NCBI RefSeq assembly: GCF_005405065.1
Contig: NZ_BJDI01000002.1
Coordinates: 62,001-126,000, forward strand
Reading direction: 5' to 3'
From: Lactiplantibacillus nangangensis
Lineage (GTDB): Bacteria; Bacillota; Bacilli; Lactobacillales; Lactobacillaceae
DNA length: 64,000 bases
Position 1 is the stretch's first letter, and every line of letters starts with the position of its first letter. Made by a program: the position numbers and the translations under genes. The notes beneath the pieces are model-generated. The model did no database searches. It had not been told where the DNA came from and saw only the letters and a list, made by a program, of their open reading frames with translations. Positions 1 through 64,000 of this stretch are shown here, in pieces.

Positions 1-303
1 CATCAGAAGCCAGATGCGTCGGTCTTAGTCTATCGCTTGCCGGTCACCCGTTCTCAAAAGCAAGCGATGATTGACAAAATTGCCGAAATCAACCGTGAAG
101 GCAGTGCTTATAATATGGTCGGACTGGTTGCCAAACACTCCTATCGGCCCAATATTATGTTCTGCTCACAGTTTGTCTATACGATGTTGAAATTAGCTGG
201 CGTAGTGTATTTTGACAAAGCCCCCGGTGAAGTTCGACCAACGGATTTTATTGAACTTGATTATTATAAAAAAGTTCAATTTGATTATGAGATTACTTTT
301 TAG
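1..303 (+). CDS. C-terminal part of a papain-like (YiiX/YebB, NlpC/P60-type) hydrolase
   Basis: The reading frame is open from the first base of the window, so the gene starts upstream and only its last 100 codons are seen. The motif MFCSQFVYTML, with a Cys before a hydrophobic helix, followed by RPTDFIEL, matches the permuted papain-like cysteine hydrolases (YiiX/YebB group), where this Cys is the nucleophile. The His partner must lie upstream. Substrate is unknown; peptide or lipid amide bonds are usual in the family. A hairpin terminator follows the stop codon. Family call is moderate because the N-terminal half is missing. Confidence 0.55.
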   Translation, partial: HQKPDASVLVYRLPVTRSQKQAMIDKIAEINREGSAYNMVGLVAKHSYRPNIMFCSQFVYTMLKLAGVVYFDKAPGEVRPTDFIELDYYKKVQFDYEITF

Positions 304-331
304 CACGTCAATTTGGTTAGGTTTTAAAATA

Positions 332-371
332 GGACTCGGAAATCAGTTTAAAAATTTCCGAGCCCTTTTTT
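332..371 (+). terminator. Rho-independent terminator after the hydrolase gene
   Basis: An inverted repeat with arms CTCGGAAAT and ATTTCCGAG is followed by a run of T residues. Confidence 0.8.
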
Positions 372-444
372 GTCGAATGGTGACAACCAACTGGGCAGAC
401 ATTGTTTGGGTTAACTTTATGTTTTCTTTACACTTATTAGTCAA

Positions 445-474
445 TTGATTTAGACTTCGACGGTAAAGTATAAG
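445..474 (+). promoter_or_regulatory. Promoter of the ABC-2 transporter operon
   Basis: TTGATT and TATAAG are separated by 18 bp, about 25 bp upstream of the ATPase start. Confidence 0.55.
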
Positions 475-498
475 TATCGATGATGAGGAGTGAGAAAA

Positions 499-1401
499 AT
501 GACAGAAACAATCTTAAAAATACAAGACCTTGTTAAGCAGTATGCGGGCCGAACTGTGATTGATCATGTCAGCTTGGAGATAAAGCGAGGCATGATCTAC
601 GGCTTGATTGGTGAGAATGGGGCCGGTAAGTCAACAATTATGCGACTAATTATGGGATTGACGCATTATGATCAGGGCCAGATCACCTTATTTGGTCAAC
701 ATGATGAGCTTGGTCTCCAGGCGGGGCGGCGCAAAATTGGACAATCAATTGAAACCCCGGCGTTGTATCCAGAATTGACTGCTCGTCAGAACATGGCAGT
801 TCAAGCGGCTAATGCGGGCGTTGGCGAGTCTGAAGTTACCGACTTACTGAGGCAAATGGGATTGAGTGATACCGGCAAAAAGTTGGTCAAAAATTTTTCT
901 TTAGGGATGCGACAACGCTTGGCAATTGCGCAAACCTTGATTAGTCATCCGGAGTTGTTGATTTTAGATGAACCAATCAATGGATTAGATCCAGCTGGAA
1001 TTATTGAAATCCGGACCATCATTCAACGCTTGGCTTCAGAACAAGGTATCACCGTCTTGATTTCAAGTCACATTTTGGATGAATTATCACAAGTCGCAAC
1101 TGATTATGGCATCTTGCATCATGGTCAATTGATTCAAGAATTATCCCAGGCGGAATTGGCAGAAAAGACGCGCCGCTACGTTGACTTGGTCGTGGATGAT
1201 GCCAAGCAGGCGGTCGTGGTCCTTGATCAAATGGCGATCACTGATTATACAGTTAGTGATGCGCATCGCTTACAGATTTTTGCTGCGGTTTCAGTACCGG
1301 AACTCACGCGACAATTGGTTGCAGCCGATATTGCCGTTGAGCGGATTGGGATGACCAATCAGAAGTTAGAAGATTATTTTATGAGCGTAACGGAGGGGTA
1401 A
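499..1401 (+). CDS. ABC-2 type transporter, ATP-binding protein (BcrA/NatA-like)
   Basis: This 300-residue cytoplasmic ATPase energises the membrane protein encoded next. Walker A is GENGAGKST at residues 38-46, the signature is NFSLGMRQR, and Walker B is LLILDEP followed by NGLDP. About 80 C-terminal residues extend past the nucleotide-binding domain, as in BcrA and related drug- or peptide-export ATPases. I chose the ATG at 499, 8 bp after GAGGAG, rather than the in-frame GTG at 490, which overlaps that ribosome binding site. The permease follows after 3 bp and a two-component system follows that, so sensing of cell-wall-active compounds is a reasonable inference. Substrate is not known. 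Confidence 0.85.
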   Translation: MTETILKIQDLVKQYAGRTVIDHVSLEIKRGMIYGLIGENGAGKSTIMRLIMGLTHYDQGQITLFGQHDELGLQAGRRKIGQSIETPALYPELTARQNMAVQAANAGVGESEVTDLLRQMGLSDTGKKLVKNFSLGMRQRLAIAQTLISHPELLILDEPINGLDPAGIIEIRTIIQRLASEQGITVLISSHILDELSQVATDYGILHHGQLIQELSQAELAEKTRRYVDLVVDDAKQAVVVLDQMAITDYTVSDAHRLQIFAAVSVPELTRQLVAADIAVERIGMTNQKLEDYFMSVTEG

Positions 1402-1404
1402 GGC

Positions 1405-2184
1405 ATGTTAAACTTATTGAGAGCTGAACGTTTGAAGTTGCAAGGTGGTCGCAAATTTTGGTTGGTCGTTGGCTTAGTCATCATTTTACCGATTTTTCAA
1501 TTGTTGAATAGTCTGTCTAAGAATCACTATCAGGGTGGCTTAACGTTGCAGGTTGATCAAGTGGTCAATGGTGCCAGTGCTGTGTTGATGTCGTTGAAGA
1601 GTAACCTACTGATTTTACTCCTGTTTTGTGCCTTTATCAGTTTTTATATTGGTGAGGAATTTGAGACTGGCACGATTCGCAACCCCTTATCGCTTGGCAC
1701 GAGTCGTTTGAAGTTTTATTTGACTAAATTAGCTGTCGCACTTGGGCTTACCGCGCTGACCGTAATCGTTGTCACGGGAATGAGTATGGTAGGCTATGGC
1801 TTGGTTTTTGGTTTTGGTAAAATGGCAGGTGTCACAAGTTATGGCGTGTATTTTTGGCTAGTACTAGTGACGTTATTTAGTTTGTTGGCTGCGGGGGTTG
1901 CAGTGTATGTGGCCATCAGTTTTATGACACAGAAAATCGGGTCAGCACTCATCTGGTCATTTGTATATACGATTGGCATGGGCTTAGTACCAGGCGTTTT
2001 TCAGAAGATTAACGGGTTAGAATCGGTGACTTGGTGGTTCACTGAAAGCTATCTATTTTATGTTAATTTCACGCGCCCGCAAGTGTTAGACTTGGTACCG
2101 AAGATGTTACTGGTGAGCTGGCTTACCATTTTAATTGCCAGTTTGATCGGTTATCAATGGTTTAAGCGGTCGGATATTAAATGA
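1405..2184 (+). CDS. ABC-2 type transporter permease
   Basis: A 259-residue membrane protein with about six hydrophobic segments. The first spans roughly residues 18-34; others include LLILLLFCAFISFYIG, LALGLTALTVIV and a C-terminal LLVSWLTILIASLIGY. It lies 3 bp after the ATPase gene with its own GGAGGGG ribosome binding site, so the two form one exporter. The length and the short cytoplasmic N-terminus fit the BcrB/NatB-like ABC-2 family. The response regulator follows after 23 bp. Confidence 0.8.
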   Translation: MLNLLRAERLKLQGGRKFWLVVGLVIILPIFQLLNSLSKNHYQGGLTLQVDQVVNGASAVLMSLKSNLLILLLFCAFISFYIGEEFETGTIRNPLSLGTSRLKFYLTKLAVALGLTALTVIVVTGMSMVGYGLVFGFGKMAGVTSYGVYFWLVLVTLFSLLAAGVAVYVAISFMTQKIGSALIWSFVYTIGMGLVPGVFQKINGLESVTWWFTESYLFYVNFTRPQVLDLVPKMLLVSWLTILIASLIGYQWFKRSDIK

Positions 2185-2207
2185 GTTTTTAAGAAAGCGG
2201 TGCGGAG

Positions 2208-2876
2208 TTGGCGACAATTTTAATTATTGAAGATGATGCGGCGGTCCATGCTTTATTGACTGAGACCTTGACTAGTCATCACTATCAGGTGCTCAGTGCT
2301 TATTCTGGTACGGAAGGCTTGCTGGTTTTTAAACAACAACCAGTCGACTTAATTTTATTGGACTTGATGTTGCCTGGATTACCGGGTGAGCAAGTGATTC
2401 GGCAATTGCGCACGACTTCAATGGTGCCGGTGATTGCGTTGTCAGCTAAAGTCGATCAAGCTTCTAAGTTAGATTTGTTGACCCATGGGGCGGACGACTA
2501 TATCACGAAACCTTTTGAAATTGATGAGCTATTGGCGCGAATAGCAATTCAGTTGCGTCATCACACCGAACCAGCCACGTCGCAAACGATTTTGCGTTAT
2601 CAGGATTTGTGTGTCAATTTAGAGACGCGGGCAGTCACGGTCGGCGATGCGCCGATAGCGCTAACGAGTCATGAATTTGACATTTTAACCGTTTTGATTC
2701 GACATCCGCATAAAGTATTTAGTCGGGCGAATTTGTATGAGAGTGTCTGGCAGGAGGCCTATTTGGCTAACGATAAAACGGTGAATGTTCATGTTAGTCA
2801 TTTGCGGTTAAAATTGAACAAGTTTGGTGCGCACTATATCCAAACGGTCTGGGGCATTGGATTTAAATTAGTCTAG
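2208..2876 (+). CDS. OmpR-family response regulator
   Basis: A 222-residue DNA-binding regulator. The receiver domain covers about residues 1-115, with acidic pocket E8-D9-D10, phosphoacceptor D52 in LILLDLMLPG and the conserved Lys in ITKPFEIDELLARI. A winged-helix DNA-binding domain follows (about 125-222: LTSHEFDIL, VNVHVSHLRLKL, TVWGIGFKL). An in-frame stop at 2190-2192 leaves the TTG at 2208 as the only plausible start, and the ribosome binding site is weak, so expression may be low or coupled to upstream translation. The histidine kinase starts 12 bp downstream. Likely targets are the flanking transporters (inference). Confidence 0.88.
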   Translation: MATILIIEDDAAVHALLTETLTSHHYQVLSAYSGTEGLLVFKQQPVDLILLDLMLPGLPGEQVIRQLRTTSMVPVIALSAKVDQASKLDLLTHGADDYITKPFEIDELLARIAIQLRHHTEPATSQTILRYQDLCVNLETRAVTVGDAPIALTSHEFDILTVLIRHPHKVFSRANLYESVWQEAYLANDKTVNVHVSHLRLKLNKFGAHYIQTVWGIGFKLV

Positions 2877-2888
2877 GAGGAGGTACCG

Positions 2889-3848
2889 ATGGTCGGTTTG
2901 CTGATTGTTGCTGGAATGATAATCCTTGGTTTGGTTAGTTATTTGTGGTTATTAAAGCGCCAGATTCGACGCCTAACTGCCGCAGTTCCTCAGTTACCGG
3001 ATCACGCCCGCCATGGTGGTCGCCTATTTTTAACATTTCGTGAGCGTAACTTGATCAACTTAATTACGGCGTTAAATACGATGGTTACAGCGTTTGAACA
3101 AGAAAATAGTCATAGTCGGCGAGCAGAGCGGCAACTCCAATTAGCCATAACTGGTTTATCACATGATTTACGAACCCCATTGACAGCCATTAACGGGTAC
3201 GTGCAGCTACTGCAACAGACCACTGATCCGGTCAAACGGCAACGCTATTTGGTGATGATACAACAAGGTGTTTCGAAGCTGATGACGATGACCGATGAAT
3301 TCTATGATCTGACACGGTTGGAAGGTCGGCAGAAACAGCTGAAAATTGTACCGTTGGCGTTGAATGAGCAAGTCGAAAGTGAATTTTTAAGCTTTTTTGA
3401 CCAATTTGATCAGCGTCACTTACGAGTGACTTTTCCGAGTGAGTCGGTGTTAAGGCGGGTGCAGGGGGATCCGGAGTTATTGACGCGGGTGCTACAAAAT
3501 ATCATTCAAAACGCCCTACGTTATGCCGCCCATCAAGTCGAAATCAGCTATCAGTTCAGTGGTCAACAAACCTGTTTACGGGTGAAAAATGACATCAAAT
3601 CCACAAACCAGTTGGCAATTCAGCACGTCTTTGATCAATTTTACACGGCTTCCAGCAGTCGAACGAATCCGGAATCTAGCGGTTTAGGCCTTTATTTATC
3701 CAAGCAATTAGTCACGGCGATGGGTGGCGAGCTCACCGCAGATTTGACAGCGGGCTGGTTCACGATTCAATTAGCCTTACCGACTGCGCTTAGTGACCAA
3801 CCTCGACGTCAAAAAAGTGTCAAAACTAGCCCAAAATCGGCTAGCTAA
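2889..3848 (+). CDS. Sensor histidine kinase
   Basis: A 319-residue membrane kinase. One hydrophobic N-terminal segment (about 3-22) is followed by a cytoplasmic linker, then the H box SHDLRTPL with phosphoacceptor H92, the N box NIIQNALRYA and the ATP lid SSGLGLYLSKQLV. There is no sizeable extracellular sensor loop, so this is an intramembrane-sensing-like kinase. Small kinases of this type beside ABC transporters often depend on the transporter to detect antimicrobial peptides. Strong GGAGGAGG ribosome binding site. It forms a pair with the preceding regulator. Confidence 0.87.
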   Translation: MVGLLIVAGMIILGLVSYLWLLKRQIRRLTAAVPQLPDHARHGGRLFLTFRERNLINLITALNTMVTAFEQENSHSRRAERQLQLAITGLSHDLRTPLTAINGYVQLLQQTTDPVKRQRYLVMIQQGVSKLMTMTDEFYDLTRLEGRQKQLKIVPLALNEQVESEFLSFFDQFDQRHLRVTFPSESVLRRVQGDPELLTRVLQNIIQNALRYAAHQVEISYQFSGQQTCLRVKNDIKSTNQLAIQHVFDQFYTASSSRTNPESSGLGLYLSKQLVTAMGGELTADLTAGWFTIQLALPTALSDQPRRQKSVKTSPKSAS

Positions 3849-3874
3849 TACTGAATTAATCGTGTTAAAATCCA

Positions 3875-3898
3875 AGTCCACTTGATGTGGGCTTTTTT
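3875..3898 (+). terminator. Terminator between the kinase gene and the MacB-like gene
   Basis: Arms AGTCCAC and GTGGGCT with one wobble pair surround a 5-base loop and are followed by six T. It separates the first four genes from the next transporter, which therefore probably has its own promoter. Confidence 0.75.
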
Positions 3899-4008
3899 GC
3901 TTTGATTCGGAAACTTTCGTGACTAAAACGATCGTGACCACTTCCACGGGACGGCGTGCTAAGCTGGCGATAAGTTGGGGTGATAAGCAACGAAGTGGGG
4001 GCATCAAC

Positions 4009-6000
4009 ATGAGTTATTTGGAATTAAAGGCGATTCATAAATCATATTATATTGGCAAAACCGCTTATCCGGTGTTAAAAGGGATTGATTTGAGTTTTGA
4101 CTTGGGTGAGTTCGTGACAATTTTGGGAGAATCAGGTGGCGGTAAATCAACTTTGATGAATATTATCGGCGGCTTGGATCGTGATTTTGACGGGAGTGTC
4201 AGCGTTCATGGTCAGCCACTTGATCATCATCATGATCGCCAATTGGATCGTTATCGCCGTGAAACTGTCGGTTATATTTATCAAGCTTATAATTTAATCA
4301 GTCATTTGACCGTCTTGGATAATGTCATGTTATCACTGGATATGACCAAACTTTCACATCAGGCGCGAATGAAACGCGCGCGTGGTTTGCTCAATCAAGT
4401 TGGGCTGACTGACCAGCTCAAAAAATATCCGAGTCAGTTATCCGGTGGGCAAAAGCAGCGTGTTGCGATTGCGCGGGCGCTGGCGAGTGATCCACAGATT
4501 ATTATTGCGGATGAGCCGACGGGTGCCTTGGATTCCCAAAATACTAAAGAAGTGTTAGCAATCTTACAAAAAATTGCGGCCAATGGACGGTTAGTCATTT
4601 GTGTGACTCATTCAACGACGGTTGCCCATGCTGGGACGCGCATCGTCCAATTAACCGATGGCAAAATTACCGATGATCAAGTCATTCAGGCTGCGGCCAA
4701 ACCGACAACGCATCGGGCAAAGTTAGCCGCGCGCACGTTGCCTTGGCGAATTTCACTCAGTACGGCGTTTAAGCATTTGCGGCATACTTGGAGTTGGAAT
4801 ACGTTAATCGTGTTGGGCACGGCGATTGGCTTGTTTGCTGTGATGTTATTTAATGGCTTAGGTAATGGGCTGAAAGGTTATATTAACCATCAGATAAATG
4901 CCTTGGTCGATCCGCAATCCATTACGGTGATGCGCTACGTTGACAGTGCGAAGGCCCAAGAGGAACAATTTGCGGCACAAGCTGATCCGAGTGAGGCCGG
5001 CAGTGTGGCAACGCACATGCCAACCTTTTCAAATGCGCAGGTGACCGAATTGAAAGATGTGTCGCATGTGGTTAAAGTGGAACCTGGGATTGCGGCGAGT
5101 GATGCGATGATCACAATTGGTAAGACCAGCTATTCGGCACCCCAGTTAACGACTTGGACGAGTACCGACCAACCGTCAACTTTGAAAGCTGGGCATCTTG
5201 CGGGTAACAATCAAATTGTCATTGATAAGAGTTCGATTGCGCAGAAGTGGTCGTCGAAAAACTGGCGGCAATTAGTTGGACAAAAAGTGACGGTCGCTTA
5301 TCACACTTTGAATAATCAGAATCGGCTAGTTACCGTTCAACGTCAATTGACCGTGGCTGGGATTGCGGATGCGTCGACTGGTGCCGGGCTCAATGCCGTC
5401 AATTACCAGACGATGCAATCCATGCGTGCCGCGGCGAAAGTCAACACGCAACCAACTTTTGTGACGGTCCGGATCAATGGCCGTCGTCAAAATGAACCGG
5501 TCGTGAGTGCCATTAATCGCTTGAAGACGGCTGGCAAACAACAATTTGCCGCAACAAGTATTTCGTCAGCCTTGGATACAGTCAATACTTACGTTAATTT
5601 AGCCACCACCGTGCTGGCGGCGATTGCGGGTATTTCGTTATTAGTTTCAGCGTTGATGATCATTGTGACCATGTTTATGTCGGTCAGTGCCCGTATGAAA
5701 GAAATTGGAATTCTACGGTCATTGGGTGAAAGTCGACGCGATATTCGGCGGTTGTTTACTAGTGAAGCACTGATGTTGGGGGTGTTTAGTGCAACACTGG
5801 CAACCGGGCTAGCTTATGGATTGGGTAGTACATTCAACCACGTGTTGTATCGAATTGCAGGGTACAATTTGGTTCAGATTCAGTTTAGCAATGTGATCAG
5901 TATTTTCATCATTGCGTTACTGATTGCTTGGCTAGCCGCAATTTTACCGGCTCGTCGCGCGGCTCGCTTGAATCCAATTACGGCTTTAGCCGCTGAATAG
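4009..6000 (+). CDS. MacB-like ABC transporter, fused ATPase and permease
   Basis: This 663-residue protein joins an N-terminal ATPase to a C-terminal FtsX/MacB-type permease. The ATPase covers about residues 1-230, with Walker [10 protein letters not shown] at 40-48, signature [15 protein letters not shown] and Walker [13 protein letters not shown]. The permease has one transmembrane segment near residue 275, a large extracytoplasmic region of about 260 residues, then three membrane segments ending in [19 protein letters not shown]. MacB-type pumps act on periplasmic or surface substrates by mechanotransmission rather than classic transport. The open frame begins earlier at 3919, but the ATG at 4009 has a GTGGGGG ribosome binding site and starts the ATPase homology. 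It sits beside the two-component system and is probably its target. Confidence 0.85.
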
Positions 6001-6068
6001 TAATCAGCTATCTGTGACAACTATCTTAGAAGATTTGGAATGGTTATTAGTTGTAGTAGACAAGCTAC

Positions 6069-6140
6069 CACAATAAAAGCAATCAGGCACACTCAGCTTA
6101 TTTACCGAATGTGCCTGATTGCTTTTATTGTGCGTTTTTT
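6069..6140. terminator. Long bidirectional terminator with a perfect 23-bp stem
   Basis: Arms at 6069-6091 and 6110-6132 are exact reverse complements around an 18-base loop. The right side ends in a T run for the + strand, and A-rich sequence in the left arm serves the - strand. The right arm contains the stop codon and last codons of the VOC-family gene. Confidence 0.8.
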
Positions 6141-6589
6141 AAAGTTTCAATGTCTATTTTGCCCATTTGCAACATCGCTTGAATCTGAGCAGGCGTCTGA
6201 GTCAGTTCGGCCATTTGCTTTGGCACGATTTGCCAGGAGACGCCAAATTGATCTTTCGCCCAGCCACACTGTTCAGCTTCGGGAACGTGTGAGAGTCTTT
6301 CCCAATAATAATCAATTTCTTGCTGGTCAGCGCATTCGATCGTGAATGAGATGGCTTCATTAATTCTGAAGCTGGGACCACCGTCTAGTGCCATAAACCG
6401 TTGCCCATTCAGATTGAAGATGGCGGTCAATACTTTACCGGTCATGCCTTCGAAATGCTGATCAAGCGTGCTATCAGGATAGTGAGTAATAGACTCAATG
6501 GTTGAGTTTGGAAAGACGGTGACGTAGTAATTAATCGCTGTTTCACAATTGTTGTCGGCGAACCAGAGACTGGGAACGATTTTGTTCAT
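6125..6589 (-). CDS. VOC superfamily protein, PhnB/3-demethylubiquinone methyltransferase-like
   Basis: A 154-residue protein with the PhnB-type glyoxalase/bleomycin-resistance fold. The start KIVPSLWFADNNCETAINYY and the segment CGWAKDQFGVSWQIVPK are typical of this group. These proteins are often annotated as 3-demethylubiquinone methyltransferases, but they lack a methyltransferase domain and their reaction is usually unknown. It is the last gene of a leftward run from the MocR regulator. Its stop codon is embedded in a long terminator stem. Confidence 0.75.
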   Translation of the reverse strand: MNKIVPSLWFADNNCETAINYYVTVFPNSTIESITHYPDSTLDQHFEGMTGKVLTAIFNLNGQRFMALDGGPSFRINEAISFTIECADQQEIDYYWERLSHVPEAEQCGWAKDQFGVSWQIVPKQMAELTQTPAQIQAMLQMGKIDIETLKNAQ

Positions 6590-6646
6590 TTGGAAACCTC
6601 CATCAGGGTTATTTTGCGCTAAGTGTACCGAATATTGTAATCGAAT

Positions 6647-7027
6647 TCAAACATTTGCAGTGAATGGTCGAAAAGTGGCGTGCTTGGTCGCATATTCTGT
6701 CAATTTGGTGATTTTGTCGGTGCTAAATTCAATAATCGAGACACCATCGAAATCGGTCGTGGTGTCAGCTTCGCTTGCTTTAAAGTACCATTCGACCACG
6801 GCCAAGTTATCATTTAACCAACCTAATCGCTGAATGTCCCAGGCAAGGACGGTCTGATGGGGCAACTGATGGTCAATCCATTGTTGCAACTCATCGATGC
6901 CATGGTAAGTTGCCCCGTAACATTCCCGATAGTGACAGTTGTTAGTGAAAAAAGTCGTTAAGGTTGGAAATTGCTTGGTGAGCCAGCAATTAAAATACTG
7001 ACGAATCAGTTGTTCTTTCGCTAGCAT
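6647..7027 (-). CDS. SnoaL/NTF2-like protein
   Basis: A 126-residue protein with the pattern of the NTF2/SnoaL alpha+beta fold: N-terminal helix IRQYFNCWLTKQF, the segment YHGIDELQQWIDHQL, strand NLAVVEWYFKA and C-terminal ITKLTEYATKHATF. Family members include small isomerases, hydrolases and proteins of unknown role. The ATG at 7027 has a GGGAGG ribosome binding site 8 bp upstream, lying inside the end of mocR; the genes overlap by 38 bp in different frames. Translational coupling to the regulator is likely. Function not assignable. Confidence 0.65.
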   Translation of the reverse strand: MLAKEQLIRQYFNCWLTKQFPTLTTFFTNNCHYRECYGATYHGIDELQQWIDHQLPHQTVLAWDIQRLGWLNDNLAVVEWYFKASEADTTTDFDGVSIIEFSTDKITKLTEYATKHATFRPFTANV

Positions 7028-8492
7028 GTTTTGCGCCTCCCACTGGGAAATTTTGCTGGATCAAGTCGGTTAAAATCTGAATGCCACGTTCAAAGCGAGC
7101 CGTGGATTCATACGAAAAACTCAGTCGGATGTACTGATTGGGTTTGAAATCGTAAATATTGCCGGGATTAAAGAGGACATTTTGTGCAGTTGCTAAATCA
7201 AAGAGTTTTGGAATGTTGATCCGATCCGCCAAACGAATCCAGAGATAAAAGCCGCCAGTTGGCGCTTGCCAAGTGGCGATGCCGTTACCCCAGTATTTTT
7301 GTAAAATTGCTTGCGCTGCTGCCGCTTTCTTAGTGAGTACGGCCCGAAAATGAGCTTGATAATTATCATAGTCCGGATCAGCTAATATTTCAGCGAGCAC
7401 TAATTGGGATAGTGAACTGGCGCCATAGTCGGTTTGCATGCGGACGTCGGTCAAACGGTCGATGACGGGTTTAGACGCCACTGTCCAGCCGAGTCGCAAG
7501 CCAGGAGCCAACGATTTTGAAATACTTCCGAAATAGATAACATTTCCGGCAGTATCTAATGCTTTTAGCGGTTGTGGGGGTTGTTGTTCAAACCAAACGT
7601 CTTGATAGGCGGCATCTTCCAAGACAGGAATCTGGTGTTCTTGAGCATACGTCAGCAATTGTTGGCGGCGGTCGGCACTCATCACAATACCAGTTGGGTT
7701 GTTAAAAGTGGGGATCGTATACATAATCGCTTGCGAGTCTTTCGCGGGAGGCGTCATTTGCCAATAAGCCATTCCTTGGTTATCCATCGGGACCCCCGAT
7801 AAATGGGTGTTGGCGGACTGGAAGACTTGAAGCGACTTCACATAAGTTGGGGCTTCCGTATAGATTGTGGCGTCTTTGGGAAATAAGGAAACGGAAACGA
7901 GCTGTAAGGCTTGCAGTGACCCTGAGGTGATCAAAATGTTTTCAGGTTGCGTGTGAATCCCAACTTTTGCGAGATGGCGTGCTAATTGTTCACGCAGCGC
8001 AAGAATTCCAGCTGGCTCGGTATAGTTCAAGCTGGTGAGGGTGTTGCCTAGTTTAGCCAAGGCTTTTTGGAATAACTCGCGTGGAAACTGTTCAGGGGCA
8101 GGCTCACCGGTACTGAGTCGAATCACGGCGTCCGTTTCAAATTGATTGATCTTTTGAATCGCCGACGTATTCGGTTTAAATTGTCCGGCTTTGACGTATT
8201 GCGACCAGTTAACGTGTTCGGCAAGTAAACTGGACCAGTGATTTCCTGAAACGGTCATTCCAGAACCGGGATTGCTCGTAATTAGACCGACGGCAATCAA
8301 ATCGTCGAGGGCAGTGATGAGAGTACTACGATTGACGCCAAACTGCGCGGCTAACTTGCGTTGTGCGGGTAGCTTGGCTCCCATCGGCCACTCACCACTA
8401 GCGATAGCGTGCTGAAAGTAGGTTGTAATTTGTTGATAAATTGGTGTGCTAGCAGTTTTATCAGGCTGCCAGTTCAGTTGGATTTCTGACAT
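6990..8492 (-). CDS. MocR-type GntR regulator with aminotransferase domain
   Basis: A 500-residue PLP-dependent regulator. A GntR winged-helix domain covers about residues 15-82 (AQRKLAAQFGVNRSTLITALDDL). A fold-type I aminotransferase-like domain runs to the C-terminus, with NNPTG at 264-268 and the PLP Schiff-base lysine K326 in SISKS. MocR proteins usually sense an amino acid or PLP and control a neighbouring transport or biosynthesis gene. The divergent LysE exporter gene is the obvious candidate target. Three TGGTTGG repeats lie in the shared intergenic region. Confidence 0.88.
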   Translation of the reverse strand: MSEIQLNWQPDKTASTPIYQQITTYFQHAIASGEWPMGAKLPAQRKLAAQFGVNRSTLITALDDLIAVGLITSNPGSGMTVSGNHWSSLLAEHVNWSQYVKAGQFKPNTSAIQKINQFETDAVIRLSTGEPAPEQFPRELFQKALAKLGNTLTSLNYTEPAGILALREQLARHLAKVGIHTQPENILITSGSLQALQLVSVSLFPKDATIYTEAPTYVKSLQVFQSANTHLSGVPMDNQGMAYWQMTPPAKDSQAIMYTIPTFNNPTGIVMSADRRQQLLTYAQEHQIPVLEDAAYQDVWFEQQPPQPLKALDTAGNVIYFGSISKSLAPGLRLGWTVASKPVIDRLTDVRMQTDYGASSLSQLVLAEILADPDYDNYQAHFRAVLTKKAAAAQAILQKYWGNGIATWQAPTGGFYLWIRLADRINIPKLFDLATAQNVLFNPGNIYDFKPNQYIRLSFSYESTARFERGIQILTDLIQQNFPVGGAKHASERTTDSSVF

Positions 8493-8503
8493 GTGGACCT
8501 CCT

Positions 8504-8625
8504 AAATGGTTGGGCTGAAAGTTTAAAATTGGTTGGGGACAAACCTAATTAACTCCATTATAATCATCTCATGAGTTAAAGCCAGTTAAGTGATACGGTA
8601 TTTTCAATGACTGAATTGGTTGGAT
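8504..8625. promoter_or_regulatory. Direct TGGTTGG repeats between mocR and the exporter gene
   Basis: TGGTTGG occurs at 8507, 8530 and 8617 on the + strand. The first two copies are 23 bp apart, near two helical turns, and have similar flanks (AAATGGTTGGG, AAATTGGTTGGG). The second overlaps the -35 region of the exporter promoter. MocR regulators such as PdxR are known to bind direct repeats, so these are a candidate operator (inference). Confidence 0.4.
8536..8564 (+). promoter_or_regulatory. Promoter of the LysE-family exporter gene
   Basis: A perfect TATAAT lies 17 bp after GGGACA. The -35 is weak, consistent with a regulated promoter, and overlaps a TGGTTGG repeat. Confidence 0.55.
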
Positions 8626-8641
8626 TGGAGCTGGAAATTTA

Positions 8642-9250
8642 ATGCAAGTCTTTTTACAAGGATTATTATTTGGCATCGCGTATATTGCGCCGATTGGGAT
8701 GCAAAATTTATTTGTTGTTTCGACGGCAATTGAACAGCCACTGAAGCGGGCACTACAAGTTGCCTTAATTGTGATTTTCTTTGATACGTCACTGTCGATA
8801 GCTTGTTTTTATGGGGTTGGTAAACTATTACAAACGACGCCGTGGCTAGAATTGGCCGTGTTATTGGTGGGAAGTTTACTGGTCTTTTACATTGGCTGGG
8901 GCTTAGTCCACCAAAAGCAAGTGGAGATGGGAACCATGGCAACGACCTTTTCTTATAAGGCTGCTGTGGTGACCGCTTTCTCCGTTGCTTGGTTAAATCC
9001 ACAAGCCTTGATCGATGGCTCGGTTTTATTAGGCGCGTTTCGCGTGTCACTACCAGCTGAACTGACCCACTTTTTCATGTTAGGGGTCATTATCGCGTCA
9101 ATTGTTTGGTTCATTGGGTTGACAGGGTTAATTAGTAAATTTAAACATTTAATGCAACCCAAAGTACTGCTATGGGTGAATCGCGTCTGTGGCATCGTGA
9201 TTATTTTATATGGTGTCAAGCTTTTGGCGACGGCCGTGACTAAAATATAG
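8642..9250 (+). CDS. LysE/RhtB-family amino acid exporter
   Basis: A 202-residue membrane protein with about six transmembrane segments. The N-terminus contains GIAYIAPIGMQNLFV, the conserved LysE motif G-x-x-x-x-x-x-P-G/I-P/G near the first helix, and AWLNPQALIDG falls in the second half, also typical of LysE. The family exports basic or other amino acids. It is divergent from mocR and followed 70 bp later by an aminotransferase gene, which suggests control of an amino acid pool. The exact substrate cannot be read from the sequence. Confidence 0.8.
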   Translation: MQVFLQGLLFGIAYIAPIGMQNLFVVSTAIEQPLKRALQVALIVIFFDTSLSIACFYGVGKLLQTTPWLELAVLLVGSLLVFYIGWGLVHQKQVEMGTMATTFSYKAAVVTAFSVAWLNPQALIDGSVLLGAFRVSLPAELTHFFMLGVIIASIVWFIGLTGLISKFKHLMQPKVLLWVNRVCGIVIILYGVKLLATAVTKI

Positions 9251-9320
9251 TTGCAGACCAGCGCCACAATCGGTATGCTAGTCGTATTGGATTTTTTGAG
9301 TAGAAGGGAACGATTAGCAC

Positions 9321-10442
9321 ATGCAAATTGCCGGTTTTGGCGTGGAAGCCTGGTTAAATGAGACTGAAAAAACGGCGACGACTGACATCAGTCAAAGCTC
9401 GATTGCCGCGTTGACGATGCAAGAGGTCGTTGATTTAGATGGTCACCACGGGCAGCAATTTTATCAGCAGTTAAACCAATCGCGCTTGGATTACGGTTGG
9501 ATCGAAGGGTCACCGGCATTTAAAAAGTTGGCCAGTGAGTTATACCAACACGTCCCAGCCGCAAATATCTTACAGACAAATGGGGCAACTGGGGCTAATC
9601 ATTTGGCCATTTATAGTTTGCTAAACCCCGGTGATCACGTGATTGCCTTGTATCCGAGCTATCAGCAGCTCTATGATATTCCGAAGTCATTAGGCGCAAC
9701 TGTTGATTATTGGCATATACATGAGTCGCAACAGTGGCTGCCAGATATTGCGGAACTAGAAAGCTTGATTCGGCCGGATACGAAAATGATTTTGCTGAAC
9801 AATGCTGTGAATCCGACTGGGAGTCTATTGGATGAGGCATTATTGAAACGAGTTGTTGCGTTGGCACGCAAAGTTGGCGCCTATGTTTTGGCGGATGAAG
9901 TCTATGAGCCACTGGATGGCACGCCATTTGTGTCCATTGCGGACTTGTATGAAAAAGGCATTGCTATCAACAGTTTATCAAAGACTTATTCGGTACCCGG
10001 CATCCGGATCGGTTGGACCGCAACACAGTCAATGGAACTCGCTGAGATTTTTCGGAAGTATCGCGACTATACGATGATCTGTGGTGGCGTGTTCAACGAT
10101 CAGTTGGCGGTCTTGATTTTGCAACACCGGGCGGAGATTCTAGCGCGCAATCGCGAAATTGTTAATCGCAATCTTAAAATTTATACTGATTGGGTGATGC
10201 AAGAACCCCGTGCTAGCTTAATTGCACCCCATGGCATTTCAGTTTCATGTCTCAAGTTAGACTTGCCAGTTGCGGATGAGCTTTTCTGTCGGGAACTTTT
10301 AGCGGAGACTGGCGTGTTGCTAGTGCCGGGGTCGCGGTTTGACTTGCCCGGCCACGTGCGCTTAGGCTATTGTACGCAAACAGCTACGCTTAAACGCGGG
10401 TTAACTTTATTGAGTGCCTTTTTACGGCGTTATGACGATTAA
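9321..10442 (+). CDS. PLP-dependent aminotransferase, class I/II
   Basis: A 373-residue fold-type I aminotransferase. Visible landmarks are GATGANHLAIYSLLNPGDHVI, NNAVNPTG around 160-167, ADEVYEPLDG near 191-200 (Asp binding the pyridine nitrogen), the Schiff-base lysine K221 in SLSKTYSVPGIRIGW, and RLGYC near the C-terminus for carboxylate binding. Substrate specificity is not clear. It lies 70 bp after the exporter gene in the same direction and ends in a strong terminator. Ribosome binding site GAAGGGAA. Confidence 0.82.
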   Translation: MQIAGFGVEAWLNETEKTATTDISQSSIAALTMQEVVDLDGHHGQQFYQQLNQSRLDYGWIEGSPAFKKLASELYQHVPAANILQTNGATGANHLAIYSLLNPGDHVIALYPSYQQLYDIPKSLGATVDYWHIHESQQWLPDIAELESLIRPDTKMILLNNAVNPTGSLLDEALLKRVVALARKVGAYVLADEVYEPLDGTPFVSIADLYEKGIAINSLSKTYSVPGIRIGWTATQSMELAEIFRKYRDYTMICGGVFNDQLAVLILQHRAEILARNREIVNRNLKIYTDWVMQEPRASLIAPHGISVSCLKLDLPVADELFCRELLAETGVLLVPGSRFDLPGHVRLGYCTQTATLKRGLTLLSAFLRRYDD

Positions 10443-10466
10443 AAATTAATAGTTATGCAATTTATT

Positions 10467-10508
10467 AGTCAATTTATACAAACGGACAACGTATAAATTG
10501 GCTTTTTT
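10467..10508 (+). terminator. Terminator of the aminotransferase gene
   Basis: A 13-bp stem pairs AGTCAATTTATAC with GTATAAATTGGCT (one G-T pair), then six T. Confidence 0.85.
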
Positions 10509-10579
10509 GCGTGGAAGCGTAGTTTGCCCAGTGAATATTTGCTATAATAGGCTCATAATTATCAAGGGAGGTTTCGTGA

Positions 10580-11047
10580 ATGAAAAAGACTGATCGACAA
10601 GCGGCGATTGAGCAATTGATCACCCAATATCCAATTGCCACGCAAGAAGACTTGATGGCCCGCTTAAAGGCCGAGGGTATCGCCGCGACGCAGGCTACGA
10701 TTTCGCGGGACATCCGTGAGATGCAGATTGTGAAGTCACCAGATGATCGTGGGCGGTCACGTTATACGATTTTTAAAGCTAGCAATCAAAATGAGCAGGA
10801 TCGTTTATTTGAAAGTCTACACGATGTGGTGACTGGCGTTGACCGGGTTGAATTTATGACAATCATCCATACATTGCCTAGTAACGGGAACTTGTTAGCT
10901 GCAATTATTGATGATTTGAATTTGCCAGAAGTTGCGGGGACTTTGGCGGGACATGATACGATCTTTATTGTGAGCCCCAGCGTTGAAGTGGCCAAATCTT
11001 TACAGTCGTTGATTATGGCGCATGTGCAAACTGATGATGACTTATAA
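10580..11047 (+). CDS. argR: ArgR-family arginine repressor
   Basis: A 155-residue repressor. The N-terminal winged helix carries the family hallmark ATISRDIREM at about residues 40-49. The C-terminal oligomerisation and arginine-binding domain contains LAGHDTIFIV. Lactobacilli often carry more than one ArgR paralogue, so I cannot tell which copy this is. It stands alone between terminators, with TATAAT about 35 bp upstream of the start and ribosome binding site GGGAGG. Expected role: arginine-responsive control of arginine metabolism elsewhere on the chromosome. Confidence 0.88.
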   Translation: MKKTDRQAAIEQLITQYPIATQEDLMARLKAEGIAATQATISRDIREMQIVKSPDDRGRSRYTIFKASNQNEQDRLFESLHDVVTGVDRVEFMTIIHTLPSNGNLLAAIIDDLNLPEVAGTLAGHDTIFIVSPSVEVAKSLQSLIMAHVQTDDDL

Positions 11048-11050
11048 CTG

Positions 11051-11079
11051 AAAGACACCGTTTACTAGGTGTCTTTTTT
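11051..11079 (+). terminator. Terminator of argR
   Basis: AAAGACACC and GGTGTCTTT pair around a short loop, followed by T residues. Confidence 0.85.
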
Positions 11080-11140
11080 GCATTCGACTGTTTTTCAAGG
11101 TATAGTTGAGTTAAAGATAAGGTATATGGAAGGCGGTGGA

Positions 11141-11266
11141 ATGATGAAATATACGAAAAAGCGGTCGGAACGTAAGAATCAAAAGCAACGTGACGCAACC
11201 TTTGAAAAGTTTAAGAAACAACAAAATGAACTAAATGCAAATCGGCGTGGTGTTCGTCGTAAATAA
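11141..11266 (+). CDS. Small basic protein, 41 residues, unknown function
   Basis: Two adjacent ATG codons (11141 and 11144) follow the ribosome binding site AAGGCGG, and the frame encodes a very basic, Gln-rich peptide (MMKYTKKRSERKN at the start, NRRGVRRK at the end). It has no hydrophobic segment and no recognised family. The composition suggests nucleic-acid or ribosome association (inference). A clear terminator follows within 2 bp, which supports a real gene. The open frame continues upstream to 11069, but only the ATG at 11141 has a ribosome binding site. Confidence 0.6.
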   Translation: MMKYTKKRSERKNQKQRDATFEKFKKQQNELNANRRGVRRK

Positions 11267-11267
11267 G

Positions 11268-11299
11268 AGTTTGAGACAAACGGGTCTCAAACTTTTTTT
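11268..11299 (+). terminator. Terminator of the small basic protein gene
   Basis: AGTTTGAGAC and GTCTCAAACT form a perfect 10-bp stem followed by T residues. Confidence 0.85.
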
Positions 11300-11515
11300 G
11301 TCGAAAAAAGTTAGCTGCAAAACTAGCGACATCCGGAGACGGCGAGTAATCAGTTGTAATTGTTTTTGAAGATTTTATCAAGGTTTTGCCGATAGTCTTA
11401 GCCTAATCGGATTTATGATACAATAATTGCAACGATTAAGTCAGGTCGAGGCATCCACAGCAAAGTGGTGGTGCGTGCTGGGTCCTTTGGTGTCCGACTG
11501 AACAAGGGGAAGATT

Positions 11516-13651
11516 ATGCAGAAAAATGGTTTTTGGGCCACCATCAAAGATGGTTTTCACGTCGTTGGTCAGTGGCTAAAGCCTTACTGGCAAAGCTTTT
11601 CAGCTGCTTTTGGATATCAATGGCACCGACTACAATTGACACGTTGGCTGATTATTGTCATTTTAAGTGCCATCTTGGTCGTGAGTGCTTATTTAACGTT
11701 CGAAGCAAAAACAGCTAAGGTCGGTAATTTACAGGCTGAATTAGAAAAAACAACTGAGATTTTCGATAAGGATAACAAGAAGGCAGGATCACTGTACTCG
11801 CAAAAAGGGACATATGTTCATTTGGATGCCATCTCAACGAATTTGCAGAATGCTGTTATTTCAACGGAAGATCGCAACTTTTATCGTGAACATGGTTTCT
11901 CAATTAAAGGAATTGGCCGTGCAGGTGTCCTCTATATCATGAACAAGTTGTTGGGTCGCGACTATATTAGTGGCGGTGGGAGTACTTTGACGCAACAGTT
12001 AGTCAAGAATGCTTACTTAACTCAGCAGCAAACATTTACCCGGAAATTACGCGAAATTTTCTTATCGATCGAAGTCGAAAACGTCTATAGTAAGAGCCAA
12101 ATTTTGGCGATGTATTTGAACAATGCTTACTTTGGCCATGGTGTTTGGGGTGCAGAAGATGCTGCCGAACGTTACTTTGGGGTGCATGCTTCAGAACTGA
12201 GTGTGGATCAAGCCGCAACTTTAGCTGGGATGCTGAGTTCACCAAGTGGCTATGATCCGATCACTCATCCGAAAGCGTCGACTGCCCGACGCAATGTCGT
12301 CCTGAATAACATGGTTAATAATAAGAAGTTAAGTCAAAGCGAGTATCAACTGTATTCGAAAAAAGCGATGAACTTAACGGATAATTATCACTATGAAAGT
12401 GGTTATAATTATCCTTATTACTTTGACGCCGTGATTAGTGAAGCAATTAATAAATATGGGTTGACTGAGTCTGATATTATGAATCGTGGTTATAAGATTT
12501 ATACATCGTTAGACCAGGATGACCAAACACAAATGCAAAATTCGTTCAAGGATAGTACCTTATTCCCAGCAGACGCTGAGGATGGCACGAAGGTCCAAGG
12601 TGCGTCAGTCGCGGTTGATCCGTCGACTGGCGGCGTGCTCGCCGTGGTCGGTGGGCGTGGTAAACACGTTTTCCGCGGTTTCAACCGAGCCACGCAGATC
12701 AAGCGCCAACCAGGGTCGACCATCAAACCGTTGGCCGTTTATACGCCCGCGTTGACGGCTGGTTATACCTATGATTCAAACCTCTCTAACAAGCAACAAA
12801 CGTTTGGTGGCAATAAATATGCCCCCAAAAATTATGATAATGTTTATTCCACGTCGGTACCCATGTATTCGGCATTAGCTCAGAGTATGAATATTCCGGC
12901 AGTGTGGTTGCTCAATAAGATTGGTGTTAATAAGGGTTATCAGTCGGTCAAAAAGTTTGGCTTACCCGTGACAAAGGGTGACGATAACTTAGCACTGGCC
13001 TTGGGTGGTTTGACTACTGGCGTCTCCCCAACGCAAATGGCGAGTGCCTATACGGCGTTTGCTAATAACGGGAAGGAAACGACATCCCACTTTATTACTA
13101 AAATTGTCGATGCTAGTGGCAAGACGATCGTTGATAACACGAATACGAGTTCAAAGCAGATCATGTCAGCTAAGATTGCCAAAGAAATGACTAGTATGAT
13201 GCTGGGTGTCTATAACAGTGGGACTGGGGCAGCCGCGAAACCATATGGCTACACGATTGCTGGGAAGACTGGGAGTACCCAAGCTGATTATGCCACTGGC
13301 TCTGGTACGAAAGACCAGTGGATGATTGCTTATACACCAGACGTGGTCGTCACGACCTGGATTGGCTTTGATACGACTAATAGTACCCATTACTTGAAGA
13401 GTTTGTCTGAAAATCAACTCTCGTCACTTTTTAAGAATGAAATGACCAACATTTTACCGAATACAAAAGGGACGAGCTTTGGAACCCAGGATGCGTCGAC
13501 CTTGGCACAGCAAGGCTCAGCTAACTCGTCGTCGGGAAGTTCATCTGCAATTTGGAACAATGTTGAGGACAGTGCTGGTAAAGTCGGTAAGGCCGTCAAA
13601 GATACCGCCAAGAATTGGTTCTCACAGGCAAAGAAAATGTTTGGGAACTAG
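11516..13651 (+). CDS. Class A penicillin-binding protein (peptidoglycan glycosyltransferase/transpeptidase)
   Basis: A 711-residue bifunctional wall synthase. A cytoplasmic N-terminus and one transmembrane anchor (about 44-61) precede a GT51 domain with STEDRNFYREHG (catalytic E118) and GGGSTLTQQLVKN. The transpeptidase domain has STIK (S401-K404), SMN near 457 and KTG at 584-586. The C-terminal tail is Ser-rich and then Lys-rich. This corresponds to the PBP1a/PBP2a group. I chose the ATG at 11516, just after AAGGGGAAG, over the open frame start at 11465. It stands as a single transcription unit. Confidence 0.9.
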   Translation: MQKNGFWATIKDGFHVVGQWLKPYWQSFSAAFGYQWHRLQLTRWLIIVILSAILVVSAYLTFEAKTAKVGNLQAELEKTTEIFDKDNKKAGSLYSQKGTYVHLDAISTNLQNAVISTEDRNFYREHGFSIKGIGRAGVLYIMNKLLGRDYISGGGSTLTQQLVKNAYLTQQQTFTRKLREIFLSIEVENVYSKSQILAMYLNNAYFGHGVWGAEDAAERYFGVHASELSVDQAATLAGMLSSPSGYDPITHPKASTARRNVVLNNMVNNKKLSQSEYQLYSKKAMNLTDNYHYESGYNYPYYFDAVISEAINKYGLTESDIMNRGYKIYTSLDQDDQTQMQNSFKDSTLFPADAEDGTKVQGASVAVDPSTGGVLAVVGGRGKHVFRGFNRATQIKRQPGSTIKPLAVYTPALTAGYTYDSNLSNKQQTFGGNKYAPKNYDNVYSTSVPMYSALAQSMNIPAVWLLNKIGVNKGYQSVKKFGLPVTKGDDNLALALGGLTTGVSPTQMASAYTAFANNGKETTSHFITKIVDASGKTIVDNTNTSSKQIMSAKIAKEMTSMMLGVYNSGTGAAAKPYGYTIAGKTGSTQADYATGSGTKDQWMIAYTPDVVVTTWIGFDTTNSTHYLKSLSENQLSSLFKNEMTNILPNTKGTSFGTQDASTLAQQGSANSSSGSSSAIWNNVEDSAGKVGKAVKDTAKNWFSQAKKMFGN

Positions 13652-13722
13652 TGCTTGTGCTATTCAAGGGCTTTCAAAAATGCTAAAATAATGAGGACAC
13701 ATACTCGAGGAGGAACTTAATC

Positions 13723-14067
13723 ATGGCCGTAAATATTTATGACACTGCAAACACGTTAGAACAACAATTACGCGAAACCAAGGAATTCAAAGAATTAAAG
13801 ACAACCTATGATGCAATGAAAACCGATAAAGCTGCCTTTGACTTATTTAAAGATTTCCAAGAAATTCAGATGCAATTATCACAAAAGCAAATGAATGGCG
13901 AAGAACTCACCGATGATGAAGTTCAAAAGGCCCACGATTTAGCAGACAAAGTTGGCAATGTCGATGCAATTAAAGCTTTGATGGGTAAGGAACGAAATTT
14001 GAACCAGCTCATGAATGATTTGAACCAAATCATTACAAAACCTGTTCAAGAATTATATCGCGACTAA
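13723..14067 (+). CDS. YlbF/YmcA-family protein
   Basis: A 114-residue, almost fully helical acidic protein with no Cys. It matches the YlbF/YmcA (Com_YlbF) family, whose Bacillus members form a complex with YaaT that affects RNase Y activity, competence and biofilm formation. Seen directly: repeated amphipathic helices (FKELKTTYDAMKTD, LFKDFQEIQMQLSQKQMNG). Strong GAGGAGG ribosome binding site. A terminator follows, but the gene sits directly ahead of yhaO, a neighbourhood also seen in other Firmicutes (yheA/yhaO). Confidence 0.8.
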   Translation: MAVNIYDTANTLEQQLRETKEFKELKTTYDAMKTDKAAFDLFKDFQEIQMQLSQKQMNGEELTDDEVQKAHDLADKVGNVDAIKALMGKERNLNQLMNDLNQIITKPVQELYRD

Positions 14068-14084
14068 TTCAATTAAGGTCCTGA

Positions 14085-14122
14085 GAGACAATGGCGAAAC
14101 TTTTCGTGATTGTCTCTTTTTT
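14085..14122 (+). terminator. Terminator of the YlbF-family gene
   Basis: GAGACAAT and ATTGTCTC pair, with an inner GCGAAA/TTTCGT stem, followed by six T. Confidence 0.75.
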
Positions 14123-14137
14123 CGTAAGGAGGAGAAA

Positions 14138-15364
14138 ATGAAATTTATCCATGCAGCGGACTTACATTTGGATACACCGTTTCAAGGCTTAACTGGTTTA
14201 CCAGCTGAGTTACAACAACGAATATTAGCGGCACCGTTAGCGAGTTTAGAACGATTGGTTGATTTGGCACTCGCAGAAAAAGTGGATTTTGTCCTATTGG
14301 TCGGCGATTTATTTGATCGAGCGCAACAAAGTGTGCAAGCCCAAGCCGCATTGATGGTGCAATTGGAACGCTTGAATGCTGCACAGATCCCAGTAATTTT
14401 ATCCTTTGGGAACCACGATTACCAGCCAGATGACGCCGATTGGCATTTTCCGGCGAATGTCCATGCCTTTGGGTCACAAGTTGAAACGGTGACGTTGACC
14501 ACGGCGGCACAAACTAAAGTTGCAATTACTGGTTTTAGCTATGCGCAACGGTGGTTAACCACGTCCATGGGCGGGCAATTCCCACTCAAAATGACTGATG
14601 CCGACTATCAGATTGGTATGTGGCATGGTCAAACGGGAACAGCCGGTGACCATTATGCGCCATTTAGTGTGGGCGAACTATTGCAGAAGCACTATGATTA
14701 TTGGGCATTGGGGCACATCCATCAACGGCAAGAATTAAATGCGATGCCGCCAATTGAGTATCCGGGCAATTTACAAGGTCGTCAGCGCAATGAAACTGGT
14801 GAAAAGGGTTGTTTATTGGTGACGAGTACTGCAGATCATCAGTTGAAACCAGTTTTTAAATCACTAGCAACCATTATTTGGCAAGATTGGACGCCGACAC
14901 TGACTAGCGAACTCTCGCGGTCAGCACTATTAACGCAACTGACGGATCAGCTCAACACAACGATGACGACGCCCACACAGCTAGTGAACATTCAGTTGCC
15001 AGCGACGTGTCAGTTGACCGCTGATGCTGAGTTAGCTTGGTCGCAAGGGGCCTTACTACACCAATTGCAGGCAGCTACTGATGGCAAAAATTGGTGGCCA
15101 GTGGCGTTGCAACGGCCATCGACGACTGAATCGACCGCTTTAAGTTTTGATGGCGCAGCTGAAACTTGGGAACAAGTGGGGCAAAATGTTGTGACGACCG
15201 AACAAGTTGCGGTGTTAGCGGACCGTTTATTGGACGAACCATTTTTGACGGCAGCTTTGTTGGAAGACATGACGTCAGCGCAATGGCAGCAACGAGTCTT
15301 AACGTTGCTAACTGATCATTATCAGCTCACTAGGCAAAAGGATGGTCCAGACGATGCAGATTAG
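14138..15364 (+). CDS. yhaO: YhaO-type DNA exonuclease, calcineurin-like phosphoesterase
   Basis: A 408-residue SbcD/Mre11-like nuclease. Metal-binding motifs are visible in order: HAADLHLDTPF (7-17), LVGDLFDRA, SFGNHDY, and later MWHGQTG and ALGHIHQRQ. These bind two metal ions for phosphodiester cleavage. The partner is the Rad50/SbcC-like ATPase YhaN encoded immediately downstream with an 11-bp overlap, so the two act as a DNA-end processing complex (known for the family). The start is the first ATG, after AAGGAGGAG. Confidence 0.88.
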   Translation: MKFIHAADLHLDTPFQGLTGLPAELQQRILAAPLASLERLVDLALAEKVDFVLLVGDLFDRAQQSVQAQAALMVQLERLNAAQIPVILSFGNHDYQPDDADWHFPANVHAFGSQVETVTLTTAAQTKVAITGFSYAQRWLTTSMGGQFPLKMTDADYQIGMWHGQTGTAGDHYAPFSVGELLQKHYDYWALGHIHQRQELNAMPPIEYPGNLQGRQRNETGEKGCLLVTSTADHQLKPVFKSLATIIWQDWTPTLTSELSRSALLTQLTDQLNTTMTTPTQLVNIQLPATCQLTADAELAWSQGALLHQLQAATDGKNWWPVALQRPSTTESTALSFDGAAETWEQVGQNVVTTEQVAVLADRLLDEPFLTAALLEDMTSAQWQQRVLTLLTDHYQLTRQKDGPDDAD

Positions 15365-17867
15365 AAAAATTGAAATTGCCGGTTTTGGTAAGTTTAAAAA
15401 TGCCAGTTTTGAATTTGGTGCTGGTTTACAGGTCATCTATGGCGTCAATGAATCAGGCAAGTCGACACTCCGGGCATTTATTCTGGGTATGTTGTTTGGC
15501 TTTCCTTCCCGCCGACAGCGATTAGCCCGTTATGAACCCAAGCAAACGAGTCAGTATGGCGGTAGTTTGGAATTAGTGGTTGAGGGGCAGACGTACCGGT
15601 TAACGCGGCTTGGCGATCAACCTGCAACGTTGTTCAATCTCAGCACACAGCAACCTCAACCCCTGGCACTATTGGAAAAATGGTTAGCACCTTACGATGA
15701 AATAAGTTACAAACAGCTGTTTACGTTTAATCAGGCGGAATTAACGGCACTCAAAACGTTAAGTGCGACAGAATTAAACCGGCAACTACAACAAGTGGGA
15801 ACCCTCGGAAGTGCTGCTTGGCGTGAAACGGCGGCGCAACTGCGGCAGTCCGCGGATGAATTGTATAAACCACGTGGTCGCAAACCGGCTTTAAATCAAG
15901 TTTTACAACAGTACCAAGTGCTGAAAGAACAAGTGCAGACCGCACAACAACGTTATCCGGAATACCAACAACTACAAACTAAGATAGAACAACTTTCGGC
16001 TGATAAGAGTCGCCTGACACGTCAGTTGGCTAGTCTGACTGCCGAACAACAGCAGTTAGCCAATTTGCGGAATGAATGGCCGGTTTATCAGCAACTTAAA
16101 CAGTTGCAAGCGACATCCAAGCCGGCGACGACTTTAGCTACTGGGACATCAGAAAAATTCGCCACGTTATCGCAAACCCAAACCGAATTGCAACACAGTT
16201 TGGCTAGTGCACGCCAACAACTTACGCAGCAGCCGGTCGATGAAGGGTCCAAGGGCGTCCTCGGGTTCTATGTGGCGCACCAAGAAAAGTTTGACGATTT
16301 AGAGCGCCAATTGCCAGCGTTACAACAAAACTGGGGCCGTTATCAGACCTTGGCTAGTCAAGTGAAACAAACACAAGCGACTTATGATGAACAGCTGGCG
16401 GCCCATCCAGAACTGAGTGCTAGTTTATCGCCTAATCGGCAGGCTGGCATTGACGCCTTAAAAGTACGGCTGGCCACAGACAATGCGGCAAGTACCAGAA
16501 CACGGCCGCAGCAGTCAGGCTCAGCTACACGTCAAATTGCCGGTTTTGATTGGCGCTTGCTTGCTGGGGGCCTCGGCTTAGTTGCGGGGGTGATTTTACC
16601 GCTAGGTGCGTTCAAATGGGTCTTAATGTTGGCTGGTTTAGGACTACTAGGCTGGTTTGGTTGGGAACAACTCGGTAACGGCCAGGGGACGACGCCAACT
16701 CAGAATACTGATTGGACGGCCAGCTTAAGTGCGGCAGGATTATCGCCGGATTTGGATCAGCAGGGTGCCCAACAAGCGTTAACCGCCTTAGCCGCCATTC
16801 AGCGGGCGCAAACGGCCGTAACGACGGCGCAACAACAGTTAGCGGCGCAAGCGGCAACTGTTTGGCAAGCTTTGTCGGCGTATCAATTCGCGGCTGATTG
16901 GGTGCCAGTTGACGAACAACACTTGGGAGCCAGTATCAGCCGAGTCACGGCATTCTTTGAAAAGATGCGGCAAAAACTGCAAACAGAACAATTATCTGGC
17001 GCTGATTTTGCGTACACGCAACGACAAGTCCAACAATTAACGACCCAAAGTAAAGTAGTCCAGGCGCAATTACAAGCTTTGGCAACGAGCAATGGTTATC
17101 CGGATGTAGACGCCTTAGCCAATGCGATTGCAACGCAAACGACGGCGGCAAGTAATGCGGTTAGTTTGCAACAACTAAAGACCCAATTACCAGCATCAGA
17201 GTTAGCGGACTTACAAAATTATGGGTCATTGGTAGAGCTCCAACAGGCCATCACGGTGGCTCGACAACAAGCCGCAGCTGGACAGGCTCAATTAACGCAA
17301 CAAGCGGCGACCTTGGTGACAGCTCAGACGCAATTGCAACGACTGACAGAAGATGGGCGTTATACAGCTTTACGCCAACAACAAGCTAATGCACAGACGG
17401 ATATTACGGTGATGGCGCGGCAATGGGTCACGCGCCAACTTGGTGCGGCTTGGATCGATCAAGCGTTACGGCGACTGACTGACCAACAATTACCAGCTAT
17501 CTTAACGCAAGCCACGACCTATTTCGCGCAACTGACGGGACAGCGGTATAATGAAATCAAATTAGTCGCGGATGAACTGATGCTGACGGCGACGGATGGT
17601 ACGGACTTTGCAGTGGCAGAATTATCGACAGCCACGAAAGAACAGTTTTATCTCGCGTTGCGGTTAGCCTTGATTGTTCATTTAGGCACACAAGCGCAGT
17701 TACCAATCATGATTGACGATGGGTTGGTGAACTTTGATGATCAACGTCGGCAGGCTGCTTGGCAACTGCTCAAGCAAGTCGCGGCTGATCATCAACTGCT
17801 ATACTTTACAGTTGAAGCCGCAGCACTAACACAATTGCCCGCAGAGAAGATTCAGCAATTAACTTAA
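15354..17867 (+). CDS. yhaN: YhaN-type AAA/SMC-like ATPase
   Basis: An 837-residue Rad50/SbcC-like protein. It has Walker A GVNESGKSTLR near the N-terminus, long Gln- and Ala-rich coiled-coil regions on both sides of a hydrophobic stretch (GGLGLVAGVILPLG and following, about 400-440), and a C-terminal ATPase half with ATKEQFYLALRLALI and Walker B LPIMIDDGLVNFDD. The central hydrophobic pair could insert in the membrane, as noted for YhaN-type proteins. I prefer the ATG at 15354 because AAAGGATGG lies at correct spacing, overlapping the end of yhaO. Works with YhaO. Confidence 0.87.
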   Translation: MQIRKIEIAGFGKFKNASFEFGAGLQVIYGVNESGKSTLRAFILGMLFGFPSRRQRLARYEPKQTSQYGGSLELVVEGQTYRLTRLGDQPATLFNLSTQQPQPLALLEKWLAPYDEISYKQLFTFNQAELTALKTLSATELNRQLQQVGTLGSAAWRETAAQLRQSADELYKPRGRKPALNQVLQQYQVLKEQVQTAQQRYPEYQQLQTKIEQLSADKSRLTRQLASLTAEQQQLANLRNEWPVYQQLKQLQATSKPATTLATGTSEKFATLSQTQTELQHSLASARQQLTQQPVDEGSKGVLGFYVAHQEKFDDLERQLPALQQNWGRYQTLASQVKQTQATYDEQLAAHPELSASLSPNRQAGIDALKVRLATDNAASTRTRPQQSGSATRQIAGFDWRLLAGGLGLVAGVILPLGAFKWVLMLAGLGLLGWFGWEQLGNGQGTTPTQNTDWTASLSAAGLSPDLDQQGAQQALTALAAIQRAQTAVTTAQQQLAAQAATVWQALSAYQFAADWVPVDEQHLGASISRVTAFFEKMRQKLQTEQLSGADFAYTQRQVQQLTTQSKVVQAQLQALATSNGYPDVDALANAIATQTTAASNAVSLQQLKTQLPASELADLQNYGSLVELQQAITVARQQAAAGQAQLTQQAATLVTAQTQLQRLTEDGRYTALRQQQANAQTDITVMARQWVTRQLGAAWIDQALRRLTDQQLPAILTQATTYFAQLTGQRYNEIKLVADELMLTATDGTDFAVAELSTATKEQFYLALRLALIVHLGTQAQLPIMIDDGLVNFDDQRRQAAWQLLKQVAADHQLLYFTVEAAALTQLPAEKIQQLT

Positions 17868-17884
17868 ACTTGGAGGGGTTTTAA

Positions 17885-18862
17885 ATGGCCAAAAAATTAT
17901 TCGATTATCAGCTGGATGAAACTGTTGATGGTTTCTTCTTATTAAAAGACGCCGAAGTACGGATCGCTAAAAATGGTAAAAAGTTCTTAGCCATTAATTT
18001 TCAAGATACTTCAGGTGAAATTTCGGGGAAGTTTTGGGATGCAAGTGAGCAAGATGTCGCGCATTTTCAAGCGGGACGAATTGTCCATTTAAAGGGGAAG
18101 CGTGAAAACTATCAGGGTAACCCCCAAATCAAGATTCAACAGATGCGCCTCACGCAACCGGGTGAGCCACAAGACGTGCAACAATTTGTGGAACACGCGC
18201 CGATGAATGTGGCGGCCATGGAAGAGGAGCTTAATCAGTTTGTCTTTGAAATTACGGAGCCAAACTGGAATCGCATCGTTCGACATTTATTAAGCCATTT
18301 CCATGACGCGTTCTTCAGCTATCCAGCGGCAAAAAAGAATCACCATGCCTTTGCAGGCGGCTTGGCCTTTCACACGTTATCCATCTTACGGTTAGCCAAG
18401 TCAGTCGCTGACGAGTATCCGCATGTCAATCGGTCCTTGCTGTACGCTGGGGCCATTTTGCATGACATGGGTAAAACGATTGAAATGTCTGGCCCCGTCT
18501 CAACAACTTATACGTTGGCCGGAAATTTGGTTGGTCACATTGTATTGATTGATGAGCAGATCGTCAAGGCTTGCCAACAATTGAAAATTGATGACCAAGC
18601 GGAATCAGTCTTGATTTTGCGGCACATGATTTTGGCGCACCATGGCTTACTGGAATATGGGTCACCAGTGCGGCCACATGTGATGGAAGCCGAAATCTTA
18701 CATGAATTAGACGAACTCGATGCGTCGATTCAAATGATGCAGACGTCGATCGAACATGCCGAACCGGGCAGCTTTACGGAACGAATCTTTGCGATGGACG
18801 GTCGGAACTTCTATCGGCCAACGCATGATGATACAAAAGGTGAATTAGACACTGACAAGTAG
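17885..18862 (+). CDS. yhaM: 3'-5' exoribonuclease YhaM
   Basis: A 325-residue enzyme with an N-terminal OB-fold RNA-binding domain (about 15-95: LKDAEVRIAKNGKKFLAINF) and an HD-type metal-dependent nuclease domain containing HAFAGGLAFHTLSI, AILHDMGKT and MILAHHGLLEYGSP. YhaM trims RNA 3' ends in Firmicutes. Its ribosome binding site is GGAGGGG. It completes the yhaO-yhaN-yhaM run with a 17-bp gap after yhaN, and a strong terminator follows. Confidence 0.9.
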   Translation: MAKKLFDYQLDETVDGFFLLKDAEVRIAKNGKKFLAINFQDTSGEISGKFWDASEQDVAHFQAGRIVHLKGKRENYQGNPQIKIQQMRLTQPGEPQDVQQFVEHAPMNVAAMEEELNQFVFEITEPNWNRIVRHLLSHFHDAFFSYPAAKKNHHAFAGGLAFHTLSILRLAKSVADEYPHVNRSLLYAGAILHDMGKTIEMSGPVSTTYTLAGNLVGHIVLIDEQIVKACQQLKIDDQAESVLILRHMILAHHGLLEYGSPVRPHVMEAEILHELDELDASIQMMQTSIEHAEPGSFTERIFAMDGRNFYRPTHDDTKGELDTDK

Positions 18863-18884
18863 GACTTAACTAAGTTCGTGAAAC

Positions 18885-18930
18885 TAAAAAAGGTCCCGTA
18901 ATTACATCTTGTAATTACGGGACCTTTAAG
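18885..18930. terminator. Bidirectional terminator between yhaM and prsA
   Basis: A perfect 16-bp stem at 18891-18906 and 18910-18925 has a 3-base loop and is flanked by an A run on one side and Ts on the other. It serves convergent yhaM and prsA. Confidence 0.85.
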
Positions 18931-18973
18931 CTAGCGTTCATAATCTCATGAAAAGACTAAGGCACTAATTAAT

Positions 18974-19870
18974 TTAGTTAGAACTTGAAGAAGATGAGGT
19001 TGAAAGGTATGAAGATAAGATATCTTTCAAATCTTTATCCTTGATCGAAACATTCCCAGATTTGAGAACTTTAGCAACAACGTTATGCAAGACAGTTGAG
19101 TCGCTCATATCATTGTCGTAGATTTGTTTCTTCAAATCAGCAGTGTGATCAGACATCTTACCCTTACCAGGGTTCTTGATCATCCGGATAATTTCGTAAC
19201 CGTCGCTGGTCTTAACAGCAGAAGTGGTGTATTCACCATTCTTCAACTTGAAGGCAGCAGTTAAGAACTTAGAAGAGTAGCTGGTGTTAGTGTTATCAAA
19301 GGCTGATAATTTACCACCATTGCTCTTTGAGTTGGAATCAGTTGAATACTTCTTAGCTAACTTCGTAAAGTTGGCTTCGCTAGAATCCTTCTTCAATTCC
19401 TTTAAGACGTCGTCAGCAGTTGAACTCTTGGCAACCAAGATGTGTTGAACAGTCACTTTAGGTTCGTAAGATTTCCATTGCTTCTTTAAAGCAGCGTCGG
19501 TAACCTTAGCTTTGTCTTTAACGGCTTCTTTTAATAACAAGTTCGAACGAATTTGTTCCTTAAAAGTCTTAGTCGTTAAACCGTTTTGTGATAAGACGGT
19601 TGAGAATGAAGTCCCATATTGGGATTTGTAAGTATTGTATTGCTTAGTAACTGTCTTATCTGAAACTTTTTTACCGTAGTCTTTTTCAAGCACTTTGTTC
19701 AAGATCATCTGTTGTAAGACTTGCTTACCGGATGAAGTGCCTTTCATACTACTGTAATATTCGCTTTCGGTGACTTTACCACCGGAAGTCGATGCAACTG
19801 TCTTGCTACCGCAACCGGCTAAGGTAAAGACCATTAAAACACCGGCGAGCGCAATAAGCCATTTTTTCAT
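18974..19870 (-). CDS. prsA: Foldase lipoprotein PrsA (parvulin-type peptidyl-prolyl isomerase)
   Basis: A 298-residue lipoprotein that folds secreted proteins outside the membrane. The signal peptide is [20 protein letters not shown], with LAGC as lipobox and Cys20 as the lipidated residue. A SurA-like N-terminal chaperone region follows, then a parvulin PpiC domain (about 140-235: [39 protein letters not shown]) and a Ser-rich C-terminus. The open frame extends further upstream, but the signal peptide fixes the start at 19870, with AGGATG about 10 bp before. Lies next to yhaM as in other Firmicutes. Confidence 0.9.
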
Positions 19871-20063
19871 TCCTCTAACACATCCTATTCTTAAATAGTT
19901 CTGCTCTAGCAGACTTACCAGACTACTATACCATAACTCTGTTCGCTTCTGCAGGGTGATGGAAATCTTTACAAAATTTTCAGACAATTCACACGGTCTT
20001 CATAAAATTTACCATAATCATTGATCAAAGTTAATGAAAGCCGAATGTAAAGTCAGTAAACTA

Positions 20064-20274
20064 AAAGTCGATGGTTGCCGCTTCCGGTTGTTGTTGAGTG
20101 CATGCGGGCGGGGACCGGGTCAAGCCTGAAAAACGTCTTGACCCTCGTTTGGAAGTTTCGCTAAATCCGCAAATCTTCCGAACGGTCCGTGGTGTAAGAC
20201 CGGAAAAGCGCCGGTCAAACGCCATCCACACACCCGATGCACTCAACAACAACCTACAGCTAGCCAACTACTTT
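20064..20274 (+). ncRNA. Candidate structured non-coding RNA (unknown family)
   Basis: The core 20086-20254 is closed by a perfect 18-bp stem (20086-20103 with 20237-20254). This continues inward as CGGG/CCCG (20105-20108, 20233-20236) and outward, after an internal loop, as GTTG/CAAC and AAAAGT/ACTTTT. Inside are three hairpins: 8 bp at 20117-20124/20137-20144, 10 bp at 20146-20155/20175-20184, and a two-part one at 20190-20194/20220-20224 plus 20198-20203/20211-20216. GGAC/GTCC (20112-20115, 20185-20188) closes the first two as a junction. Two stem pairs are G-U only on the + strand, favouring that orientation. The segment is far more GC-rich than its surroundings. It does not match 6S, SRP, RNase P or tmRNA signatures that I know. 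A multicopy palindromic element is the main alternative. Confidence 0.5.
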
Positions 20275-20307
20275 TAATAATTAATCAGTTTTTTTAGATT
20301 TAGTGGC

Positions 20308-20391
20308 GTCAGTCAGGATTGGTGTGCTGTGTCGGCTTTTAATTGAGGTAGAAGTCCGACCTTTCAACATAGTATACCGATTTTGACTGAC
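20308..20391. other. Second stem-loop element in the same intergenic region
   Basis: GTCAGTCA (20308-20315) pairs exactly with TGACTGAC (20384-20391), and inside lies a further hairpin with arms GTCGG and CCGAC. A weaker stem TCCAGT/ACTGGA follows within 20400-20445. No coding frame is convincing in 20275-20480. Confidence 0.35.
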
Positions 20392-20480
20392 AGCCCATAC
20401 GAGTCCAGTTTAGACATCAGCAACGCTAGTATTACTGGATTTTAGACGCTTCTGACACTTTAATCCTAAATCTTCCAAAC

Positions 20481-20517
20481 AAAAAATCGTTAAGCACCAA
20501 TTTGGCTTAACGATTTG
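20481..20517 (-). terminator. Terminator of the hit-yhaH unit
   Basis: An 11-bp perfect stem (AAATCGTTAAG and CTTAACGATTT) is followed on the - strand by a T run, immediately after the yhaH stop codon. Confidence 0.85.
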
Positions 20518-20520
20518 AGC

Positions 20521-20859
20521 TTATTCCTTTGGTGCTAGGTCATCTAAGGTCTTTTGTAAATGGTCGGCGTGTTTCTTCATAAGGGCTAAATGCGGTTCAA
20601 TCTTAAATTGAAATTTGTCCACTTCAGTCGAAATGTCATCGATCACTTCACCAGCGTGGGCGAGTTGGACGCCTAAATCACTGGAAGCGTCGGAGAAGTC
20701 TTCACGCGCGGATTGTAGATTGTCTGCCGCGTCGAGGACTTCTTGGACATAGTCTTTGACGTCAGTATAGACGTCTTTGGGCGTTTTACGATTGATCAAC
20801 ATGTATGCGGCTAGGCTTAACCCTAAACCAGCCATACTGCGACGGAAAAATTTGGCCAT
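20521..20859 (-). CDS. YtxH/YhaH-like protein
   Basis: A 112-residue protein with one N-terminal hydrophobic stretch (SMAGLGLSLAAYMLI) followed by a long charged helical region (DVKDYVQEVLDAADNLQSAR onward). This is the layout of the YtxH family, which includes the Bacillus general stress protein YhaH encoded near hit and ecsAB. The start at 20859 lies 6 bp after a perfect GGAGGTG; an upstream ATG at 20868 overlaps that site. Function in the cell is unclear. It is cotranscribed with hit, 12 bp upstream. Confidence 0.65.
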   Translation of the reverse strand: MAKFFRRSMAGLGLSLAAYMLINRKTPKDVYTDVKDYVQEVLDAADNLQSAREDFSDASSDLGVQLAHAGEVIDDISTEVDKFQFKIEPHLALMKKHADHLQKTLDDLAPKE

Positions 20860-20871
20860 AGTAGGCACCTC

Positions 20872-21324
20872 CTAATCGTTAATGTGCGCTTTGATGGCGT
20901 TTTGGAGCCGAGTGTAGTCGGTTTCGTCGTATTTTTTTGAATTATCTTTGAAAATCATTCGGAAATCATCTTTGTCACTGTAACGTGGAATCAGATGAAA
21001 ATGAGAATGAAAAACAGATTGATAGGCCACGGCGCCATTATTATTAACCACATTCATGCCGATAATGGCATCATCTGAGGCTTTGACGGCGCGAGCAATC
21101 TTTGGAATCCGTGCAAAGACGGCGCTAGCGAGGTCGCTGTCATAAGCAAACAAATCTTGCACATGAGTCTTCGGAATCACTAAGGTATGACCAGGAGTGC
21201 CTTGTGAAATATCAAGGAATGCCTTGACCATATCGTCTTCATAGATCGTGTAACTTGGAATATCGCCTTTAATAATCTTGCAGAAAAGACAATCGTCATC
21301 AAGGATTGGTTCAAAAGCTGCCAT
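20872..21324 (-). CDS. hit: HIT-family nucleotide-binding protein
   Basis: A 150-residue histidine-triad hydrolase. The N-terminal zinc-type motif CLFCKIIKGDIPS and the catalytic triad HSHFHLIPR are intact, as is the conserved HTLVIPK. HIT proteins hydrolyse nucleotide phosphoramidates or dinucleoside polyphosphates. I chose the ATG at 21324 (MAAFEPILDD) because GAAGG lies 7 bp upstream; the open frame starts at 21357. Divergent from ecsA, the order hit-ecsA-ecsB also found in Bacillus. Confidence 0.88.
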   Translation of the reverse strand: MAAFEPILDDDCLFCKIIKGDIPSYTIYEDDMVKAFLDISQGTPGHTLVIPKTHVQDLFAYDSDLASAVFARIPKIARAVKASDDAIIGMNVVNNNGAVAYQSVFHSHFHLIPRYSDKDDFRMIFKDNSKKYDETDYTRLQNAIKAHIND

Positions 21325-21423
21325 AAGATAACCTTCTTTTTTAAAATTTAGTTCCATTATACACTAACCAATTTAAAAATGAGGGCGCTTTAGTGAGTTG
21401 ACCGACCTTACTAGAAAGTTAAG

Positions 21424-21451
21424 TTGCGGGGCATTAGGCCTATGATATAAT
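21424..21451 (+). promoter_or_regulatory. Promoter of ecsAB
   Basis: TTGCGG and TATAAT are 16 bp apart, with a TG extension just before the -10 (TATGATATAAT). Confidence 0.65.
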
Positions 21452-21488
21452 AGATTTCACTTAGTCCAGACAGAAAGAGGTTAGTGTA

Positions 21489-22226
21489 ATGGCATTATCA
21501 GTTAGCCATTTAGTTGGCGGTTATTCTCAGCTACCTGTTTTAAAAGATATTAGTTTTGACGTCGCACCCGGTGAGCTAGTCGGCTTGATTGGGTTGAACG
21601 GTGCGGGTAAATCCACGACGATTAATCATATTATTGGACTGTTAACACCAATGAAGGGGACGATCACGCTAAATGGCGTTACATTAGCGAGTGACGCCCA
21701 GGCTTACAAACAACAGTTGGCGTATATTCCGGAAACGCCAGTATTATATGAAGAATTAACTTTAAAAGAGCACTTAGAAATGACAATGCTGGCCTATGGG
21801 TTAGACCAGACAGCGGCTTGGCAACGCGCCAATCAACTCTTAAAGATTTTCCGTTTAGATAATAAGTTGGATTGGTTCCCAGCAAATTTTTCAAAAGGGA
21901 TGAAACAGAAAGTCATGATCGTCTGCGCATTCATCACCAACGCTAAGTTATTTATCATCGATGAACCCTTCCTTGGTCTTGATCCGTTGGCGGTTCACGA
22001 CTTGTTGCAGTTGATTGCGGAAGTCAAACAGGGCGGGGCATCGGTCTTGATGTCAACCCACGTGTTGGATACGGCCGAAAAATTCTGTGACCGCTTTGTC
22101 CTGCTACATGCGGGCGAAATTCAAACGCAGGGGACTTTTGACGAAATCAAGGCTGCTTATCCAGACGCCGGCGACTCTTTGAATGATATTTATCTCAGCT
22201 TGACTGGGGTGACCCGGGATGAATGA
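21489..22226 (+). CDS. ecsA: ABC transporter ATP-binding protein EcsA
   Basis: A 245-residue ATPase with Walker A GLNGAGKST, signature NFSKGMKQKVMI, Walker B LFIIDEPFLGLDP and the switch histidine in LMSTHVLD. It pairs with the EcsB membrane protein encoded next, overlapping it by 8 bp. In Bacillus and Staphylococcus the Ecs system affects protein secretion, regulated proteolysis by RasP and competence. The assignment rests on the hit-ecsA-ecsB order and the unusual permease rather than on ATPase sequence alone. Confidence 0.86.
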   Translation: MALSVSHLVGGYSQLPVLKDISFDVAPGELVGLIGLNGAGKSTTINHIIGLLTPMKGTITLNGVTLASDAQAYKQQLAYIPETPVLYEELTLKEHLEMTMLAYGLDQTAAWQRANQLLKIFRLDNKLDWFPANFSKGMKQKVMIVCAFITNAKLFIIDEPFLGLDPLAVHDLLQLIAEVKQGGASVLMSTHVLDTAEKFCDRFVLLHAGEIQTQGTFDEIKAAYPDAGDSLNDIYLSLTGVTRDE

Positions 22227-23424
22227 GTTATACCAAATACGCTTATCTCGCCATTTGCGGCAAATGTTACGGTATCTACGCTTAGTTTTTAACGATCATT
22301 TTGTGATTGCGCTGATGTTTTTTGTTGGTGGTCTGGGATTAGCCTACTCGAATTGGCTAAAGACCGTTTCAGTACAGGATACTTGGATTGTCGCCATCGT
22401 CGGTCTAATCTTATGGCTGGGTCTGGCGGTGGGACGCGTGGCCACGCTACTTGAACCCGCGGATGTTGTTTTCTTGTTGCCGCGTGAACACGACTTGCAT
22501 GGATATTTGGTCCATGCTTGGCATTACAGCTGGTGGCTAGCCCAGGTGGTCCAAGTCGTTTTGGTGGGATTAACGGTGCCGATCTTGATGATTGTGGCGC
22601 GTTTGTCAGGGTTGAGTTTGCTCGTTTTGTTAGTGACTCAGCTGGCGCTAAAAGACAGCCAGTTAACCGGTAGCGTGACGCGGTTGTATCGCTTAACGTT
22701 GGCGCAACGCCGCTGGTCACAACTTGGTTACTGGGTGTTAGCCTTAGTGATCATGATGTTGACTTTGTTTGTTTCCCCATGGTTAGGGGCGATCTTAGCG
22801 TTAGTTCTGGCAGGTGGCGTTCGTTGGTGGCACACACAAGTTTGGCCGCACACTGTGATTGCTTGGCGCGATGACATCAAATTGGAAGCCAATCGGATGC
22901 TTGGCATCTATCGTTTCTTTAACCTGTTTACGGATGTGCCAATGGTTCAAGGGACCGTCAAACGGCGGCGTTATTTGGATTGGCTCGTCAAGTGGGCGCC
23001 ACAAAAGCAATCACAGGCGTTCAGTTATTTATTTGCCCGTGGCATGGTCCGGGGAACTGAATTCAGTGGCTTAGTGTCACGGCTAACGATTATCGGGGCA
23101 ATTTTGCTGTATTTTAGCGGTCATGGCTGGTTAGCAATCGCCTTAGACGTGATTTTTATCTACTTAATTGGGTTTCAATTGTTGCCGTTTTATAAGCGAT
23201 ACGATAATATTGTGTTTACGCACATTTACCCGATCGACTTAAAACAGCGATTTAGTAACTTTCAACGCTTACTGACAGTTGTCTTAAGTTTGACCGGTGT
23301 CGTCTTTTTAATTGCCTTTTGGTTAAGCAACGCATCGTTAGCACAAGTCGGGATTTTACTCGTGATCAATGTAATTGAAATCTATCTCTTAGTTGCTTGG
23401 TATGCCAAGTTACGATTAGCTTAA
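22219..23424 (+). CDS. ecsB: ABC transporter permease EcsB
   Basis: A 401-residue membrane protein rich in Trp and Arg with about eight hydrophobic segments in two groups (roughly residues 28-90, 105-200 and 285-400) around a cytoplasmic part containing FNLFTDVPMVQGTVKRRRYLDW. The DVPM-x-x-x-G-x-VKRRRYLD stretch is characteristic of EcsB. The start codon overlaps the end of ecsA, so the two are translationally coupled. No terminator is obvious before ytmP. Confidence 0.85.
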   Translation: MNELYQIRLSRHLRQMLRYLRLVFNDHFVIALMFFVGGLGLAYSNWLKTVSVQDTWIVAIVGLILWLGLAVGRVATLLEPADVVFLLPREHDLHGYLVHAWHYSWWLAQVVQVVLVGLTVPILMIVARLSGLSLLVLLVTQLALKDSQLTGSVTRLYRLTLAQRRWSQLGYWVLALVIMMLTLFVSPWLGAILALVLAGGVRWWHTQVWPHTVIAWRDDIKLEANRMLGIYRFFNLFTDVPMVQGTVKRRRYLDWLVKWAPQKQSQAFSYLFARGMVRGTEFSGLVSRLTIIGAILLYFSGHGWLAIALDVIFIYLIGFQLLPFYKRYDNIVFTHIYPIDLKQRFSNFQRLLTVVLSLTGVVFLIAFWLSNASLAQVGILLVINVIEIYLLVAWYAKLRLA

Positions 23425-23544
23425 AACGTTGTTGGCACAACGATTAAAAAGGACTTGACGCGGCCGACTTTGGTCTTTAGAATGTGATTGTTAAGTGAAT
23501 TAGATTAAGCCGGTTAAATAATTTTTTTGAGAGGAGTGGGGCTG

Positions 23545-24330
23545 ATGGATTTCGAACTTGATGATGGCTGGGATGTCTATCCAATATATGGCAATACCAA
23601 TAAAGCTTTCATGGGCAAAAAAAATCAACAACGATTATTTTTGAAACGAAACGCGTCACCGTTTTTAGCGGCGCTTTCGATGGAAGAAATTACCCCGCGA
23701 TTAATCTGGACAAAACGAATCTCGAGCGGAGATACTTTGACCGCTCAAGAATGGCTCAATGGTCAAACTTTAACGAAGCAACAAATGCGACTGCCTGAAG
23801 TGGCGCATTTATTGGCACGTGTGCACAATTCCAAGTTGCTTCATCGAATGTTAACTAAAGTTGGCGGTCAAGTGGTCCGCCCACATGATTTTATTCGGCA
23901 GTATTTGAGTGAATTACCAGATGATTTGCGGCACCATCCTTTGATGGCTGATGTTTTGAACAGCTTAAAGGGGACGTTACCAACGTTACCAGTTGAAGAT
24001 TACCGAGTTTGTCATGGTGACTTGAATCATAAGAATTGGTTGTTATCAGACCATCGCCAGTTATATTTGGTTGATTGGGATTCGGCACGCTTCGCTGATC
24101 CAGCGTCGGATATTAGCATGTTATTATGCGAGTATGTGCCATTGGATGCTTGGCGAGATTGGTTCGCCGAATATGGTGAAACGATGACTGCTGAGTTGCA
24201 AAAACGGGTTATCTGGTATGCGAAAATTAATTTATTGCTGAATATTAAAGATAATTATTATCGTAATCAATACCATAAAATGAATCATGAAATTATCTTC
24301 TTAGAAGAGTTATCACAATATCAATTGTAG
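23545..24330 (+). CDS. ytmP: Phosphotransferase (aminoglycoside/choline kinase-like) YtmP
   Basis: A 261-residue protein of the APH/choline kinase fold. The catalytic loop VCHGDLNHKNWLL (Asp base) and the metal-binding LVDWDSARFADPASDI are intact, and the N-terminal nucleotide-binding Lys is in LFLKRNAS. It precedes trmB as ytmP does in Bacillus, so this is the housekeeping paralogue rather than an antibiotic-resistance gene. Substrate is unknown. GAGGAG lies 8 bp before the ATG at 23545, which I prefer over the TTG at 23527. Confidence 0.8.
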   Translation: MDFELDDGWDVYPIYGNTNKAFMGKKNQQRLFLKRNASPFLAALSMEEITPRLIWTKRISSGDTLTAQEWLNGQTLTKQQMRLPEVAHLLARVHNSKLLHRMLTKVGGQVVRPHDFIRQYLSELPDDLRHHPLMADVLNSLKGTLPTLPVEDYRVCHGDLNHKNWLLSDHRQLYLVDWDSARFADPASDISMLLCEYVPLDAWRDWFAEYGETMTAELQKRVIWYAKINLLLNIKDNYYRNQYHKMNHEIIFLEELSQYQL

Positions 24331-24343
24331 GTTTAAACAAGGT

Positions 24344-24377
24344 GCTGCGAGTCCCAGGCGGAATTCGCAGCGTTTTT
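24344..24377 (+). terminator. Terminator between ytmP and trmB
   Basis: GCTGCGA and TCGCAGC form a 7-bp stem followed by a T run. Its position, 35 bp before the trmB start, suggests attenuation or partial readthrough. Confidence 0.65.
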
Positions 24378-24412
24378 GTTGAGATGCAGAAATAAAAGGA
24401 GTCGTAAAGCAC

Positions 24413-25069
24413 ATGCGGGTACGGAACAAACCTTGGGCACCAAAATTAATTAATGCCCATCCAGAATTGATCACGGAAACACCAACTGATTTTAAAGGAA
24501 AATGGCAAAGCCGTTTTAAGACCCCTCAGCCGCTTCAGATTGAAGTTGGGAGTGGTAAGGGTCAATTCATCATTGAAATGGCTAAACGCCACCCAGAAAT
24601 CAATTATATTGCCATTGAGATTCAAACGTCAGTTATTGCGGTGATTTTGCGTAAGTTGGTCGATGAACCATTGCCTAATTTACAATTAGCTCATGCGGAT
24701 GGTCAAGCTGTCACGGCCTTTTTCGAACCCAATGAAATTGATCGGGTCTACTTGAACTTTTCCGATCCATGGCCAAAGTCACGACATGCGAAACGGCGTT
24801 TAACGTACAAGTCATTTTTGGCGAGTTACGCAGAAGTTTTGAAACCCAATGGGCAAGTTGAATTTAAGACCGATAATCGGGGCTTGTTTGAATTCTCATT
24901 GACCAGTATGAATAACTTTGGGATGCAATTCGAACAAGTCTGGTTGGATTTGCATGCGGCTGTAACGCCTGAAGAAAATGTTGAAACCGAATATGAACAA
25001 AAATTCAGTCAATTCGGGCCAATTTATAAAATTATTGCAACGTTCCCAGCTGCAAAAACGGCAGATTAA
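24413..25069 (+). CDS. trmB: tRNA (guanine-N7-)-methyltransferase TrmB
   Basis: A 218-residue SAM-dependent enzyme that methylates G46 of tRNA. The SAM site is IEVGSGKGQFIIEMA, followed by NYIAIEIQ, and the substrate-binding segment NFSDPWPKSRHAKRRLT is diagnostic of TrmB. Length is usual for the family. Ribosome binding site AAAAGGAG. A terminator follows directly. Confidence 0.93.
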   Translation: MRVRNKPWAPKLINAHPELITETPTDFKGKWQSRFKTPQPLQIEVGSGKGQFIIEMAKRHPEINYIAIEIQTSVIAVILRKLVDEPLPNLQLAHADGQAVTAFFEPNEIDRVYLNFSDPWPKSRHAKRRLTYKSFLASYAEVLKPNGQVEFKTDNRGLFEFSLTSMNNFGMQFEQVWLDLHAAVTPEENVETEYEQKFSQFGPIYKIIATFPAAKTAD

Positions 25070-25079
25070 GGGATTTACG

Positions 25080-25107
25080 GAGACTCAGAAATTGGGTCTC
25101 TTTTTTT
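25080..25107 (+). terminator. Terminator of trmB
   Basis: GAGACTC and GGGTCTC pair (one wobble), followed by seven T. Confidence 0.75.
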
Positions 25108-25163
25108 GTGGCTAGCTCAGTTTCGGCTCTGTCGCGGAATTTAAATCTTGAAACCACAAAAAT

Positions 25164-25177
25164 GGGTAACGCTTTCA
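25164..25177 (+). promoter_or_regulatory. Possible CcpA-binding (cre) site
   Basis: GGGTAACGCTTTCA matches 12 of 14 positions of the cre consensus TGWNANCGNTNWCA. It lies 55 bp upstream of the aldo/keto reductase start, a usual place for carbon catabolite control. Confidence 0.45.
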
Positions 25178-25231
25178 TTGCTACTGTGATAAGGTATTAG
25201 TATCAATGAAATAAGAAGAGGCTTTTAACAG

Positions 25232-26212
25232 ATGAAGTATACACAATTAGGAAAAACTGGGATGCGTGTGAGCCGGTTAGTGCTCGGGACGATGAATTTT
25301 GGCACTCGGACGGATGAAGCGACTGCGGATGCCATTATGGACCGGGCTTTGGAACTAGGCATCAATTTTTTTGATACGGCGAACGAGTATGGTGGCTCTG
25401 GGCATCATGGTCGGACGGAAGAAATCGTGGGTCGTTGGTTCGCACAAGGTAATCACCGGCGTGAAAAAGTAATCTTAGCAACTAAATTTTATAACGATAT
25501 GGAAAATGAACTGGACGGTCCCAACGATGCGCCCGGAGTGTCGGCTTATAAACTGTATCGAAGTTTGGACGCATCCTTGGCACGGTTGCAAACGGATCAT
25601 ATTGAGTTATATCAGATGCATCATATTGATCATACCGCTAACTGGGATGAGCTGTTTCAAGCGTATGAAAATGTCATGGCGCAAGGTAAAGTTTATTATG
25701 CGGGGTCGAGCAATTTTGGCGCGCGCCACTTAGCCTTTGCGGCCGTGGCCGCTGAAAAACGGCACTTTTTAGGCTTAGTGAGCGAACAGCATTTATATAA
25801 CTTGACGCAACGCTTGCCGGAACTAGAATTACTACCAACCGCGCGTGATTTAGGTATGGGAGTCATTGTTTGGAGCCCACTGGCGAGCGGCTTGCTGGCC
25901 GATCACGCGTTGACAGTCAAAACTGGACGACGGGCGGAAAAAGCCGCCAAACTTTCACCAGCACAGCGACAACAATTTGAAGCTTATGAAGCATTGTGCC
26001 AGTCACTGGGAGAATCAGCTTCCAACGTCGCTTTAGCTTGGCTGTTACAAAATCCAGCAATCACGGCGCCGATTATCGGGCCAAGTAGTGTGGCACAATT
26101 GGAAGATGCCGTGCATGCGGTCGAGATTGAGTTATCGCCCGAAACCTTAGCGAAACTAGATGATATTTTCCCTGGTCCTGGTGGTTCAGCGCCGGAAGCT
26201 TATGCCTGGTAG
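25232..26212 (+). CDS. Aldo/keto reductase
   Basis: A 326-residue NADPH-dependent oxidoreductase of the AKR TIM-barrel type. Catalytic tetrad residues are visible: Asp and Tyr in FFDTANEYGG, Lys in ILATKFYND, and His in QMHHIDH. The C-terminal cofactor segment is APIIGPSSVAQLEDAV. It resembles the YghZ/Kv-beta-like group. Substrate unknown. A possible cre site upstream suggests catabolite control. The nucleoside phosphorylase gene follows after 22 bp and is probably cotranscribed. Confidence 0.85.
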   Translation: MKYTQLGKTGMRVSRLVLGTMNFGTRTDEATADAIMDRALELGINFFDTANEYGGSGHHGRTEEIVGRWFAQGNHRREKVILATKFYNDMENELDGPNDAPGVSAYKLYRSLDASLARLQTDHIELYQMHHIDHTANWDELFQAYENVMAQGKVYYAGSSNFGARHLAFAAVAAEKRHFLGLVSEQHLYNLTQRLPELELLPTARDLGMGVIVWSPLASGLLADHALTVKTGRRAEKAAKLSPAQRQQFEAYEALCQSLGESASNVALAWLLQNPAITAPIIGPSSVAQLEDAVHAVEIELSPETLAKLDDIFPGPGGSAPEAYAW

Positions 26213-26234
26213 CATGCAATTTGGAGATGAGCAT

Positions 26235-26999
26235 ATGCAGGACGAGTTAACTTTAATGACTTTTGATAAAGATTCTGAAGCGGTGCTAGACCCAAGTTCT
26301 GAAGGCGATTTTCAACTACCCGGAAAAGCGCTGTTGTTATTGACGGATGATGACCATTTTCAACAAATTGTGACGTACTATCATGGCGTTGAGATTGCAC
26401 ACTTTGACACAATCACAAAGGCTGCTCGGGTTTATCAAGTTCGAGTGCAGGGTGAAGAGATGGTGATCGCGCAAGCACCACTTGGCGCACCCGGCGCAGT
26501 CATGACTCTGGAGTCTTTAATTGCGTTTGGTGTTCGGAAAGTTCTAAGTGTTGGCAGTTGTGGCGTCTTGACTGTTTTGCCGGAAAATGCATTTTTAATT
26601 CCAACGGCAGCGTTACGTGATGAAGGAACTTCTTTTCATTATCTGCCTGCGAGTGAGTGGGTTTCCGTTGCACCAACGATGGTCGCAGCGATTCAAAAGG
26701 GGTTACAACGGCGGCACGTGCCAGTCAGCAAAGTGAAAACTTGGACAACTGATGCCATTTTCCGTGAAACACAGTCCAAAATTGCTAGTGTGAAATTGGC
26801 TGGTTGCGAGGTGGTTGAAATGGAGTGTGCTGCTTTGGCAGCGTGCGCGGAATTTCGGCAGATTGAGTTTGGTCAGCTACTTTATACCGCGGATTCTTTA
26901 GCTGATTTGACACGACATGACCCGCGCAAATGGGGAGCTGGTGCTGTGATACCAGCGATTCAATTAGCGGCTGAAATACTAGCCAAATTTGAAAATTGA
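26235..26999 (+). CDS. Nucleoside phosphorylase (PNP/UDP family)
   Basis: A 254-residue enzyme of the nucleoside phosphorylase I fold. Visible motifs are APLGAPGAVMTLESLIAFGVRKVLSVGSCG (phosphate- and ribose-binding half), TTDAIFRET, and EVVEMECAALAACAEFRQIEFGQLLYTAD, where the MEC..L stretch is typical. It cleaves nucleosides with phosphate; base specificity (purine or uridine) is not clear. I prefer the ATG at 26235, with TTGGAG 8 bp upstream; the open frame begins inside the reductase gene. Confidence 0.8.
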   Translation: MQDELTLMTFDKDSEAVLDPSSEGDFQLPGKALLLLTDDDHFQQIVTYYHGVEIAHFDTITKAARVYQVRVQGEEMVIAQAPLGAPGAVMTLESLIAFGVRKVLSVGSCGVLTVLPENAFLIPTAALRDEGTSFHYLPASEWVSVAPTMVAAIQKGLQRRHVPVSKVKTWTTDAIFRETQSKIASVKLAGCEVVEMECAALAACAEFRQIEFGQLLYTADSLADLTRHDPRKWGAGAVIPAIQLAAEILAKFEN

Positions 27000-27023
27000 A
27001 TCACTATTTTAATAGCTAAGCAC

Positions 27024-27064
27024 AATAAAAAATGTTCACCACAATTACGGGTGAACATTTTTTG
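27024..27064. terminator. Bidirectional terminator after the nucleoside phosphorylase gene
   Basis: AAATGTTCACC and GGTGAACATTT form an 11-bp stem with an A run before and T run after, serving two convergent genes. Confidence 0.85.
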
Positions 27065-27065
27065 A

Positions 27066-27389
27066 TTAGAGTCGATAAATATCTAAAATACTACCGGTAT
27101 TCGCATCTGCTAAAAATTCGTATTGAACGAGTTGGCCGTCTTCATAACGGGTAATACCGCCATAATAGACATCGGTTCGTAAGGCGAACTTTTGTAGTGG
27201 GGCTTTTTTCATTTCAATCCAAGAGCCTTCAATGGGTGCTTCCTTTAAGAAAGCCCGTTTGACTTGGTTTAAGATCTGATTGGGGGTTGGTCGGCGCAAC
27301 CGCTTCAATAGCCCGCCAACGGAGAATCCACCAGCGAGACCGGCCATCCCAACAGCTAACAAGCCGCCGTATTGTAATTGTTTATTCAT
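27066..27389 (-). CDS. PepSY-like small membrane or secreted protein
   Basis: A 107-residue protein with an N-terminal hydrophobic, Gly-rich segment (GGLLAVGMAGLAGGFSVGGLL) followed by LKRLRR and a C-terminal domain ending in YGGITRYEDGQLVQYEFLADANTGSILDIYRL. That end resembles PepSY/YpeB repeats, where a strand ends in D-x-x-T-G. It is probably anchored in the membrane. AAAGGAG precedes the ATG at 27389. Function is unknown. Confidence 0.6.
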   Translation of the reverse strand: MNKQLQYGGLLAVGMAGLAGGFSVGGLLKRLRRPTPNQILNQVKRAFLKEAPIEGSWIEMKKAPLQKFALRTDVYYGGITRYEDGQLVQYEFLADANTGSILDIYRL

Positions 27390-27440
27390 GTTGCGTGCTC
27401 CTTTCGACCAACTGAATGTGGGATTTTTTTGTTCAAAATT

Positions 27441-27468
27441 AGTATACCAATGATTGACGATAATACAA
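27441..27468 (-). promoter_or_regulatory. Promoter of the PepSY-like gene
   Basis: On the - strand, TTGTAT and TATACT are 16 bp apart, about 50 bp upstream of the start codon. Confidence 0.5.
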
Positions 27469-27752
27469 ATAAAAGTCGAGAACATAGAGCCATTTTTTAG
27501 TATCATTGGTCGAAAGGATAGTTTGAAAAAATTTTAAAATTAAGAAATTTTGTATCATTTCGATTACGCTTTTATCTTTATGCAGATGGATATATTGGAT
27601 TATACATCCGTTCGGTGTTAATTAATTTGATACTAACAATATTTCATAGTTTATAAGTTAAAAATTACCGAATGAAAAAATTAAAATGAATAGTTTGTGT
27701 TGCACATATAGGTGGAATGCTCATATCGGTAGACATATAATTATTTTCAAAA

Positions 27753-28541
27753 TTATTCTATAAAATCAGAGACGATTTCATAGGTGCTAAATTCTTTGTC
27801 AGTGGTGAATTCAAATTGGTTCGTTTGATCCTTGTCCCATGCATCTGCACTTATGTGTCGTGTTTGTACAACTGTTTTATTGGAGTCTATCAGCTTAACT
27901 TTTGCATTAAATGTTTTGAATGCATAACCGGATGTATTTTTAACTATTGCAGTGTATTTTCCAATATAGCCATTATCATGTGATTTTTCAAACTTGAAAG
28001 CTTTAATTAGGATATTCACGGCATCTCTTTTATTGTTCTTATTTACAACGGCATCTCCGTTACGAATAAGCTTGTCTAAATCTGGTTGATACTTGGAAGC
28101 AACGGTTAGTTTGTACTTTGAGTTGATTTTCAAAAGCATTTCTGTTCTAGTATTATATGCTTTGTTCCATTCGGTGATGTATTTTGATTTCTCAAAGTGT
28201 TCAAGTGCTTTTTTTTGATCTTCCAGTGCATTGAGATATGTAATAACTTGTTCGTGGAGTTTGTCATCTTTAAACCTTTTATTCTTATATGGTTTAACGG
28301 TATTAAACTCTGCGTTCACAGATTTTGTTAATGCTTCTTTAGATTTTAAAGGTTTGGAGCTTGAAGCTTTATTGATATCCCAGCGGCTCTGGAGTCCTTT
28401 TTCCAGGGACGATATAAAATCCTTATCATAATATTTTGTCTCAGAATGGTTCTTTTGTGAGCACCCGGCCAATAATGCTACCGTAAAAAATAGTACAAAC
28501 AATATGTTTGTCACCCTATGTAGATATGTACGCTTTGTCAT
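27753..28541 (-). CDS. Putative lipoprotein with FxLYD-like C-terminal domain
   Basis: A 262-residue surface lipoprotein. A signal peptide ends in the lipobox LLAGC (Cys27). A charged, Lys-rich helical region follows (about 35-165). The last 80 residues (YIGKYTAIVKNTSGYAFKTF, then VKLIDSNKTVV) resemble the FxLYD fold, a beta-sandwich common in surface lipoproteins. Codon use is clearly more AT-rich than neighbouring genes, suggesting acquisition. Flanked on both sides by AT-rich non-coding DNA. No partner gene is visible and no function can be assigned. Confidence 0.65.
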   Translation of the reverse strand: MTKRTYLHRVTNILFVLFFTVALLAGCSQKNHSETKYYDKDFISSLEKGLQSRWDINKASSSKPLKSKEALTKSVNAEFNTVKPYKNKRFKDDKLHEQVITYLNALEDQKKALEHFEKSKYITEWNKAYNTRTEMLLKINSKYKLTVASKYQPDLDKLIRNGDAVVNKNNKRDAVNILIKAFKFEKSHDNGYIGKYTAIVKNTSGYAFKTFNAKVKLIDSNKTVVQTRHISADAWDKDQTNQFEFTTDKEFSTYEIVSDFIE

Positions 28542-29110
28542 GATATTTCCTCCAAAAATAATTTCATCTTTTTACGACTTAAGTTTTTGGTCGATAAAAA
28601 TCGAATACGTTTTTTGTATCGTTATTTTGGAGATTTAATAGACTATTTTTCAATTGTTATTATTTGAAATTAGTAAAAAGCATTTTTTAATTGTACAGTT
28701 CTCGTATAAGATGGTCAACAAGCATATTTGATTGGTTCTTAAATATTATAATTAGGCAATTAGTGATTGTAGAGATGTTTCTAGATTACGGGTTGAAAGG
28801 AAAACTATTCATAAAGTACACGATAAAGAAAATTACTTTCTATTCGTTAGAAATAATCTGTGTAAGGTTAAATAATGTTTATCAACTCCTCTCTAACCAA
28901 AAATACTTATAGATTTGGGTGCAAATATCTGTAGATAGTACGTACGATGATTTTTATAACCGTGATACATCAACGGTTGGACGAGTTATGTTATTCTATT
29001 GTAGTAGCCCTTAATTTTACAAATAAAAGTCATAATTAATCAGTAAGAATCCACTAAAATAGGCTATAATGTTTAATTGAACGCTTAGAATGAGAGTAAA
29101 GGGGTTTCAA
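28542..29110. other. AT-rich intergenic region without a convincing gene
   Basis: About 570 bp of unusually AT-rich sequence between the lipoprotein gene and ytpR. The one open frame of any size (28691-28912) lacks a ribosome binding site and has random-looking composition. A TATAAT at 29065-29070 probably serves ytpR. I see no repeat ends or transposase remains. Confidence 0.5.
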
Positions 29111-29752
29111 ATGTTAATTACAAGTTATAATCCAACCGAATTAGGCGATACATTGATCGCTATTTTACGACCAGATACAGCTGATCAAAAAATCGAAACA
29201 CATCAAAATGTCACCCGGATTAGTGACACCGCAACCGGCGAAACGCTCGGTTACAACTTTTTTGAAGTTTCAAAGACCCTCGGAAAGTTAACTGTCAATG
29301 GTCAAGTTCACTTGACAGCTGACCAAGTTGATCAATTAAATAATTTATTAAAAGCAACTGATTTTGAACCTGATCTAGAATTAGATACAGCTGACAAATT
29401 TGTTGTTGGCTACGTTGAAAGTGCTGAAGCCCATCCCAAGTCTGATCATTTATTAGTGACCAAGACTGAAGTAGGGGAGGGCGAAACGCTACAAATCGTC
29501 AGCGGGTCACCAAACATGCAAGCCGACATTTTAGTCGTGGTGGCTAAAATTGGTGCCATGATGCCGGATGGTTTGATTATTTGGCCAGGTGAACTTCGTG
29601 GGGTTGAAAGTGACGGCATGATCGTTTCCGGACGTGAATTAAAGTTGCCAAATGCGCCCCAACATCCCGGTGCCTTGATTTTACCGGCGGACTATCAAAA
29701 AGTTGGCGAACCCTTTGACTTTGATCGTGCGCAAACATTATTTACGGCTTAA
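29111..29752 (+). CDS. ytpR: YtpR-family tRNA-binding domain protein
   Basis: A 213-residue protein with a DUF4479-like N-terminal domain and a C-terminal EMAP/tRNA-binding OB fold (about 95-200: FVVGYVESAEAHPKSDHLLVTKTEVGEG, QIVSGSPNM, GVESDGMIVSGREL). The same domain occurs at the N-terminus of PheT and in MetG. AAGGGG lies at correct spacing before the ATG at 29111. It precedes sftA and murC, the ytpR-ytpS-murC order known in Bacillus. Confidence 0.85.
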   Translation: MLITSYNPTELGDTLIAILRPDTADQKIETHQNVTRISDTATGETLGYNFFEVSKTLGKLTVNGQVHLTADQVDQLNNLLKATDFEPDLELDTADKFVVGYVESAEAHPKSDHLLVTKTEVGEGETLQIVSGSPNMQADILVVVAKIGAMMPDGLIIWPGELRGVESDGMIVSGRELKLPNAPQHPGALILPADYQKVGEPFDFDRAQTLFTA

Positions 29753-29781
29753 GCTGAACATTAAAAATAGGATGATTGAAA

Positions 29782-32343
29782 ATGAACCATTATGATGGCC
29801 CGGCATTTTACCGGAAATATCGAGATTTTATAACTAAAGAACCGACTTCGGCCGCGGCCAGTCAATCAACCAGTGCAGCGTCACAGCCGGCTTCAGCCGC
29901 CGTGTCAGCGGCGCCCAGTTCAGTCGCTGCTTATTCGGCCGTTGCGCGGCCACAGTCAACGGTGAGTGCGCCAGCCTCAAATGAACCGTTTAATGGCGGA
30001 ACCCATGGCGAGTTTCATCCCACCCGGATTCCAGCCCAACTAACACGCTCTAATGCGGCGGTTGGCGTCACGTTTCCACCTGATCAAACGAACTATTTGG
30101 AAATTGAAGCGACCTTGCATAAACCAGTTGAGAGCTATTTCTTATTTACGACTGCGACCGATGATGTTGACGAGGTGGTCAATTTAACTGCGCCGGCCCC
30201 AACTGAGCGCTTTGTGCCAGAGCCCGATGACAGCCAAGCACCGACCGAAGTCTTTCAACCAACGGCGCCAATTAGTGCGGCTCCGGCGCCCCAATCGGTG
30301 ACTAGTACAGCACCGACTGAAGTCTTTACGCCATCGTCGGCGCCAACCAGCGCTGATTCTGCAACGACTGTGTCAGCAGCACCATCTGAAGTGGCTAGTG
30401 TGGCAAGTAGTGCGCCTGAAGTTGACGACAGTGTGACAAGTGTTGAGCCGTCGTCTGCGGTTGAAGTCGAAAGACAGGCCAGTGTGACTGATGACTCGGC
30501 TGCGGCAACTTCTGCTGCTGTTGAATTGGCTAGTTTAGCATCGACTTCTGAGGCTGATTCAGTTGCTGTAACCAGTGAAGCTGAAATATCAGCAGAATCT
30601 GAACAGCCCAAAGCGAGTCGCGGGCTCGGACTTTCGCTAGATGCGATTATGACAGAAGAACATAACGCCCAAGCTGATTTGGCCTTATTCAAAGATAAGC
30701 CTGAATCAGCGCCAACGAAAACTGCTGCAATCGCGGCCAATGATGACGATGAACTGTATCAGCCGGTTGGCAGTCGCCCACGGTCACAGACGTCAATGTC
30801 GGCTGTACCACGACCAGTTAGTCAAGCAGCGCCAACGAGTGCCACCAGTCAGGATGCTGAACCAGTTTCGGCTGTTCATTCTGGGACGTCGGCTGCGCCT
30901 GTTTTAGCTGATAAAGAATTAGCAGCTTATCATTTTCCACCGTTAGACTTGCTTAAAGCCCCAGTCGTGCCAGATGAATCCGAAATGGATGATTGGATTG
31001 AAAGTAAAGCGAGTGCACTGGACGAATCCTTGGATGCGTTTGGTGTGGATGCGAATGTGGTTGACTGGACGGTTGGTCCGACGGTGACCCAGTTCCAAGT
31101 GAAGTTAGCTCGCGGCGTCAAAGTCAGCAAAATCACGAACTTAAATGATGATTTGAAGCTGGCATTGGCGGCGAAAGATATTCGGATTGAAGCGCCGATT
31201 CCTGGTCGCAACACAGTCGGTATTGAAATTCCAAATAAGAAATCTCGACCGGTCATGTTATCCGAAGTCTTGAATTCAAAGAAATTTAAAGAGAGTAAAT
31301 CACCATTGACGGTGGCATTGGGGGTCGACTTGTTCGGCCAACCACAAGTCACTGATTTGCGGAAGATGCCGCATGGTCTGATTGCTGGGGCCACTGGTTC
31401 TGGTAAGTCAGTTTTCATCAACAGTATCTTAGTGTCATTGCTCTATAAGGCCAATCCGCAAGAAGTTAAACTCTTATTGATTGATCCTAAGGCGGTCGAA
31501 CTCGCGCCGTATGACAAAGTACCGCATTTGTTGGCGCCAGTCATTTCCGAGCCGAAAGCCGCTTCAGCTGCCCTAAAATGGGTCGTTGATGAAATGGACA
31601 ATCGCTATGAGAAATTGGCTGCGGGTGGCGCTCGAAATATTGAACAATTCAATGAGATGGCAGTTGAACATCACGAGGACGGCTTGAAGATGCCATATAT
31701 CGTGATTGTGATCGATGAATTGGCTGATTTGATGATGGTTGCCTCAAGTGAAGTTCAAGACTATATCGCACGGATTACGCAAAAGGCGCGGGCTGCCGGC
31801 ATTCACTTGTTGGTTGCCACGCAGCGGCCGAGTGTCGATGTTGTCACTGGTTTGATCAAAAATAACATTCCAACGCGAATTGCTTTCATGGTCGCGAGTC
31901 AAATCGATTCACGAACGATCTTAGATACGAGCGGCGCGGAACGGTTACTTGGTCGCGGGGACATGTTGTACCTCGGCAATGGCCAAAGTACGCCGATTCG
32001 GTTGCAAGGGACCTACGTTGAGAGCGAAATCGATGATATTGCGCAATTCGTGCGGGAACAAGCCGCGCCACATTATGAGTTTCAGCCGGACAGCTTGATG
32101 AAACACGAAGAAGCGGCTAAGAGTCAAGATGAGTTGATGCCGGAAGTGTTGGCCTATTTGGCGAATGAGGAGACCGTTTCAACTTCGAAGTTACAACGGA
32201 CCTTTTCCGTCGGCTACAATCGAGCAGCGAACATCATTGACGATTTAGAGAATCGCAACTACGTGTCACCGGCCAAAGGTTCCAAACCCCGTGATGTTTA
32301 TTTCACGGCGGAAGATTTAACTAAATTACAAGCTAATTCATAA
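29782..32343 (+). CDS. sftA: FtsK/SpoIIIE-family DNA translocase, soluble SftA type
   Basis: An 853-residue DNA pump. The first 380 residues are low-complexity, rich in Ala, Ser, Thr, Val and acidic residues, with a repeated (A/T)APTEVF-x-P motif, and have no membrane helices, unlike FtsK. Then comes the translocase motor: alpha/beta parts (about 405-520), Walker A GATGSGKSV near 535, Walker B VIVIDELADLMM, and TQRPSVDVVTGLIKNNIPTRIAFMV. A winged-helix gamma domain ends the protein (MPEVLAYLANEETVSTSKLQ onward). SftA helps clear chromosomal DNA from the closing septum. Position beside ytpR and murC matches Bacillus ytpS. The ATG at 29782 has a weak ribosome binding site. Confidence 0.88.
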   Translation: MNHYDGPAFYRKYRDFITKEPTSAAASQSTSAASQPASAAVSAAPSSVAAYSAVARPQSTVSAPASNEPFNGGTHGEFHPTRIPAQLTRSNAAVGVTFPPDQTNYLEIEATLHKPVESYFLFTTATDDVDEVVNLTAPAPTERFVPEPDDSQAPTEVFQPTAPISAAPAPQSVTSTAPTEVFTPSSAPTSADSATTVSAAPSEVASVASSAPEVDDSVTSVEPSSAVEVERQASVTDDSAAATSAAVELASLASTSEADSVAVTSEAEISAESEQPKASRGLGLSLDAIMTEEHNAQADLALFKDKPESAPTKTAAIAANDDDELYQPVGSRPRSQTSMSAVPRPVSQAAPTSATSQDAEPVSAVHSGTSAAPVLADKELAAYHFPPLDLLKAPVVPDESEMDDWIESKASALDESLDAFGVDANVVDWTVGPTVTQFQVKLARGVKVSKITNLNDDLKLALAAKDIRIEAPIPGRNTVGIEIPNKKSRPVMLSEVLNSKKFKESKSPLTVALGVDLFGQPQVTDLRKMPHGLIAGATGSGKSVFINSILVSLLYKANPQEVKLLLIDPKAVELAPYDKVPHLLAPVISEPKAASAALKWVVDEMDNRYEKLAAGGARNIEQFNEMAVEHHEDGLKMPYIVIVIDELADLMMVASSEVQDYIARITQKARAAGIHLLVATQRPSVDVVTGLIKNNIPTRIAFMVASQIDSRTILDTSGAERLLGRGDMLYLGNGQSTPIRLQGTYVESEIDDIAQFVREQAAPHYEFQPDSLMKHEEAAKSQDELMPEVLAYLANEETVSTSKLQRTFSVGYNRAANIIDDLENRNYVSPAKGSKPRDVYFTAEDLTKLQANS

Positions 32344-32404
32344 TTAAAAATTAACGATTCACCGCTTAGTTGATGAATCCTAAACATGGGAGATTATTAG
32401 AATC

Positions 32405-33718
32405 ATGGATAAAGAGACGGTTTATTATTTTGTTGGGATCAAAGGCTCAGGCATGAGCTCATTAGCTTTGATTTTGCACGATAAAGGCTTCCAAGTTGAA
32501 GGCTCAGATATTGAACAATATACCTTTACACAAAAAGGTTTGGCAGCTGCTGGAATTAAGATGTTGCCATTCTCTGAAGACAATATTCATGCCGGTTTGA
32601 CGGTCATTGCTGGGAATTCCTTCACGGATGAACATCCTGAGATTAAAAAGGCGCGCGCAATGGGCTTACCAGTTTATCGTTACCATGAATTCTTAGGTAA
32701 ACTCATGGAAGGCTACACGAGTATTGGTGTGGCTGGGACTCATGGGAAGACGTCAACGACTGGCTTGCTCTCACACGTGTTAAGTAATATCGCACCTACG
32801 AGTTATTTAATCGGTGATGGGACTGGTAAAGGCACGCCAGATGCACGTTTCTTCGTCTTTGAAGCGGATGAATACCGGCGTCACTTTGTGGCCTATCATC
32901 CAGACTATGCCATCATGACTAACGTTGATTTTGATCACCCTGATTATTACAAAGACTTAGCGGATGTGAAGTCGGCTTTTGAACAATTTGGGAGCCAAGT
33001 TAAGAAGGGGATTTTTGCCTGGGGTGACGATGAAAGCTTACGTCATTTAGACATCAAGACACCAATCTATTATTATGGGACAAAGGATCGCGATGATTTC
33101 CAAGCCATCAATATCAAACGGACGACTAAAGGGTCTTCGTTTGAAGTGACTTATAAAAACAAGTCATTAGGTGAATTCGAAATTCCATTGTTTGGTGAAC
33201 ATAACGTCTTAAACAGTACGGCTGTGATTGCCGTTTCCTACTTTGAAAAGGTCGATTTGGACGAAATTCGGCGTGAATTATTGAACTTCAGTGGCGTTAA
33301 ACGGCGCTTCTCTGAATCCAAGGTTGGCGACATGACCATGATTGATGACTATGCGCATCATCCATCTGAAATCAAAGCAACTTTGGACGCCGCTCGCCAA
33401 AAGTACCCAGATAAGGAAATTTTGGCCGTTTTCCAACCACATACGTACTCACGGACTAAGGCGTTAATGGACGGCTTTGCCACGAGTTTAAGTAAGGCGG
33501 ATCATGTCTTCTTAACGAATATCTTTAGTTCAGCGCGTGAAAAGAGCGGCGATGTTTCTTCACAAGATTTGGCAAACAAATTGTCAAATGGCGGTGAAAT
33601 CATCACCACGGATGATATGTCAGCTTTGACGGCTTATCATGATGCGGTTGTCGTCTTTATGGGTGCCGGCGACATTCAAAAATACGAAAAGATTTATACT
33701 GATTTAAAGACAAAGTAA
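32405..33718 (+). CDS. murC: UDP-N-acetylmuramate--L-alanine ligase MurC
   Basis: A 437-residue Mur ligase that adds L-alanine to UDP-MurNAc, the first peptide step of peptidoglycan synthesis. Motifs: N-terminal Rossmann segment [17 protein letters not shown]-binding [39 protein letters not shown] and [16 protein letters not shown]. Cytoplasmic. Full length for the family. Followed by a bidirectional terminator. Confidence 0.95.
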
Positions 33719-33728
33719 TTGAATTTGA

Positions 33729-33764
33729 AAAAGCATTTAGATGATCACCGTCTAAATGCTTTTT
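33729..33764. terminator. Terminator of murC
   Basis: AAAAGCATTTAGA and TCTAAATGCTTTT form a 13-bp stem followed by T residues. Confidence 0.85.
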
Positions 33765-33786
33765 TCGACAAAAGTGAGGGATTAGG

Positions 33787-34749
33787 ATGCCAAAAAGTAA
33801 ATTTTATGCCGTCAGGGTCGGCCGTAAACCAGGAATCTATCTGACTTGGGCAGAATGTCAGGCGCAAATCAATCATTTTTCGGGGGCTCAATATAAAAGT
33901 TTTACTAGCCGCAGTGAAGCAGACGCCTATTTAACTGGGCAATCAACCCCAAAATCAGCCCCTAAAAGGTCGTCGTCAAAGACGTCAACTTCAGCGGCCA
34001 TGCCGGCGGCGGATATCATTGTGTATACTGATGGCGGGAACCGTAATACCGGTAATGTTCAAGGCGGCCAAGTGAAGCCAACGGATAAGTCGGCTTGGGC
34101 CTTCCAAATCACCATGGGTGGTCGGACGATTACCGGGACTTCTGGTGAATGGGGCGCTACTAATAACCGGATGGAGATCATGGCGTTATTGCAAGCCTTA
34201 AGCTATTTGTTAACCGCTAAGCAGGCCACGTCCAATATTTTAGTTATCATGGATTCCAAGTATGTCTTAGATGCGATTCAAAAGGGCTGGTTACACGGTT
34301 GGAAGCGGCGCGGTTGGCGGCGTGCTGGCAATCAGCCACTTGCCAATAGTGAACTCTGGCGGCTCATCGATACCGCTTTAAGTCAGTTTACCAATTTAGC
34401 GTTCAAATGGGTCAAAGGGCACGCGACGACGGCTGGTAATAATTTAGTTGATCAGTTGTTGAATCAAACCATGGATCAAATGACTAAAGGGCAGCCAGTT
34501 CCAGTCCAAAATGCTACGGCAAACTTACCCGGCCGACCTGTCACGCCCGTCCAGGGGGATTTAGTTGCGACTACAACGCCGCAACCAAAGCAGCCGCATC
34601 AGACAGCGACGCAACCCCATATTGCCCCAGCCAAGTCAGCACCAGCTGCCGATAAATTTGGCCATTTAATGAGTGACCAAGCACAGGCCAAATCTGTTGA
34701 GGCAATGACAGAAATTGCTAAAAACTGGCAACAAGATGATCAAAAATAG
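33787..34749 (+). CDS. Ribonuclease HI with N-terminal hybrid-binding domain
   Basis: A 320-residue RNase H. The N-terminal viroplasmin/HBD domain (about 5-50: FYAVRVGRKPGIYLTWAECQ) binds RNA-DNA hybrids. A Ser- and Pro-rich linker follows, then the catalytic domain (about 75-235) with active-site residues in IVYTDGG, NNRMEIMALL, MDSKYV and GNNLVDQLLN. A disordered Pro/Gln/Ala-rich tail of about 75 residues follows. It degrades RNA in hybrids during replication and repair. The tail is longer than in most RNase HI proteins. Confidence 0.88.
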   Translation: MPKSKFYAVRVGRKPGIYLTWAECQAQINHFSGAQYKSFTSRSEADAYLTGQSTPKSAPKRSSSKTSTSAAMPAADIIVYTDGGNRNTGNVQGGQVKPTDKSAWAFQITMGGRTITGTSGEWGATNNRMEIMALLQALSYLLTAKQATSNILVIMDSKYVLDAIQKGWLHGWKRRGWRRAGNQPLANSELWRLIDTALSQFTNLAFKWVKGHATTAGNNLVDQLLNQTMDQMTKGQPVPVQNATANLPGRPVTPVQGDLVATTTPQPKQPHQTATQPHIAPAKSAPAADKFGHLMSDQAQAKSVEAMTEIAKNWQQDDQK

Positions 34750-34845
34750 TTTGTGCACGAGTGGTAATTGTCGTTGTAGAAGTAAACTTCTGAATCCGAT
34801 TTCAAAAACTAAGAAAAACTTATATTTTTCTCATGACCAAACTGT

Positions 34846-34874
34846 TTTACCTTCTTTGACTAATCTGATACACT
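34846..34874 (+). promoter_or_regulatory. Possible promoter of the BI-1 family gene
   Basis: TTTACC and TACACT are 17 bp apart. Transcription from here would give a leader of about 180 nt. Confidence 0.4.
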
Positions 34875-34958
34875 AGATGACAAGAAAGCTGAGGTGACTG
34901 ATTGGAATGTCTTTGAGATTGTGGATAGACTCGTCAATTGAAAAATTAGCCTAAGTGG

Positions 34959-35030
34959 CGTCACTGGCAACTACTAGTGACGTGCAAGCTATGAGACACC
35001 AGTCGCGACCTTCAACTCGGAATTTGAAGG
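34959..35030 (+). promoter_or_regulatory. Two leader hairpins upstream of the BI-1 family gene
   Basis: CGTCACT/AGTGACG (34959-34965, 34976-34982) and CCTTCAA/TTGAAGG (35009-35015, 35024-35030) form consecutive stem-loops before the ribosome binding site. I do not recognise a known riboswitch class. The rest of 34750-35064 shows nothing further. Confidence 0.35.
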
Positions 35031-35064
35031 GTTGTAGTTAAAATTTAGGTGAAAGAGGGATTCT

Positions 35065-35784
35065 ATGAATAATTATCAGCAAGATCCGCAACCACGTACA
35101 ATTAACACCCAAGTTGGGTTACGGAGTTTCTTAACTAAAATGTACGGATACATGACTTTAGCCGTTTTAGTTTCGGCGGTTTCAGTTTATTTATCGATTA
35201 ATGTTTTTGCAGCGCAAGTTAATGCACTCTTTGGTCAACACCCAATTATTGCGTTAATTATTTTCATGATCAGCATGTTTGCCATGATCGGTGGGATTCA
35301 AAAGAATGCCACCCGAAACCCAGCGATGAGCTTCACCTTGTTGATGCTGTTCGCTGTTGTCTTCGGGGTTGAAATGTCTGTCATGTTAGCCTTATATACT
35401 GGGGCAGTGATTACCGGTGCCTTTATTTCAGCCGGTGCGGTCTTTGCAACGATGGCTGTCATTGGGACAACTAGTAAGCGGGACATGTCGCGTTTAGGCA
35501 CGCATTTATTTGCCGCTTTGATTGGGTTGATCGTGGCTTCAGTCGTTAACTTGTTCTTACAAAGTACCATGATCAGTTATGTTTTCTCATTTATCGGTGT
35601 TTTGATTTTTGCCGGATTATCAATGTGGGATGCGAACAAGATGCGTGATATGTATCTTCAATATGGTGATCAAGTTTCTTCGACTGGACTTGCAGTCAGT
35701 GGTGCCTTGACGCTTTACTTGGACTTCGTTAACTTGTTCTTATACTTCGTCCAAATCTTTGCCGGTGGTTCTAGCCGGAACTAA
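35065..35784 (+). CDS. Bax inhibitor-1/YccA-family membrane protein
   Basis: A 239-residue protein with seven hydrophobic segments, starting after a polar N-terminus at about residue 28. The C-terminal part, FAGLSMWDANKMRDMY then LYLDFVNLFLYFVQIFAG, holds the conserved Asp residues of the BI-1 (YetJ-like) family, whose bacterial members are pH-sensitive calcium leak channels. Ribosome binding site GAAAGAGGG. Single transcription unit with a structured leader and a terminator. Confidence 0.85.
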   Translation: MNNYQQDPQPRTINTQVGLRSFLTKMYGYMTLAVLVSAVSVYLSINVFAAQVNALFGQHPIIALIIFMISMFAMIGGIQKNATRNPAMSFTLLMLFAVVFGVEMSVMLALYTGAVITGAFISAGAVFATMAVIGTTSKRDMSRLGTHLFAALIGLIVASVVNLFLQSTMISYVFSFIGVLIFAGLSMWDANKMRDMYLQYGDQVSSTGLAVSGALTLYLDFVNLFLYFVQIFAGGSSRN

Positions 35785-35805
35785 TCATTAGAATTTAATC
35801 GTTTT

Positions 35806-35845
35806 GAAAAACAAGGGCTGACAATTGTCGGGCCCTTGTTTTTTA
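35806..35845 (+). terminator. Terminator of the BI-1 family gene
   Basis: AACAAGGGC pairs with GCCCTTGTT, followed by T residues. Confidence 0.8.
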
Positions 35846-35860
35846 ATCGTCTGAGTCCCG

Positions 35861-35889
35861 TTGACTGCAATAGTTTGGTACAATTAAAT
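35861..35889 (+). promoter_or_regulatory. Promoter of polA and downstream genes
   Basis: TTGACT and TTAAAT are 17 bp apart, about 32 bp before the polA start codon. Confidence 0.5.
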
Positions 35890-35921
35890 AAATAACTCGA
35901 CTTGAAGGAGTGCGCAAATTA

Positions 35922-38570
35922 ATGGCTAAAAAATTATTATTGATTGATGGCAATAGCGTGGCGTTTCGGGCGTTTTTCGCGTTGCACAATCAACTTGACC
36001 GCTTTGTGAATGCGGATGGGTTGCATACGAATGCCGTCTACGGCTTTAACACGATGCTTGATCACATGATCAAGGCTGTGGAACCGACCGATATGTTGGT
36101 TGCATTTGATGCTGGGAAGACGACCTTTCGAACGGCCATGTTTGATAACTACAAAGGCGGTCGCGCGAAGACTCCTAGTGAATTTTCTGAACAGATGCCT
36201 TACATTGAGCAATTACTCGATGCTTATGGGATCCAACACTACAAATTAAAAGACTACGAAGCTGATGACATTATTGGGACGCTGGCCGGTCAAGCGGATG
36301 CCGCTGGCTATACCACGACCATCGTCACCGGGGACCGTGATTTGACCCAATTAACCACAGATCAGACGACCGTGGCAGTTACCGTTAAAGGGGTTTCTGA
36401 AGTTGAACGTTATACGCCAGAACATGTGCAAGAAAAATTAGGCATTACGCCAACCCAGATCATTGATATGAAAGGGTTGACTGGCGATACTTCTGATAAT
36501 TATCCTGGTGTGACTAAGGTCGGTGAAAAGACTGCCCTGAAATTATTGAAAGAATACGGCTCAATTGAAGGCGTGTACGAAAACGTGGACGCGATGAAAC
36601 AGAGCAAGATGAAGGAACACTTGATTGAAGACCATGAATTAGCCACCCGCGCTAAAGTGCTGGCAACCATCAAGCGGGATGCGCCGATTACGGTCAGTGT
36701 GACGGATCTTGAATACAAGGGGCCAAACATTGATCAGTTAGCGGAATTCTATCAAGCGATGGACTTTCAATCTTTCTTGAAAAAACTAAAAGTAGCCAAT
36801 GATGAACCAGCGGCACCAATTGACTATACGGTGTTAACGAAAGCCAATTTGGCTGAACTAGTGCAATTCAAGACAGCCGTAGAATTCTATCTTGAAATGC
36901 CGACCGCCAATTACCATACCTCCGCGTTTGCGGGCTTTGCGATTGGTCATGAGGGGCATTGGTTTATCAGCCGGGACGTTGAATTGTTATTACAACCAGC
37001 TGTGGCTGAGATTCTTGCCAGTGAGACCATTCAAAAGAATGTCTTTGACATGAAACGGACGATTGTTGGCCTTAATCGGCTAGGACTCACCTTAAATGCG
37101 GTCGATTTTGACCTCTTACTCGTGTCATATTTACTCGATACGAATGATAATAGCAACGATCTGGGTAGCCTCGCAGAACAACATGGTTATCTTGATCTGC
37201 CAACGGATGAGGAAGTCTATGGCAAAGGTGTGAAACGGGCGATTCCGGATGATGATCAGTTATTCTTTAGTCACTTGGCACGTAAATTGGCTGCCATTGC
37301 GGCCTTACATGCCGACTTAATGAAGAAGCTCGATGAAAACGAACAAACGCCGTTATACGATGATATCGAAAAACCGATGGCCATTGTTTTAGCGCAGATG
37401 GAAATCGCCGGGATCACCGTCGATAGCCAGACATTGCAAGCAATGGGTAGTCAGTTCAAGGAACGGCTCAGTGAGATTGAACAAACGATTTATCATGAAG
37501 CTGGTCAAGAGTTCAATATCAATTCGCCAAAACAACTTGGTAAGATCCTATTTGAAGACATGAAGTTGCCAGTCATTAAAAAGACCAAGACCGGTTATTC
37601 AACGGCGGTCGACGTGCTTGAAAAGTTAGCACCAGAAGCCCCAATCGTGGCAAATATTTTACAATATCGTCAAATTTCAAAGATTCAATCGACCTATGTG
37701 GTGGGCTTGCTGGATGCCATCCATTCTTCAGATCAAAAAGTGCATACGCGTTATTTGCAGACCTTGACCCAGACCGGTCGGCTATCATCAGTCGATCCTA
37801 ACTTGCAAAATATTCCGGTTCGTTTGGAAGAGGGCCGCAAGATTCGCCAAGCTTTTGTGCCTAGCCACGAAGGTTGGCAAATCTTCTCCTCTGATTATTC
37901 GCAAATTGAATTACGGGTCCTGGCGCACATTACCCATGATAAGAATTTGCAAGCGGCGTTCAAAGAAGGCGACGATATTCATGCGGCGACAGCCATGCGA
38001 ATCTTTAATTTGAAGTCACCGGAAGAAGTGACCCCAAATATTCGGCGGCAAGCGAAGGCGGTCAACTTCGGGATCGTGTATGGAATCAGTGATTACGGCT
38101 TGTCTCAAAATATCGGAATCACACGGAAGCAAGCCAAAGCCTTTATTGATGCTTACTTCCAAGAATATCCTGGTGTAAAGCAGTATATGACTGATGTGGT
38201 CGCGCAAGCCCATGAACAAGGCTATGTTGAGACGATTTCACATCGGCGGCGCTACTTGCCAGACATTCATGCGAAGAGTTTCAATCAAAGGTCATTCGCT
38301 GAACGAACTGCGATGAATACCCCAATTCAAGGGAGTGCGGCTGATATTATTAAGATCGCCATGATCAATATGCAGGCCAAACTGAAATCGGCGGGTTTGA
38401 AAGCAACCATGTTGTTGCAAGTTCATGATGAATTGATTTTTGAAGCCCCTAAAGAAGAAATCCCAACGTTAGCAAAATTGGTCCCAGCTGTCATGGATTC
38501 TGCCGTGAAGCTGGAAGTGCCGTTGAAAGTGGAAAGCCACTTTGGCGATACTTGGTACGATGCAAAATAG
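35922..38570 (+). CDS. polA: DNA polymerase I
   Basis: An 882-residue polymerase for Okazaki fragment processing and repair. The N-terminal 5'-3' exonuclease (about 1-290) has KKLLLIDGNSVAFRAFFAL, YEADDIIGTLA and GLTGDTSDNYPGV. The middle domain corresponds to the 3'-5' exonuclease but reads FYLEMPTAN where active enzymes have FDTET, so proofreading is probably lost, as in other Bacillus/Lactobacillus PolA. The polymerase domain has motif A DYSQIELRVLAHI, the O helix RRQAKAVNFGIVYGIS and motif C QVHDELIFEAP. I chose the ATG at 35922; the GTG at 35910 overlaps the ribosome binding site. First gene of a run through dnaI. Confidence 0.95.
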   Translation: MAKKLLLIDGNSVAFRAFFALHNQLDRFVNADGLHTNAVYGFNTMLDHMIKAVEPTDMLVAFDAGKTTFRTAMFDNYKGGRAKTPSEFSEQMPYIEQLLDAYGIQHYKLKDYEADDIIGTLAGQADAAGYTTTIVTGDRDLTQLTTDQTTVAVTVKGVSEVERYTPEHVQEKLGITPTQIIDMKGLTGDTSDNYPGVTKVGEKTALKLLKEYGSIEGVYENVDAMKQSKMKEHLIEDHELATRAKVLATIKRDAPITVSVTDLEYKGPNIDQLAEFYQAMDFQSFLKKLKVANDEPAAPIDYTVLTKANLAELVQFKTAVEFYLEMPTANYHTSAFAGFAIGHEGHWFISRDVELLLQPAVAEILASETIQKNVFDMKRTIVGLNRLGLTLNAVDFDLLLVSYLLDTNDNSNDLGSLAEQHGYLDLPTDEEVYGKGVKRAIPDDDQLFFSHLARKLAAIAALHADLMKKLDENEQTPLYDDIEKPMAIVLAQMEIAGITVDSQTLQAMGSQFKERLSEIEQTIYHEAGQEFNINSPKQLGKILFEDMKLPVIKKTKTGYSTAVDVLEKLAPEAPIVANILQYRQISKIQSTYVVGLLDAIHSSDQKVHTRYLQTLTQTGRLSSVDPNLQNIPVRLEEGRKIRQAFVPSHEGWQIFSSDYSQIELRVLAHITHDKNLQAAFKEGDDIHAATAMRIFNLKSPEEVTPNIRRQAKAVNFGIVYGISDYGLSQNIGITRKQAKAFIDAYFQEYPGVKQYMTDVVAQAHEQGYVETISHRRRYLPDIHAKSFNQRSFAERTAMNTPIQGSAADIIKIAMINMQAKLKSAGLKATMLLQVHDELIFEAPKEEIPTLAKLVPAVMDSAVKLEVPLKVESHFGDTWYDAK

Positions 38571-38583
38571 GAAGTGAACGAGA

Positions 38584-39408
38584 ATGCCTGAATTACCAGA
38601 AGTTGAAACGGTTCGGCGTGGCTTGAATCGATTAGTTAAGGGCGCCACGATTGCCGGCATTGATGTCTATTGGCCGAAGATTATTAACAACGATTTGGCC
38701 AGCTTTAAACAGCGACTCAAAAATCAGACGATTGAAACGGTTGACCGACGTGGCAAGTATTTGTTATTCCGATTCAGTGCCGGGCTCACGATGGTCTCAC
38801 ATCTTCGAATGGAAGGCAATTACAGTGTGATGCCGAAAGATACAGGTCGCACCAAACATACGCACGTTGTGTTCCATTTGACCGATGATCGTGACTTGCT
38901 TTATAACGATACGCGTAAATTCGGACGGATGACCTTAGTCCCGACTGGTGAAGAAATGACAGTCGGTGGCTTGAAAACGATGGGACCAGAACCAATTGCG
39001 AGTGAGTTGACAATTGATTATTTGACGGCAGTTTTTCAAAAGTCCAAAAAGATGATCAAGCCACTCTTATTAGATCAAAGTAAGATTGCGGGGATTGGCA
39101 ATATTTACGCGGATGAAGTGCTCTGGATGAGTAAAATTCATCCGATGCGGCCAGCTAATTTACTCACCGATGACGAAATTGCTGAATTGCGACAAAATAT
39201 CATTGATGAAATGGCGCTGGCGATTAAAGGGCACGGGACGACAGTGCATTCATTTTCAAATGCGTTCGGTGAAACGGGTCAATTTCAAAATCACTTGCAC
39301 GTTTATGGTCGTGAGGGCGAACCGTGCGAACGTTGTGGCACGTTGATTGAAAAAATCAAAGTCGCGCAACGCGGCACGCACTTTTGCCCCCATGAGCAGC
39401 AGTTGTAG
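38584..39408 (+). CDS. mutM: Formamidopyrimidine-DNA glycosylase MutM
   Basis: A 274-residue base-excision repair enzyme that removes 8-oxoguanine and FaPy lesions. The catalytic N-terminus PELPEVETVRRGL is intact (Pro2 nucleophile, Glu3), as is the helix-two-turn-helix region DQSKIAGIGNIYADEVLW. The C-terminal zinc finger is unusual: CERC then HFCPHEQQL, so the fourth expected Cys is Glu, with His one residue earlier. Thirteen bp after polA and in the same unit. Confidence 0.92.
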   Translation: MPELPEVETVRRGLNRLVKGATIAGIDVYWPKIINNDLASFKQRLKNQTIETVDRRGKYLLFRFSAGLTMVSHLRMEGNYSVMPKDTGRTKHTHVVFHLTDDRDLLYNDTRKFGRMTLVPTGEEMTVGGLKTMGPEPIASELTIDYLTAVFQKSKKMIKPLLLDQSKIAGIGNIYADEVLWMSKIHPMRPANLLTDDEIAELRQNIIDEMALAIKGHGTTVHSFSNAFGETGQFQNHLHVYGREGEPCERCGTLIEKIKVAQRGTHFCPHEQQL

Positions 39409-39416
39409 GTGTGCCA

Positions 39417-40013
39417 ATGACACAAATTATTGGCTTAACTGGTGGGATTGCCACCGGTAAATCAACCGTTTCGGCCATGTTAGCAGCAGCTGGACTGCCA
39501 ATTGTCGATGCGGATAAGATTGCATGGCAAGTTGAAGGGCCTGGACAACCGACCACCGCCAAGCTCGCTGCTCATTTTGGCCCGAAGACTTTACTGGCAG
39601 ACGGCAGTTTGAACCGCAAGTGGTTGGGGCAACAGGTCTTTCACGATGCAGATAAGTTAGCCGCATTGACAAAAATCACCCGGATGCCCATCCAGCAAGC
39701 AATGTTCACTGCCATTGTTGCGGCGGGTGCCAACCGTCCCGCGGCAGTCGTCTTAGATGTGCCCTTATTATATGAAGGTGGCTGGGATCATATTTGTGAT
39801 CAAGTCATCGTTGTGGCAGCACCTGAACCCGTGGTATTGACACGATTGATGGCACGTAACGGCTTATCTGAAGCTGATGCGCGGGCGCGGATGATGAGTC
39901 AATTGCCACTCGCTGAAAAGGTCCAACGGGCGGATGTCGTGATCGATAACGGGGAAAACGTTGATAAAACAAGAACTGCCGTGTTAAAATGGCTGAAAAC
40001 AATGATTAATTAA
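39417..40013 (+). CDS. coaE: Dephospho-CoA kinase
   Basis: A 198-residue kinase for the last step of coenzyme A synthesis. P-loop GLTGGIATGKSTV, then VDADKIAWQV, VVLDVPLLYEGGW and NGLSEADARARMMSQLP with the LID arginines. The start codon follows the mutM stop by 8 bp; I prefer ATG at 39417 over GTG at 39411 because TAGGTG is at correct distance only for the ATG. Belongs to the polA-mutM-coaE-nrdR run. Confidence 0.93.
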   Translation: MTQIIGLTGGIATGKSTVSAMLAAAGLPIVDADKIAWQVEGPGQPTTAKLAAHFGPKTLLADGSLNRKWLGQQVFHDADKLAALTKITRMPIQQAMFTAIVAAGANRPAAVVLDVPLLYEGGWDHICDQVIVVAAPEPVVLTRLMARNGLSEADARARMMSQLPLAEKVQRADVVIDNGENVDKTRTAVLKWLKTMIN

Positions 40014-40059
40014 AACTGATGTCTTTTAGAAGATTAGTTAAAAATGAGGTGAGAAGTCT

Positions 40060-40581
40060 ATGCAATGTCCACATTGTCATCATAATGGCTCGCGAGTAGT
40101 TGATAGTCGGCCCACTGATGATGGTCGCGTCATTCGACGTCGGCGGGAATGTGAGAACTGTGGGTTCCGATTCACAACGTTTGAACGGGTCGAAGCGACA
40201 CCATTATTAGTGATCAAGAAGAATGGCGCCCGCGAAGAATTTAACCGTGAGAAGATTTTACGCGGTATTATTCGTTCGGCGGAAAAACGGCCAGTCAGCA
40301 TGGAAACGATGACAGGAGTCGTGGATGACGTTGAAAATAAAGTCCGTTCCTTGGGTGAAAATGAAATTTCCAGTCAAGTTATCGGTGAATACGTCATGGA
40401 ACAACTTGCGGATATCGATGAAATTTCCTACATTCGCTTTGCCAGTGTCTATCGGCAATTTAAGGATATGCACGTCTTCTTAAATGAACTCCAAGATATG
40501 ATGGAACGCGATAAAGTCAAGCTGGCGAAAACACCAGCGAAGTCGGCTCATCGCGCGCCGAAAACGAAAAAAGATAATTAA
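40060..40581 (+). CDS. nrdR: Transcriptional repressor NrdR
   Basis: A 173-residue repressor of ribonucleotide reductase genes. The zinc ribbon is CPHC and CENC with [18 protein letters not shown] between, and an ATP-cone domain follows ([20 protein letters not shown] onward). It binds NrdR boxes in other promoters in response to ATP or dATP. Ribosome binding site GAGGTGAG. Basic C-terminal tail. Encoded between coaE and dnaB as in other Lactobacillales. Confidence 0.95.
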
Positions 40582-40599
40582 TGAAGAATGGTGAGCAAC

Positions 40600-42003
40600 A
40601 TGCCTAAAAATGAGTTGAGTTTAACGCCTAAAACAGGGCTAGTTGTGCCGCAAGCGCCGGCGTTAAGCACTGCCGAACAGGCCGTCTTGGCTGAACTCTA
40701 TTTACCGTTGATTGGGCCGGTCGCCTACAGTCTGCTCGCGGCGTTACGCGGCTTGCAGTCACCCAACACGGAGCTAAGCAATCGGCGCAGCCATACCGAA
40801 CTACTTGGCATTCTAAACGTTGATCTACCAACGATGGTCGCGGCGCGGCAAAAGCTCGAAGCAACGGCATTACTGAAAACGTATTTTCAACAAGATGATT
40901 TAGGCGAAGTCTATCTCTATTTGTTGCAGTCACCGATGTCGGCCACGAAGTTTTTTGCGGATGATCTGTTAAGTGTGTTGCTGCTAGATACAGTTGGTGA
41001 GTTGCGGTATCAACAATTGGCCGACCAGTTTACGCCACCGGTAGTCAATGTTGAGCAGGCTCAGAATGTTTCTGCTAATTTACTAGATGTCTTTCACATT
41101 GATAGTCAGAAAGTGACCCATGTGCCGACTGAAATTCAGACGGTTCGTGCCGAGCAAGCAACTTCGGCTGCCACACCACCAGTCATGCCGGATTTGACGG
41201 ATGAAGCTTTTGACTGGCAGGTGCTGGGTCAGATTTTGAGACAAAATTATGTTGATTTGAAACAGGTCGCCGGAGCGCGGCAATTAATCATGACGGAAAG
41301 CCGGGTCTACGGCATCAGTGAGATTGAAATGGCTAAGCTGATCAGTGAAGTGGCCAGTTTAACGACTGGTCAGTTCGATGAAGGTCAATTGAAGTTATTG
41401 ATTGCGCGTCGTTATGAGCGGCCAACCGCTGATGCTAAAGACCAATTGGCGACGCGGGCAACTGCGGCGAGTGTGTCTGTGCCTGCCGCGACGGTAAAGC
41501 TGTCAGCATCTGAGCAACAGTTGGTGGCCTATGCGAATGAGACGACGCCATATGAGTTCTTGGATGAATTGAAAAAGCAAAAGCATGGCTTTGTCACGAG
41601 TGGCGAAAATCGGCTCATTCACGATTTGGTGAATCGAGGCGTGCTTCCAAATGGCGTGATCAATATGCTTGTGTACTATTTGATTGAAAATCGCAACTTA
41701 GCCGCGTTAAATAAGAATTTATTAGAAACAGTTGCCAATGATTGGCAACAACATGATTTGATGACGCCTGAAGCTGCCTTAGCGTACGTTCGTGAACGGC
41801 AACAGCCTAAGTCGTCGGCGCCTAAACGGCCAACACGGGCTCGCAATGGGCGAACACCGCGCAAAGAAATCGTCCCTAAGTGGGCACAAAAGCAAGCTAA
41901 TGGGACGACCAAGACAACTGGAAATCAAATTACTGAGGCACAACGCAAACAATTGGCGGAGCGTTTGGCCAAGCTGGACTCAAATGCCGAGAAGGGAGAC
42001 TAA
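40600..42003 (+). CDS. dnaB: Replication initiation/membrane attachment protein DnaB
   Basis: A 467-residue primosome protein of the Firmicutes DnaB/DnaD family, distinct from the replicative helicase of E. coli. The N-terminal winged-helix region starts at about residue 20 (ALSTAEQAVLAELYLPLIG), and a C-terminal DnaD-like domain occupies about 320-385 (AYANETTPYEFLDELKKQKHGF, GVLPNGVINMLVYYLI). A basic, Lys-rich tail follows. With DnaD and DnaI it loads the replicative helicase. ATG at 40600 is preferred over 40588. DnaI follows after 3 bp. Confidence 0.9.
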   Translation: MPKNELSLTPKTGLVVPQAPALSTAEQAVLAELYLPLIGPVAYSLLAALRGLQSPNTELSNRRSHTELLGILNVDLPTMVAARQKLEATALLKTYFQQDDLGEVYLYLLQSPMSATKFFADDLLSVLLLDTVGELRYQQLADQFTPPVVNVEQAQNVSANLLDVFHIDSQKVTHVPTEIQTVRAEQATSAATPPVMPDLTDEAFDWQVLGQILRQNYVDLKQVAGARQLIMTESRVYGISEIEMAKLISEVASLTTGQFDEGQLKLLIARRYERPTADAKDQLATRATAASVSVPAATVKLSASEQQLVAYANETTPYEFLDELKKQKHGFVTSGENRLIHDLVNRGVLPNGVINMLVYYLIENRNLAALNKNLLETVANDWQQHDLMTPEAALAYVRERQQPKSSAPKRPTRARNGRTPRKEIVPKWAQKQANGTTKTTGNQITEAQRKQLAERLAKLDSNAEKGD

Positions 42004-42006
42004 AAT

Positions 42007-42942
42007 ATGGAGAATATTTCTGAGACTTTAAAAATCTTGATGAATAAGCGTAATTTAAATCATCAATATCAAGCGCTCATGACTGAGGTATTTCAAGATT
42101 CGGATGTTCGTCAGTTTTTAGCTGCTCATCAGCAGGAACTCTCTAGTGATGCGATGGAGCGCAGTGCAACCAAACTGTACGAATTTTGTCAGGAAAAGCG
42201 TAAATTGGCGCGACATGAACCGACCCAAGTTCCAGGCTATGAGCCAGAATTGGTTATGAGCAATCATCTGATCGATATTGCCTATCAACCAACGCTACAA
42301 CATCAAGAAGCCCAAGCGCAACGCGAATTGAAGCAGCGGGTGCGGTCAATCAGTATGCCTAAAAATATTGAAACTGCCGATTTGAAAGCCTATGACCAAG
42401 ATGGTGACCGGGCGACGGCACTGATGTCAGCGTTAGATTTTATTGATGCTTACACGCAGGCGCCCAAACGGTTCCATCGCGGTCTCTATCTGTATGGGTC
42501 GTTTGGCGTTGGGAAGACGTACTTGTTAGGTGCGATGGCCAACGCGTTGGCGGCCAAGGGATTTCAGACGACGTTGATTCATTTTCCAAGCTTTGCGGTC
42601 GAAATGAAGCGGTCCATTAGTAACAATACTTCTGGTGATAAGGTTGATGCGATTAAACGCGCACCAATTTTGATGATCGATGATATTGGGGCGGATGCCT
42701 CGTCGACTTGGATTCGTGACGATGTGCTCGGCGTTATTTTGGAATTTCGGATGCAAGAGGAGTTACCAACTTGTTTTTCGTCTAACTTTTCAATGCAAGA
42801 ATTGCAGGACGGTTATCTAACCATCTCACAAAAGGGTGACGAAGAACCTATCAAGGCGCAACGAATCATGCAACGAGTTCGTTATTTATCAACAGAGATC
42901 GAAATGATTGGTCGGAATCGCCGCTTAAATCCCACCGATTAG
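42007..42942 (+). CDS. dnaI: Primosomal protein DnaI (helicase loader)
   Basis: A 311-residue AAA+ ATPase. The N-terminal helicase-interacting domain (about 1-120) is followed by Walker A YGSFGVGKTYLLGAMANAL, Walker B APILMIDDIGADASSTW and sensor residues in TCFSSNFSMQELQ. It loads the replicative helicase on DNA together with DnaB and DnaD. Ribosome binding site GAAGGGAG lies in the end of dnaB, so the two are coupled. Last gene of the polA run; the thrS promoter begins right after its stop. Confidence 0.93.
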   Translation: MENISETLKILMNKRNLNHQYQALMTEVFQDSDVRQFLAAHQQELSSDAMERSATKLYEFCQEKRKLARHEPTQVPGYEPELVMSNHLIDIAYQPTLQHQEAQAQRELKQRVRSISMPKNIETADLKAYDQDGDRATALMSALDFIDAYTQAPKRFHRGLYLYGSFGVGKTYLLGAMANALAAKGFQTTLIHFPSFAVEMKRSISNNTSGDKVDAIKRAPILMIDDIGADASSTWIRDDVLGVILEFRMQEELPTCFSSNFSMQELQDGYLTISQKGDEEPIKAQRIMQRVRYLSTEIEMIGRNRRLNPTD

Positions 42943-42944
42943 TA

Positions 42945-42973
42945 TTGACATTTAGGCCGAAAGTGGTTTAATA
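42945..42973 (+). promoter_or_regulatory. Promoter of thrS
   Basis: A consensus TTGACA is followed after 16-17 bp by TTTAATA, directly upstream of the T-box leader. Confidence 0.65.
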
Positions 42974-42979
42974 AAAACA

Positions 42980-43208
42980 GATGCAAAAGACATGCTCGAT
43001 TTTCATGGATTACAGAGACCCAAGCCTAGTTCTGGAAGCTTGAGACCAGATTATTTGAGATACCACTTTTGTGAACATGCTCAATTGAGCCGGAACGCTT
43101 CCGTTATTAGCGCTAATGAGTCAGTGCATTTTATTGTACTGAAAAATCGGGTGGAACCACGTCAATCACGTCCCTAATGCTAGTTTAGTCTGGCATTAGG
43201 GACTTTTT
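42980..43208 (+). promoter_or_regulatory. T-box riboswitch of thrS (threonine tRNA sensor)
   Basis: The T-box sequence GGGTGGAACCACG sits at 43149-43161, and a terminator follows with 11-bp arms at 43170-43180 and 43193-43203 plus five T. A long stem I region precedes it. ACC at 43062-43064 (in GAGATACCACTT) is the best candidate specifier codon, a threonine codon, and fits the downstream gene. Uncharged tRNA-Thr would stabilise the antiterminator and allow thrS transcription. Confidence 0.9.
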
Positions 43209-43265
43209 GTCGTCCCAGCGCGGTGTTTTGGTGAATGGGTAAATTTTGAAGGAGTGTGTCAATTT

Positions 43266-45230
43266 ATGGCAAGTATTAGTGTAAAGTTCCCTGATGGCGC
43301 CGAAAAGCAATTTGATGCTGGCGTTACCACAGAAGAAATTGCAAAATCAATTAGTCCCTCATTGGCTAAACGGTCAGTTGCTGGGAAGTTCAACGATCAA
43401 GTCGTTGATTATCGTCAACCTTTAACCACTGATGGTGCGATTGAAATTATCGCCGCTGACAGTGATGAAGGGATGGCAGTTTTACGTCAAACGACTGCCC
43501 AAGTTCTAGCTCATGCGGTCAAACAACTATTTCCTAAGGTTCATTTTGGGAGTGGTGAAGGTAATGCCAATGGCTTCTTCTTCGATACCGACAATCCAGA
43601 TGCTGACGGCAAACAAATTAGTGAAGATGATCTTGAAGCCATCAGCCTAAAGATGAAAGCCCTCATCAAACAAGATTTGCCAATCGAACGTGAGGTCTTA
43701 TCCAAGGCTGATGCTTTAACCTTAGTTGGCGACGATCCTTACCAACAAGATTTGGTTAACGACCGGGCCGCTGAAAATGATGGCCAAGTGGTCGTTTACA
43801 AGCAAGGCGACTTTGTTGACTTATCAGATGGTGCCCAATTAGCTTCAACTGGTAAAGTTAAGATTTTCAAACTCTTGTCGGTTGCCGGGGCCTACTGGCA
43901 AGGTAAGTCCAGTAATCCAATGCTCCAACGGATTTACGGGACAGCTTTCTTAAAGCAAAAAGACTTAGATGAAGATTTGAAGAAACGCCAAGAAGCGCGT
44001 GAACGCGATCACCGGGTCATTGGGAATGAACTTGATTTATTCTTCGTTGATCCTAAGGTTGGGAATGGCTTACCATACTGGATGCCAAATGGTGCCACGA
44101 TCCGTCGTCAAATCGAACGTTACATTATCGACAAGGAAGTTGCTAACGGTTACCAGCACGTTTACACCCCAGTTTTAGCTAACTTGGATGTTTACAAGCA
44201 GTCTGGTCACTGGGATCACTACCGTGAAGACATGTTCCCACCAATGGACATGGGTGACGGCGAACAATTGGAATTACGTCCAATGAACTGCCCATCACAT
44301 ATTCAAATTTACAACCATCACATTCGTTCATACCGTGAATTACCATTACGGATTGCTGAACTTGGGATGATGCACCGTTATGAAAAATCTGGTGCCTTGA
44401 CTGGGTTATCACGTGTCCGTGAAATGACTCTGAATGATGGTCATACTTTCGTTGCCATGGACCAAATCGAAGCTGAATTCAAGAATATCTTGGCTTTGAT
44501 GGTTGAAGTTTATAAAGACTTTGATATTTCTGATTACCGGTTCCGTTTGAGTTACCGCGACCCAGCTAACAAAGCGAAGTACTTCGATGACGACGCAATG
44601 TGGGAACAAAGCCAAAAAATGTTGAAGTCCGCTATGGATGACATGGGCTTGGATTACTTCGAAGCTGAAGGGGAAGCTGCATTCTACGGTCCTAAATTGG
44701 ACGTTCAAACGAAGACGGCCCTTGGTGGTGAAGAAACCTTGTCAACCATCCAATTAGACTTCTTATTACCAGAACGCTTCGATTTGAAGTACGTTGGTTC
44801 TGATGGTGAAGAACATCGTCCAGTGATGATTCATCGTGGGTTAGTTTCAACGATGGAACGTTTCGTCGCTTACTTGACTGAAATTTACAAGGGTGCTTTC
44901 CCAACTTGGTTAGCCCCTAAGCAAGTGACAATCATCCCAGTTAACAATGGTGCCCATGGTGCCTATGCTGAAACCGTTCGTCGTCGCTTAGCTGCAAACG
45001 GTATTCGGGTCAGCATCGATGATCGGAATGAAAAGATGGGCTACAAGATTCGTGAATCACAAACTAAGAAGATTCCATACTTGCTTGTGGTCGGGGATCA
45101 AGAAGTCTCAAATGGTTCTGTTTCTGTCCGTAAATACGGTGAGGAACGCACTGAATCCGAAGGGGTCGACATGTTTATCGGGGCGATCACGGAAGAAGTT
45201 AAGAACTATAGTCGTGGCGCCAGCAAATAA
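43266..45230 (+). CDS. thrS: Threonyl-tRNA synthetase
   Basis: A 654-residue class II synthetase. It has an N-terminal TGS domain (1-62), the editing domain with [17 protein letters not shown], the catalytic core with motif 2 around [11 protein letters not shown], zinc ligands in RPMNCPSHI and downstream His residues, motif 3 [17 protein letters not shown], and an anticodon-binding domain from about 545. Controlled by the T-box leader. GAAGGAG lies 11 bp before the ATG at 43266. Codon use is strongly optimised, as expected of a highly expressed gene. Confidence 0.96.
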
Positions 45231-45234
45231 TTAG

Positions 45235-45263
45235 TTGACACCAGTTTTCAATTCTGATATAGT
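45235..45263 (+). promoter_or_regulatory. Promoter of infC-rpmI-rplT
   Basis: TTGACA and TATAGT are exactly 17 bp apart, 5 bp after the thrS stop codon. Confidence 0.75.
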
Positions 45264-45269
45264 ATTGGA

Positions 45270-45395
45270 GTTGAGAAAAAAAGCAGAAGCACCCGCTTCT
45301 CGCCTTGGTAACGTCAAGTTATCGGGCAGATGAACGAATGAATTTATTCCCATTAACGGGAGTGAGCGGGCGTGTTATGCGCCCGCTCTTTTTGT
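45270..45395 (+). promoter_or_regulatory. Ribosomal leader (L20-type) of the infC operon, ending in a terminator
   Basis: The roughly 130-nt leader between promoter and infC is highly structured. It ends in a stem GAGCGGGCG/CGCCCGCTC (45364-45372, 45380-45388) followed by five T, an intrinsic terminator before the first gene. In Firmicutes L20 binds this leader and promotes premature termination (known for Bacillus). The exact L20 site here is inferred from position and layout. Confidence 0.7.
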
Positions 45396-45422
45396 GGATT
45401 TCTCGAAATTTTACGGAGGTGA

Positions 45423-45944
45423 ATTACCATAGCTAAAGATTCGATGGTTAATGACGGCATCCGTGCTCGCGAAGTACGTTTGATTGCCAGTGATGGTGAA
45501 CAATTAGGTGTCAAGTCACGACAAGAAGCAATGCAGATTGCAGAAGATGCGAGCTTAGATCTTGTTTTAGTTGCACCGAAAGCGAAACCACCCGTAGCCA
45601 GAATTATGGATTATGGGAAGTATCGTTTCGAGCAACAAAAGAAACAACGGGAAGCCCGTAAGAAACAAAAGGTTGTTAGCATTAAGGAAGTTCGCTTAAG
45701 CCCAACCATTGACACCAATGACTTTGACACGAAGCTGAAACATGCTGAAAAGTTCTTGTCAAAAGGTGACAAGGTTCGTGTTTCGATTCGGTTTAAGGGA
45801 CGTGCCATTACTCATAAGGATATTGGTCGCCAAGTCTTGAACCGAATGATCGAAGCAACGAAAGAATTTGCCTCGGTTGAAGCTTATCCTAAGATGGATG
45901 GCCGAAGCATGTTCTTAGTGCTAGCACCAAAAATTGAGAAGTAA
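45423..45944 (+). CDS. infC: Translation initiation factor IF-3
   Basis: A 173-residue factor that blocks subunit joining and checks start codon choice. The N domain starts with [17 protein letters not shown]; the linker is basic ([15 protein letters not shown]); the C domain includes [22 protein letters not shown] and [12 protein letters not shown]. The ATG at 45444 lacks a ribosome binding site. GGAGG at 45415-45419 points to a non-AUG start, ATT at 45423 or ATA at 45429. Family practice (ATT, autoregulated through IF3 discrimination) supports 45423, although spacing alone fits 45429 better. Confidence 0.92.
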
Positions 45945-45965
45945 TTTCTAGGAGGATTATTGATT

Positions 45966-46160
45966 ATGCCAAAACAAAAGACAAACCGCGCTGCTGCTAA
46001 GCGTTTCAAAGTAACCGCTAAAGGTAACATTAAGAGCGCCAACGCTTTCACCAGTCATCGTTTCCATGGTAAGACTAAGAAACAACGTCGCCAATTACGT
46101 GGTACGGCTGTAATTGAAAAGCCAATGGTCAAAACATATCACAAGTTATTACAAAAATAA
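45966..46160 (+). CDS. rpmI: 50S ribosomal protein L35
   Basis: A 64-residue basic protein, [16 protein letters not shown] at the start and [11 protein letters not shown] later, matching bL35. AGGAGGA lies 10 bp before the ATG at 45966; the TTG six bases earlier is not needed. Middle gene of the infC-rpmI-rplT operon. Confidence 0.96.
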
Positions 46161-46195
46161 TTAACACGTTTTAGTTAAATCTAGGAGGAAATAAG

Positions 46196-46555
46196 ATGGC
46201 TCGAGTAAAAGGTGGAACTGTAACACGCAAACGTCGTAAGCGCGTTTTAAAATTAGCTAAAGGTTATCGTGGTGCTAAGCATATCCAATTTAAGGTTGCT
46301 AAGGACCAAGTAATGAAGTCATACGAATACGCATTCCGCGATCGTAAGAAGCGTAAGAGTGACTTCCGTCGTCTCTGGATCGCCCGGATCAACGCGGCTG
46401 CCCGTATGAGCGACATTAGCTACAGTCAATTAATGCATGGTTTGAAGCTTGCTAACATCGACATGAACCGTAAGATGTTGGCTGACTTAGCTGTTAACGA
46501 TGCTGATGCTTTCAAGGCATTGGTTGAAGAAGCTAAGAAAGCTCTTGCAGCTTAA
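46196..46555 (+). CDS. rplT: 50S ribosomal protein L20
   Basis: A 119-residue basic protein with the bL20 pattern: [45 protein letters not shown], and [22 protein letters not shown]. It assembles 23S rRNA and represses its own operon through the leader. Ribosome binding site AGGAGGAA. Ends in a UUCG-loop terminator, beyond which the IS66 unit has inserted. Confidence 0.96.
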
Positions 46556-46582
46556 TTAGAATATTAATCCTACGTCTGTAGG

Positions 46583-46614
46583 AAAAAAACGTCATCTTCG
46601 GATGGCGTTTTTTT
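46583..46614 (+). terminator. Terminator of the infC operon
   Basis: An ACGTCATC/GATGGCGT stem with a TTCG tetraloop is flanked by an A run and a T run. It lies 14 bp before the IS66 target duplication. Confidence 0.88.
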
Positions 46615-46627
46615 GATAAGGGAAGGT

Positions 46628-46635
46628 TTTAGATC
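46628..46635. repeat. Left 8-bp target-site duplication of the composite element
   Basis: TTTAGATC directly abuts the left IS66 end and is repeated at 49675-49682. Eight bp is the duplication size of the IS66 family. Confidence 0.85.
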
Positions 46636-46658
46636 GTAAGCACCCAATAACTGACCGT
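46636..46658 (+). repeat. Left terminal inverted repeat of IS66 copy 1
   Basis: 23 bp starting GTAAGCACCC, the exact reverse complement of 48869-48891 and of 49652-49674. Confidence 0.9.
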
Positions 46659-46720
46659 CTATGATTGTCACTAAATACACGATATGATTACCTCATCAAA
46701 TAAATGGTGAGATTTTTATT

Positions 46721-46906
46721 ATGGATAAACAGGATATTGTCAAAGTTGAAATGCCACAAAAAGATAGGTCGGCGGCGCCACAGGCGACGGCGACCAAAGC
46801 AGTTCAGCTTCGTGTAGGACAAAATAAGTCGGTTATTATTTACAACAGAGCCAACAGCTACATTGTTGATGCGGTTTTAAAGGCGGTGTTCAACAATGCT
46901 CATTAA
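46721..46906 (+). CDS. IS66 first open reading frame (TnpA-like accessory protein)
   Basis: A 61-residue protein in the position of IS66 ORF1, required with TnpB for transposition in some members. A Gly-, Lys- and Val-containing core (AVQLRVGQNKSVIIYN) precedes a helix. It appears intact. The inverted copy at 49404-49589 differs at four residues (M/I, Q/H, D/V, R/K). Overlaps the start of tnpB by 11 bp. Confidence 0.75.
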   Translation: MDKQDIVKVEMPQKDRSAAPQATATKAVQLRVGQNKSVIIYNRANSYIVDAVLKAVFNNAH

Positions 46907-47264
46907 TATGGATGCAGTTCATCAAACTTATATTGTTTGTGGAAAAACAGATTTACGCCGTGGCATTGATGGGTTGGCGGCCGTCGTACAGTAACAATTT
47001 GCCTTAGATCCATACAATCAGGCTTTATGTGGTACCCGCAAAGACCGATTCAAAGCGCTATATTGGGATGGAGATGGCTTTCTATTACTTTATAAACGGA
47101 TTGAAGCCGGCCGACTACAGTGGCCGGTCAATCAAGACGAAGTCCGAAAGCTAACCTATCTCCAATTATCAAGACTATTGGGAGGATGGTCACTGGATTC
47201 GACTATTCATAAAATCAAACCGCCAAAAGTAAATAAAGCGCTTTCTACCGGTGTCAGACTATGA
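46896..47264 (+). pseudogene. tnpB: IS66 tnpB, broken by an internal stop and a small deletion
   Basis: The frame MLINMDAVHQTYIV... continues as TDLRRGIDGLAAVVQ, then TAA at 46992-46994, then resumes in frame with QFALDPYNQAL, CGTRKDRFKALYWDGDGFLLLYKRIEAGRLQWP. Intact TnpB proteins have FLF between QAL and CG, so three codons are also lost. The stop truncates the product at 32 residues, removing the conserved core. The TGA overlaps the start ATG of tnpC. Confidence 0.85.
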
Positions 47265-48803
47265 TAAACTCAATAACAAGAAAACATAGAATGAGTGGTT
47301 ATATTATGACGTCAGAAGAAGAAATTGCCGACTTAAAAAAGAAGATTCAAGAACAGGCTGAGATTATTGACTACTTGACCAAGCGACTATTTGGTCAAAA
47401 GTCAGAGAAAATCAATACCGATCAAACCTCCTTGTTTGATGAGGACAATAGTGTTTTTAGCCAACCAGAGCAAACTGGCCAAGAAAACCAATCAAATCAA
47501 GTACAGCCAACGAAGAAAGCTAAGCGGACGCGGCAAGCAATCGTAAATTCAAACGTTCCCGTTCAAGAGACTGTCATTGAGCTGCCAACTAAGCTGTGTC
47601 CAAACGGACACGGCTTAGTTGCCGTCGGTAAAAAACTTGCACGTGAAGAACTCCACTTCCGGCCGGCCAAGCTCTACTTAGAAAGAATCTACACGACGAC
47701 ATATAAATGCCCCTCATGTGAATTAATGGATGGTTTAGCTCATCTAATTCAATCACAAGCTCCAAAAGCGTTAATACTACATAGTTTGGCATCAATTGCA
47801 GTCATAACTGAAATTTTACATAAAAAGTTTGAACTAGGCGTACCCTTATATCGACAGCTTCAAGATTGGAAGCGTCTCGGCGTGGATCTAAGCGAAACAA
47901 CTATCGCTAATTGGGTGATCAAGATTAGCCAACTTATGGAGCCGTTGTACCAGCAGTTGCGTCAGCAACTGGTTCAACAACCATGTCTACAAGGTGATGA
48001 GACACTAATCGAGGTGTTACACGAACCTGGAAAAATCGCCAAAGCGGAATCCTATATGTGGGTAATGCGCAGTGTTACCCACCAGGCACAGCGAGGTGTC
48101 TTTTACGCTTATGGCACTAGTCGTGCGGGCAGCTTCGCTAAATCACTTTATACTGGTTTTACAGGAACACTTCAATGCGACGGTTATTCCGGCTATAACA
48201 TCCTAGGTGATTCAGTCACCAGAGTCGGTTGTTGGGCTCATGTCAGACGGAAATTCTATGACGCCGCTAATTCCGGCAAGAGCTTTAAGATGAGCCCACC
48301 ATTAGCATTACTCAATAAAATGTTTCACAATGAGCGCGAATGGCAACACTTATCACCGCGAGTAAGACGCCGACGTCGCCGCAGTCAACAACGAAAGCTA
48401 TTAAAACGTTTTTGGCGTTGGATTGATGCGGTCGATGTTTTACCTAAGAGCCGATTAGGCAAGGCCGTTGTTTATGCTCGAAATCAACGAGCCTCGTTGA
48501 ATCAAATCATTAATAATGATTCCGTCGACTGGAGTAACAACGCGTCGGAGAGAAACATGAAGACCTTGGTCATCGGGCGTAAAAATTGGTTGTTCAGCAC
48601 CAGCCAATGCGATTTGGATGACTTTGATTGAGTCGGCCAAGGCCAACGGCATTGATCCGTCAGCTTATCTTGAATATTTATTGAAAAACATTCCGCAACT
48701 TCCAACATTTGCGAATTCGGCAGATCTAGAAGCTTATTTGCCATGGAACTTTAAACCAGGATCTAAAATAATCGGCGATAGCCAACAAAGCATAGTCGCT
48801 TAG
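47261..48803 (+). pseudogene. tnpC: IS66 transposase tnpC, frameshifted near its C-terminus
   Basis: The main frame (47261-48631) has a leucine-zipper-like N-terminus, a zinc-finger segment (CPNGHG and CPSC), and DDE residues in LQGDETLIEV, LQCDGYSGYN and NNASERNMK. It breaks after NWLFSTS. The conserved ending (NAIWMTLIESAKANGIDPSAYLEYLL and onward to 48803) continues in another frame. Comparison with the usual FSTSPAGANAN-type junction suggests loss of roughly 14 bp around 48604. All three catalytic residues lie upstream of the break, but the C-terminal domain is lost. Confidence 0.85.
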
Positions 48804-48813
48804 ATGCATGGAC

Positions 48814-48857
48814 AAAACACCCCGAGCTCTCAAAAAAAGAGAGTTCAGGGTGTTTTT
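48814..48857. terminator. Terminator inside the IS66 copy
   Basis: AAACACCC and GGGTGTTT arms with an inner CTCTC/GAGAG stem, A-rich loop and T run, between tnpC and the right end. Confidence 0.65.
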
Positions 48858-48868
48858 CACTATTCAAT

Positions 48869-48891
48869 ACGGTCAGTTATTGGGTGCTTAC
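48869..48891 (-). repeat. Right terminal inverted repeat of IS66 copy 1
   Basis: 23 bp, exact reverse complement of 46636-46658. The sequence just outside is GTTCAATC, not TTTAGATC. Confidence 0.9.
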
Positions 48892-48949
48892 GTTCAATCC
48901 CCATTATCGCATGGTACTATTGTTTTGCTGAGTTATACATATTATTCTT

Positions 48950-49261
48950 CTAGTGTTTTTCTTTGTAGGCGTTGTAGCCTTCTATGAATTTAGATACTTC
49001 AGACGCTTTGTCATCAGAAAGCAAATTTATTAGTTTAATAAATTTGCTGGGGAACCTTTTAAAATGATGTTCATTTTCATAATCAAACTTAGCTTGATTA
49101 AAACCTGCTTGGTAATCATCAGTTGAGCTCGCTTGATTATTTCGCTCTTGACTATATGAGTTTTCCATTTTCCAAGTTTTGTATGCTTCCGACGCTGCCT
49201 GATAATTTCCCTTTTCGTAGTTATCTTTGACGTATTGATGCAATGAGCCTAATCCCTTCAT
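48950..49261 (-). CDS. Cargo protein of the IS66 composite, unknown function
   Basis: A 103-residue charged, AT-rich protein with no signal peptide or membrane segment. The sequence is helical and polar (LHQYVKDNYEKGNYQAASEAYKTW; DDYQAGFNQAKFDYENEH), with a repeated aromatic/Lys/Asn pattern. A GGAGGG ribosome binding site lies 6-8 bp before the ATG, which supports real expression. It is the only gene between the two IS66 ends. I do not recognise the family. Confidence 0.6.
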   Translation of the reverse strand: MKGLGSLHQYVKDNYEKGNYQAASEAYKTWKMENSYSQERNNQASSTDDYQAGFNQAKFDYENEHHFKRFPSKFIKLINLLSDDKASEVSKFIEGYNAYKEKH

Positions 49262-49341
49262 CCTTTTCCCTCCGATACGTTTTAAATGTGTACAGCTTTA
49301 ATATAATACAATCCATTTGATTTTGAAACTATTGAATTTCA

Positions 49342-49674
49342 CAATACCACGGCGTAAATCTGTTTTTCTACAAACAATGTAAGTTTGATGAACTGCATCC
49401 ATATTAATGAGCATTGTTGAACACCGCCTTTAAAACCGCATCAACAATGTAACTGTTTGCTTTGTTGTAAATGATGACCGACTTATTTTGTCCCACACGA
49501 AGCTGAACTGCTTTGGTCGCCGTCGCCTGTGGCGCCGCCGACCTAACTTTGTGTGGTATTTCAACTTTGACAATATCCTGTTTATCCATAATAAAAACCT
49601 CACCATTCATTTGATGAGGTAATCATATCGTGTATTTAGTGACAATCATAGACGGTCAGTTATTGGGTGCTTAC
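49342..49674 (-). mobile_element. Truncated, inverted IS66 copy (left end only)
   Basis: This 333-bp segment is the reverse complement of the first part of copy 1 with several substitutions. It contains the terminal repeat (49652-49674), ORF1 and the first codons of tnpB. Homology stops after CGCCGTGGTATTG, where unrelated AT-rich cargo sequence begins. Confidence 0.88.
49404..49589 (-). CDS. IS66 first open reading frame, second copy
   Basis: A 61-residue protein matching the copy at 46721 with four amino acid differences. The start is the ATG at 49589 (MDKQDIVKVE); the frame is open further upstream. The following tnpB is cut after about 24 codons at 49342, so this gene has no partner here. 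Confidence 0.65.
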   Translation of the reverse strand: MDKQDIVKVEIPHKVRSAAPQATATKAVQLRVGQNKSVIIYNKANSYIVDAVLKAVFNNAH

Positions 49675-49682
49675 TTTAGATC
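49675..49682. repeat. Right 8-bp target-site duplication of the composite element
   Basis: TTTAGATC, identical to 46628-46635, directly outside the outer IS66 end. Confidence 0.85.
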
Positions 49683-49895
49683 GTGCATACGGACAACTCA
49701 GTCGTGATCGTGGCTCGGAATAATCAATTTGCAGTAAGTCTCAAATAATTGTTTTTAGTGCTACCCACGTGTGAAGATGGTGGTGTAGTTAGGCTAGATG
49801 CATCGGTTAACACTCAAAAGTCGTGCCATTGATGATCGTTTCTGAGATTGGTTGAAAGTTGTCTCGTTATAATCGTGAAAAAAGGGGTAGATCAC

Positions 49896-50111
49896 ATGTC
49901 AAACTTATTTTTTCAACTCATGATTGGATTAGGTGTGATGGCTTTAGGTGGCTATCAAATATGGGCTTCACAGCGCTATTTCAAGCAATTGAAAGTCAGC
50001 GGAACGGCTGCAACGTCAAATTTTGTTGGACTGGCAGTTTGGGCCGGATTCATATTTGGCATCATTCTTATTTTGGGTGGGGTGCAATTCTTGTTCGGTA
50101 TGTACAATTAG
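49896..50111 (+). CDS. Small two-helix membrane protein, unknown function
   Basis: A 71-residue protein with two hydrophobic segments (about 5-20 and 42-68) around a short polar loop (SQRYFKQLKVSGTAATSN). AAAAGGGG lies before the ATG at 49896, and TATAAT occurs at 49868-49873. No recognised family. A terminator follows. It was probably the original downstream neighbour of rplT before the IS66 insertion. Confidence 0.6.
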   Translation: MSNLFFQLMIGLGVMALGGYQIWASQRYFKQLKVSGTAATSNFVGLAVWAGFIFGIILILGGVQFLFGMYN

Positions 50112-50148
50112 GCCGAGCTTGGTCACAAGTTCCAATTGAAAACGAAAG

Positions 50149-50183
50149 CGCTACCAAAAGTGACTATTTCTGGTAGCGTTTTT
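50149..50183 (+). terminator. Terminator of the small membrane protein gene
   Basis: CGCTACCA and TGGTAGCG form an 8-bp stem followed by a T run. Confidence 0.8.
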
Positions 50184-50213
50184 GTGTCCGCCATCAAGAT
50201 AAAATGATGACAT

Positions 50214-50245
50214 GAAAAAAGCGCACCTGATTAACAGGCACGCTC
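50214..50245 (-). terminator. Terminator of the pgaD-pgaC unit
   Basis: On the - strand GCGTGCCTG pairs with CAGGTGCGC (two wobble pairs), followed by six T. Confidence 0.7.
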
Positions 50246-50260
50246 ATAAATTTTCTCAAC

Positions 50261-51562
50261 TCAGGTCGTATGTTTTCGCACAGGACTGACCCAAGTCCCA
50301 CTCCCATAGCCCAGAATCGTTTTGATGGCAGGAATTAATGTCATCACTAAGGCGAGGGCATTAACTTGCCAGTAGACGAGCATGTAGAGCGGCATGAAAA
50401 TAAGATATTTTAACTTACGACCCCGGTCATCAACGATTAAAGCGGAGAGGAGTTGCAATAATCCCGCAAACATTTCAAAGGTGACGAAGATAAAGGCCAT
50501 ACAGAACATGTGATAAAGTCGTTCGTAGTTGCCAGTAAAGATGAACATGATAAATGACAAAATGAACAAGATCGTTGAAACAAAGAAGAATAACGACCAA
50601 ATGATACTCAGCGATTGATCCAAAATGAAAGCCATCTGTTTCAAGTAACGAATTGGATGACGCATGACACGGCCAAAGTTGGTGAGTAAAACTTCGGTCC
50701 CACCTTTCGCCCAACGTTTCCGCTGATGATAGAGGGCCTTCAAGGATTCAGGCACGTTCATGTAAAAGAGAATGTCTGGTGAGAAGACCGTTGTCCAACC
50801 GTTCAGTTGGTGATCCCAGGCAATACTGATATCTTCGGTCGCACGGTCTTGACGGAAGAGGCCAACGTCGATCAAGGCATCACGCCGATACATCGTGTTA
50901 GCGCCGCTATAAGCATACATATTCCCTAAGGCACTGACTTGACTCCGTTTGATGACCCCGACGATACTTGAAAATTCAACGGTTTGCGACTTGGCAATCA
51001 GTTTACTCCGGCTTTGGACATCCATGTTGGCCGTAACAGCGGCGACGTTGGTATGTTCTTCACCAACAAAGTAATTCATGTATTTCCAAAGTGCATCTGG
51101 TTCTGGAATCGAATCGGCATCATTACTTAAAATAAATTCACCTTTAGCGAAGCTGACGCCGACGTTGAAGGCATGGGCTTTACCTTGGTTCTTTTCGATC
51201 GTCACGACTCGCAAGTTGGTATATTTCTTTTGCAACTCGGCCAAAATTTGTGGCGTGTCGTCCGTTGACCCATCATCGGTGACCAACACTTCGAAATTAT
51301 CGTAGTTTAAACTGTTCATTAAGTAGTCGATCGTGTGGGCAATCATGACTTCTTCATTATGCGCAGGGATCATAATGGTGATGAATGGCTGCTTCTTAGG
51401 TTCTAAGTAATAGAATTCTTTGTGACGATGCCGGTAAACCGTTTGGTAACAAATGACACCCATAAACCAGGCAAAGGCGCCCAGAATCGGATAAGAAACC
51501 AATAAGAGCAACACAAAGTTCCAAATACTTTCAAATGGTTTTAAGGTTTGGAGGACTTCCAT
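50261..51562 (-). CDS. pgaC: PgaC/IcaA-like poly-beta-1,6-N-acetylglucosamine synthase
   Basis: A 433-residue membrane glycosyltransferase of family GT2. Two N-terminal membrane segments (about 15-37) precede the catalytic domain with TIMIPAHNEE, VTDDGSTDDT, the DxD site in SNDADSIPEP, and the processive-synthase motif QRKRWAKG. Three or four membrane segments follow. It polymerises GlcNAc from UDP-GlcNAc and exports the chain with PgaD. The start codon directly follows the pgaD stop. No deacetylase (PgaB/IcaB) or outer component is nearby, so the polymer may stay acetylated or be modified by an unlinked enzyme. Confidence 0.85.
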   Translation of the reverse strand: MEVLQTLKPFESIWNFVLLLLVSYPILGAFAWFMGVICYQTVYRHRHKEFYYLEPKKQPFITIMIPAHNEEVMIAHTIDYLMNSLNYDNFEVLVTDDGSTDDTPQILAELQKKYTNLRVVTIEKNQGKAHAFNVGVSFAKGEFILSNDADSIPEPDALWKYMNYFVGEEHTNVAAVTANMDVQSRSKLIAKSQTVEFSSIVGVIKRSQVSALGNMYAYSGANTMYRRDALIDVGLFRQDRATEDISIAWDHQLNGWTTVFSPDILFYMNVPESLKALYHQRKRWAKGGTEVLLTNFGRVMRHPIRYLKQMAFILDQSLSIIWSLFFFVSTILFILSFIMFIFTGNYERLYHMFCMAFIFVTFEMFAGLLQLLSALIVDDRGRKLKYLIFMPLYMLVYWQVNALALVMTLIPAIKTILGYGSGTWVSPVRKHTT

Positions 51563-52075
51563 CTACTTTTTCTCCTCCTCTTTATATAACTCGTGAATTT
51601 CATTAACATCCAGATTTTGCTCTGGCTTAACATGGTAGCTACGGACGTTTTCGCGGTAGGCCTTGTTACCAAAGCGTTCTGTGTAGAAAGCTTCCAAATG
51701 AGCCTTACGTGCCAGCATTTGTGGTTCATCATATTGAATATCTTTTTCAACGTGTTCCTTGACGCGGTGATTATTGTGAATCGTCGAAATAATGACAATA
51801 ACGGCTAGAATAATAAATGCGATGATAAAGAACCGGTCAAAAAAGTAGAAGAGGGTCCGACCTTCTTGGTAACGCCAAGCATGTAAGAAGTGCGTATTGT
51901 TAATCAATAAGGTTGATGAAATCGTCCAGTAGACCGGAATCGCAACACAGATCCAAAAAACAATTGCCATGAGCGTTTGCCAAATCTTAGTCCACCAGTG
52001 GCCCTTACTAAAGAAATTGTCTGTAACATATTCATTCACGACGGCTTCTTTATCAACGGTCTCTTTTTTCTCCAT
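51563..52075 (-). CDS. pgaD: PgaD-like polysaccharide synthase partner
   Basis: A 170-residue protein with two membrane helices (about 35-57 and 80-97), an aromatic-rich start (FSKGHWWTKIWQTLMAIVFW) and a charged C-terminal cytoplasmic tail. This layout and position fit PgaD, which works with PgaC and in E. coli forms part of the c-di-GMP site. Strong AAGGAGG ribosome binding site. Directly upstream of pgaC without a gap. Confidence 0.75.
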   Translation of the reverse strand: MEKKETVDKEAVVNEYVTDNFFSKGHWWTKIWQTLMAIVFWICVAIPVYWTISSTLLINNTHFLHAWRYQEGRTLFYFFDRFFIIAFIILAVIVIISTIHNNHRVKEHVEKDIQYDEPQMLARKAHLEAFYTERFGNKAYRENVRSYHVKPEQNLDVNEIHELYKEEEKK

Positions 52076-52120
52076 TAAACTTCCTCCTTATAATATAATG
52101 ATATTTATTTTTACAGCTTA

Positions 52121-52149
52121 AATATACGCTTTCGGTAAATGATTGTGAA
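52121..52149 (-). promoter_or_regulatory. Promoter of pgaD-pgaC
   Basis: On the - strand, TTCACA and TATATT are exactly 17 bp apart, about 45 bp before the pgaD start codon. Confidence 0.55.
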
Positions 52150-52157
52150 CTGGTTGA

Positions 52158-52189
52158 CAATTGCGAAAAAAGTATAGTCCTCGCAATTG
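52158..52189. promoter_or_regulatory. Inverted repeat upstream of the pgaD promoter
   Basis: CAATTGCGA (52158-52166) and TCGCAATTG (52181-52189) are perfect 9-bp reverse complements with 14 bp between, ending 9 bp from the -35 box. A regulator site is likely. The rest of 52190-52447 holds a CCCC/GGGG hairpin at about 52349-52371 and no gene. Confidence 0.45.
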
Positions 52190-52447
52190 ATAGTTGTGGC
52201 CTTTTGGTTGATGTGGGACGTCGTATTGATAGCAAATATTAGCGGTTAGTATAGTGGCTTGATTAATAAAAGTTGCACATTTATTTAAAAGCATCTATTA
52301 TTAAAAGATAACTGATTTTATCGGTGGACTCTGATTAAAATGGGACCCAACCCCTGCTATTAAAAGGGGTTACGAGTATGATAAAATAAGCAGGTGAGGT
52401 CTGGCTGATAACCAGCACCAATGACAGCAGAAGTGAAGGGGAAAACG

Positions 52448-52975
52448 ATGATAAACCAATTTAAACCAACTTGGATGATACCAGCAATTTATAATATTAC
52501 CGCAGCGCAACTCCGTGAAAAGGGCATCAAGGCGGTGTTTGCCGATCTCGACAACACGCTTATTGCTTGGGATAATCCAGATGGTACCCCGGAACTGAAA
52601 AAATGGTTGCACGCGTTGCAAGACGCGGGCATTCCACTAGTTGTCGTTTCGAATAATTCAGAAAAGCGGATTGCCAAGGCTTTAACGGCACTCGAACTGC
52701 CATTTGTTTCGCGTGCCTTGAAACCTTTACCGTTTGGGATTCAAAAGGCCCGGCACAATCTTGGGCTACGCAAAAATGAAGTGATCATGGTTGGTGATCA
52801 ATATATTACCGATATGTGGGCCGCTCATTCGGCCGGCGTTCAAAGTGTATTGGTCCAACCGTTAGTCAAAACGGACGCGTGGAATACGCGAATCAATCGT
52901 TTCTTTGAACGTTTTATCAAAGCAAGATTAGCCCATGTGTATCCAGAAAAGCATTTTCAGGAGGAACTTAAATAG
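52448..52975 (+). CDS. yqeG: YqeG-type HAD phosphatase
   Basis: A 175-residue HAD superfamily (subfamily IIIA) phosphatase. Motif I is AVFADLDNTLIAWD (nucleophile Asp), motif II VVVSNNS, Lys at KPLPFGIQKA, and motif IV MVGDQYITDMWAA. Substrate is not certain; the family includes phosphatidylglycerophosphate phosphatases. First gene of a conserved operon with yqeH, yhbY, nadD, yqeK, rsfS and yqeM. AAGGGGAA precedes the ATG at 52448. Its TAG overlaps the GTG of yqeH. Confidence 0.88.
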   Translation: MINQFKPTWMIPAIYNITAAQLREKGIKAVFADLDNTLIAWDNPDGTPELKKWLHALQDAGIPLVVVSNNSEKRIAKALTALELPFVSRALKPLPFGIQKARHNLGLRKNEVIMVGDQYITDMWAAHSAGVQSVLVQPLVKTDAWNTRINRFFERFIKARLAHVYPEKHFQEELK

Positions 52976-54111
52976 TGAGTGAAACAACTCAAGAAACTTT
53001 ATATTGTATTGGCTGTGGGGCGGCGATTCAAACGACCGACCCCGAAGCAGCGGGTTACACGCCGGCTTCAGCCTTGAAAAAGTCGTTGGCAAATGAGTCC
53101 CAAGATTTATATTGTCAACGGTGTTTTCGGTTGCGCCACTACAACGAAATCGTGCCAGTTGAGTTAACTGACGACGATTTTCGCCATTTGTTGGCCACGA
53201 TTCGTGAAGCCGATGCCTTAGTCGTCTATGTGGTTGATATTTTTGACCTGAATGGTAGTATCATTCCCGGGTTACAACGGTTTGTGGGAGATAATCCCGT
53301 CTTATTGGTTGGAAACAAGGAAGATGTCTTACCACGTCAATTACGGCGAACCAAATTACGCGAATGGATGAATCAACAAGTCCGCGCACAAGGGATTAAA
53401 CCCGTTGATGTGGCTTTGACCAGTGCTAAAAAAGGCCACGCTATCGATGAGTTATTAGCGATGATCGAAAAGTATCGGCGCGGTCGCGATGTTTATGTCG
53501 TTGGGGTCACTAACGTGGGTAAATCTACGCTGATCAATCGCATTATTGCCAATAACACTGGCTTGAAAGATTTGATCACCACGTCACGGTTCCCCGGCAC
53601 GACTTTGGATAAGATTGAAATTCCACTCGAGGACGGCCATAAGATGGTCGACACCCCTGGGATCATTCATCCAGAACAAATGGCGCATTTCTTGAGCGGG
53701 GACGACTTGAAACTCGTCTCACCACAAAAAGAGATTCGACCAAAAGCTTACCAATTGGGTAACGGTCAAACGTTATTCTTAGGCGGGGTTGCTCGCTTAG
53801 ACATCGTCGATACGGTGAAACCTGCCGGAATTGCGTATGTCGACAATAACCTGACGATTCACCGGACTCGGACGGAGAACGCTGAGAACTTCTATACGAA
53901 GCATGTCGGCGAATTGATCACCCCACCAACTGGCGATGCTGTCGCTGATTTTCCACCGTTGGTTCGGCATGAATTTAAGACGACTGAAATCAGCGATGTG
54001 GTGTTTGAAGGCTTAGGTTGGGTCACTGTACCCGCCGAGACGCGTGTCGCTGGTTGGGCACCTAAAGGGGTGGACGTCTTAACCCGTCCAGCCATGATTA
54101 ATAAGAACTAG
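52975..54111 (+). CDS. yqeH: Ribosome biogenesis GTPase YqeH
   Basis: A 378-residue circularly permuted GTPase needed for 30S assembly. The N-terminal zinc finger is CIGCG with YCQRC. The permuted order is visible: G4 VGNKED, G5 TSAKKG, then G1 GVTNVGKSTLIN, the switch FPGTTLDKIE and G3 DTPG. A C-terminal RNA-binding region follows. GTG start at 52975, overlapping the yqeG stop. The following gene starts 10 bp after the stop. Confidence 0.93.
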   Translation: MSETTQETLYCIGCGAAIQTTDPEAAGYTPASALKKSLANESQDLYCQRCFRLRHYNEIVPVELTDDDFRHLLATIREADALVVYVVDIFDLNGSIIPGLQRFVGDNPVLLVGNKEDVLPRQLRRTKLREWMNQQVRAQGIKPVDVALTSAKKGHAIDELLAMIEKYRRGRDVYVVGVTNVGKSTLINRIIANNTGLKDLITTSRFPGTTLDKIEIPLEDGHKMVDTPGIIHPEQMAHFLSGDDLKLVSPQKEIRPKAYQLGNGQTLFLGGVARLDIVDTVKPAGIAYVDNNLTIHRTRTENAENFYTKHVGELITPPTGDAVADFPPLVRHEFKTTEISDVVFEGLGWVTVPAETRVAGWAPKGVDVLTRPAMINKN

Positions 54112-54120
54112 GAGAATTTA

Positions 54121-54435
54121 ATGGAAAACTTACGAGGAAAACAAAAACGTTATTTACGCAGTGAAGCACATCATTTACGCCCATTATTTGCTGTTGGTAA
54201 AAATGGGTTAACGGCTGATTGGCTCGAACAATTAGTTGGGGCATTGGACAAGCGCGAATTGATCAAGGTCAACATTTTACAAAATTCTGATGTGACCACT
54301 GATGAAGTTCAAACAGCCATTGAAGCCAAGACCGACATTACGGTGGTTCAAACCATTGGTCGGGTCTTAGTGTTATATTTACCATCATCACACGCAGAAT
54401 TCCAAAAACTTTCATTGGAAGTCTCAAAGATCTAG
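54121..54435 (+). CDS. yhbY: YhbY-family RNA-binding protein (CRM domain)
   Basis: A 104-residue protein with the CRM fold: LRGKQKRYLRSEAHHLRPLFAVGKNGL with the conserved GKNG, then DKRELIKVNI and IGRVLVLYLPS. It binds pre-50S ribosomal particles. Ribosome binding site AGGAGA. Bacillus has aroE between yqeH and yhbY; it is absent here. Confidence 0.92.
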   Translation: MENLRGKQKRYLRSEAHHLRPLFAVGKNGLTADWLEQLVGALDKRELIKVNILQNSDVTTDEVQTAIEAKTDITVVQTIGRVLVLYLPSSHAEFQKLSLEVSKI

Positions 54436-54448
54436 GGAGGGATTTTTA

Positions 54449-55090
54449 GTGAAGACGGTTAGTCAAACAGCAACGAAAGTGATGGCCGAGGTCGTGACCG
54501 ACCTGCCACATCGCCGTGTCGGTATTATGGGTGGGACGTTTAATCCGCCGCACTTGGGGCATCTGATTATGGCGCAACAAGTTGGCGATCAGTTAGGGTT
54601 GGATGAAGTCCGGTTTATGCCAGACGCGCAGCCACCACATGTCGATGAAAAGAAGACATTACCCGCTAAAGATCGCGTCAACATGGTTCAACGGGCGATT
54701 GCTGATAATCCGTTATTTAAACTAGAAACAGCCGAACTAAAACGTGGCGGTAAAAGTTATACTTATGATACGATGAAAGCATTGAAGGCTCGGCATCCCG
54801 AGACCCAATATTACTTTATTATCGGTGGCGACATGGTGTATTATTTACACACGTGGTATCACATCGATGATTTGGTCAAATTAGTCACGTTTGTCGGGAT
54901 TAAGCGCACTGGTTATCCGACGACAAGTCAATATCCGGTTATCTGGGTCGATGCGCCGCTCGTCGATATCAGTTCCACTCAAATTCGTCATAAGGTGAGC
55001 CAAGGTCATACGGTGCGCTATTTGGTACCGGATGCCGTGGCTGATTATATTAAGGAGCATCAGTTGTATGAATCAAAACCAACCAATTGA
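54449..55090 (+). CDS. nadD: Nicotinate-nucleotide adenylyltransferase NadD
   Basis: A 213-residue enzyme that makes deamido-NAD from nicotinate mononucleotide and ATP. The nucleotide-binding motif GGTFNPPHLGHLIMAQ and the C-terminal DISSTQIRHKV are intact. A GTG start at 54449 follows GGGAGGG; the first 25 residues precede the core. The gene overlaps yqeK by 23 bp. Confidence 0.93.
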   Translation: MKTVSQTATKVMAEVVTDLPHRRVGIMGGTFNPPHLGHLIMAQQVGDQLGLDEVRFMPDAQPPHVDEKKTLPAKDRVNMVQRAIADNPLFKLETAELKRGGKSYTYDTMKALKARHPETQYYFIIGGDMVYYLHTWYHIDDLVKLVTFVGIKRTGYPTTSQYPVIWVDAPLVDISSTQIRHKVSQGHTVRYLVPDAVADYIKEHQLYESKPTN

Positions 55091-55691
55091 GTTTACTGAA
55101 CAATTAGTGCCTTATACGCATGCTGAGTTAGCCGCAAAAGTGGCCGCTAAGCTGACCGATAGCCGTTTTCAACACTGTCTACGGGTCGAACAAACGAGTC
55201 GTGAGTTAGCGGCTGAAAATGGTGTAGATCCGGAATTGGCCGGCATCACGGGGCTATTACATGACTATGCGAAGCAGCGTTCGGATGACACATTTATTAA
55301 GTTGATTAAAACGCGAGGCCTTGACCCAGCTTTGCTGAATTATGGCAACGGGGTTTGGCATGGCGTGGTTGGTGCTGAACTGATCAAAGATGAATTGCAT
55401 ATTTATAATGAAGATATTTTGACTGCGGTCCGGTTACACACGGTTGGTGCCCCATACATGCCGAAGCTAGCCCAGATCGTTTTCATGGCGGACTTTATTG
55501 AACCTAACCGGAACTTTCCAGGGGTCGATGAAGCGCGTCGAGTCACACAAAAATCGTTAGCTGCTGGGGTGCGCTACCAGATTCAACATACGTTGGCTTA
55601 TCTGGTCAGTCAAGGCGCGCCAGTTTACCCACAGACCTTGGCAACATACAATGCTTGGGTCGGTGGTGTTAACGCAGTTGCAACCAACTAA
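55068..55691 (+). CDS. yqeK: YqeK-type HD phosphohydrolase (diadenosine tetraphosphatase)
   Basis: A 207-residue HD-domain hydrolase. Metal ligands are in RFQHCLRVEQTS, GLLHDYAKQRS and the later LHTVG and MADFIEPNR. YqeK enzymes cleave Ap4A symmetrically (known for the family). AAGGAG lies 10 bp before the ATG at 55068, inside nadD, so translation is coupled. RsfS follows after 24 bp. Confidence 0.9.
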   Translation: MNQNQPIEFTEQLVPYTHAELAAKVAAKLTDSRFQHCLRVEQTSRELAAENGVDPELAGITGLLHDYAKQRSDDTFIKLIKTRGLDPALLNYGNGVWHGVVGAELIKDELHIYNEDILTAVRLHTVGAPYMPKLAQIVFMADFIEPNRNFPGVDEARRVTQKSLAAGVRYQIQHTLAYLVSQGAPVYPQTLATYNAWVGGVNAVATN

Positions 55692-55715
55692 TCAAGAACT
55701 CAAAGGGAGAATTAC

Positions 55716-56072
55716 ATGGATAGCAAAGAATTATTACAATTAACGGTCAAAGCGGCCGATGACAAACGTGCTGAAGATATGGTGGCTTTAGATGTTGCCG
55801 AAGTTAGTTTGATGGCGGATTACTTCCTCATTGTTTCAGCTGACTCAAGACGTCAAGTTCAAGCCATTGCTGACAGCGTGGTCGAATTTATTCGTCAAGC
55901 TGGCTCAGACGTGAAGAGCGTTGAAGGTCGGACCGCTGGTGAATGGGTCTTGATCGATTGTGGTGACGTGATCGTGCACGTGTTCCAAAAGGATGCGCGT
56001 CAACATTACAACCTTGAAAAATTATGGTCAGATGCGCCATTAGTGGACATTGATCAATGGGTAAACGCATGA
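55716..56072 (+). CDS. rsfS: Ribosomal silencing factor RsfS
   Basis: A 118-residue protein with the RsfS/Iojap fold: ADDKRAEDMVALDVAEVSLMADYFLIVSA, then EGRTAGEWVLIDCGDVIVHVF and YNLEKLWSDAP. It binds L14 and blocks subunit joining when nutrients are short. Its TGA overlaps the start of the methyltransferase gene. Confidence 0.94.
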   Translation: MDSKELLQLTVKAADDKRAEDMVALDVAEVSLMADYFLIVSADSRRQVQAIADSVVEFIRQAGSDVKSVEGRTAGEWVLIDCGDVIVHVFQKDARQHYNLEKLWSDAPLVDIDQWVNA

Positions 56073-56806
56073 TCTATCAGACGTTTGCCGAACTTTACGA
56101 CGAACTCTTCGATCCAGCCATGTACCAGCAATGGCTGGATTTTGTGCGTCGTGAATTACCAGACCAAAGTGGTGAAGTGCTCGAACTCGCTTGTGGCACA
56201 GGCCGCCTAGCCGTATTACTGGCTCAAGCTGGGTATCATGTGACGGGACTGGACCTCTCCGACAATATGCTGGCTTTGGCCGAACAGCATGCGGATGAAG
56301 CGAATGTGCCATTGCCACTTATTGAGGGTAACATGCTTGATTTGAGTGAAATTGGGACGTTTTCAGCGGTGACTTGTTTTGCAGATTCTTTCTGTTATCT
56401 GTCAGATTTATCACAAGTTCAAGCTGCCTTTACGGAAGTGGCACAGCATCTTACGGATACCGGTAAGTTCCTGTTTGACGTGATCACGCCGTACCAGACG
56501 GATGAGGTTTATCCAGGGTACATGTATAATTATCGTGATGAAGAACGGGCATTTATGTGGACGAGTTATGCGAGTGAAACGACGCCACACAGTGCGGAGC
56601 ATGACTTAAGCTTCTTTATTTGGAATGAAGAAAAACAAGCTTTTGATGAAGTCAGTGAACTCCATCAAGAACGGACGTATGTTTTAGAAGATTATCAACG
56701 GGCGTTAGCGGCGGCTGGGTTTAGCCAAGTCAAAGTGACCGCTGATTTCGGTGAAAGTACACCGGATGCGAAAACCACACGTTGGTTCTTCGAGTGCCAA
56801 AAGTAG
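56069..56806 (+). CDS. yqeM: SAM-dependent methyltransferase YqeM
   Basis: A 245-residue class I methyltransferase. The SAM motif is VLELACGTGRLAVLLAQAGY, followed by VTGLDLSDNMLALAE and AVTCFADSFCYL. Substrate unknown. ATG at 56069 forms an ATGA overlap with rsfS; the ATG at 56057 is an alternative giving four more residues. Same conserved position as yqeM in Bacillus. Confidence 0.88.
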   Translation: MIYQTFAELYDELFDPAMYQQWLDFVRRELPDQSGEVLELACGTGRLAVLLAQAGYHVTGLDLSDNMLALAEQHADEANVPLPLIEGNMLDLSEIGTFSAVTCFADSFCYLSDLSQVQAAFTEVAQHLTDTGKFLFDVITPYQTDEVYPGYMYNYRDEERAFMWTSYASETTPHSAEHDLSFFIWNEEKQAFDEVSELHQERTYVLEDYQRALAAAGFSQVKVTADFGESTPDAKTTRWFFECQK

Positions 56807-56816
56807 GTGACTGACC

Positions 56817-57959
56817 ATGCAAGCAGTAGGGCTGATAACTGAATATAATCCGCTACACAATGGTCATTTATACCATTTACAACGGGCCAAACAGTTAACT
56901 GGCGCAGATTGCAGTATCGTGGTCATGAGCGGTAATTGGCTACAACGGGGTGAACCGGCGTTATTGGACAAATGGACCAGAACTCAGTTGGCTTTAGCTG
57001 CGGGTGTCGACTTAGTGGTAGAGTTACCAGTCTTTTATGCGACGCAACCGGCGCATTTGTTTGCACGCGGTGGGGTCGAAATTTTGACGGCCCTGGGGTG
57101 TCAGAGCTTAGTTTTTGGTGCGGAACATCCTGAACTCGATTTTGCCCAATTGATGACGGCGTTACCCAAGACGCAGGCGGCGTTTAAGCACTATAATGCC
57201 ACCTATGCCACGCAGTTCAATGCGGCCTTGCAACAAACGACGGGCGTTACTTTGACTAAGGCGAATGATATGTTGGGATTTTGCTACTATTTGGCTAATC
57301 AACAGTTTGGTAATCAGTTAAAACTTATCCCAATTCAACGGCAGGTGGCTGACCATCATGATGATCAGATTCAAGCTCATCAATCGTTTGCGAGCGGCAC
57401 GGCTATTCGGGCGGCGGCGTTACAACAAGCTTGGTCACAAATTAGCGCGGTCGTACCCGCAGCGACACTGACTCAGTTAAAAACGCAACGCTTGCAAACT
57501 TGGCCCGATTTTTGGCCGTATTTACAGTATCAATTGATGACCGCCTCGGTAACGCAGACCCATGACTATGATCAGATGGCGGAAGGCTTGGAATACCGTA
57601 TGAAAGAAACGGCCCAGTCTGCCACTAGTTTTGCGGATCTGATGACGCGGGCCAAGTCGAAACGTTACACGTATACGCGACTACAACGGGTGGCGACCGC
57701 AGCCCTGTTACAATTAACGGCTACTGAAGTCCAAACAGCCCAGCAACATAATTATGTGCGGGTGTTAGGGTTTAATAAGACCGGGCAAGCTTATTTACAT
57801 CAGGTGAAAAAGCAGCTCACGTTGCCGTTATACACGAAGATCACTAAAGACTTGCGATTACACGGTTTAGCGCTTGATTATCGGGCAGGGCGTGTCTATG
57901 AACTGGTCAATGGTCACTCCCAAGATCTCTATCGGCGGCCAATCATGTTTCCGAGGTAA
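56817..57959 (+). CDS. tmcAL: tRNA(Met) cytidine acetate ligase TmcAL
   Basis: A 380-residue nucleotidyltransferase-like enzyme (formerly YlbM) that makes N4-acetylcytidine in elongator tRNA-Met using acetate and ATP. The N-terminal GLITEYNPLHNGHLYHLQRA holds the HxGH motif, and VVMSGNWLQRGEPALLDKWTR and NDMLGFCYY are family-typical. Last gene of the yqeG operon; 10 bp after yqeM. No strong terminator is seen before the next promoter at 58037. Confidence 0.9.
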   Translation: MQAVGLITEYNPLHNGHLYHLQRAKQLTGADCSIVVMSGNWLQRGEPALLDKWTRTQLALAAGVDLVVELPVFYATQPAHLFARGGVEILTALGCQSLVFGAEHPELDFAQLMTALPKTQAAFKHYNATYATQFNAALQQTTGVTLTKANDMLGFCYYLANQQFGNQLKLIPIQRQVADHHDDQIQAHQSFASGTAIRAAALQQAWSQISAVVPAATLTQLKTQRLQTWPDFWPYLQYQLMTASVTQTHDYDQMAEGLEYRMKETAQSATSFADLMTRAKSKRYTYTRLQRVATAALLQLTATEVQTAQQHNYVRVLGFNKTGQAYLHQVKKQLTLPLYTKITKDLRLHGLALDYRAGRVYELVNGHSQDLYRRPIMFPR

Positions 57960-58036
57960 TATTGGTTGACCCTGGTCACATTTCTTGTTATGGTGGTGAA
58001 CAGTAACGGGCATTTTGACCTGTCAAGGAAAAAACA

Positions 58037-58065
58037 TTGACAAAGGATTTTCACACAGGTATAAT
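58037..58065 (+). promoter_or_regulatory. Consensus promoter of yceD-rpmF
   Basis: Perfect TTGACA and TATAAT with exactly 17 bp between, 28 bp upstream of the yceD start codon. A very strong sigma-A promoter, fitting a ribosomal protein operon. Confidence 0.88.
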
Positions 58066-58093
58066 TTATCACGTTGCATTAGGAGGTTTTTAA

Positions 58094-58645
58094 ATGAAAT
58101 GGTCGTTAGGGCAACTTAAAAGTTACCGCGATGAGCCACTTCAGTTTGATGAAGCACTGGATTTAAAACACTCCCTGATGACGCGTTATCCAGATATTAT
58201 TGACGTCAAAGCCGTTCAAGCGAAAGGTTTTGCCAGTTATGATCAAGGTAGCGTGCTAATCTCAGCGAACGTTGAAGCGACCTTAACGTTGCCTTCAAGC
58301 CGTTCGTTGACGCCAGTGGACACCCCGCTGGCATTTCAAATGACAGAATATTATGTCCCACAGGGGACCGATTTAAGCCGGTTTGAAAAAACTGACACGG
58401 TCATTTTTTTACCCGAAGATGATATTTTGAATTTTGATGTCGCTGTGGAGGATAACATTTTAATTCACATCCCCATGCAGATTCTTTCTGAAGCAGAGCT
58501 CAATGGCGAAGCGATGCCAGCCGGTAAAGGTTGGGAAGTCATTCGCGAGGAAGACTTAGCCAAGCTAGCTGAAGAACATAAAACTGTTGATCCGCGTTTA
58601 GCTAAATTGAAAAACCTGTTCCCTGATCAGGAAGCCAAGGATTAA
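58094..58645 (+). CDS. YceD-family (DUF177) protein
   Basis: A 183-residue acidic protein of the YceD/DUF177 family, generally encoded upstream of rpmF and linked to 23S rRNA maturation. Seen: AFQMTEYYVPQG, DTVIFLPEDDILNFDVAVEDNILIHIPMQILS. AGGAGG precedes the ATG. Cotranscribed with rpmF 60 bp downstream. Confidence 0.85.
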   Translation: MKWSLGQLKSYRDEPLQFDEALDLKHSLMTRYPDIIDVKAVQAKGFASYDQGSVLISANVEATLTLPSSRSLTPVDTPLAFQMTEYYVPQGTDLSRFEKTDTVIFLPEDDILNFDVAVEDNILIHIPMQILSEAELNGEAMPAGKGWEVIREEDLAKLAEEHKTVDPRLAKLKNLFPDQEAKD

Positions 58646-58705
58646 ATTAGCTAGACCTATCAAAAACATCACATTTGTGAAATTATTTTAAGGAGGTGTT
58701 CGTTG

Positions 58706-58885
58706 ATGGCTGTACCTAAGAGAAGAACATCAAAGATGCGTAAACGCAACCGTCGTGGTCATATTAAATTGGCTACGCCTAATTTGGCACCATGCCCAAA
58801 TTGTGGTGAATTACGTGTATCTCACCGTGTTTGCCCTAGCTGTGGGTATTACAATGGTAAAGAAGTCGTTAAAGTAAACAACTAA
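58706..58885 (+). CDS. rpmF: 50S ribosomal protein L32
   Basis: A 59-residue bL32 of the zinc-binding type: [18 protein letters not shown] followed by two CxxC pairs (CPNC and CPSC). AAGGAGGTG lies before the ATG at 58706. Confidence 0.96.
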
Positions 58886-58955
58886 ATTTCGATTTAGTTG
58901 ATGAAAAGGCGCATCGCGGCCATGGCGCATGCTAATTTTCTTTACACAACGATGT

Positions 58956-58982
58956 TAAAACTCGCTTCGGCGAGTTTTTTTG
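58956..58982 (+). terminator. Terminator of rpmF
   Basis: AAAACTCGC, a TTCG loop, GCGAG and seven T. Confidence 0.88.
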
Positions 58983-59154
58983 TGTCCTTATTTTTATACA
59001 CGCTGCGGTCTTGGGGTACTTTCAGGTTTGAACGTCATGGCTGAAATGTTCTGTTGCAAATGTGAGGGGAACTGTTGGCGATGAGTTATTCGTCTCAATT
59101 TTAAAGGTTGACGTGAAAACTAATTTCTTACTTCATGAAAAAATATGAAATTAT

Positions 59155-59183
59155 TTGATAAAATCAGCGCAAATTGCTTTAAT
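59155..59183 (+). promoter_or_regulatory. Promoter of gnd
   Basis: TTGATA and TTTAAT are 17 bp apart, about 57 bp upstream of the start. A cre-like CGAAAGCGTTTTTG follows at about 59187 but matches the consensus at only 11 of 14 positions. The rest of 58983-59154 shows nothing. Confidence 0.5.
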
Positions 59184-59240
59184 TACGAAAGCGTTTTTGG
59201 TACGATAGTCACGTAGTAAAATTTGGGAGGCAAACAGAAC

Positions 59241-60677
59241 ATGAGTAATGAAAAACCACAAATTGGCGTCATTGGTATGGCTGTCATGGGTAAAAATTTG
59301 GCTTTGAACATTGAAAGCCGCGGTTACAAGGTTGCCATTTTCAACCGGACTGGTTCTAAGACTGAAAAAGTTGTTAAGGACCATGCTGACAAGCAATTAG
59401 TCCCAAGTTACAAGATTGAAGACTTCGTCGCTTCACTTGAAACACCACGTCGGATTATCATGATGGTTAAAGCTGGGAAGCCAACGGATGCTGTGATTGA
59501 TGAATTATTACCATTATTAGATAAAGGCGATGTCTTGATCGATGGTGGGAACACTAACTTCAACGACACGATGGCCCGGAATGCCCGTTTGGACAAATCT
59601 GGGATTAACTTTATCGGGATGGGTGTTTCCGGCGGTGAATTAGGCGCCTTACAAGGCCCATCATTGATGCCCGGTGGTCAAAAGGAAGCTTATGACTTAG
59701 TTGAACCAATCTTGAAGAAGATTGCGGCTAAGGCCCCTCAAGACGGCGAACCATGTGTCACTTATATTGGTGAAAATGGTGCCGGTCATTACGTTAAAAT
59801 GGTCCATAACGGGATCGAATACGGTGATGAAGAATTGATCGACGAAAGCTACAACATCATGCGTAATGTTGCTGGGTTATCCGTTGATGAAATGTCTGAT
59901 GTCTTTACTGACTGGAACAAAGGCGAATTAAGCAGTTACTTAGTTGAAATTACCGCTGACATTTTGTCACGTAAGGACGACTTGGGTGACGACAAGACGA
60001 AGCCAATTGTTGACATGATCTTAGACCGTGGGAACAACAAAGGGACTGGTAAGTGGAGTTCCGAAGATGCTTTGAATGTTCAAGTGCCACAATCAGTAAT
60101 CACTGAAGCCGTTTATGCGCGTTACATCTCAATGATGAAGAACGAACGGGTCGCTGCTTCTAAGAAGTTAGCTGGTCCTAAGAACGACGTTAAATTACCT
60201 GCTAAGGAAGAATTGGTTGAAAAGATTCGCCAAGCCTTATACTTTAGCAAAATCATGAGTTATGCCCAAGGCTTCGAACAATTACGTTTCGCCGCAGAAC
60301 ATTACGGTTGGGACTTGAAGTTTGGTGAATTGGCTCAGATCTGGCGTGCTGGTTGTATCATTCGGGCCCAATTCTTACAAAACATTACTAATGCGTTTGA
60401 TAAGAAACCTGACTTAAACAACTTATTGATGGACGACTACTTTGCTGATATCGCTGCTAAATATCAACAATCAACGCGTGACGTCTTAAGCTTGGCTATC
60501 CAAGCTGGCGTGCCAGTACCATCATTTAGTGCCGCATTGTCATATTACGACTCATTCCGGGCTGAAGTTTTACCTGCTAACTTGTTACAAGCACAACGGG
60601 ATTACTTTGGGGCACATACCTATGAACGGACTGACCGCGAAGGCATGTTCCACTACACTTGGTATGAAGAACAATAG
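59241..60677 (+). CDS. gnd: 6-phosphogluconate dehydrogenase (decarboxylating)
   Basis: A 478-residue enzyme that oxidises 6-phosphogluconate to ribulose 5-phosphate, CO2 and NADPH. The Rossmann motif is [17 protein letters not shown] with [11 protein letters not shown]; the substrate site includes [23 protein letters not shown], and the catalytic region is [21 protein letters not shown]. The C-terminus ends HYTWYEEQ. In these bacteria it feeds the pentose phosphate and phosphoketolase route. Codon use is strongly optimised. GGGAGG precedes the ATG. Confidence 0.96.
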
Positions 60678-60692
60678 AAATTAATGAGTTTA

Positions 60693-60736
60693 AAAAAGAC
60701 GCTTGAAAAGTGAAAACTTTTCAGACGCCTTTTTTG
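60693..60736. terminator. Terminator between gnd and the immunity-like gene
   Basis: GACGC-TTGAAAAG and CTTTTCA-GACGCC form a long imperfect stem with A and T runs outside, serving convergent genes. Confidence 0.7.
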
Positions 60737-60755
60737 TCTCAATAAGACAATCATT

Positions 60756-61058
60756 TTACCAAAGGGTGCCACCCAAGATAGTTGCAGCGGCAACGCCCCA
60801 ATAGTATTCCGAAGTGCGCGTCGTTTGGGCGTACAGCGTATTTAAGGCTTGAATCGGATGCTGCTGATGTTTTTGGGTGGCGGCAATCATGAGTGCGTTG
60901 ACCCGTGGCGCAGTCAACAAACAATTTTCGTATTTAGCCAGTTCTTTGGCACAACTCAATAAGCGGGTTTCGAGTTCGGGGTCTTTTGCGACCTCGGGGT
61001 CATTATAGGCGACACTAATCTGCTGTAGCAGGTGTTCAGCTTTTGGATCTCTTAACAT
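60756..61058 (-). CDS. Bacteriocin-immunity-like protein (enterocin A immunity type), orphan
   Basis: A 100-residue, mostly helical protein. The stretch HLLQQISVAYNDPEVAKDPELETRLLSCAKELAKYEN resembles the first two helices of enterocin A/class IIa immunity proteins, four-helix bundles that protect the producer by capping the mannose PTS receptor. The C-terminal YYWGVAAATILGGTLW is hydrophobic. AGGGG lies 8 bp before the ATG at 61058. No bacteriocin precursor or ABC exporter is nearby. The family call is tentative. Confidence 0.45.
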   Translation of the reverse strand: MLRDPKAEHLLQQISVAYNDPEVAKDPELETRLLSCAKELAKYENCLLTAPRVNALMIAATQKHQQHPIQALNTLYAQTTRTSEYYWGVAAATILGGTLW

Positions 61059-61168
61059 GCGATCATCCCCTGTATAGCCAGAGTATAGCACCTTGAAGGG
61101 CCAATTGATAATGTACGTTTCGAAAAAATAGGATTGCGTAAACCGTAATTACGTGTAGGATATAACTT

Positions 61169-61453
61169 ATGACAAAACAACCAACAACTGAAGAAAAACT
61201 CAAAGTTTTTAAAGCCTTGGCTGATCCAATTCGCTTGGAAGTGATTCATTATCTGAATGGGCTGGATCAGGCCGTGTCCTGTGGCGAGATTGGTCAGGCC
61301 ATGCATATTTCTAAGACTTCTGGTTCATATCATTTTAAAATTTTACAGGAGGCAGGTTTGATAACGGTACAGAAAGTCGCACGCGAAAAATATGTCAAAT
61401 TAGACCGGTCAACTTTTGATGAGTACTTGACGCATTTTTGGCAAAACGTCTAG
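61169..61453 (+). CDS. ArsR-family transcriptional regulator
   Basis: A 94-residue winged-helix repressor: EKLKVFKALADPIRLEVIHYL, then SCGEIGQAMHISKTSGSYHFKILQEAGLI with the recognition helix, and VAREKYVKLD. It lacks the CxC metal site of classic ArsR, so it probably senses another ligand. Encoded just upstream of an MFS efflux gene whose promoter holds a perfect palindrome, its likely operator. Confidence 0.85.
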   Translation: MTKQPTTEEKLKVFKALADPIRLEVIHYLNGLDQAVSCGEIGQAMHISKTSGSYHFKILQEAGLITVQKVAREKYVKLDRSTFDEYLTHFWQNV

Positions 61454-61474
61454 TATTTTAGACCACTGAAGCGC

Positions 61475-61501
61475 AGCTCATCAAGAGTTGGGCTTTTTTT
61501 G
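61475..61501 (+). terminator. Terminator of the arsR-family gene
   Basis: AGCTCA and TGGGCT pair (one wobble), followed by seven T. It separates the regulator from the MFS gene. Confidence 0.65.
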
Positions 61502-61510
61502 ATTTGGGGC

Positions 61511-61568
61511 TTGTCAGCGCCTAGTCGCAATGCTATCTTTAAATAGTTCAAAAACATTTGAACTATTT
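61511..61568 (+). promoter_or_regulatory. Promoter and palindromic operator of the MFS efflux gene
   Basis: TTGTCA (61511-61516) and TATCTT (61534-61539) are 17 bp apart. Two bp after the -10 starts a perfect 12-bp inverted repeat, AAATAGTTCAAA (61541-61552) and TTTGAACTATTT (61557-61568), with a 4-bp centre. The TTCAAA..TTTGAA core resembles ArsR/SmtB operators. A bound repressor would block transcription start. Confidence 0.75.
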
Positions 61569-61592
61569 TTCGACATTGGGGGACGAAAAAGG

Positions 61593-62945
61593 ATGACTGG
61601 ACAAGTGATTAAAACACGTTGGGTTTTGGGACTGACGTCACTCGGTTTTTTTATGGCAATGATGGATGCGATGATTGTGACCACGGCTTCGACTGCGATT
61701 CGAACTGATTTTCAAATTTCGGTTAAATCATTACAGTGGGCTTTGAATGCCTACAATATCACTATTGCAGCGGTTCTATTGGTAGGCGTCGCGCTAGGGG
61801 AACGTTGGGGCCGCCGGCGGCTTTACAATTTGGGGTTGCTGATTTTTACCATTGGCTCGGTCTTTTGTGCCATGGCAACGACGCTTGATTGGTTAATTGT
61901 GGCCCGAATTGTGGAAGGCCTGGGTGCTTCAGTGATGACACCAATGTCGATGGCCATTTTGACGTCGACTTTGCCGGTTGAACAACACGGCCGAGCATTG
62001 GGGATCTGGAGCGGGGTTGGGGGCTTGGCCTTAATTGTTGGGCCGTCGTTGGGTGGCCTAATCGTAGCCCGGTTGACTTGGCAATGGATCTTTTGGATCA
62101 ATGTGCCAATTGGTCTTTTGGCGTTAGCCCTATCATGGTTGTATTTACCTGAAAGTCACGGCAAAGTTGAACCAATTAACTTATTAGATCATGGCTTGAT
62201 TATCATTGCTTCAGCGGGACTTATTTGGACCTTGTCCGCTGCGACGAGTCAGCTAGATCTGAGCCAGTTTAGTTCAGTCTTATTGATTGGGCTTGCCAGC
62301 CTGGGTAGTGGTATCTGGTTTATTTGCCGTCAAGCTAAGGAAAAAATGCCAATGATCCCGCTTAGCTTTTTTCAAGAGCGTGCCTTTACGGGTGGAAATC
62401 TGGCGACGGCTTGTTTATATGCGGCAATGTATGGTGTCGTCTTCTTTTTACCCCAATTTTTGCAACTTAATGGGCACGCGAATGCGTTAACTGCAGGACT
62501 TGAGTTATTGCCTTGGACGGGAACTTTAGTGATTGTGGCGCCATTTTCAGGTCGGGCAGTGGATCAGTTTGGTGAACGGTGGTTGGCAATGCTGGGATTA
62601 GTATTTCAAGGGCTTGGGTATTGGTTGATTGCCCTCTTCGTCCATAAAAACTATGGTTGGCTCGTGTTACCGCTAATGCTAGCGGGAGTGGGGTTATCGA
62701 TGGCTGGTCCGGCGCTACAAAAGGCGGTTCTCGGTGCGGTGCCCCGTGTCGCGATTGGCAAAGCCTCTGGAATTTATAACATTTTCCGACTATTAGGTGG
62801 TGCGCTGGGAACGACGCTGGCTGTCATCGTCTTTTACCAATTTCATGGGTCCGATTTTACGACTGGATTTCAAGCCACGATGCTGGCGACTGGTGCCATT
62901 TCATTGTTAGGGCTGGTTGGGGCTAAAAAATTAAAACAAAACTAA
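61593..62945 (+). CDS. MFS multidrug efflux protein (DHA2, EmrB/QacA-like)
   Basis: A 450-residue membrane transporter with about 12-14 hydrophobic segments. Family motifs: LGFFMAMMDAMIVTTA in the first helix, LGERWGRRRLYNLG (motif A), RIVEGLGASVMTPMSMAIL, and GIWSGVGGLALIVGPSLGGLI (motif C of antiporters). Proton-driven export of toxic organic compounds is expected. The open frame begins at 61530 inside the operator; ATG at 61593 with GGGGGA upstream is the likely start. Controlled by the promoter-operator just described. Confidence 0.85.
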   Translation: MTGQVIKTRWVLGLTSLGFFMAMMDAMIVTTASTAIRTDFQISVKSLQWALNAYNITIAAVLLVGVALGERWGRRRLYNLGLLIFTIGSVFCAMATTLDWLIVARIVEGLGASVMTPMSMAILTSTLPVEQHGRALGIWSGVGGLALIVGPSLGGLIVARLTWQWIFWINVPIGLLALALSWLYLPESHGKVEPINLLDHGLIIIASAGLIWTLSAATSQLDLSQFSSVLLIGLASLGSGIWFICRQAKEKMPMIPLSFFQERAFTGGNLATACLYAAMYGVVFFLPQFLQLNGHANALTAGLELLPWTGTLVIVAPFSGRAVDQFGERWLAMLGLVFQGLGYWLIALFVHKNYGWLVLPLMLAGVGLSMAGPALQKAVLGAVPRVAIGKASGIYNIFRLLGGALGTTLAVIVFYQFHGSDFTTGFQATMLATGAISLLGLVGAKKLKQN

Positions 62946-62975
62946 GTTGGCTGGCGTGAACGACAGCCAATTAAG

Positions 62976-63010
62976 GTGTGCAGGGTCAGTGCTTGGCTTT
63001 GCACATTTTT
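62976..63010 (+). terminator. Terminator of the MFS gene
   Basis: TGTGCA and TGCACA arms with a T run; a TTGGCTG/CAGCCAA hairpin precedes it at about 62946-62970. Confidence 0.6.
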
Positions 63011-63097
63011 TACGTCAATTGAGTCTAAAACAGGTGAAACGAACGGATGTTTGCGTTAAAATGAAGATAGTTATCTTTTTCGAGAGTAGGCGAGTGA

Positions 63098-64000
63098 ATG
63101 CGGCAAGAATCATTATTTAATCCAGAACATGCAGCCAGCAGCCCGTTAGCTTATCGAGTTCGACCAACGACCTTAGATGGGTTTAAGGGTCAGGAACACC
63201 TGTTAGGTCCGGGTAAAATGTTGCGACAATTAATCGCTGAGGACCAATTACCCTCATTGATTTTTTGGGGACCACCGGGTGTCGGTAAGACGACGCTGGC
63301 GGAAATTATCGCGCAACAAACGAAATCACACTTTATTACGTTTAGTGCCGTCACTAGCGGTATCAAAGAAATTAGAAAAATTATGGATGAGGCCGAAGCC
63401 AATCGAGATTTTGGCGAGAAGACACTGGTCTTTATCGATGAAATTCATCGTTTCAACAAAGCCCAGCAAGATGCCTTTTTGCCGTATGTCGAACGTGGCA
63501 GTATCACGCTGATTGGCGCGACGACCGAAAATCCATCCTTTGAGATCAATGCCGCATTGTTGTCACGTTGCAAGGTGCTGGTATTAAAAGAATTGTCCAC
63601 GACGGCGCTGACGGCGGTCTTGCAAGCCGCACTGGATAATCCAAATGGCTTCCCCAAGCTAACGATTAAGTTACAGCCGGACACCTTGAAATTAATCGCT
63701 GAATTTGCCAATGGTGATGCGCGGATGGCGTTGAATACGCTTGAAATGGCCGTTTTAAACGGTGATCGTGATGGTGATACGGTGACGATTACTGAAGCTG
63801 GGCTATATCAACTGATCAATACGAAATCGTTACGTTACGATAAAAATGGTGAAGAACACTATAACGTGATTTCGGCGTTGCACAAGTCGATGCGCAATAG
63901 TGATGTGGACGCGGCGATTTATTGGCTGATGCGAATGTTAAAGGGTGGTGAAGATCCGTTATATATTGCACGCCGCTTGATTCGTTTTGCTAGTGAAGAT
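63098..64000 (+). CDS. rarA: Replication-associated recombination protein RarA (MgsA), 3' end outside the window
   Basis: The first 301 codons of an AAA+ ATPase related to clamp loaders. PLAYRVRPTTLDGFKGQEHLLGPGKML is followed by Walker A FWGPPGVGKTTLAEII, Walker B LVFIDEIHRFNKAQQDAFLPYVE, sensor 1 LIGATTENPSFEI and the arginine finger in LLSRCKV. The start of the C-terminal tetramerisation domain is visible (YNVISALHKSMRNSDVDAAIYWLMRML). It acts at stalled replication forks. The frame is open at the window edge. The ATG at 63098 follows GTAGGCGAG. Confidence 0.92.
   Translation, partial: MRQESLFNPEHAASSPLAYRVRPTTLDGFKGQEHLLGPGKMLRQLIAEDQLPSLIFWGPPGVGKTTLAEIIAQQTKSHFITFSAVTSGIKEIRKIMDEAEANRDFGEKTLVFIDEIHRFNKAQQDAFLPYVERGSITLIGATTENPSFEINAALLSRCKVLVLKELSTTALTAVLQAALDNPNGFPKLTIKLQPDTLKLIAEFANGDARMALNTLEMAVLNGDRDGDTVTITEAGLYQLINTKSLRYDKNGEEHYNVISALHKSMRNSDVDAAIYWLMRMLKGGEDPLYIARRLIRFASED

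What the first reader, a model, noticed from the sequence alone, without database searches (positions are those of the whole stretch)
20064..20274. Candidate novel structured RNA between prsA and yhaH
A GC-rich 169-bp core is closed by a perfect 18-bp stem and holds three hairpins plus a junction-closing helix, with pairing extending outward to about 211 nt. Two pairs in separate stems (T150-G179 and T193-G221) are G-U only for a + strand transcript and would be A-C mismatches on the other strand. That argues for RNA-level selection in one orientation. None of the 6S, SRP, RNase P, tmRNA or riboswitch signatures I know fit. The symmetric UAA/AAA internal loop in the third hairpin looks like a tertiary-contact module.
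Basis: partly seen in the sequence, partly recalled or inferred. Interest (0 to 1): 0.78.

Follow-up and report, generated by a model that had tools for sequence, protein, structure and literature searches.

The report
Mobile repeat with a folded core
What looked like a single new RNA gene is one of about a hundred copies of a short jumping DNA repeat in this Lactobacillus relative, whose intricate folded core recurs in other genera for a reason not yet known.

Summary
The fold is real: MFE -103.9 kcal/mol, z -10. It is not a single RNA gene. A covariance model finds 83 strong and about 24 weak copies in this genome, and matches in 16 of 21 genomes of the genus and 62 of 301 of the family, 10 of 40 genera. 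Rfam has no match. Pairing covaries in the genus (23 of 38 pairs) and in other genera (29 of 38; those copies were found with the model).

Many copies of the window's subfamily are bounded by CTAAAGGTTGAAAG inverted ends, some with 7-9 bp duplications; a congener has an IS4-family insertion sequence with the same ends. So it is a MITE-like mobile repeat, although the window copy's own ends are decayed. Copies lie past gene 3' ends, mostly in sense orientation; relatives have empty sites.

The G-U argument for + strand RNA fails among strong copies: A-C mismatches are at least as common. Why the fold is kept is open: RNA, DNA hairpin, or template-switch repair. My paper searches found no description of the family.

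The parts
20061..20471 (+). Whole mobile repeat, window copy, about 411 bp; limits tentative
   Evidence: Limits placed by eye against the consensus ends; downstream similarity to other copies reaches about 20467
20061..20074 (+). Candidate left inverted end, CTAAAAGTCGATGG, 4 mismatches to CTAAAGGTTGAAAG
   Evidence: Position; not found by the 3-mismatch scan; at 4 mismatches chance matches are common
20458..20471 (-). Candidate right inverted end (reverse complement ATTTAGGATTAAAG), 5 mismatches; no target duplication left
   Evidence: Position; the window copy is not among the 64
20080..20260 (+). Structured core with closing stem P1 and its foot (GCT-TCC-GG ... CC-TAC-AGC)
20110..20233 (+). 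Match of covariance model R1 (127.1 bits), the only strong match in the 64-kb window
20086..20254 (+). Closing stem P1: arms 20086-20103 and 20237-20254, 18 bp perfect
   Evidence: all 12 predicted P1 pairs have a change on both sides in at least one sequence
20112..20188 (+). Junction helix J (GGAC/GTCC): 20112-20115 with 20185-20188, encloses H1 and H2
20117..20144 (+). Hairpin H1: 20117-20126 with 20135-20144
20149..20181 (+). Hairpin H2: 20149-20161 with 20169-20181
20189..20225 (+).
20308..20391 (.). Right-half hairpin, arms 20308-20332 and 20367-20391; I read it as the closing stem of a second, inverted core with its inside mostly deleted (inference)
   Evidence: a second inverted core lies at the corresponding place in L029 and in many G001/G002 copies
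20481..20514 (-). Terminator-like hairpin and T-run of the neighbouring minus-strand gene (20521-20868); the tentative right end lies 9 nt past the T-run
   Evidence: Direct reading; ORF

Best explanation
The feature is one copy of a non-autonomous mobile repeat (MITE-like). In the window's subfamily (A) the element, where its ends are preserved, is bounded by 14-bp inverted ends CTAAAGGTTGAAAG and carries a structured core, often followed by a second, divergent core in inverted, tail-to-tail orientation. An IS4-family transposase that recognises the same ends most likely moved it in trans, making 7-9 bp target duplications past gene 3' ends. SHOWN: copy number, ends and duplications in part of the copies, an insertion sequence with identical ends in a congener, sites without the core in relatives, placement and orientation bias, conserved base pairing. 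INFERRED: that this transposase moved the copies, that the window copy once had such ends, and that copies no longer move in this genome, where no homologue of the transposase was found. UNDECIDED: whether the core's fold acts as RNA in readthrough or 3'-UTR transcripts, as a DNA hairpin, or is kept largely by template-switch repair of inverted repeats.
For: Forty scored copies, 39 of them besides the query at 81-87% identity; 83 strong matches of R1. Of 143 copies (83 own, 60 from five congeners) 64 have both ends within 4 mismatches; of these 7 have a perfect 8-bp duplication, 9 others a perfect 7-bp and 1 a perfect 9-bp one; mean identity of flanking 8-mers 3.95 against 2.82 (maximum 3.33 in 2000 shuffles). 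Control with the reversed pattern: 19 of 143 at 4 mismatches; at 3 mismatches 14 of 53 A copies have both ends, control 0. Autonomous partner L187: 457-aa transposase, NCBIfam IS4 NF049925 E 5.9e-138, same ends, 7-bp duplication, after a T-run. The same ends flank four more IS loci of 14 examined, in two further genera (L192, L200, L202; L193). 0 of 26 relative loci for 15 of 16 queried insertion sites hold the core. Upstream gene in sense for 70 of 82 own copies; tandem contexts 29 sense, 8 antisense; 43 of 55 and 12 to 2 in other genomes.
Against: Subfamily B (29 of 83 own copies) has no such ends: 0 of 29 with both at 3 mismatches, 1 of 29 at 4 as in the control. Paired units in other genera and some congeners have other end sequences, and no duplication was found in 16 examined. 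So the IS4 route explains only part of the family. The window copy's ends are weak (4 and 5 mismatches) and it keeps no duplication. Of the 64 end-bounded copies 47 lack a perfect 7-9 bp duplication, and part of the 64 is chance. Of 12 TIR sites fetched, 3 (L323, L330, L331) had no core match. The core is GC-rich (0.55-0.66 in the strong own matches), unlike the AT-rich MITEs of the review. The orientation preference is not explained by symmetric ends.
Confidence: 0.8

Rival explanations
1. The base pairing is kept mainly by mutation, not selection: hairpin arms are homogenised by template switching during replication, which copies a change from one arm to the other and mimics compensatory evolution.
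For: No preference for G-U over A-C among single-sided changes in strong copies (28 v 33 in A, 6 v 19 in B; 21 v 32 in other genera), as expected if mismatches are corrected at DNA level. P1 arms differ widely between species yet pair. Abstract and outline of PMC8794818 seen: template switching can create and maintain hairpins with compensatory changes. Loss of H1 and H2 at helix J in two G001 copies looks like hairpin-driven slippage (by eye).
Against: Unpaired positions are also conserved across genera (17 of 43 unpaired columns at 90% or more in A5), which arm homogenisation cannot explain.
Confidence: 0.3
2. The core is a functional RNA transcribed from the + strand of each copy (readthrough or 3'-UTR), for example a processing, stability or decoy element.
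For: Sense orientation bias downstream of genes; 17 of 70 sense copies begin within 20 nt of the stop codon, and at L145 the native terminator follows the element (by eye); unpaired stretches such as AAAA and AA/AA are A-rich on the + strand. In the 15 weak own copies G-U outnumbers A-C, 12 v 5.
Against: No wobble asymmetry on that strand in strong copies. Relatives lack the core at the queried genes. Some copies lie beyond a T-run. The window copy is antisense to both neighbours. No transcript data.
Confidence: 0.2
3. Single novel ncRNA gene between prsA and yhaH.
For: Strong fold and no Rfam match.
Against: About a hundred dispersed copies, inverted ends and duplications in many, sites without the core for other copies.
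Confidence: 0.02
4. Retroelement-like insertion: a group IIC-intron-like or REP/RAYT-like element that targets terminators through hairpins (recalled analogies).
For: Oriented insertion; in subfamily B a run of five T lies within 25 nt on the left in 12 of 29 and the mirror-image A-run on the right in 2 of 29.
Against: In subfamily A there is no such asymmetry, 10 v 11 of 54. No group II intron match in Rfam; inverted ends with 7-9 bp duplications in A; the core is far longer than REPs (14-40 nt in E. coli, PMC12306157 passage).
Confidence: 0.06

Closest known systems
Pneumococcal BOX, RUP and SPRITE repeats (PMC3049150; passages seen)
   Same: High-copy intergenic repeats, overrepresented between convergent genes; BOX and RUP have inverted ends similar to those of insertion sequences and strong secondary structure
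   Different: Reported in S. pneumoniae, less in S. mitis, rarely in other streptococci; here the core is found in ten of 40 genera sampled, with covariation. No sequence comparison was made
Prokaryotic MITEs in general, e.g. QMITE2 of C. burnetii (PMC10969869; passages seen)
   Same: Short, inverted ends, 7-9 bp direct repeats in QMITE2, foldable transcript, thought to derive from IS
   Different: Review calls MITEs typically AT-rich; this core is GC-rich, branched, and recurs across genera in different outer contexts
MRSC-65-2 motif (PMC11109978; passages seen)
   Same: Multi-copy motif with covariation read as a selfish element, possibly acting as DNA
   Different: Described as a single long stem; here three hairpins, a junction helix and a closing stem
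IS4-family insertion sequence L187 (NF049925)
   Same: Identical inverted ends (13-14 bp), duplication of similar size, insertion after a T-run
   Different: 1567 bp with a transposase gene; no structured core match in L187

Membership tests
MITE (non-autonomous IS derivative) | Short element, many copies, no transposase | tested here: met
   about 411 bp in the window; end-to-end spacing roughly 240-590 bp elsewhere
MITE (non-autonomous IS derivative) | Terminal inverted repeats | tested here: met
   For subfamily A and congeners: 64 of 143 at 4 mismatches (control 19); 14 of 53 A at 3 (control 0). Not met for subfamily B; weak in the window copy
MITE (non-autonomous IS derivative) | Target site duplications | tested here: met
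   17 of 64 with a perfect 7-9 bp duplication; mean above all 2000 shuffles. None left in the window copy
MITE (non-autonomous IS derivative) | Ends shared with an autonomous IS | tested here: met
   L187 and IS loci in two other genera; no homologue in the window's own genome at 1e-60
MITE (non-autonomous IS derivative) | Mobilisation by that transposase | not testable with these tools
   Needs an experiment
Known Rfam RNA family | Match at gathering score, or a convincing weak match | tested here: not met
   the two weak matches inside the core are minus-strand with E 6.2 and 7.8
Structured RNA on the + strand | Compensatory changes | tested here: met
   but DNA-level processes can give the same signal
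Structured RNA on the + strand | G-U preferred over A-C on the transcribed strand | tested here: not met
   Strong copies. The 15 weak own copies go the other way, 12 v 5
Structured RNA on the + strand | A discrete transcript | not testable with these tools
   No expression data
BOX/RUP/SPRITE | Sequence homology to the pneumococcal repeats | not tested
   Only analogy; no alignment made
REP/BIME | Short (14-40 nt) palindrome | tested here: not met
   Core with P1 is about 180 nt with three hairpins

The most novel reading that the evidence does not exclude
The folded core is a selfish nucleic-acid module in its own right, older than the IS4-type ends that now carry it in Lactiplantibacillus. 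It recurs in at least ten Lactobacillaceae genera, alone past terminators and stop codons, in tail-to-tail pairs, or inside IS4-ended MITEs, and its fold is under selection for a step, such as oriented insertion at gene 3' ends or hairpin processing, that no described element class uses.
Probability: 0.28. Interest if true: 0.8.

Novelty: new variant of a known kind. Interest (0 to 1): 0.6.

Why it matters
It adds foreign sequence after dozens of genes per genome. It is also a test case for a general problem: covariation, the usual proof of a functional RNA, is strong here although the strand test gives no support for RNA. Deciding here between RNA selection, DNA-hairpin function and template-switch repair would bear on how covariation is read elsewhere.

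Tried and rejected
Rfam at gathering and permissive thresholds: no family for the core. Phage and plasmid collections with the window sequence: no match at 1e-5. Viral contigs with a core pattern: none. One pattern match in an Oscillospiraceae MAG (L212) was not confirmed by the covariance model, so I treat it as chance.

Shared positions: 8 of 83 own copies have an upstream flank similar to that of one of 60 sampled copies of other genomes, all eight in G001/G002. Reading them showed several to be different subfamilies beside the same gene, so I do not claim shared descent.

Selections: A1 holds 42 of the 86 hits; 34 own copies were left out to balance species, 7 opposite-strand echoes and 3 others (L059, one each of L077 and L081) were dropped. 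A2 drops one more (41). A5 holds 28 of 38 model matches from other genera, the ten left out being mostly the lowest scoring; all were located with R1, so the test is outside the training set but not free of selection for the structure. A4 is fitted to R1 and was used only for mismatch counts. Of the 26 weak matches two are short opposite-strand echoes of strong copies, and one more has E 0.09.

Limits: neighbour genes are ORF-based. The convergent-distance counts (22 of 26 in A, 10 of 13 in B) are inflated for A where the right end was not found; I rest on tandem counts (A 18 to 5, B 11 to 3). Minus-strand relatives were first read in the wrong orientation and redone. One search covers 26 of the 29 loci (three short G015 matches left out) and 15 of 16 sites (none found for L122). 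One search failed on string length and was not repeated; P1 counts come. One search was a filing attempt with a format error.

Full report
WHAT IS THERE. MFE -103.9 kcal/mol against a shuffled mean of -61.3, z -10.0, 0 of 200 shuffles as low. The other strand is as stable (-103.6, z -8.1).

IT IS A REPEAT. A DNA search of the same genome scored 40 of 97 candidates; 39 copies besides the query are 81-87% identical. I aligned 42 cores from ten genomes of the genus, fixed a 38-pair structure and built covariance model R1 from 41 of them. In the own genome R1 gives 109 matches at E up to 1, with 150 of 916 candidates scored: 83 at 96.9 bits or more, 26 at 57.7 or less, two of the latter being short opposite-strand echoes. 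By DNA search alone it was 10 of 21. In the family 62 of 301 genomes match at E 0.001, in 10 of 40 genera, at most 11 candidates scored per genome. A sequence-pattern scan found it in named Companilactobacillus and Furfurilactobacillus records, confirmed by R1 in those tested.

THE FOLD IS CONSERVED. In 41 genus copies 93.8% of cells pair (shuffled 79.7; slid 30-49%), and 23 of 38 pairs have changes on both sides. Outside the training set I aligned 28 cores from other genera, plus the window copy, without structure and applied the same 38 pairs: 92.5% paired (shuffled 75.7; slid 29-45%), 29 of 38 pairs changed on both sides, 0 of 500 shuffles reaching any of the five measures. These copies had been located with R1, so some selection for structure remains. 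All 12 predicted P1 pairs, outside R1, have double changes.

THE STRAND TEST IS NEGATIVE FOR STRONG COPIES. Strong copies of other genomes (95): 127 v 146. Weak partner copies of other genomes (47): 44 v 116. Against this, the 15 weak own copies give 12 v 5. Single-sided changes from subfamily consensus: 28 v 33 (A, 53 copies) and 6 v 19 (B, 29; one copy fitted neither). In unpaired positions the same classes run 55 v 26 and 37 v 9, so a general bias towards the A-C class does not explain the result, though base composition differs. Other genera: 21 v 32; genus set 41 v 65; P1 8 v 19. Pairing itself is guarded: single-sided transversions 14 of 3656 paired bases against 109 of 2271 unpaired in A.

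IT MOVES. Copies of the window's subfamily share longer flanks ending in CTAAAGGTTGAAAG and its reverse complement. ACTAAAGGTTGAAAG occurs 22+24 times with up to 2 mismatches in the own genome, reversed control 6+8. Of 143 copies, 64 have both ends within 4 mismatches, reversed-pattern control 19; at 3 mismatches 14 of 53 A copies, control 0, and 0 of 29 B copies. Of the 64, 7 have perfect 8-bp, 9 perfect 7-bp and 1 perfect 9-bp duplications; mean identity of flanking 8-mers is 3.95 v 2.82 shuffled, maximum 3.33 of 2000. The window copy is not among the 64: its candidate ends have 4 and 5 mismatches and no duplication remains.

PARTNER. In G001 two such ends span 1567 bp around a 457-aa IS4-family transposase, with a 7-bp duplication after a T-run. 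Of 14 further transposase loci examined, 4 (two other genera) have the same ends, several have variants, the rest none that I could find. In a search of 121 genomes 8 had a homologue at 1e-60; the own genome gave no candidate. So its copies are probably stranded.

THE CORE IS NOT TIED TO THOSE ENDS. Subfamily B lacks them. In other species a second core often follows in inverted, tail-to-tail orientation. Of 12 fetched TIR sites 9 hold a core match and 3 do not. Some end-bounded copies with damaged cores keep duplications: L320 and L321 lack H1 and H2, L322 lacks H2 and H3, with 8-, 8- and 7-bp duplications read by eye. So the full core seems not to be needed for movement by these ends, though the losses may have come after insertion.

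WHERE IT SITS. For 83 strong own copies: upstream gene in sense for 70 of 82 with a call; convergent 39, tandem-sense 29, tandem-antisense 8, divergent 4, incomplete 3. In 60 copies of five other genomes: sense in 43 of 55 with a call, tandem 12 to 2. Convergent enrichment is expected of any tolerated insertion; the tandem bias is not. Of the 70 sense copies 17 begin within 20 nt of the stop codon. A run of five T lies within 25 nt of the left limit in 12 of 29 B copies (mirror on the right 2) but shows no asymmetry in A (10 v 11 of 54). For sixteen own sites, chosen by me mainly from B, 26 relative loci in G001 and G015 cover 15 sites, and 0 of 26 hold the core; several show an ordinary terminator at the place, by eye. 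The window copy is reversed: its tentative right end lies 9 nt past the T-run of the minus-strand gene 20521-20868.

WHAT IT WORKS LIKE. Most likely a MITE-like repeat moved in trans by an IS4-family transposase and retained past gene ends. Why a branched fold survives across genera is not settled. Template switching can maintain hairpins (PMC8794818, abstract and outline) and fits the strand symmetry, but not the conserved unpaired bases (17 of 43 columns at 90% or more in A5). RNA function fits the orientation bias, but not the wobble counts.

KNOWN OR NEW. Nearest in kind are the pneumococcal BOX/RUP/SPRITE repeats (PMC3049150, passages) and other MITEs (PMC10969869, passages). A 2024 survey describes a multi-copy covarying motif, MRSC-65-2, as a single long stem (PMC11109978, passages). 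PMC12306157 does not contain the word-start 'lactobacill'. PMC2267715 lists three stem-loop clusters in Lactobacillus johnsonii, which I did not examine. Seven paper searches listed no description of this family; the library lacks most subscription journals. I rate it a new variant of a known kind.

Noticed in passing
window 45275-45400 (+): Ribosomal protein L20 leader (RF00558), 87 bits, the only Rfam gathering-level match in the window
   Followed up: no
L187:629-2193: IS4-family insertion sequence in a congener with ends identical to those of the repeat and a 7-bp duplication after a T-run
   Followed up: yes
L320, L321 (G001): Two TIR-bounded copies at different sites share loss of H1 and H2 at the junction helix, between short GGACC repeats (by eye)
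   Followed up: partly
own genome, e.g. C3:69122-69430, C13:5966-6279, C14:55118-55433: A weak, diverged subfamily (22-58 bits), partly in close tail-to-tail pairs; wobble counts of 15 weak own copies (12 G-U v 5 A-C) go against those of the strong copies
   Followed up: no
L221, L248, L279, L270, L095, L080, L056: Paired cores bounded by inverted TGCCGCCTCCGG-like ends, seen by eye; no target duplication found by the script
   Followed up: partly
genomes G010, G015, G016, G018, G019: Five of 21 genus genomes have no match at E 0.01, so the family is patchy within the genus
   Followed up: no
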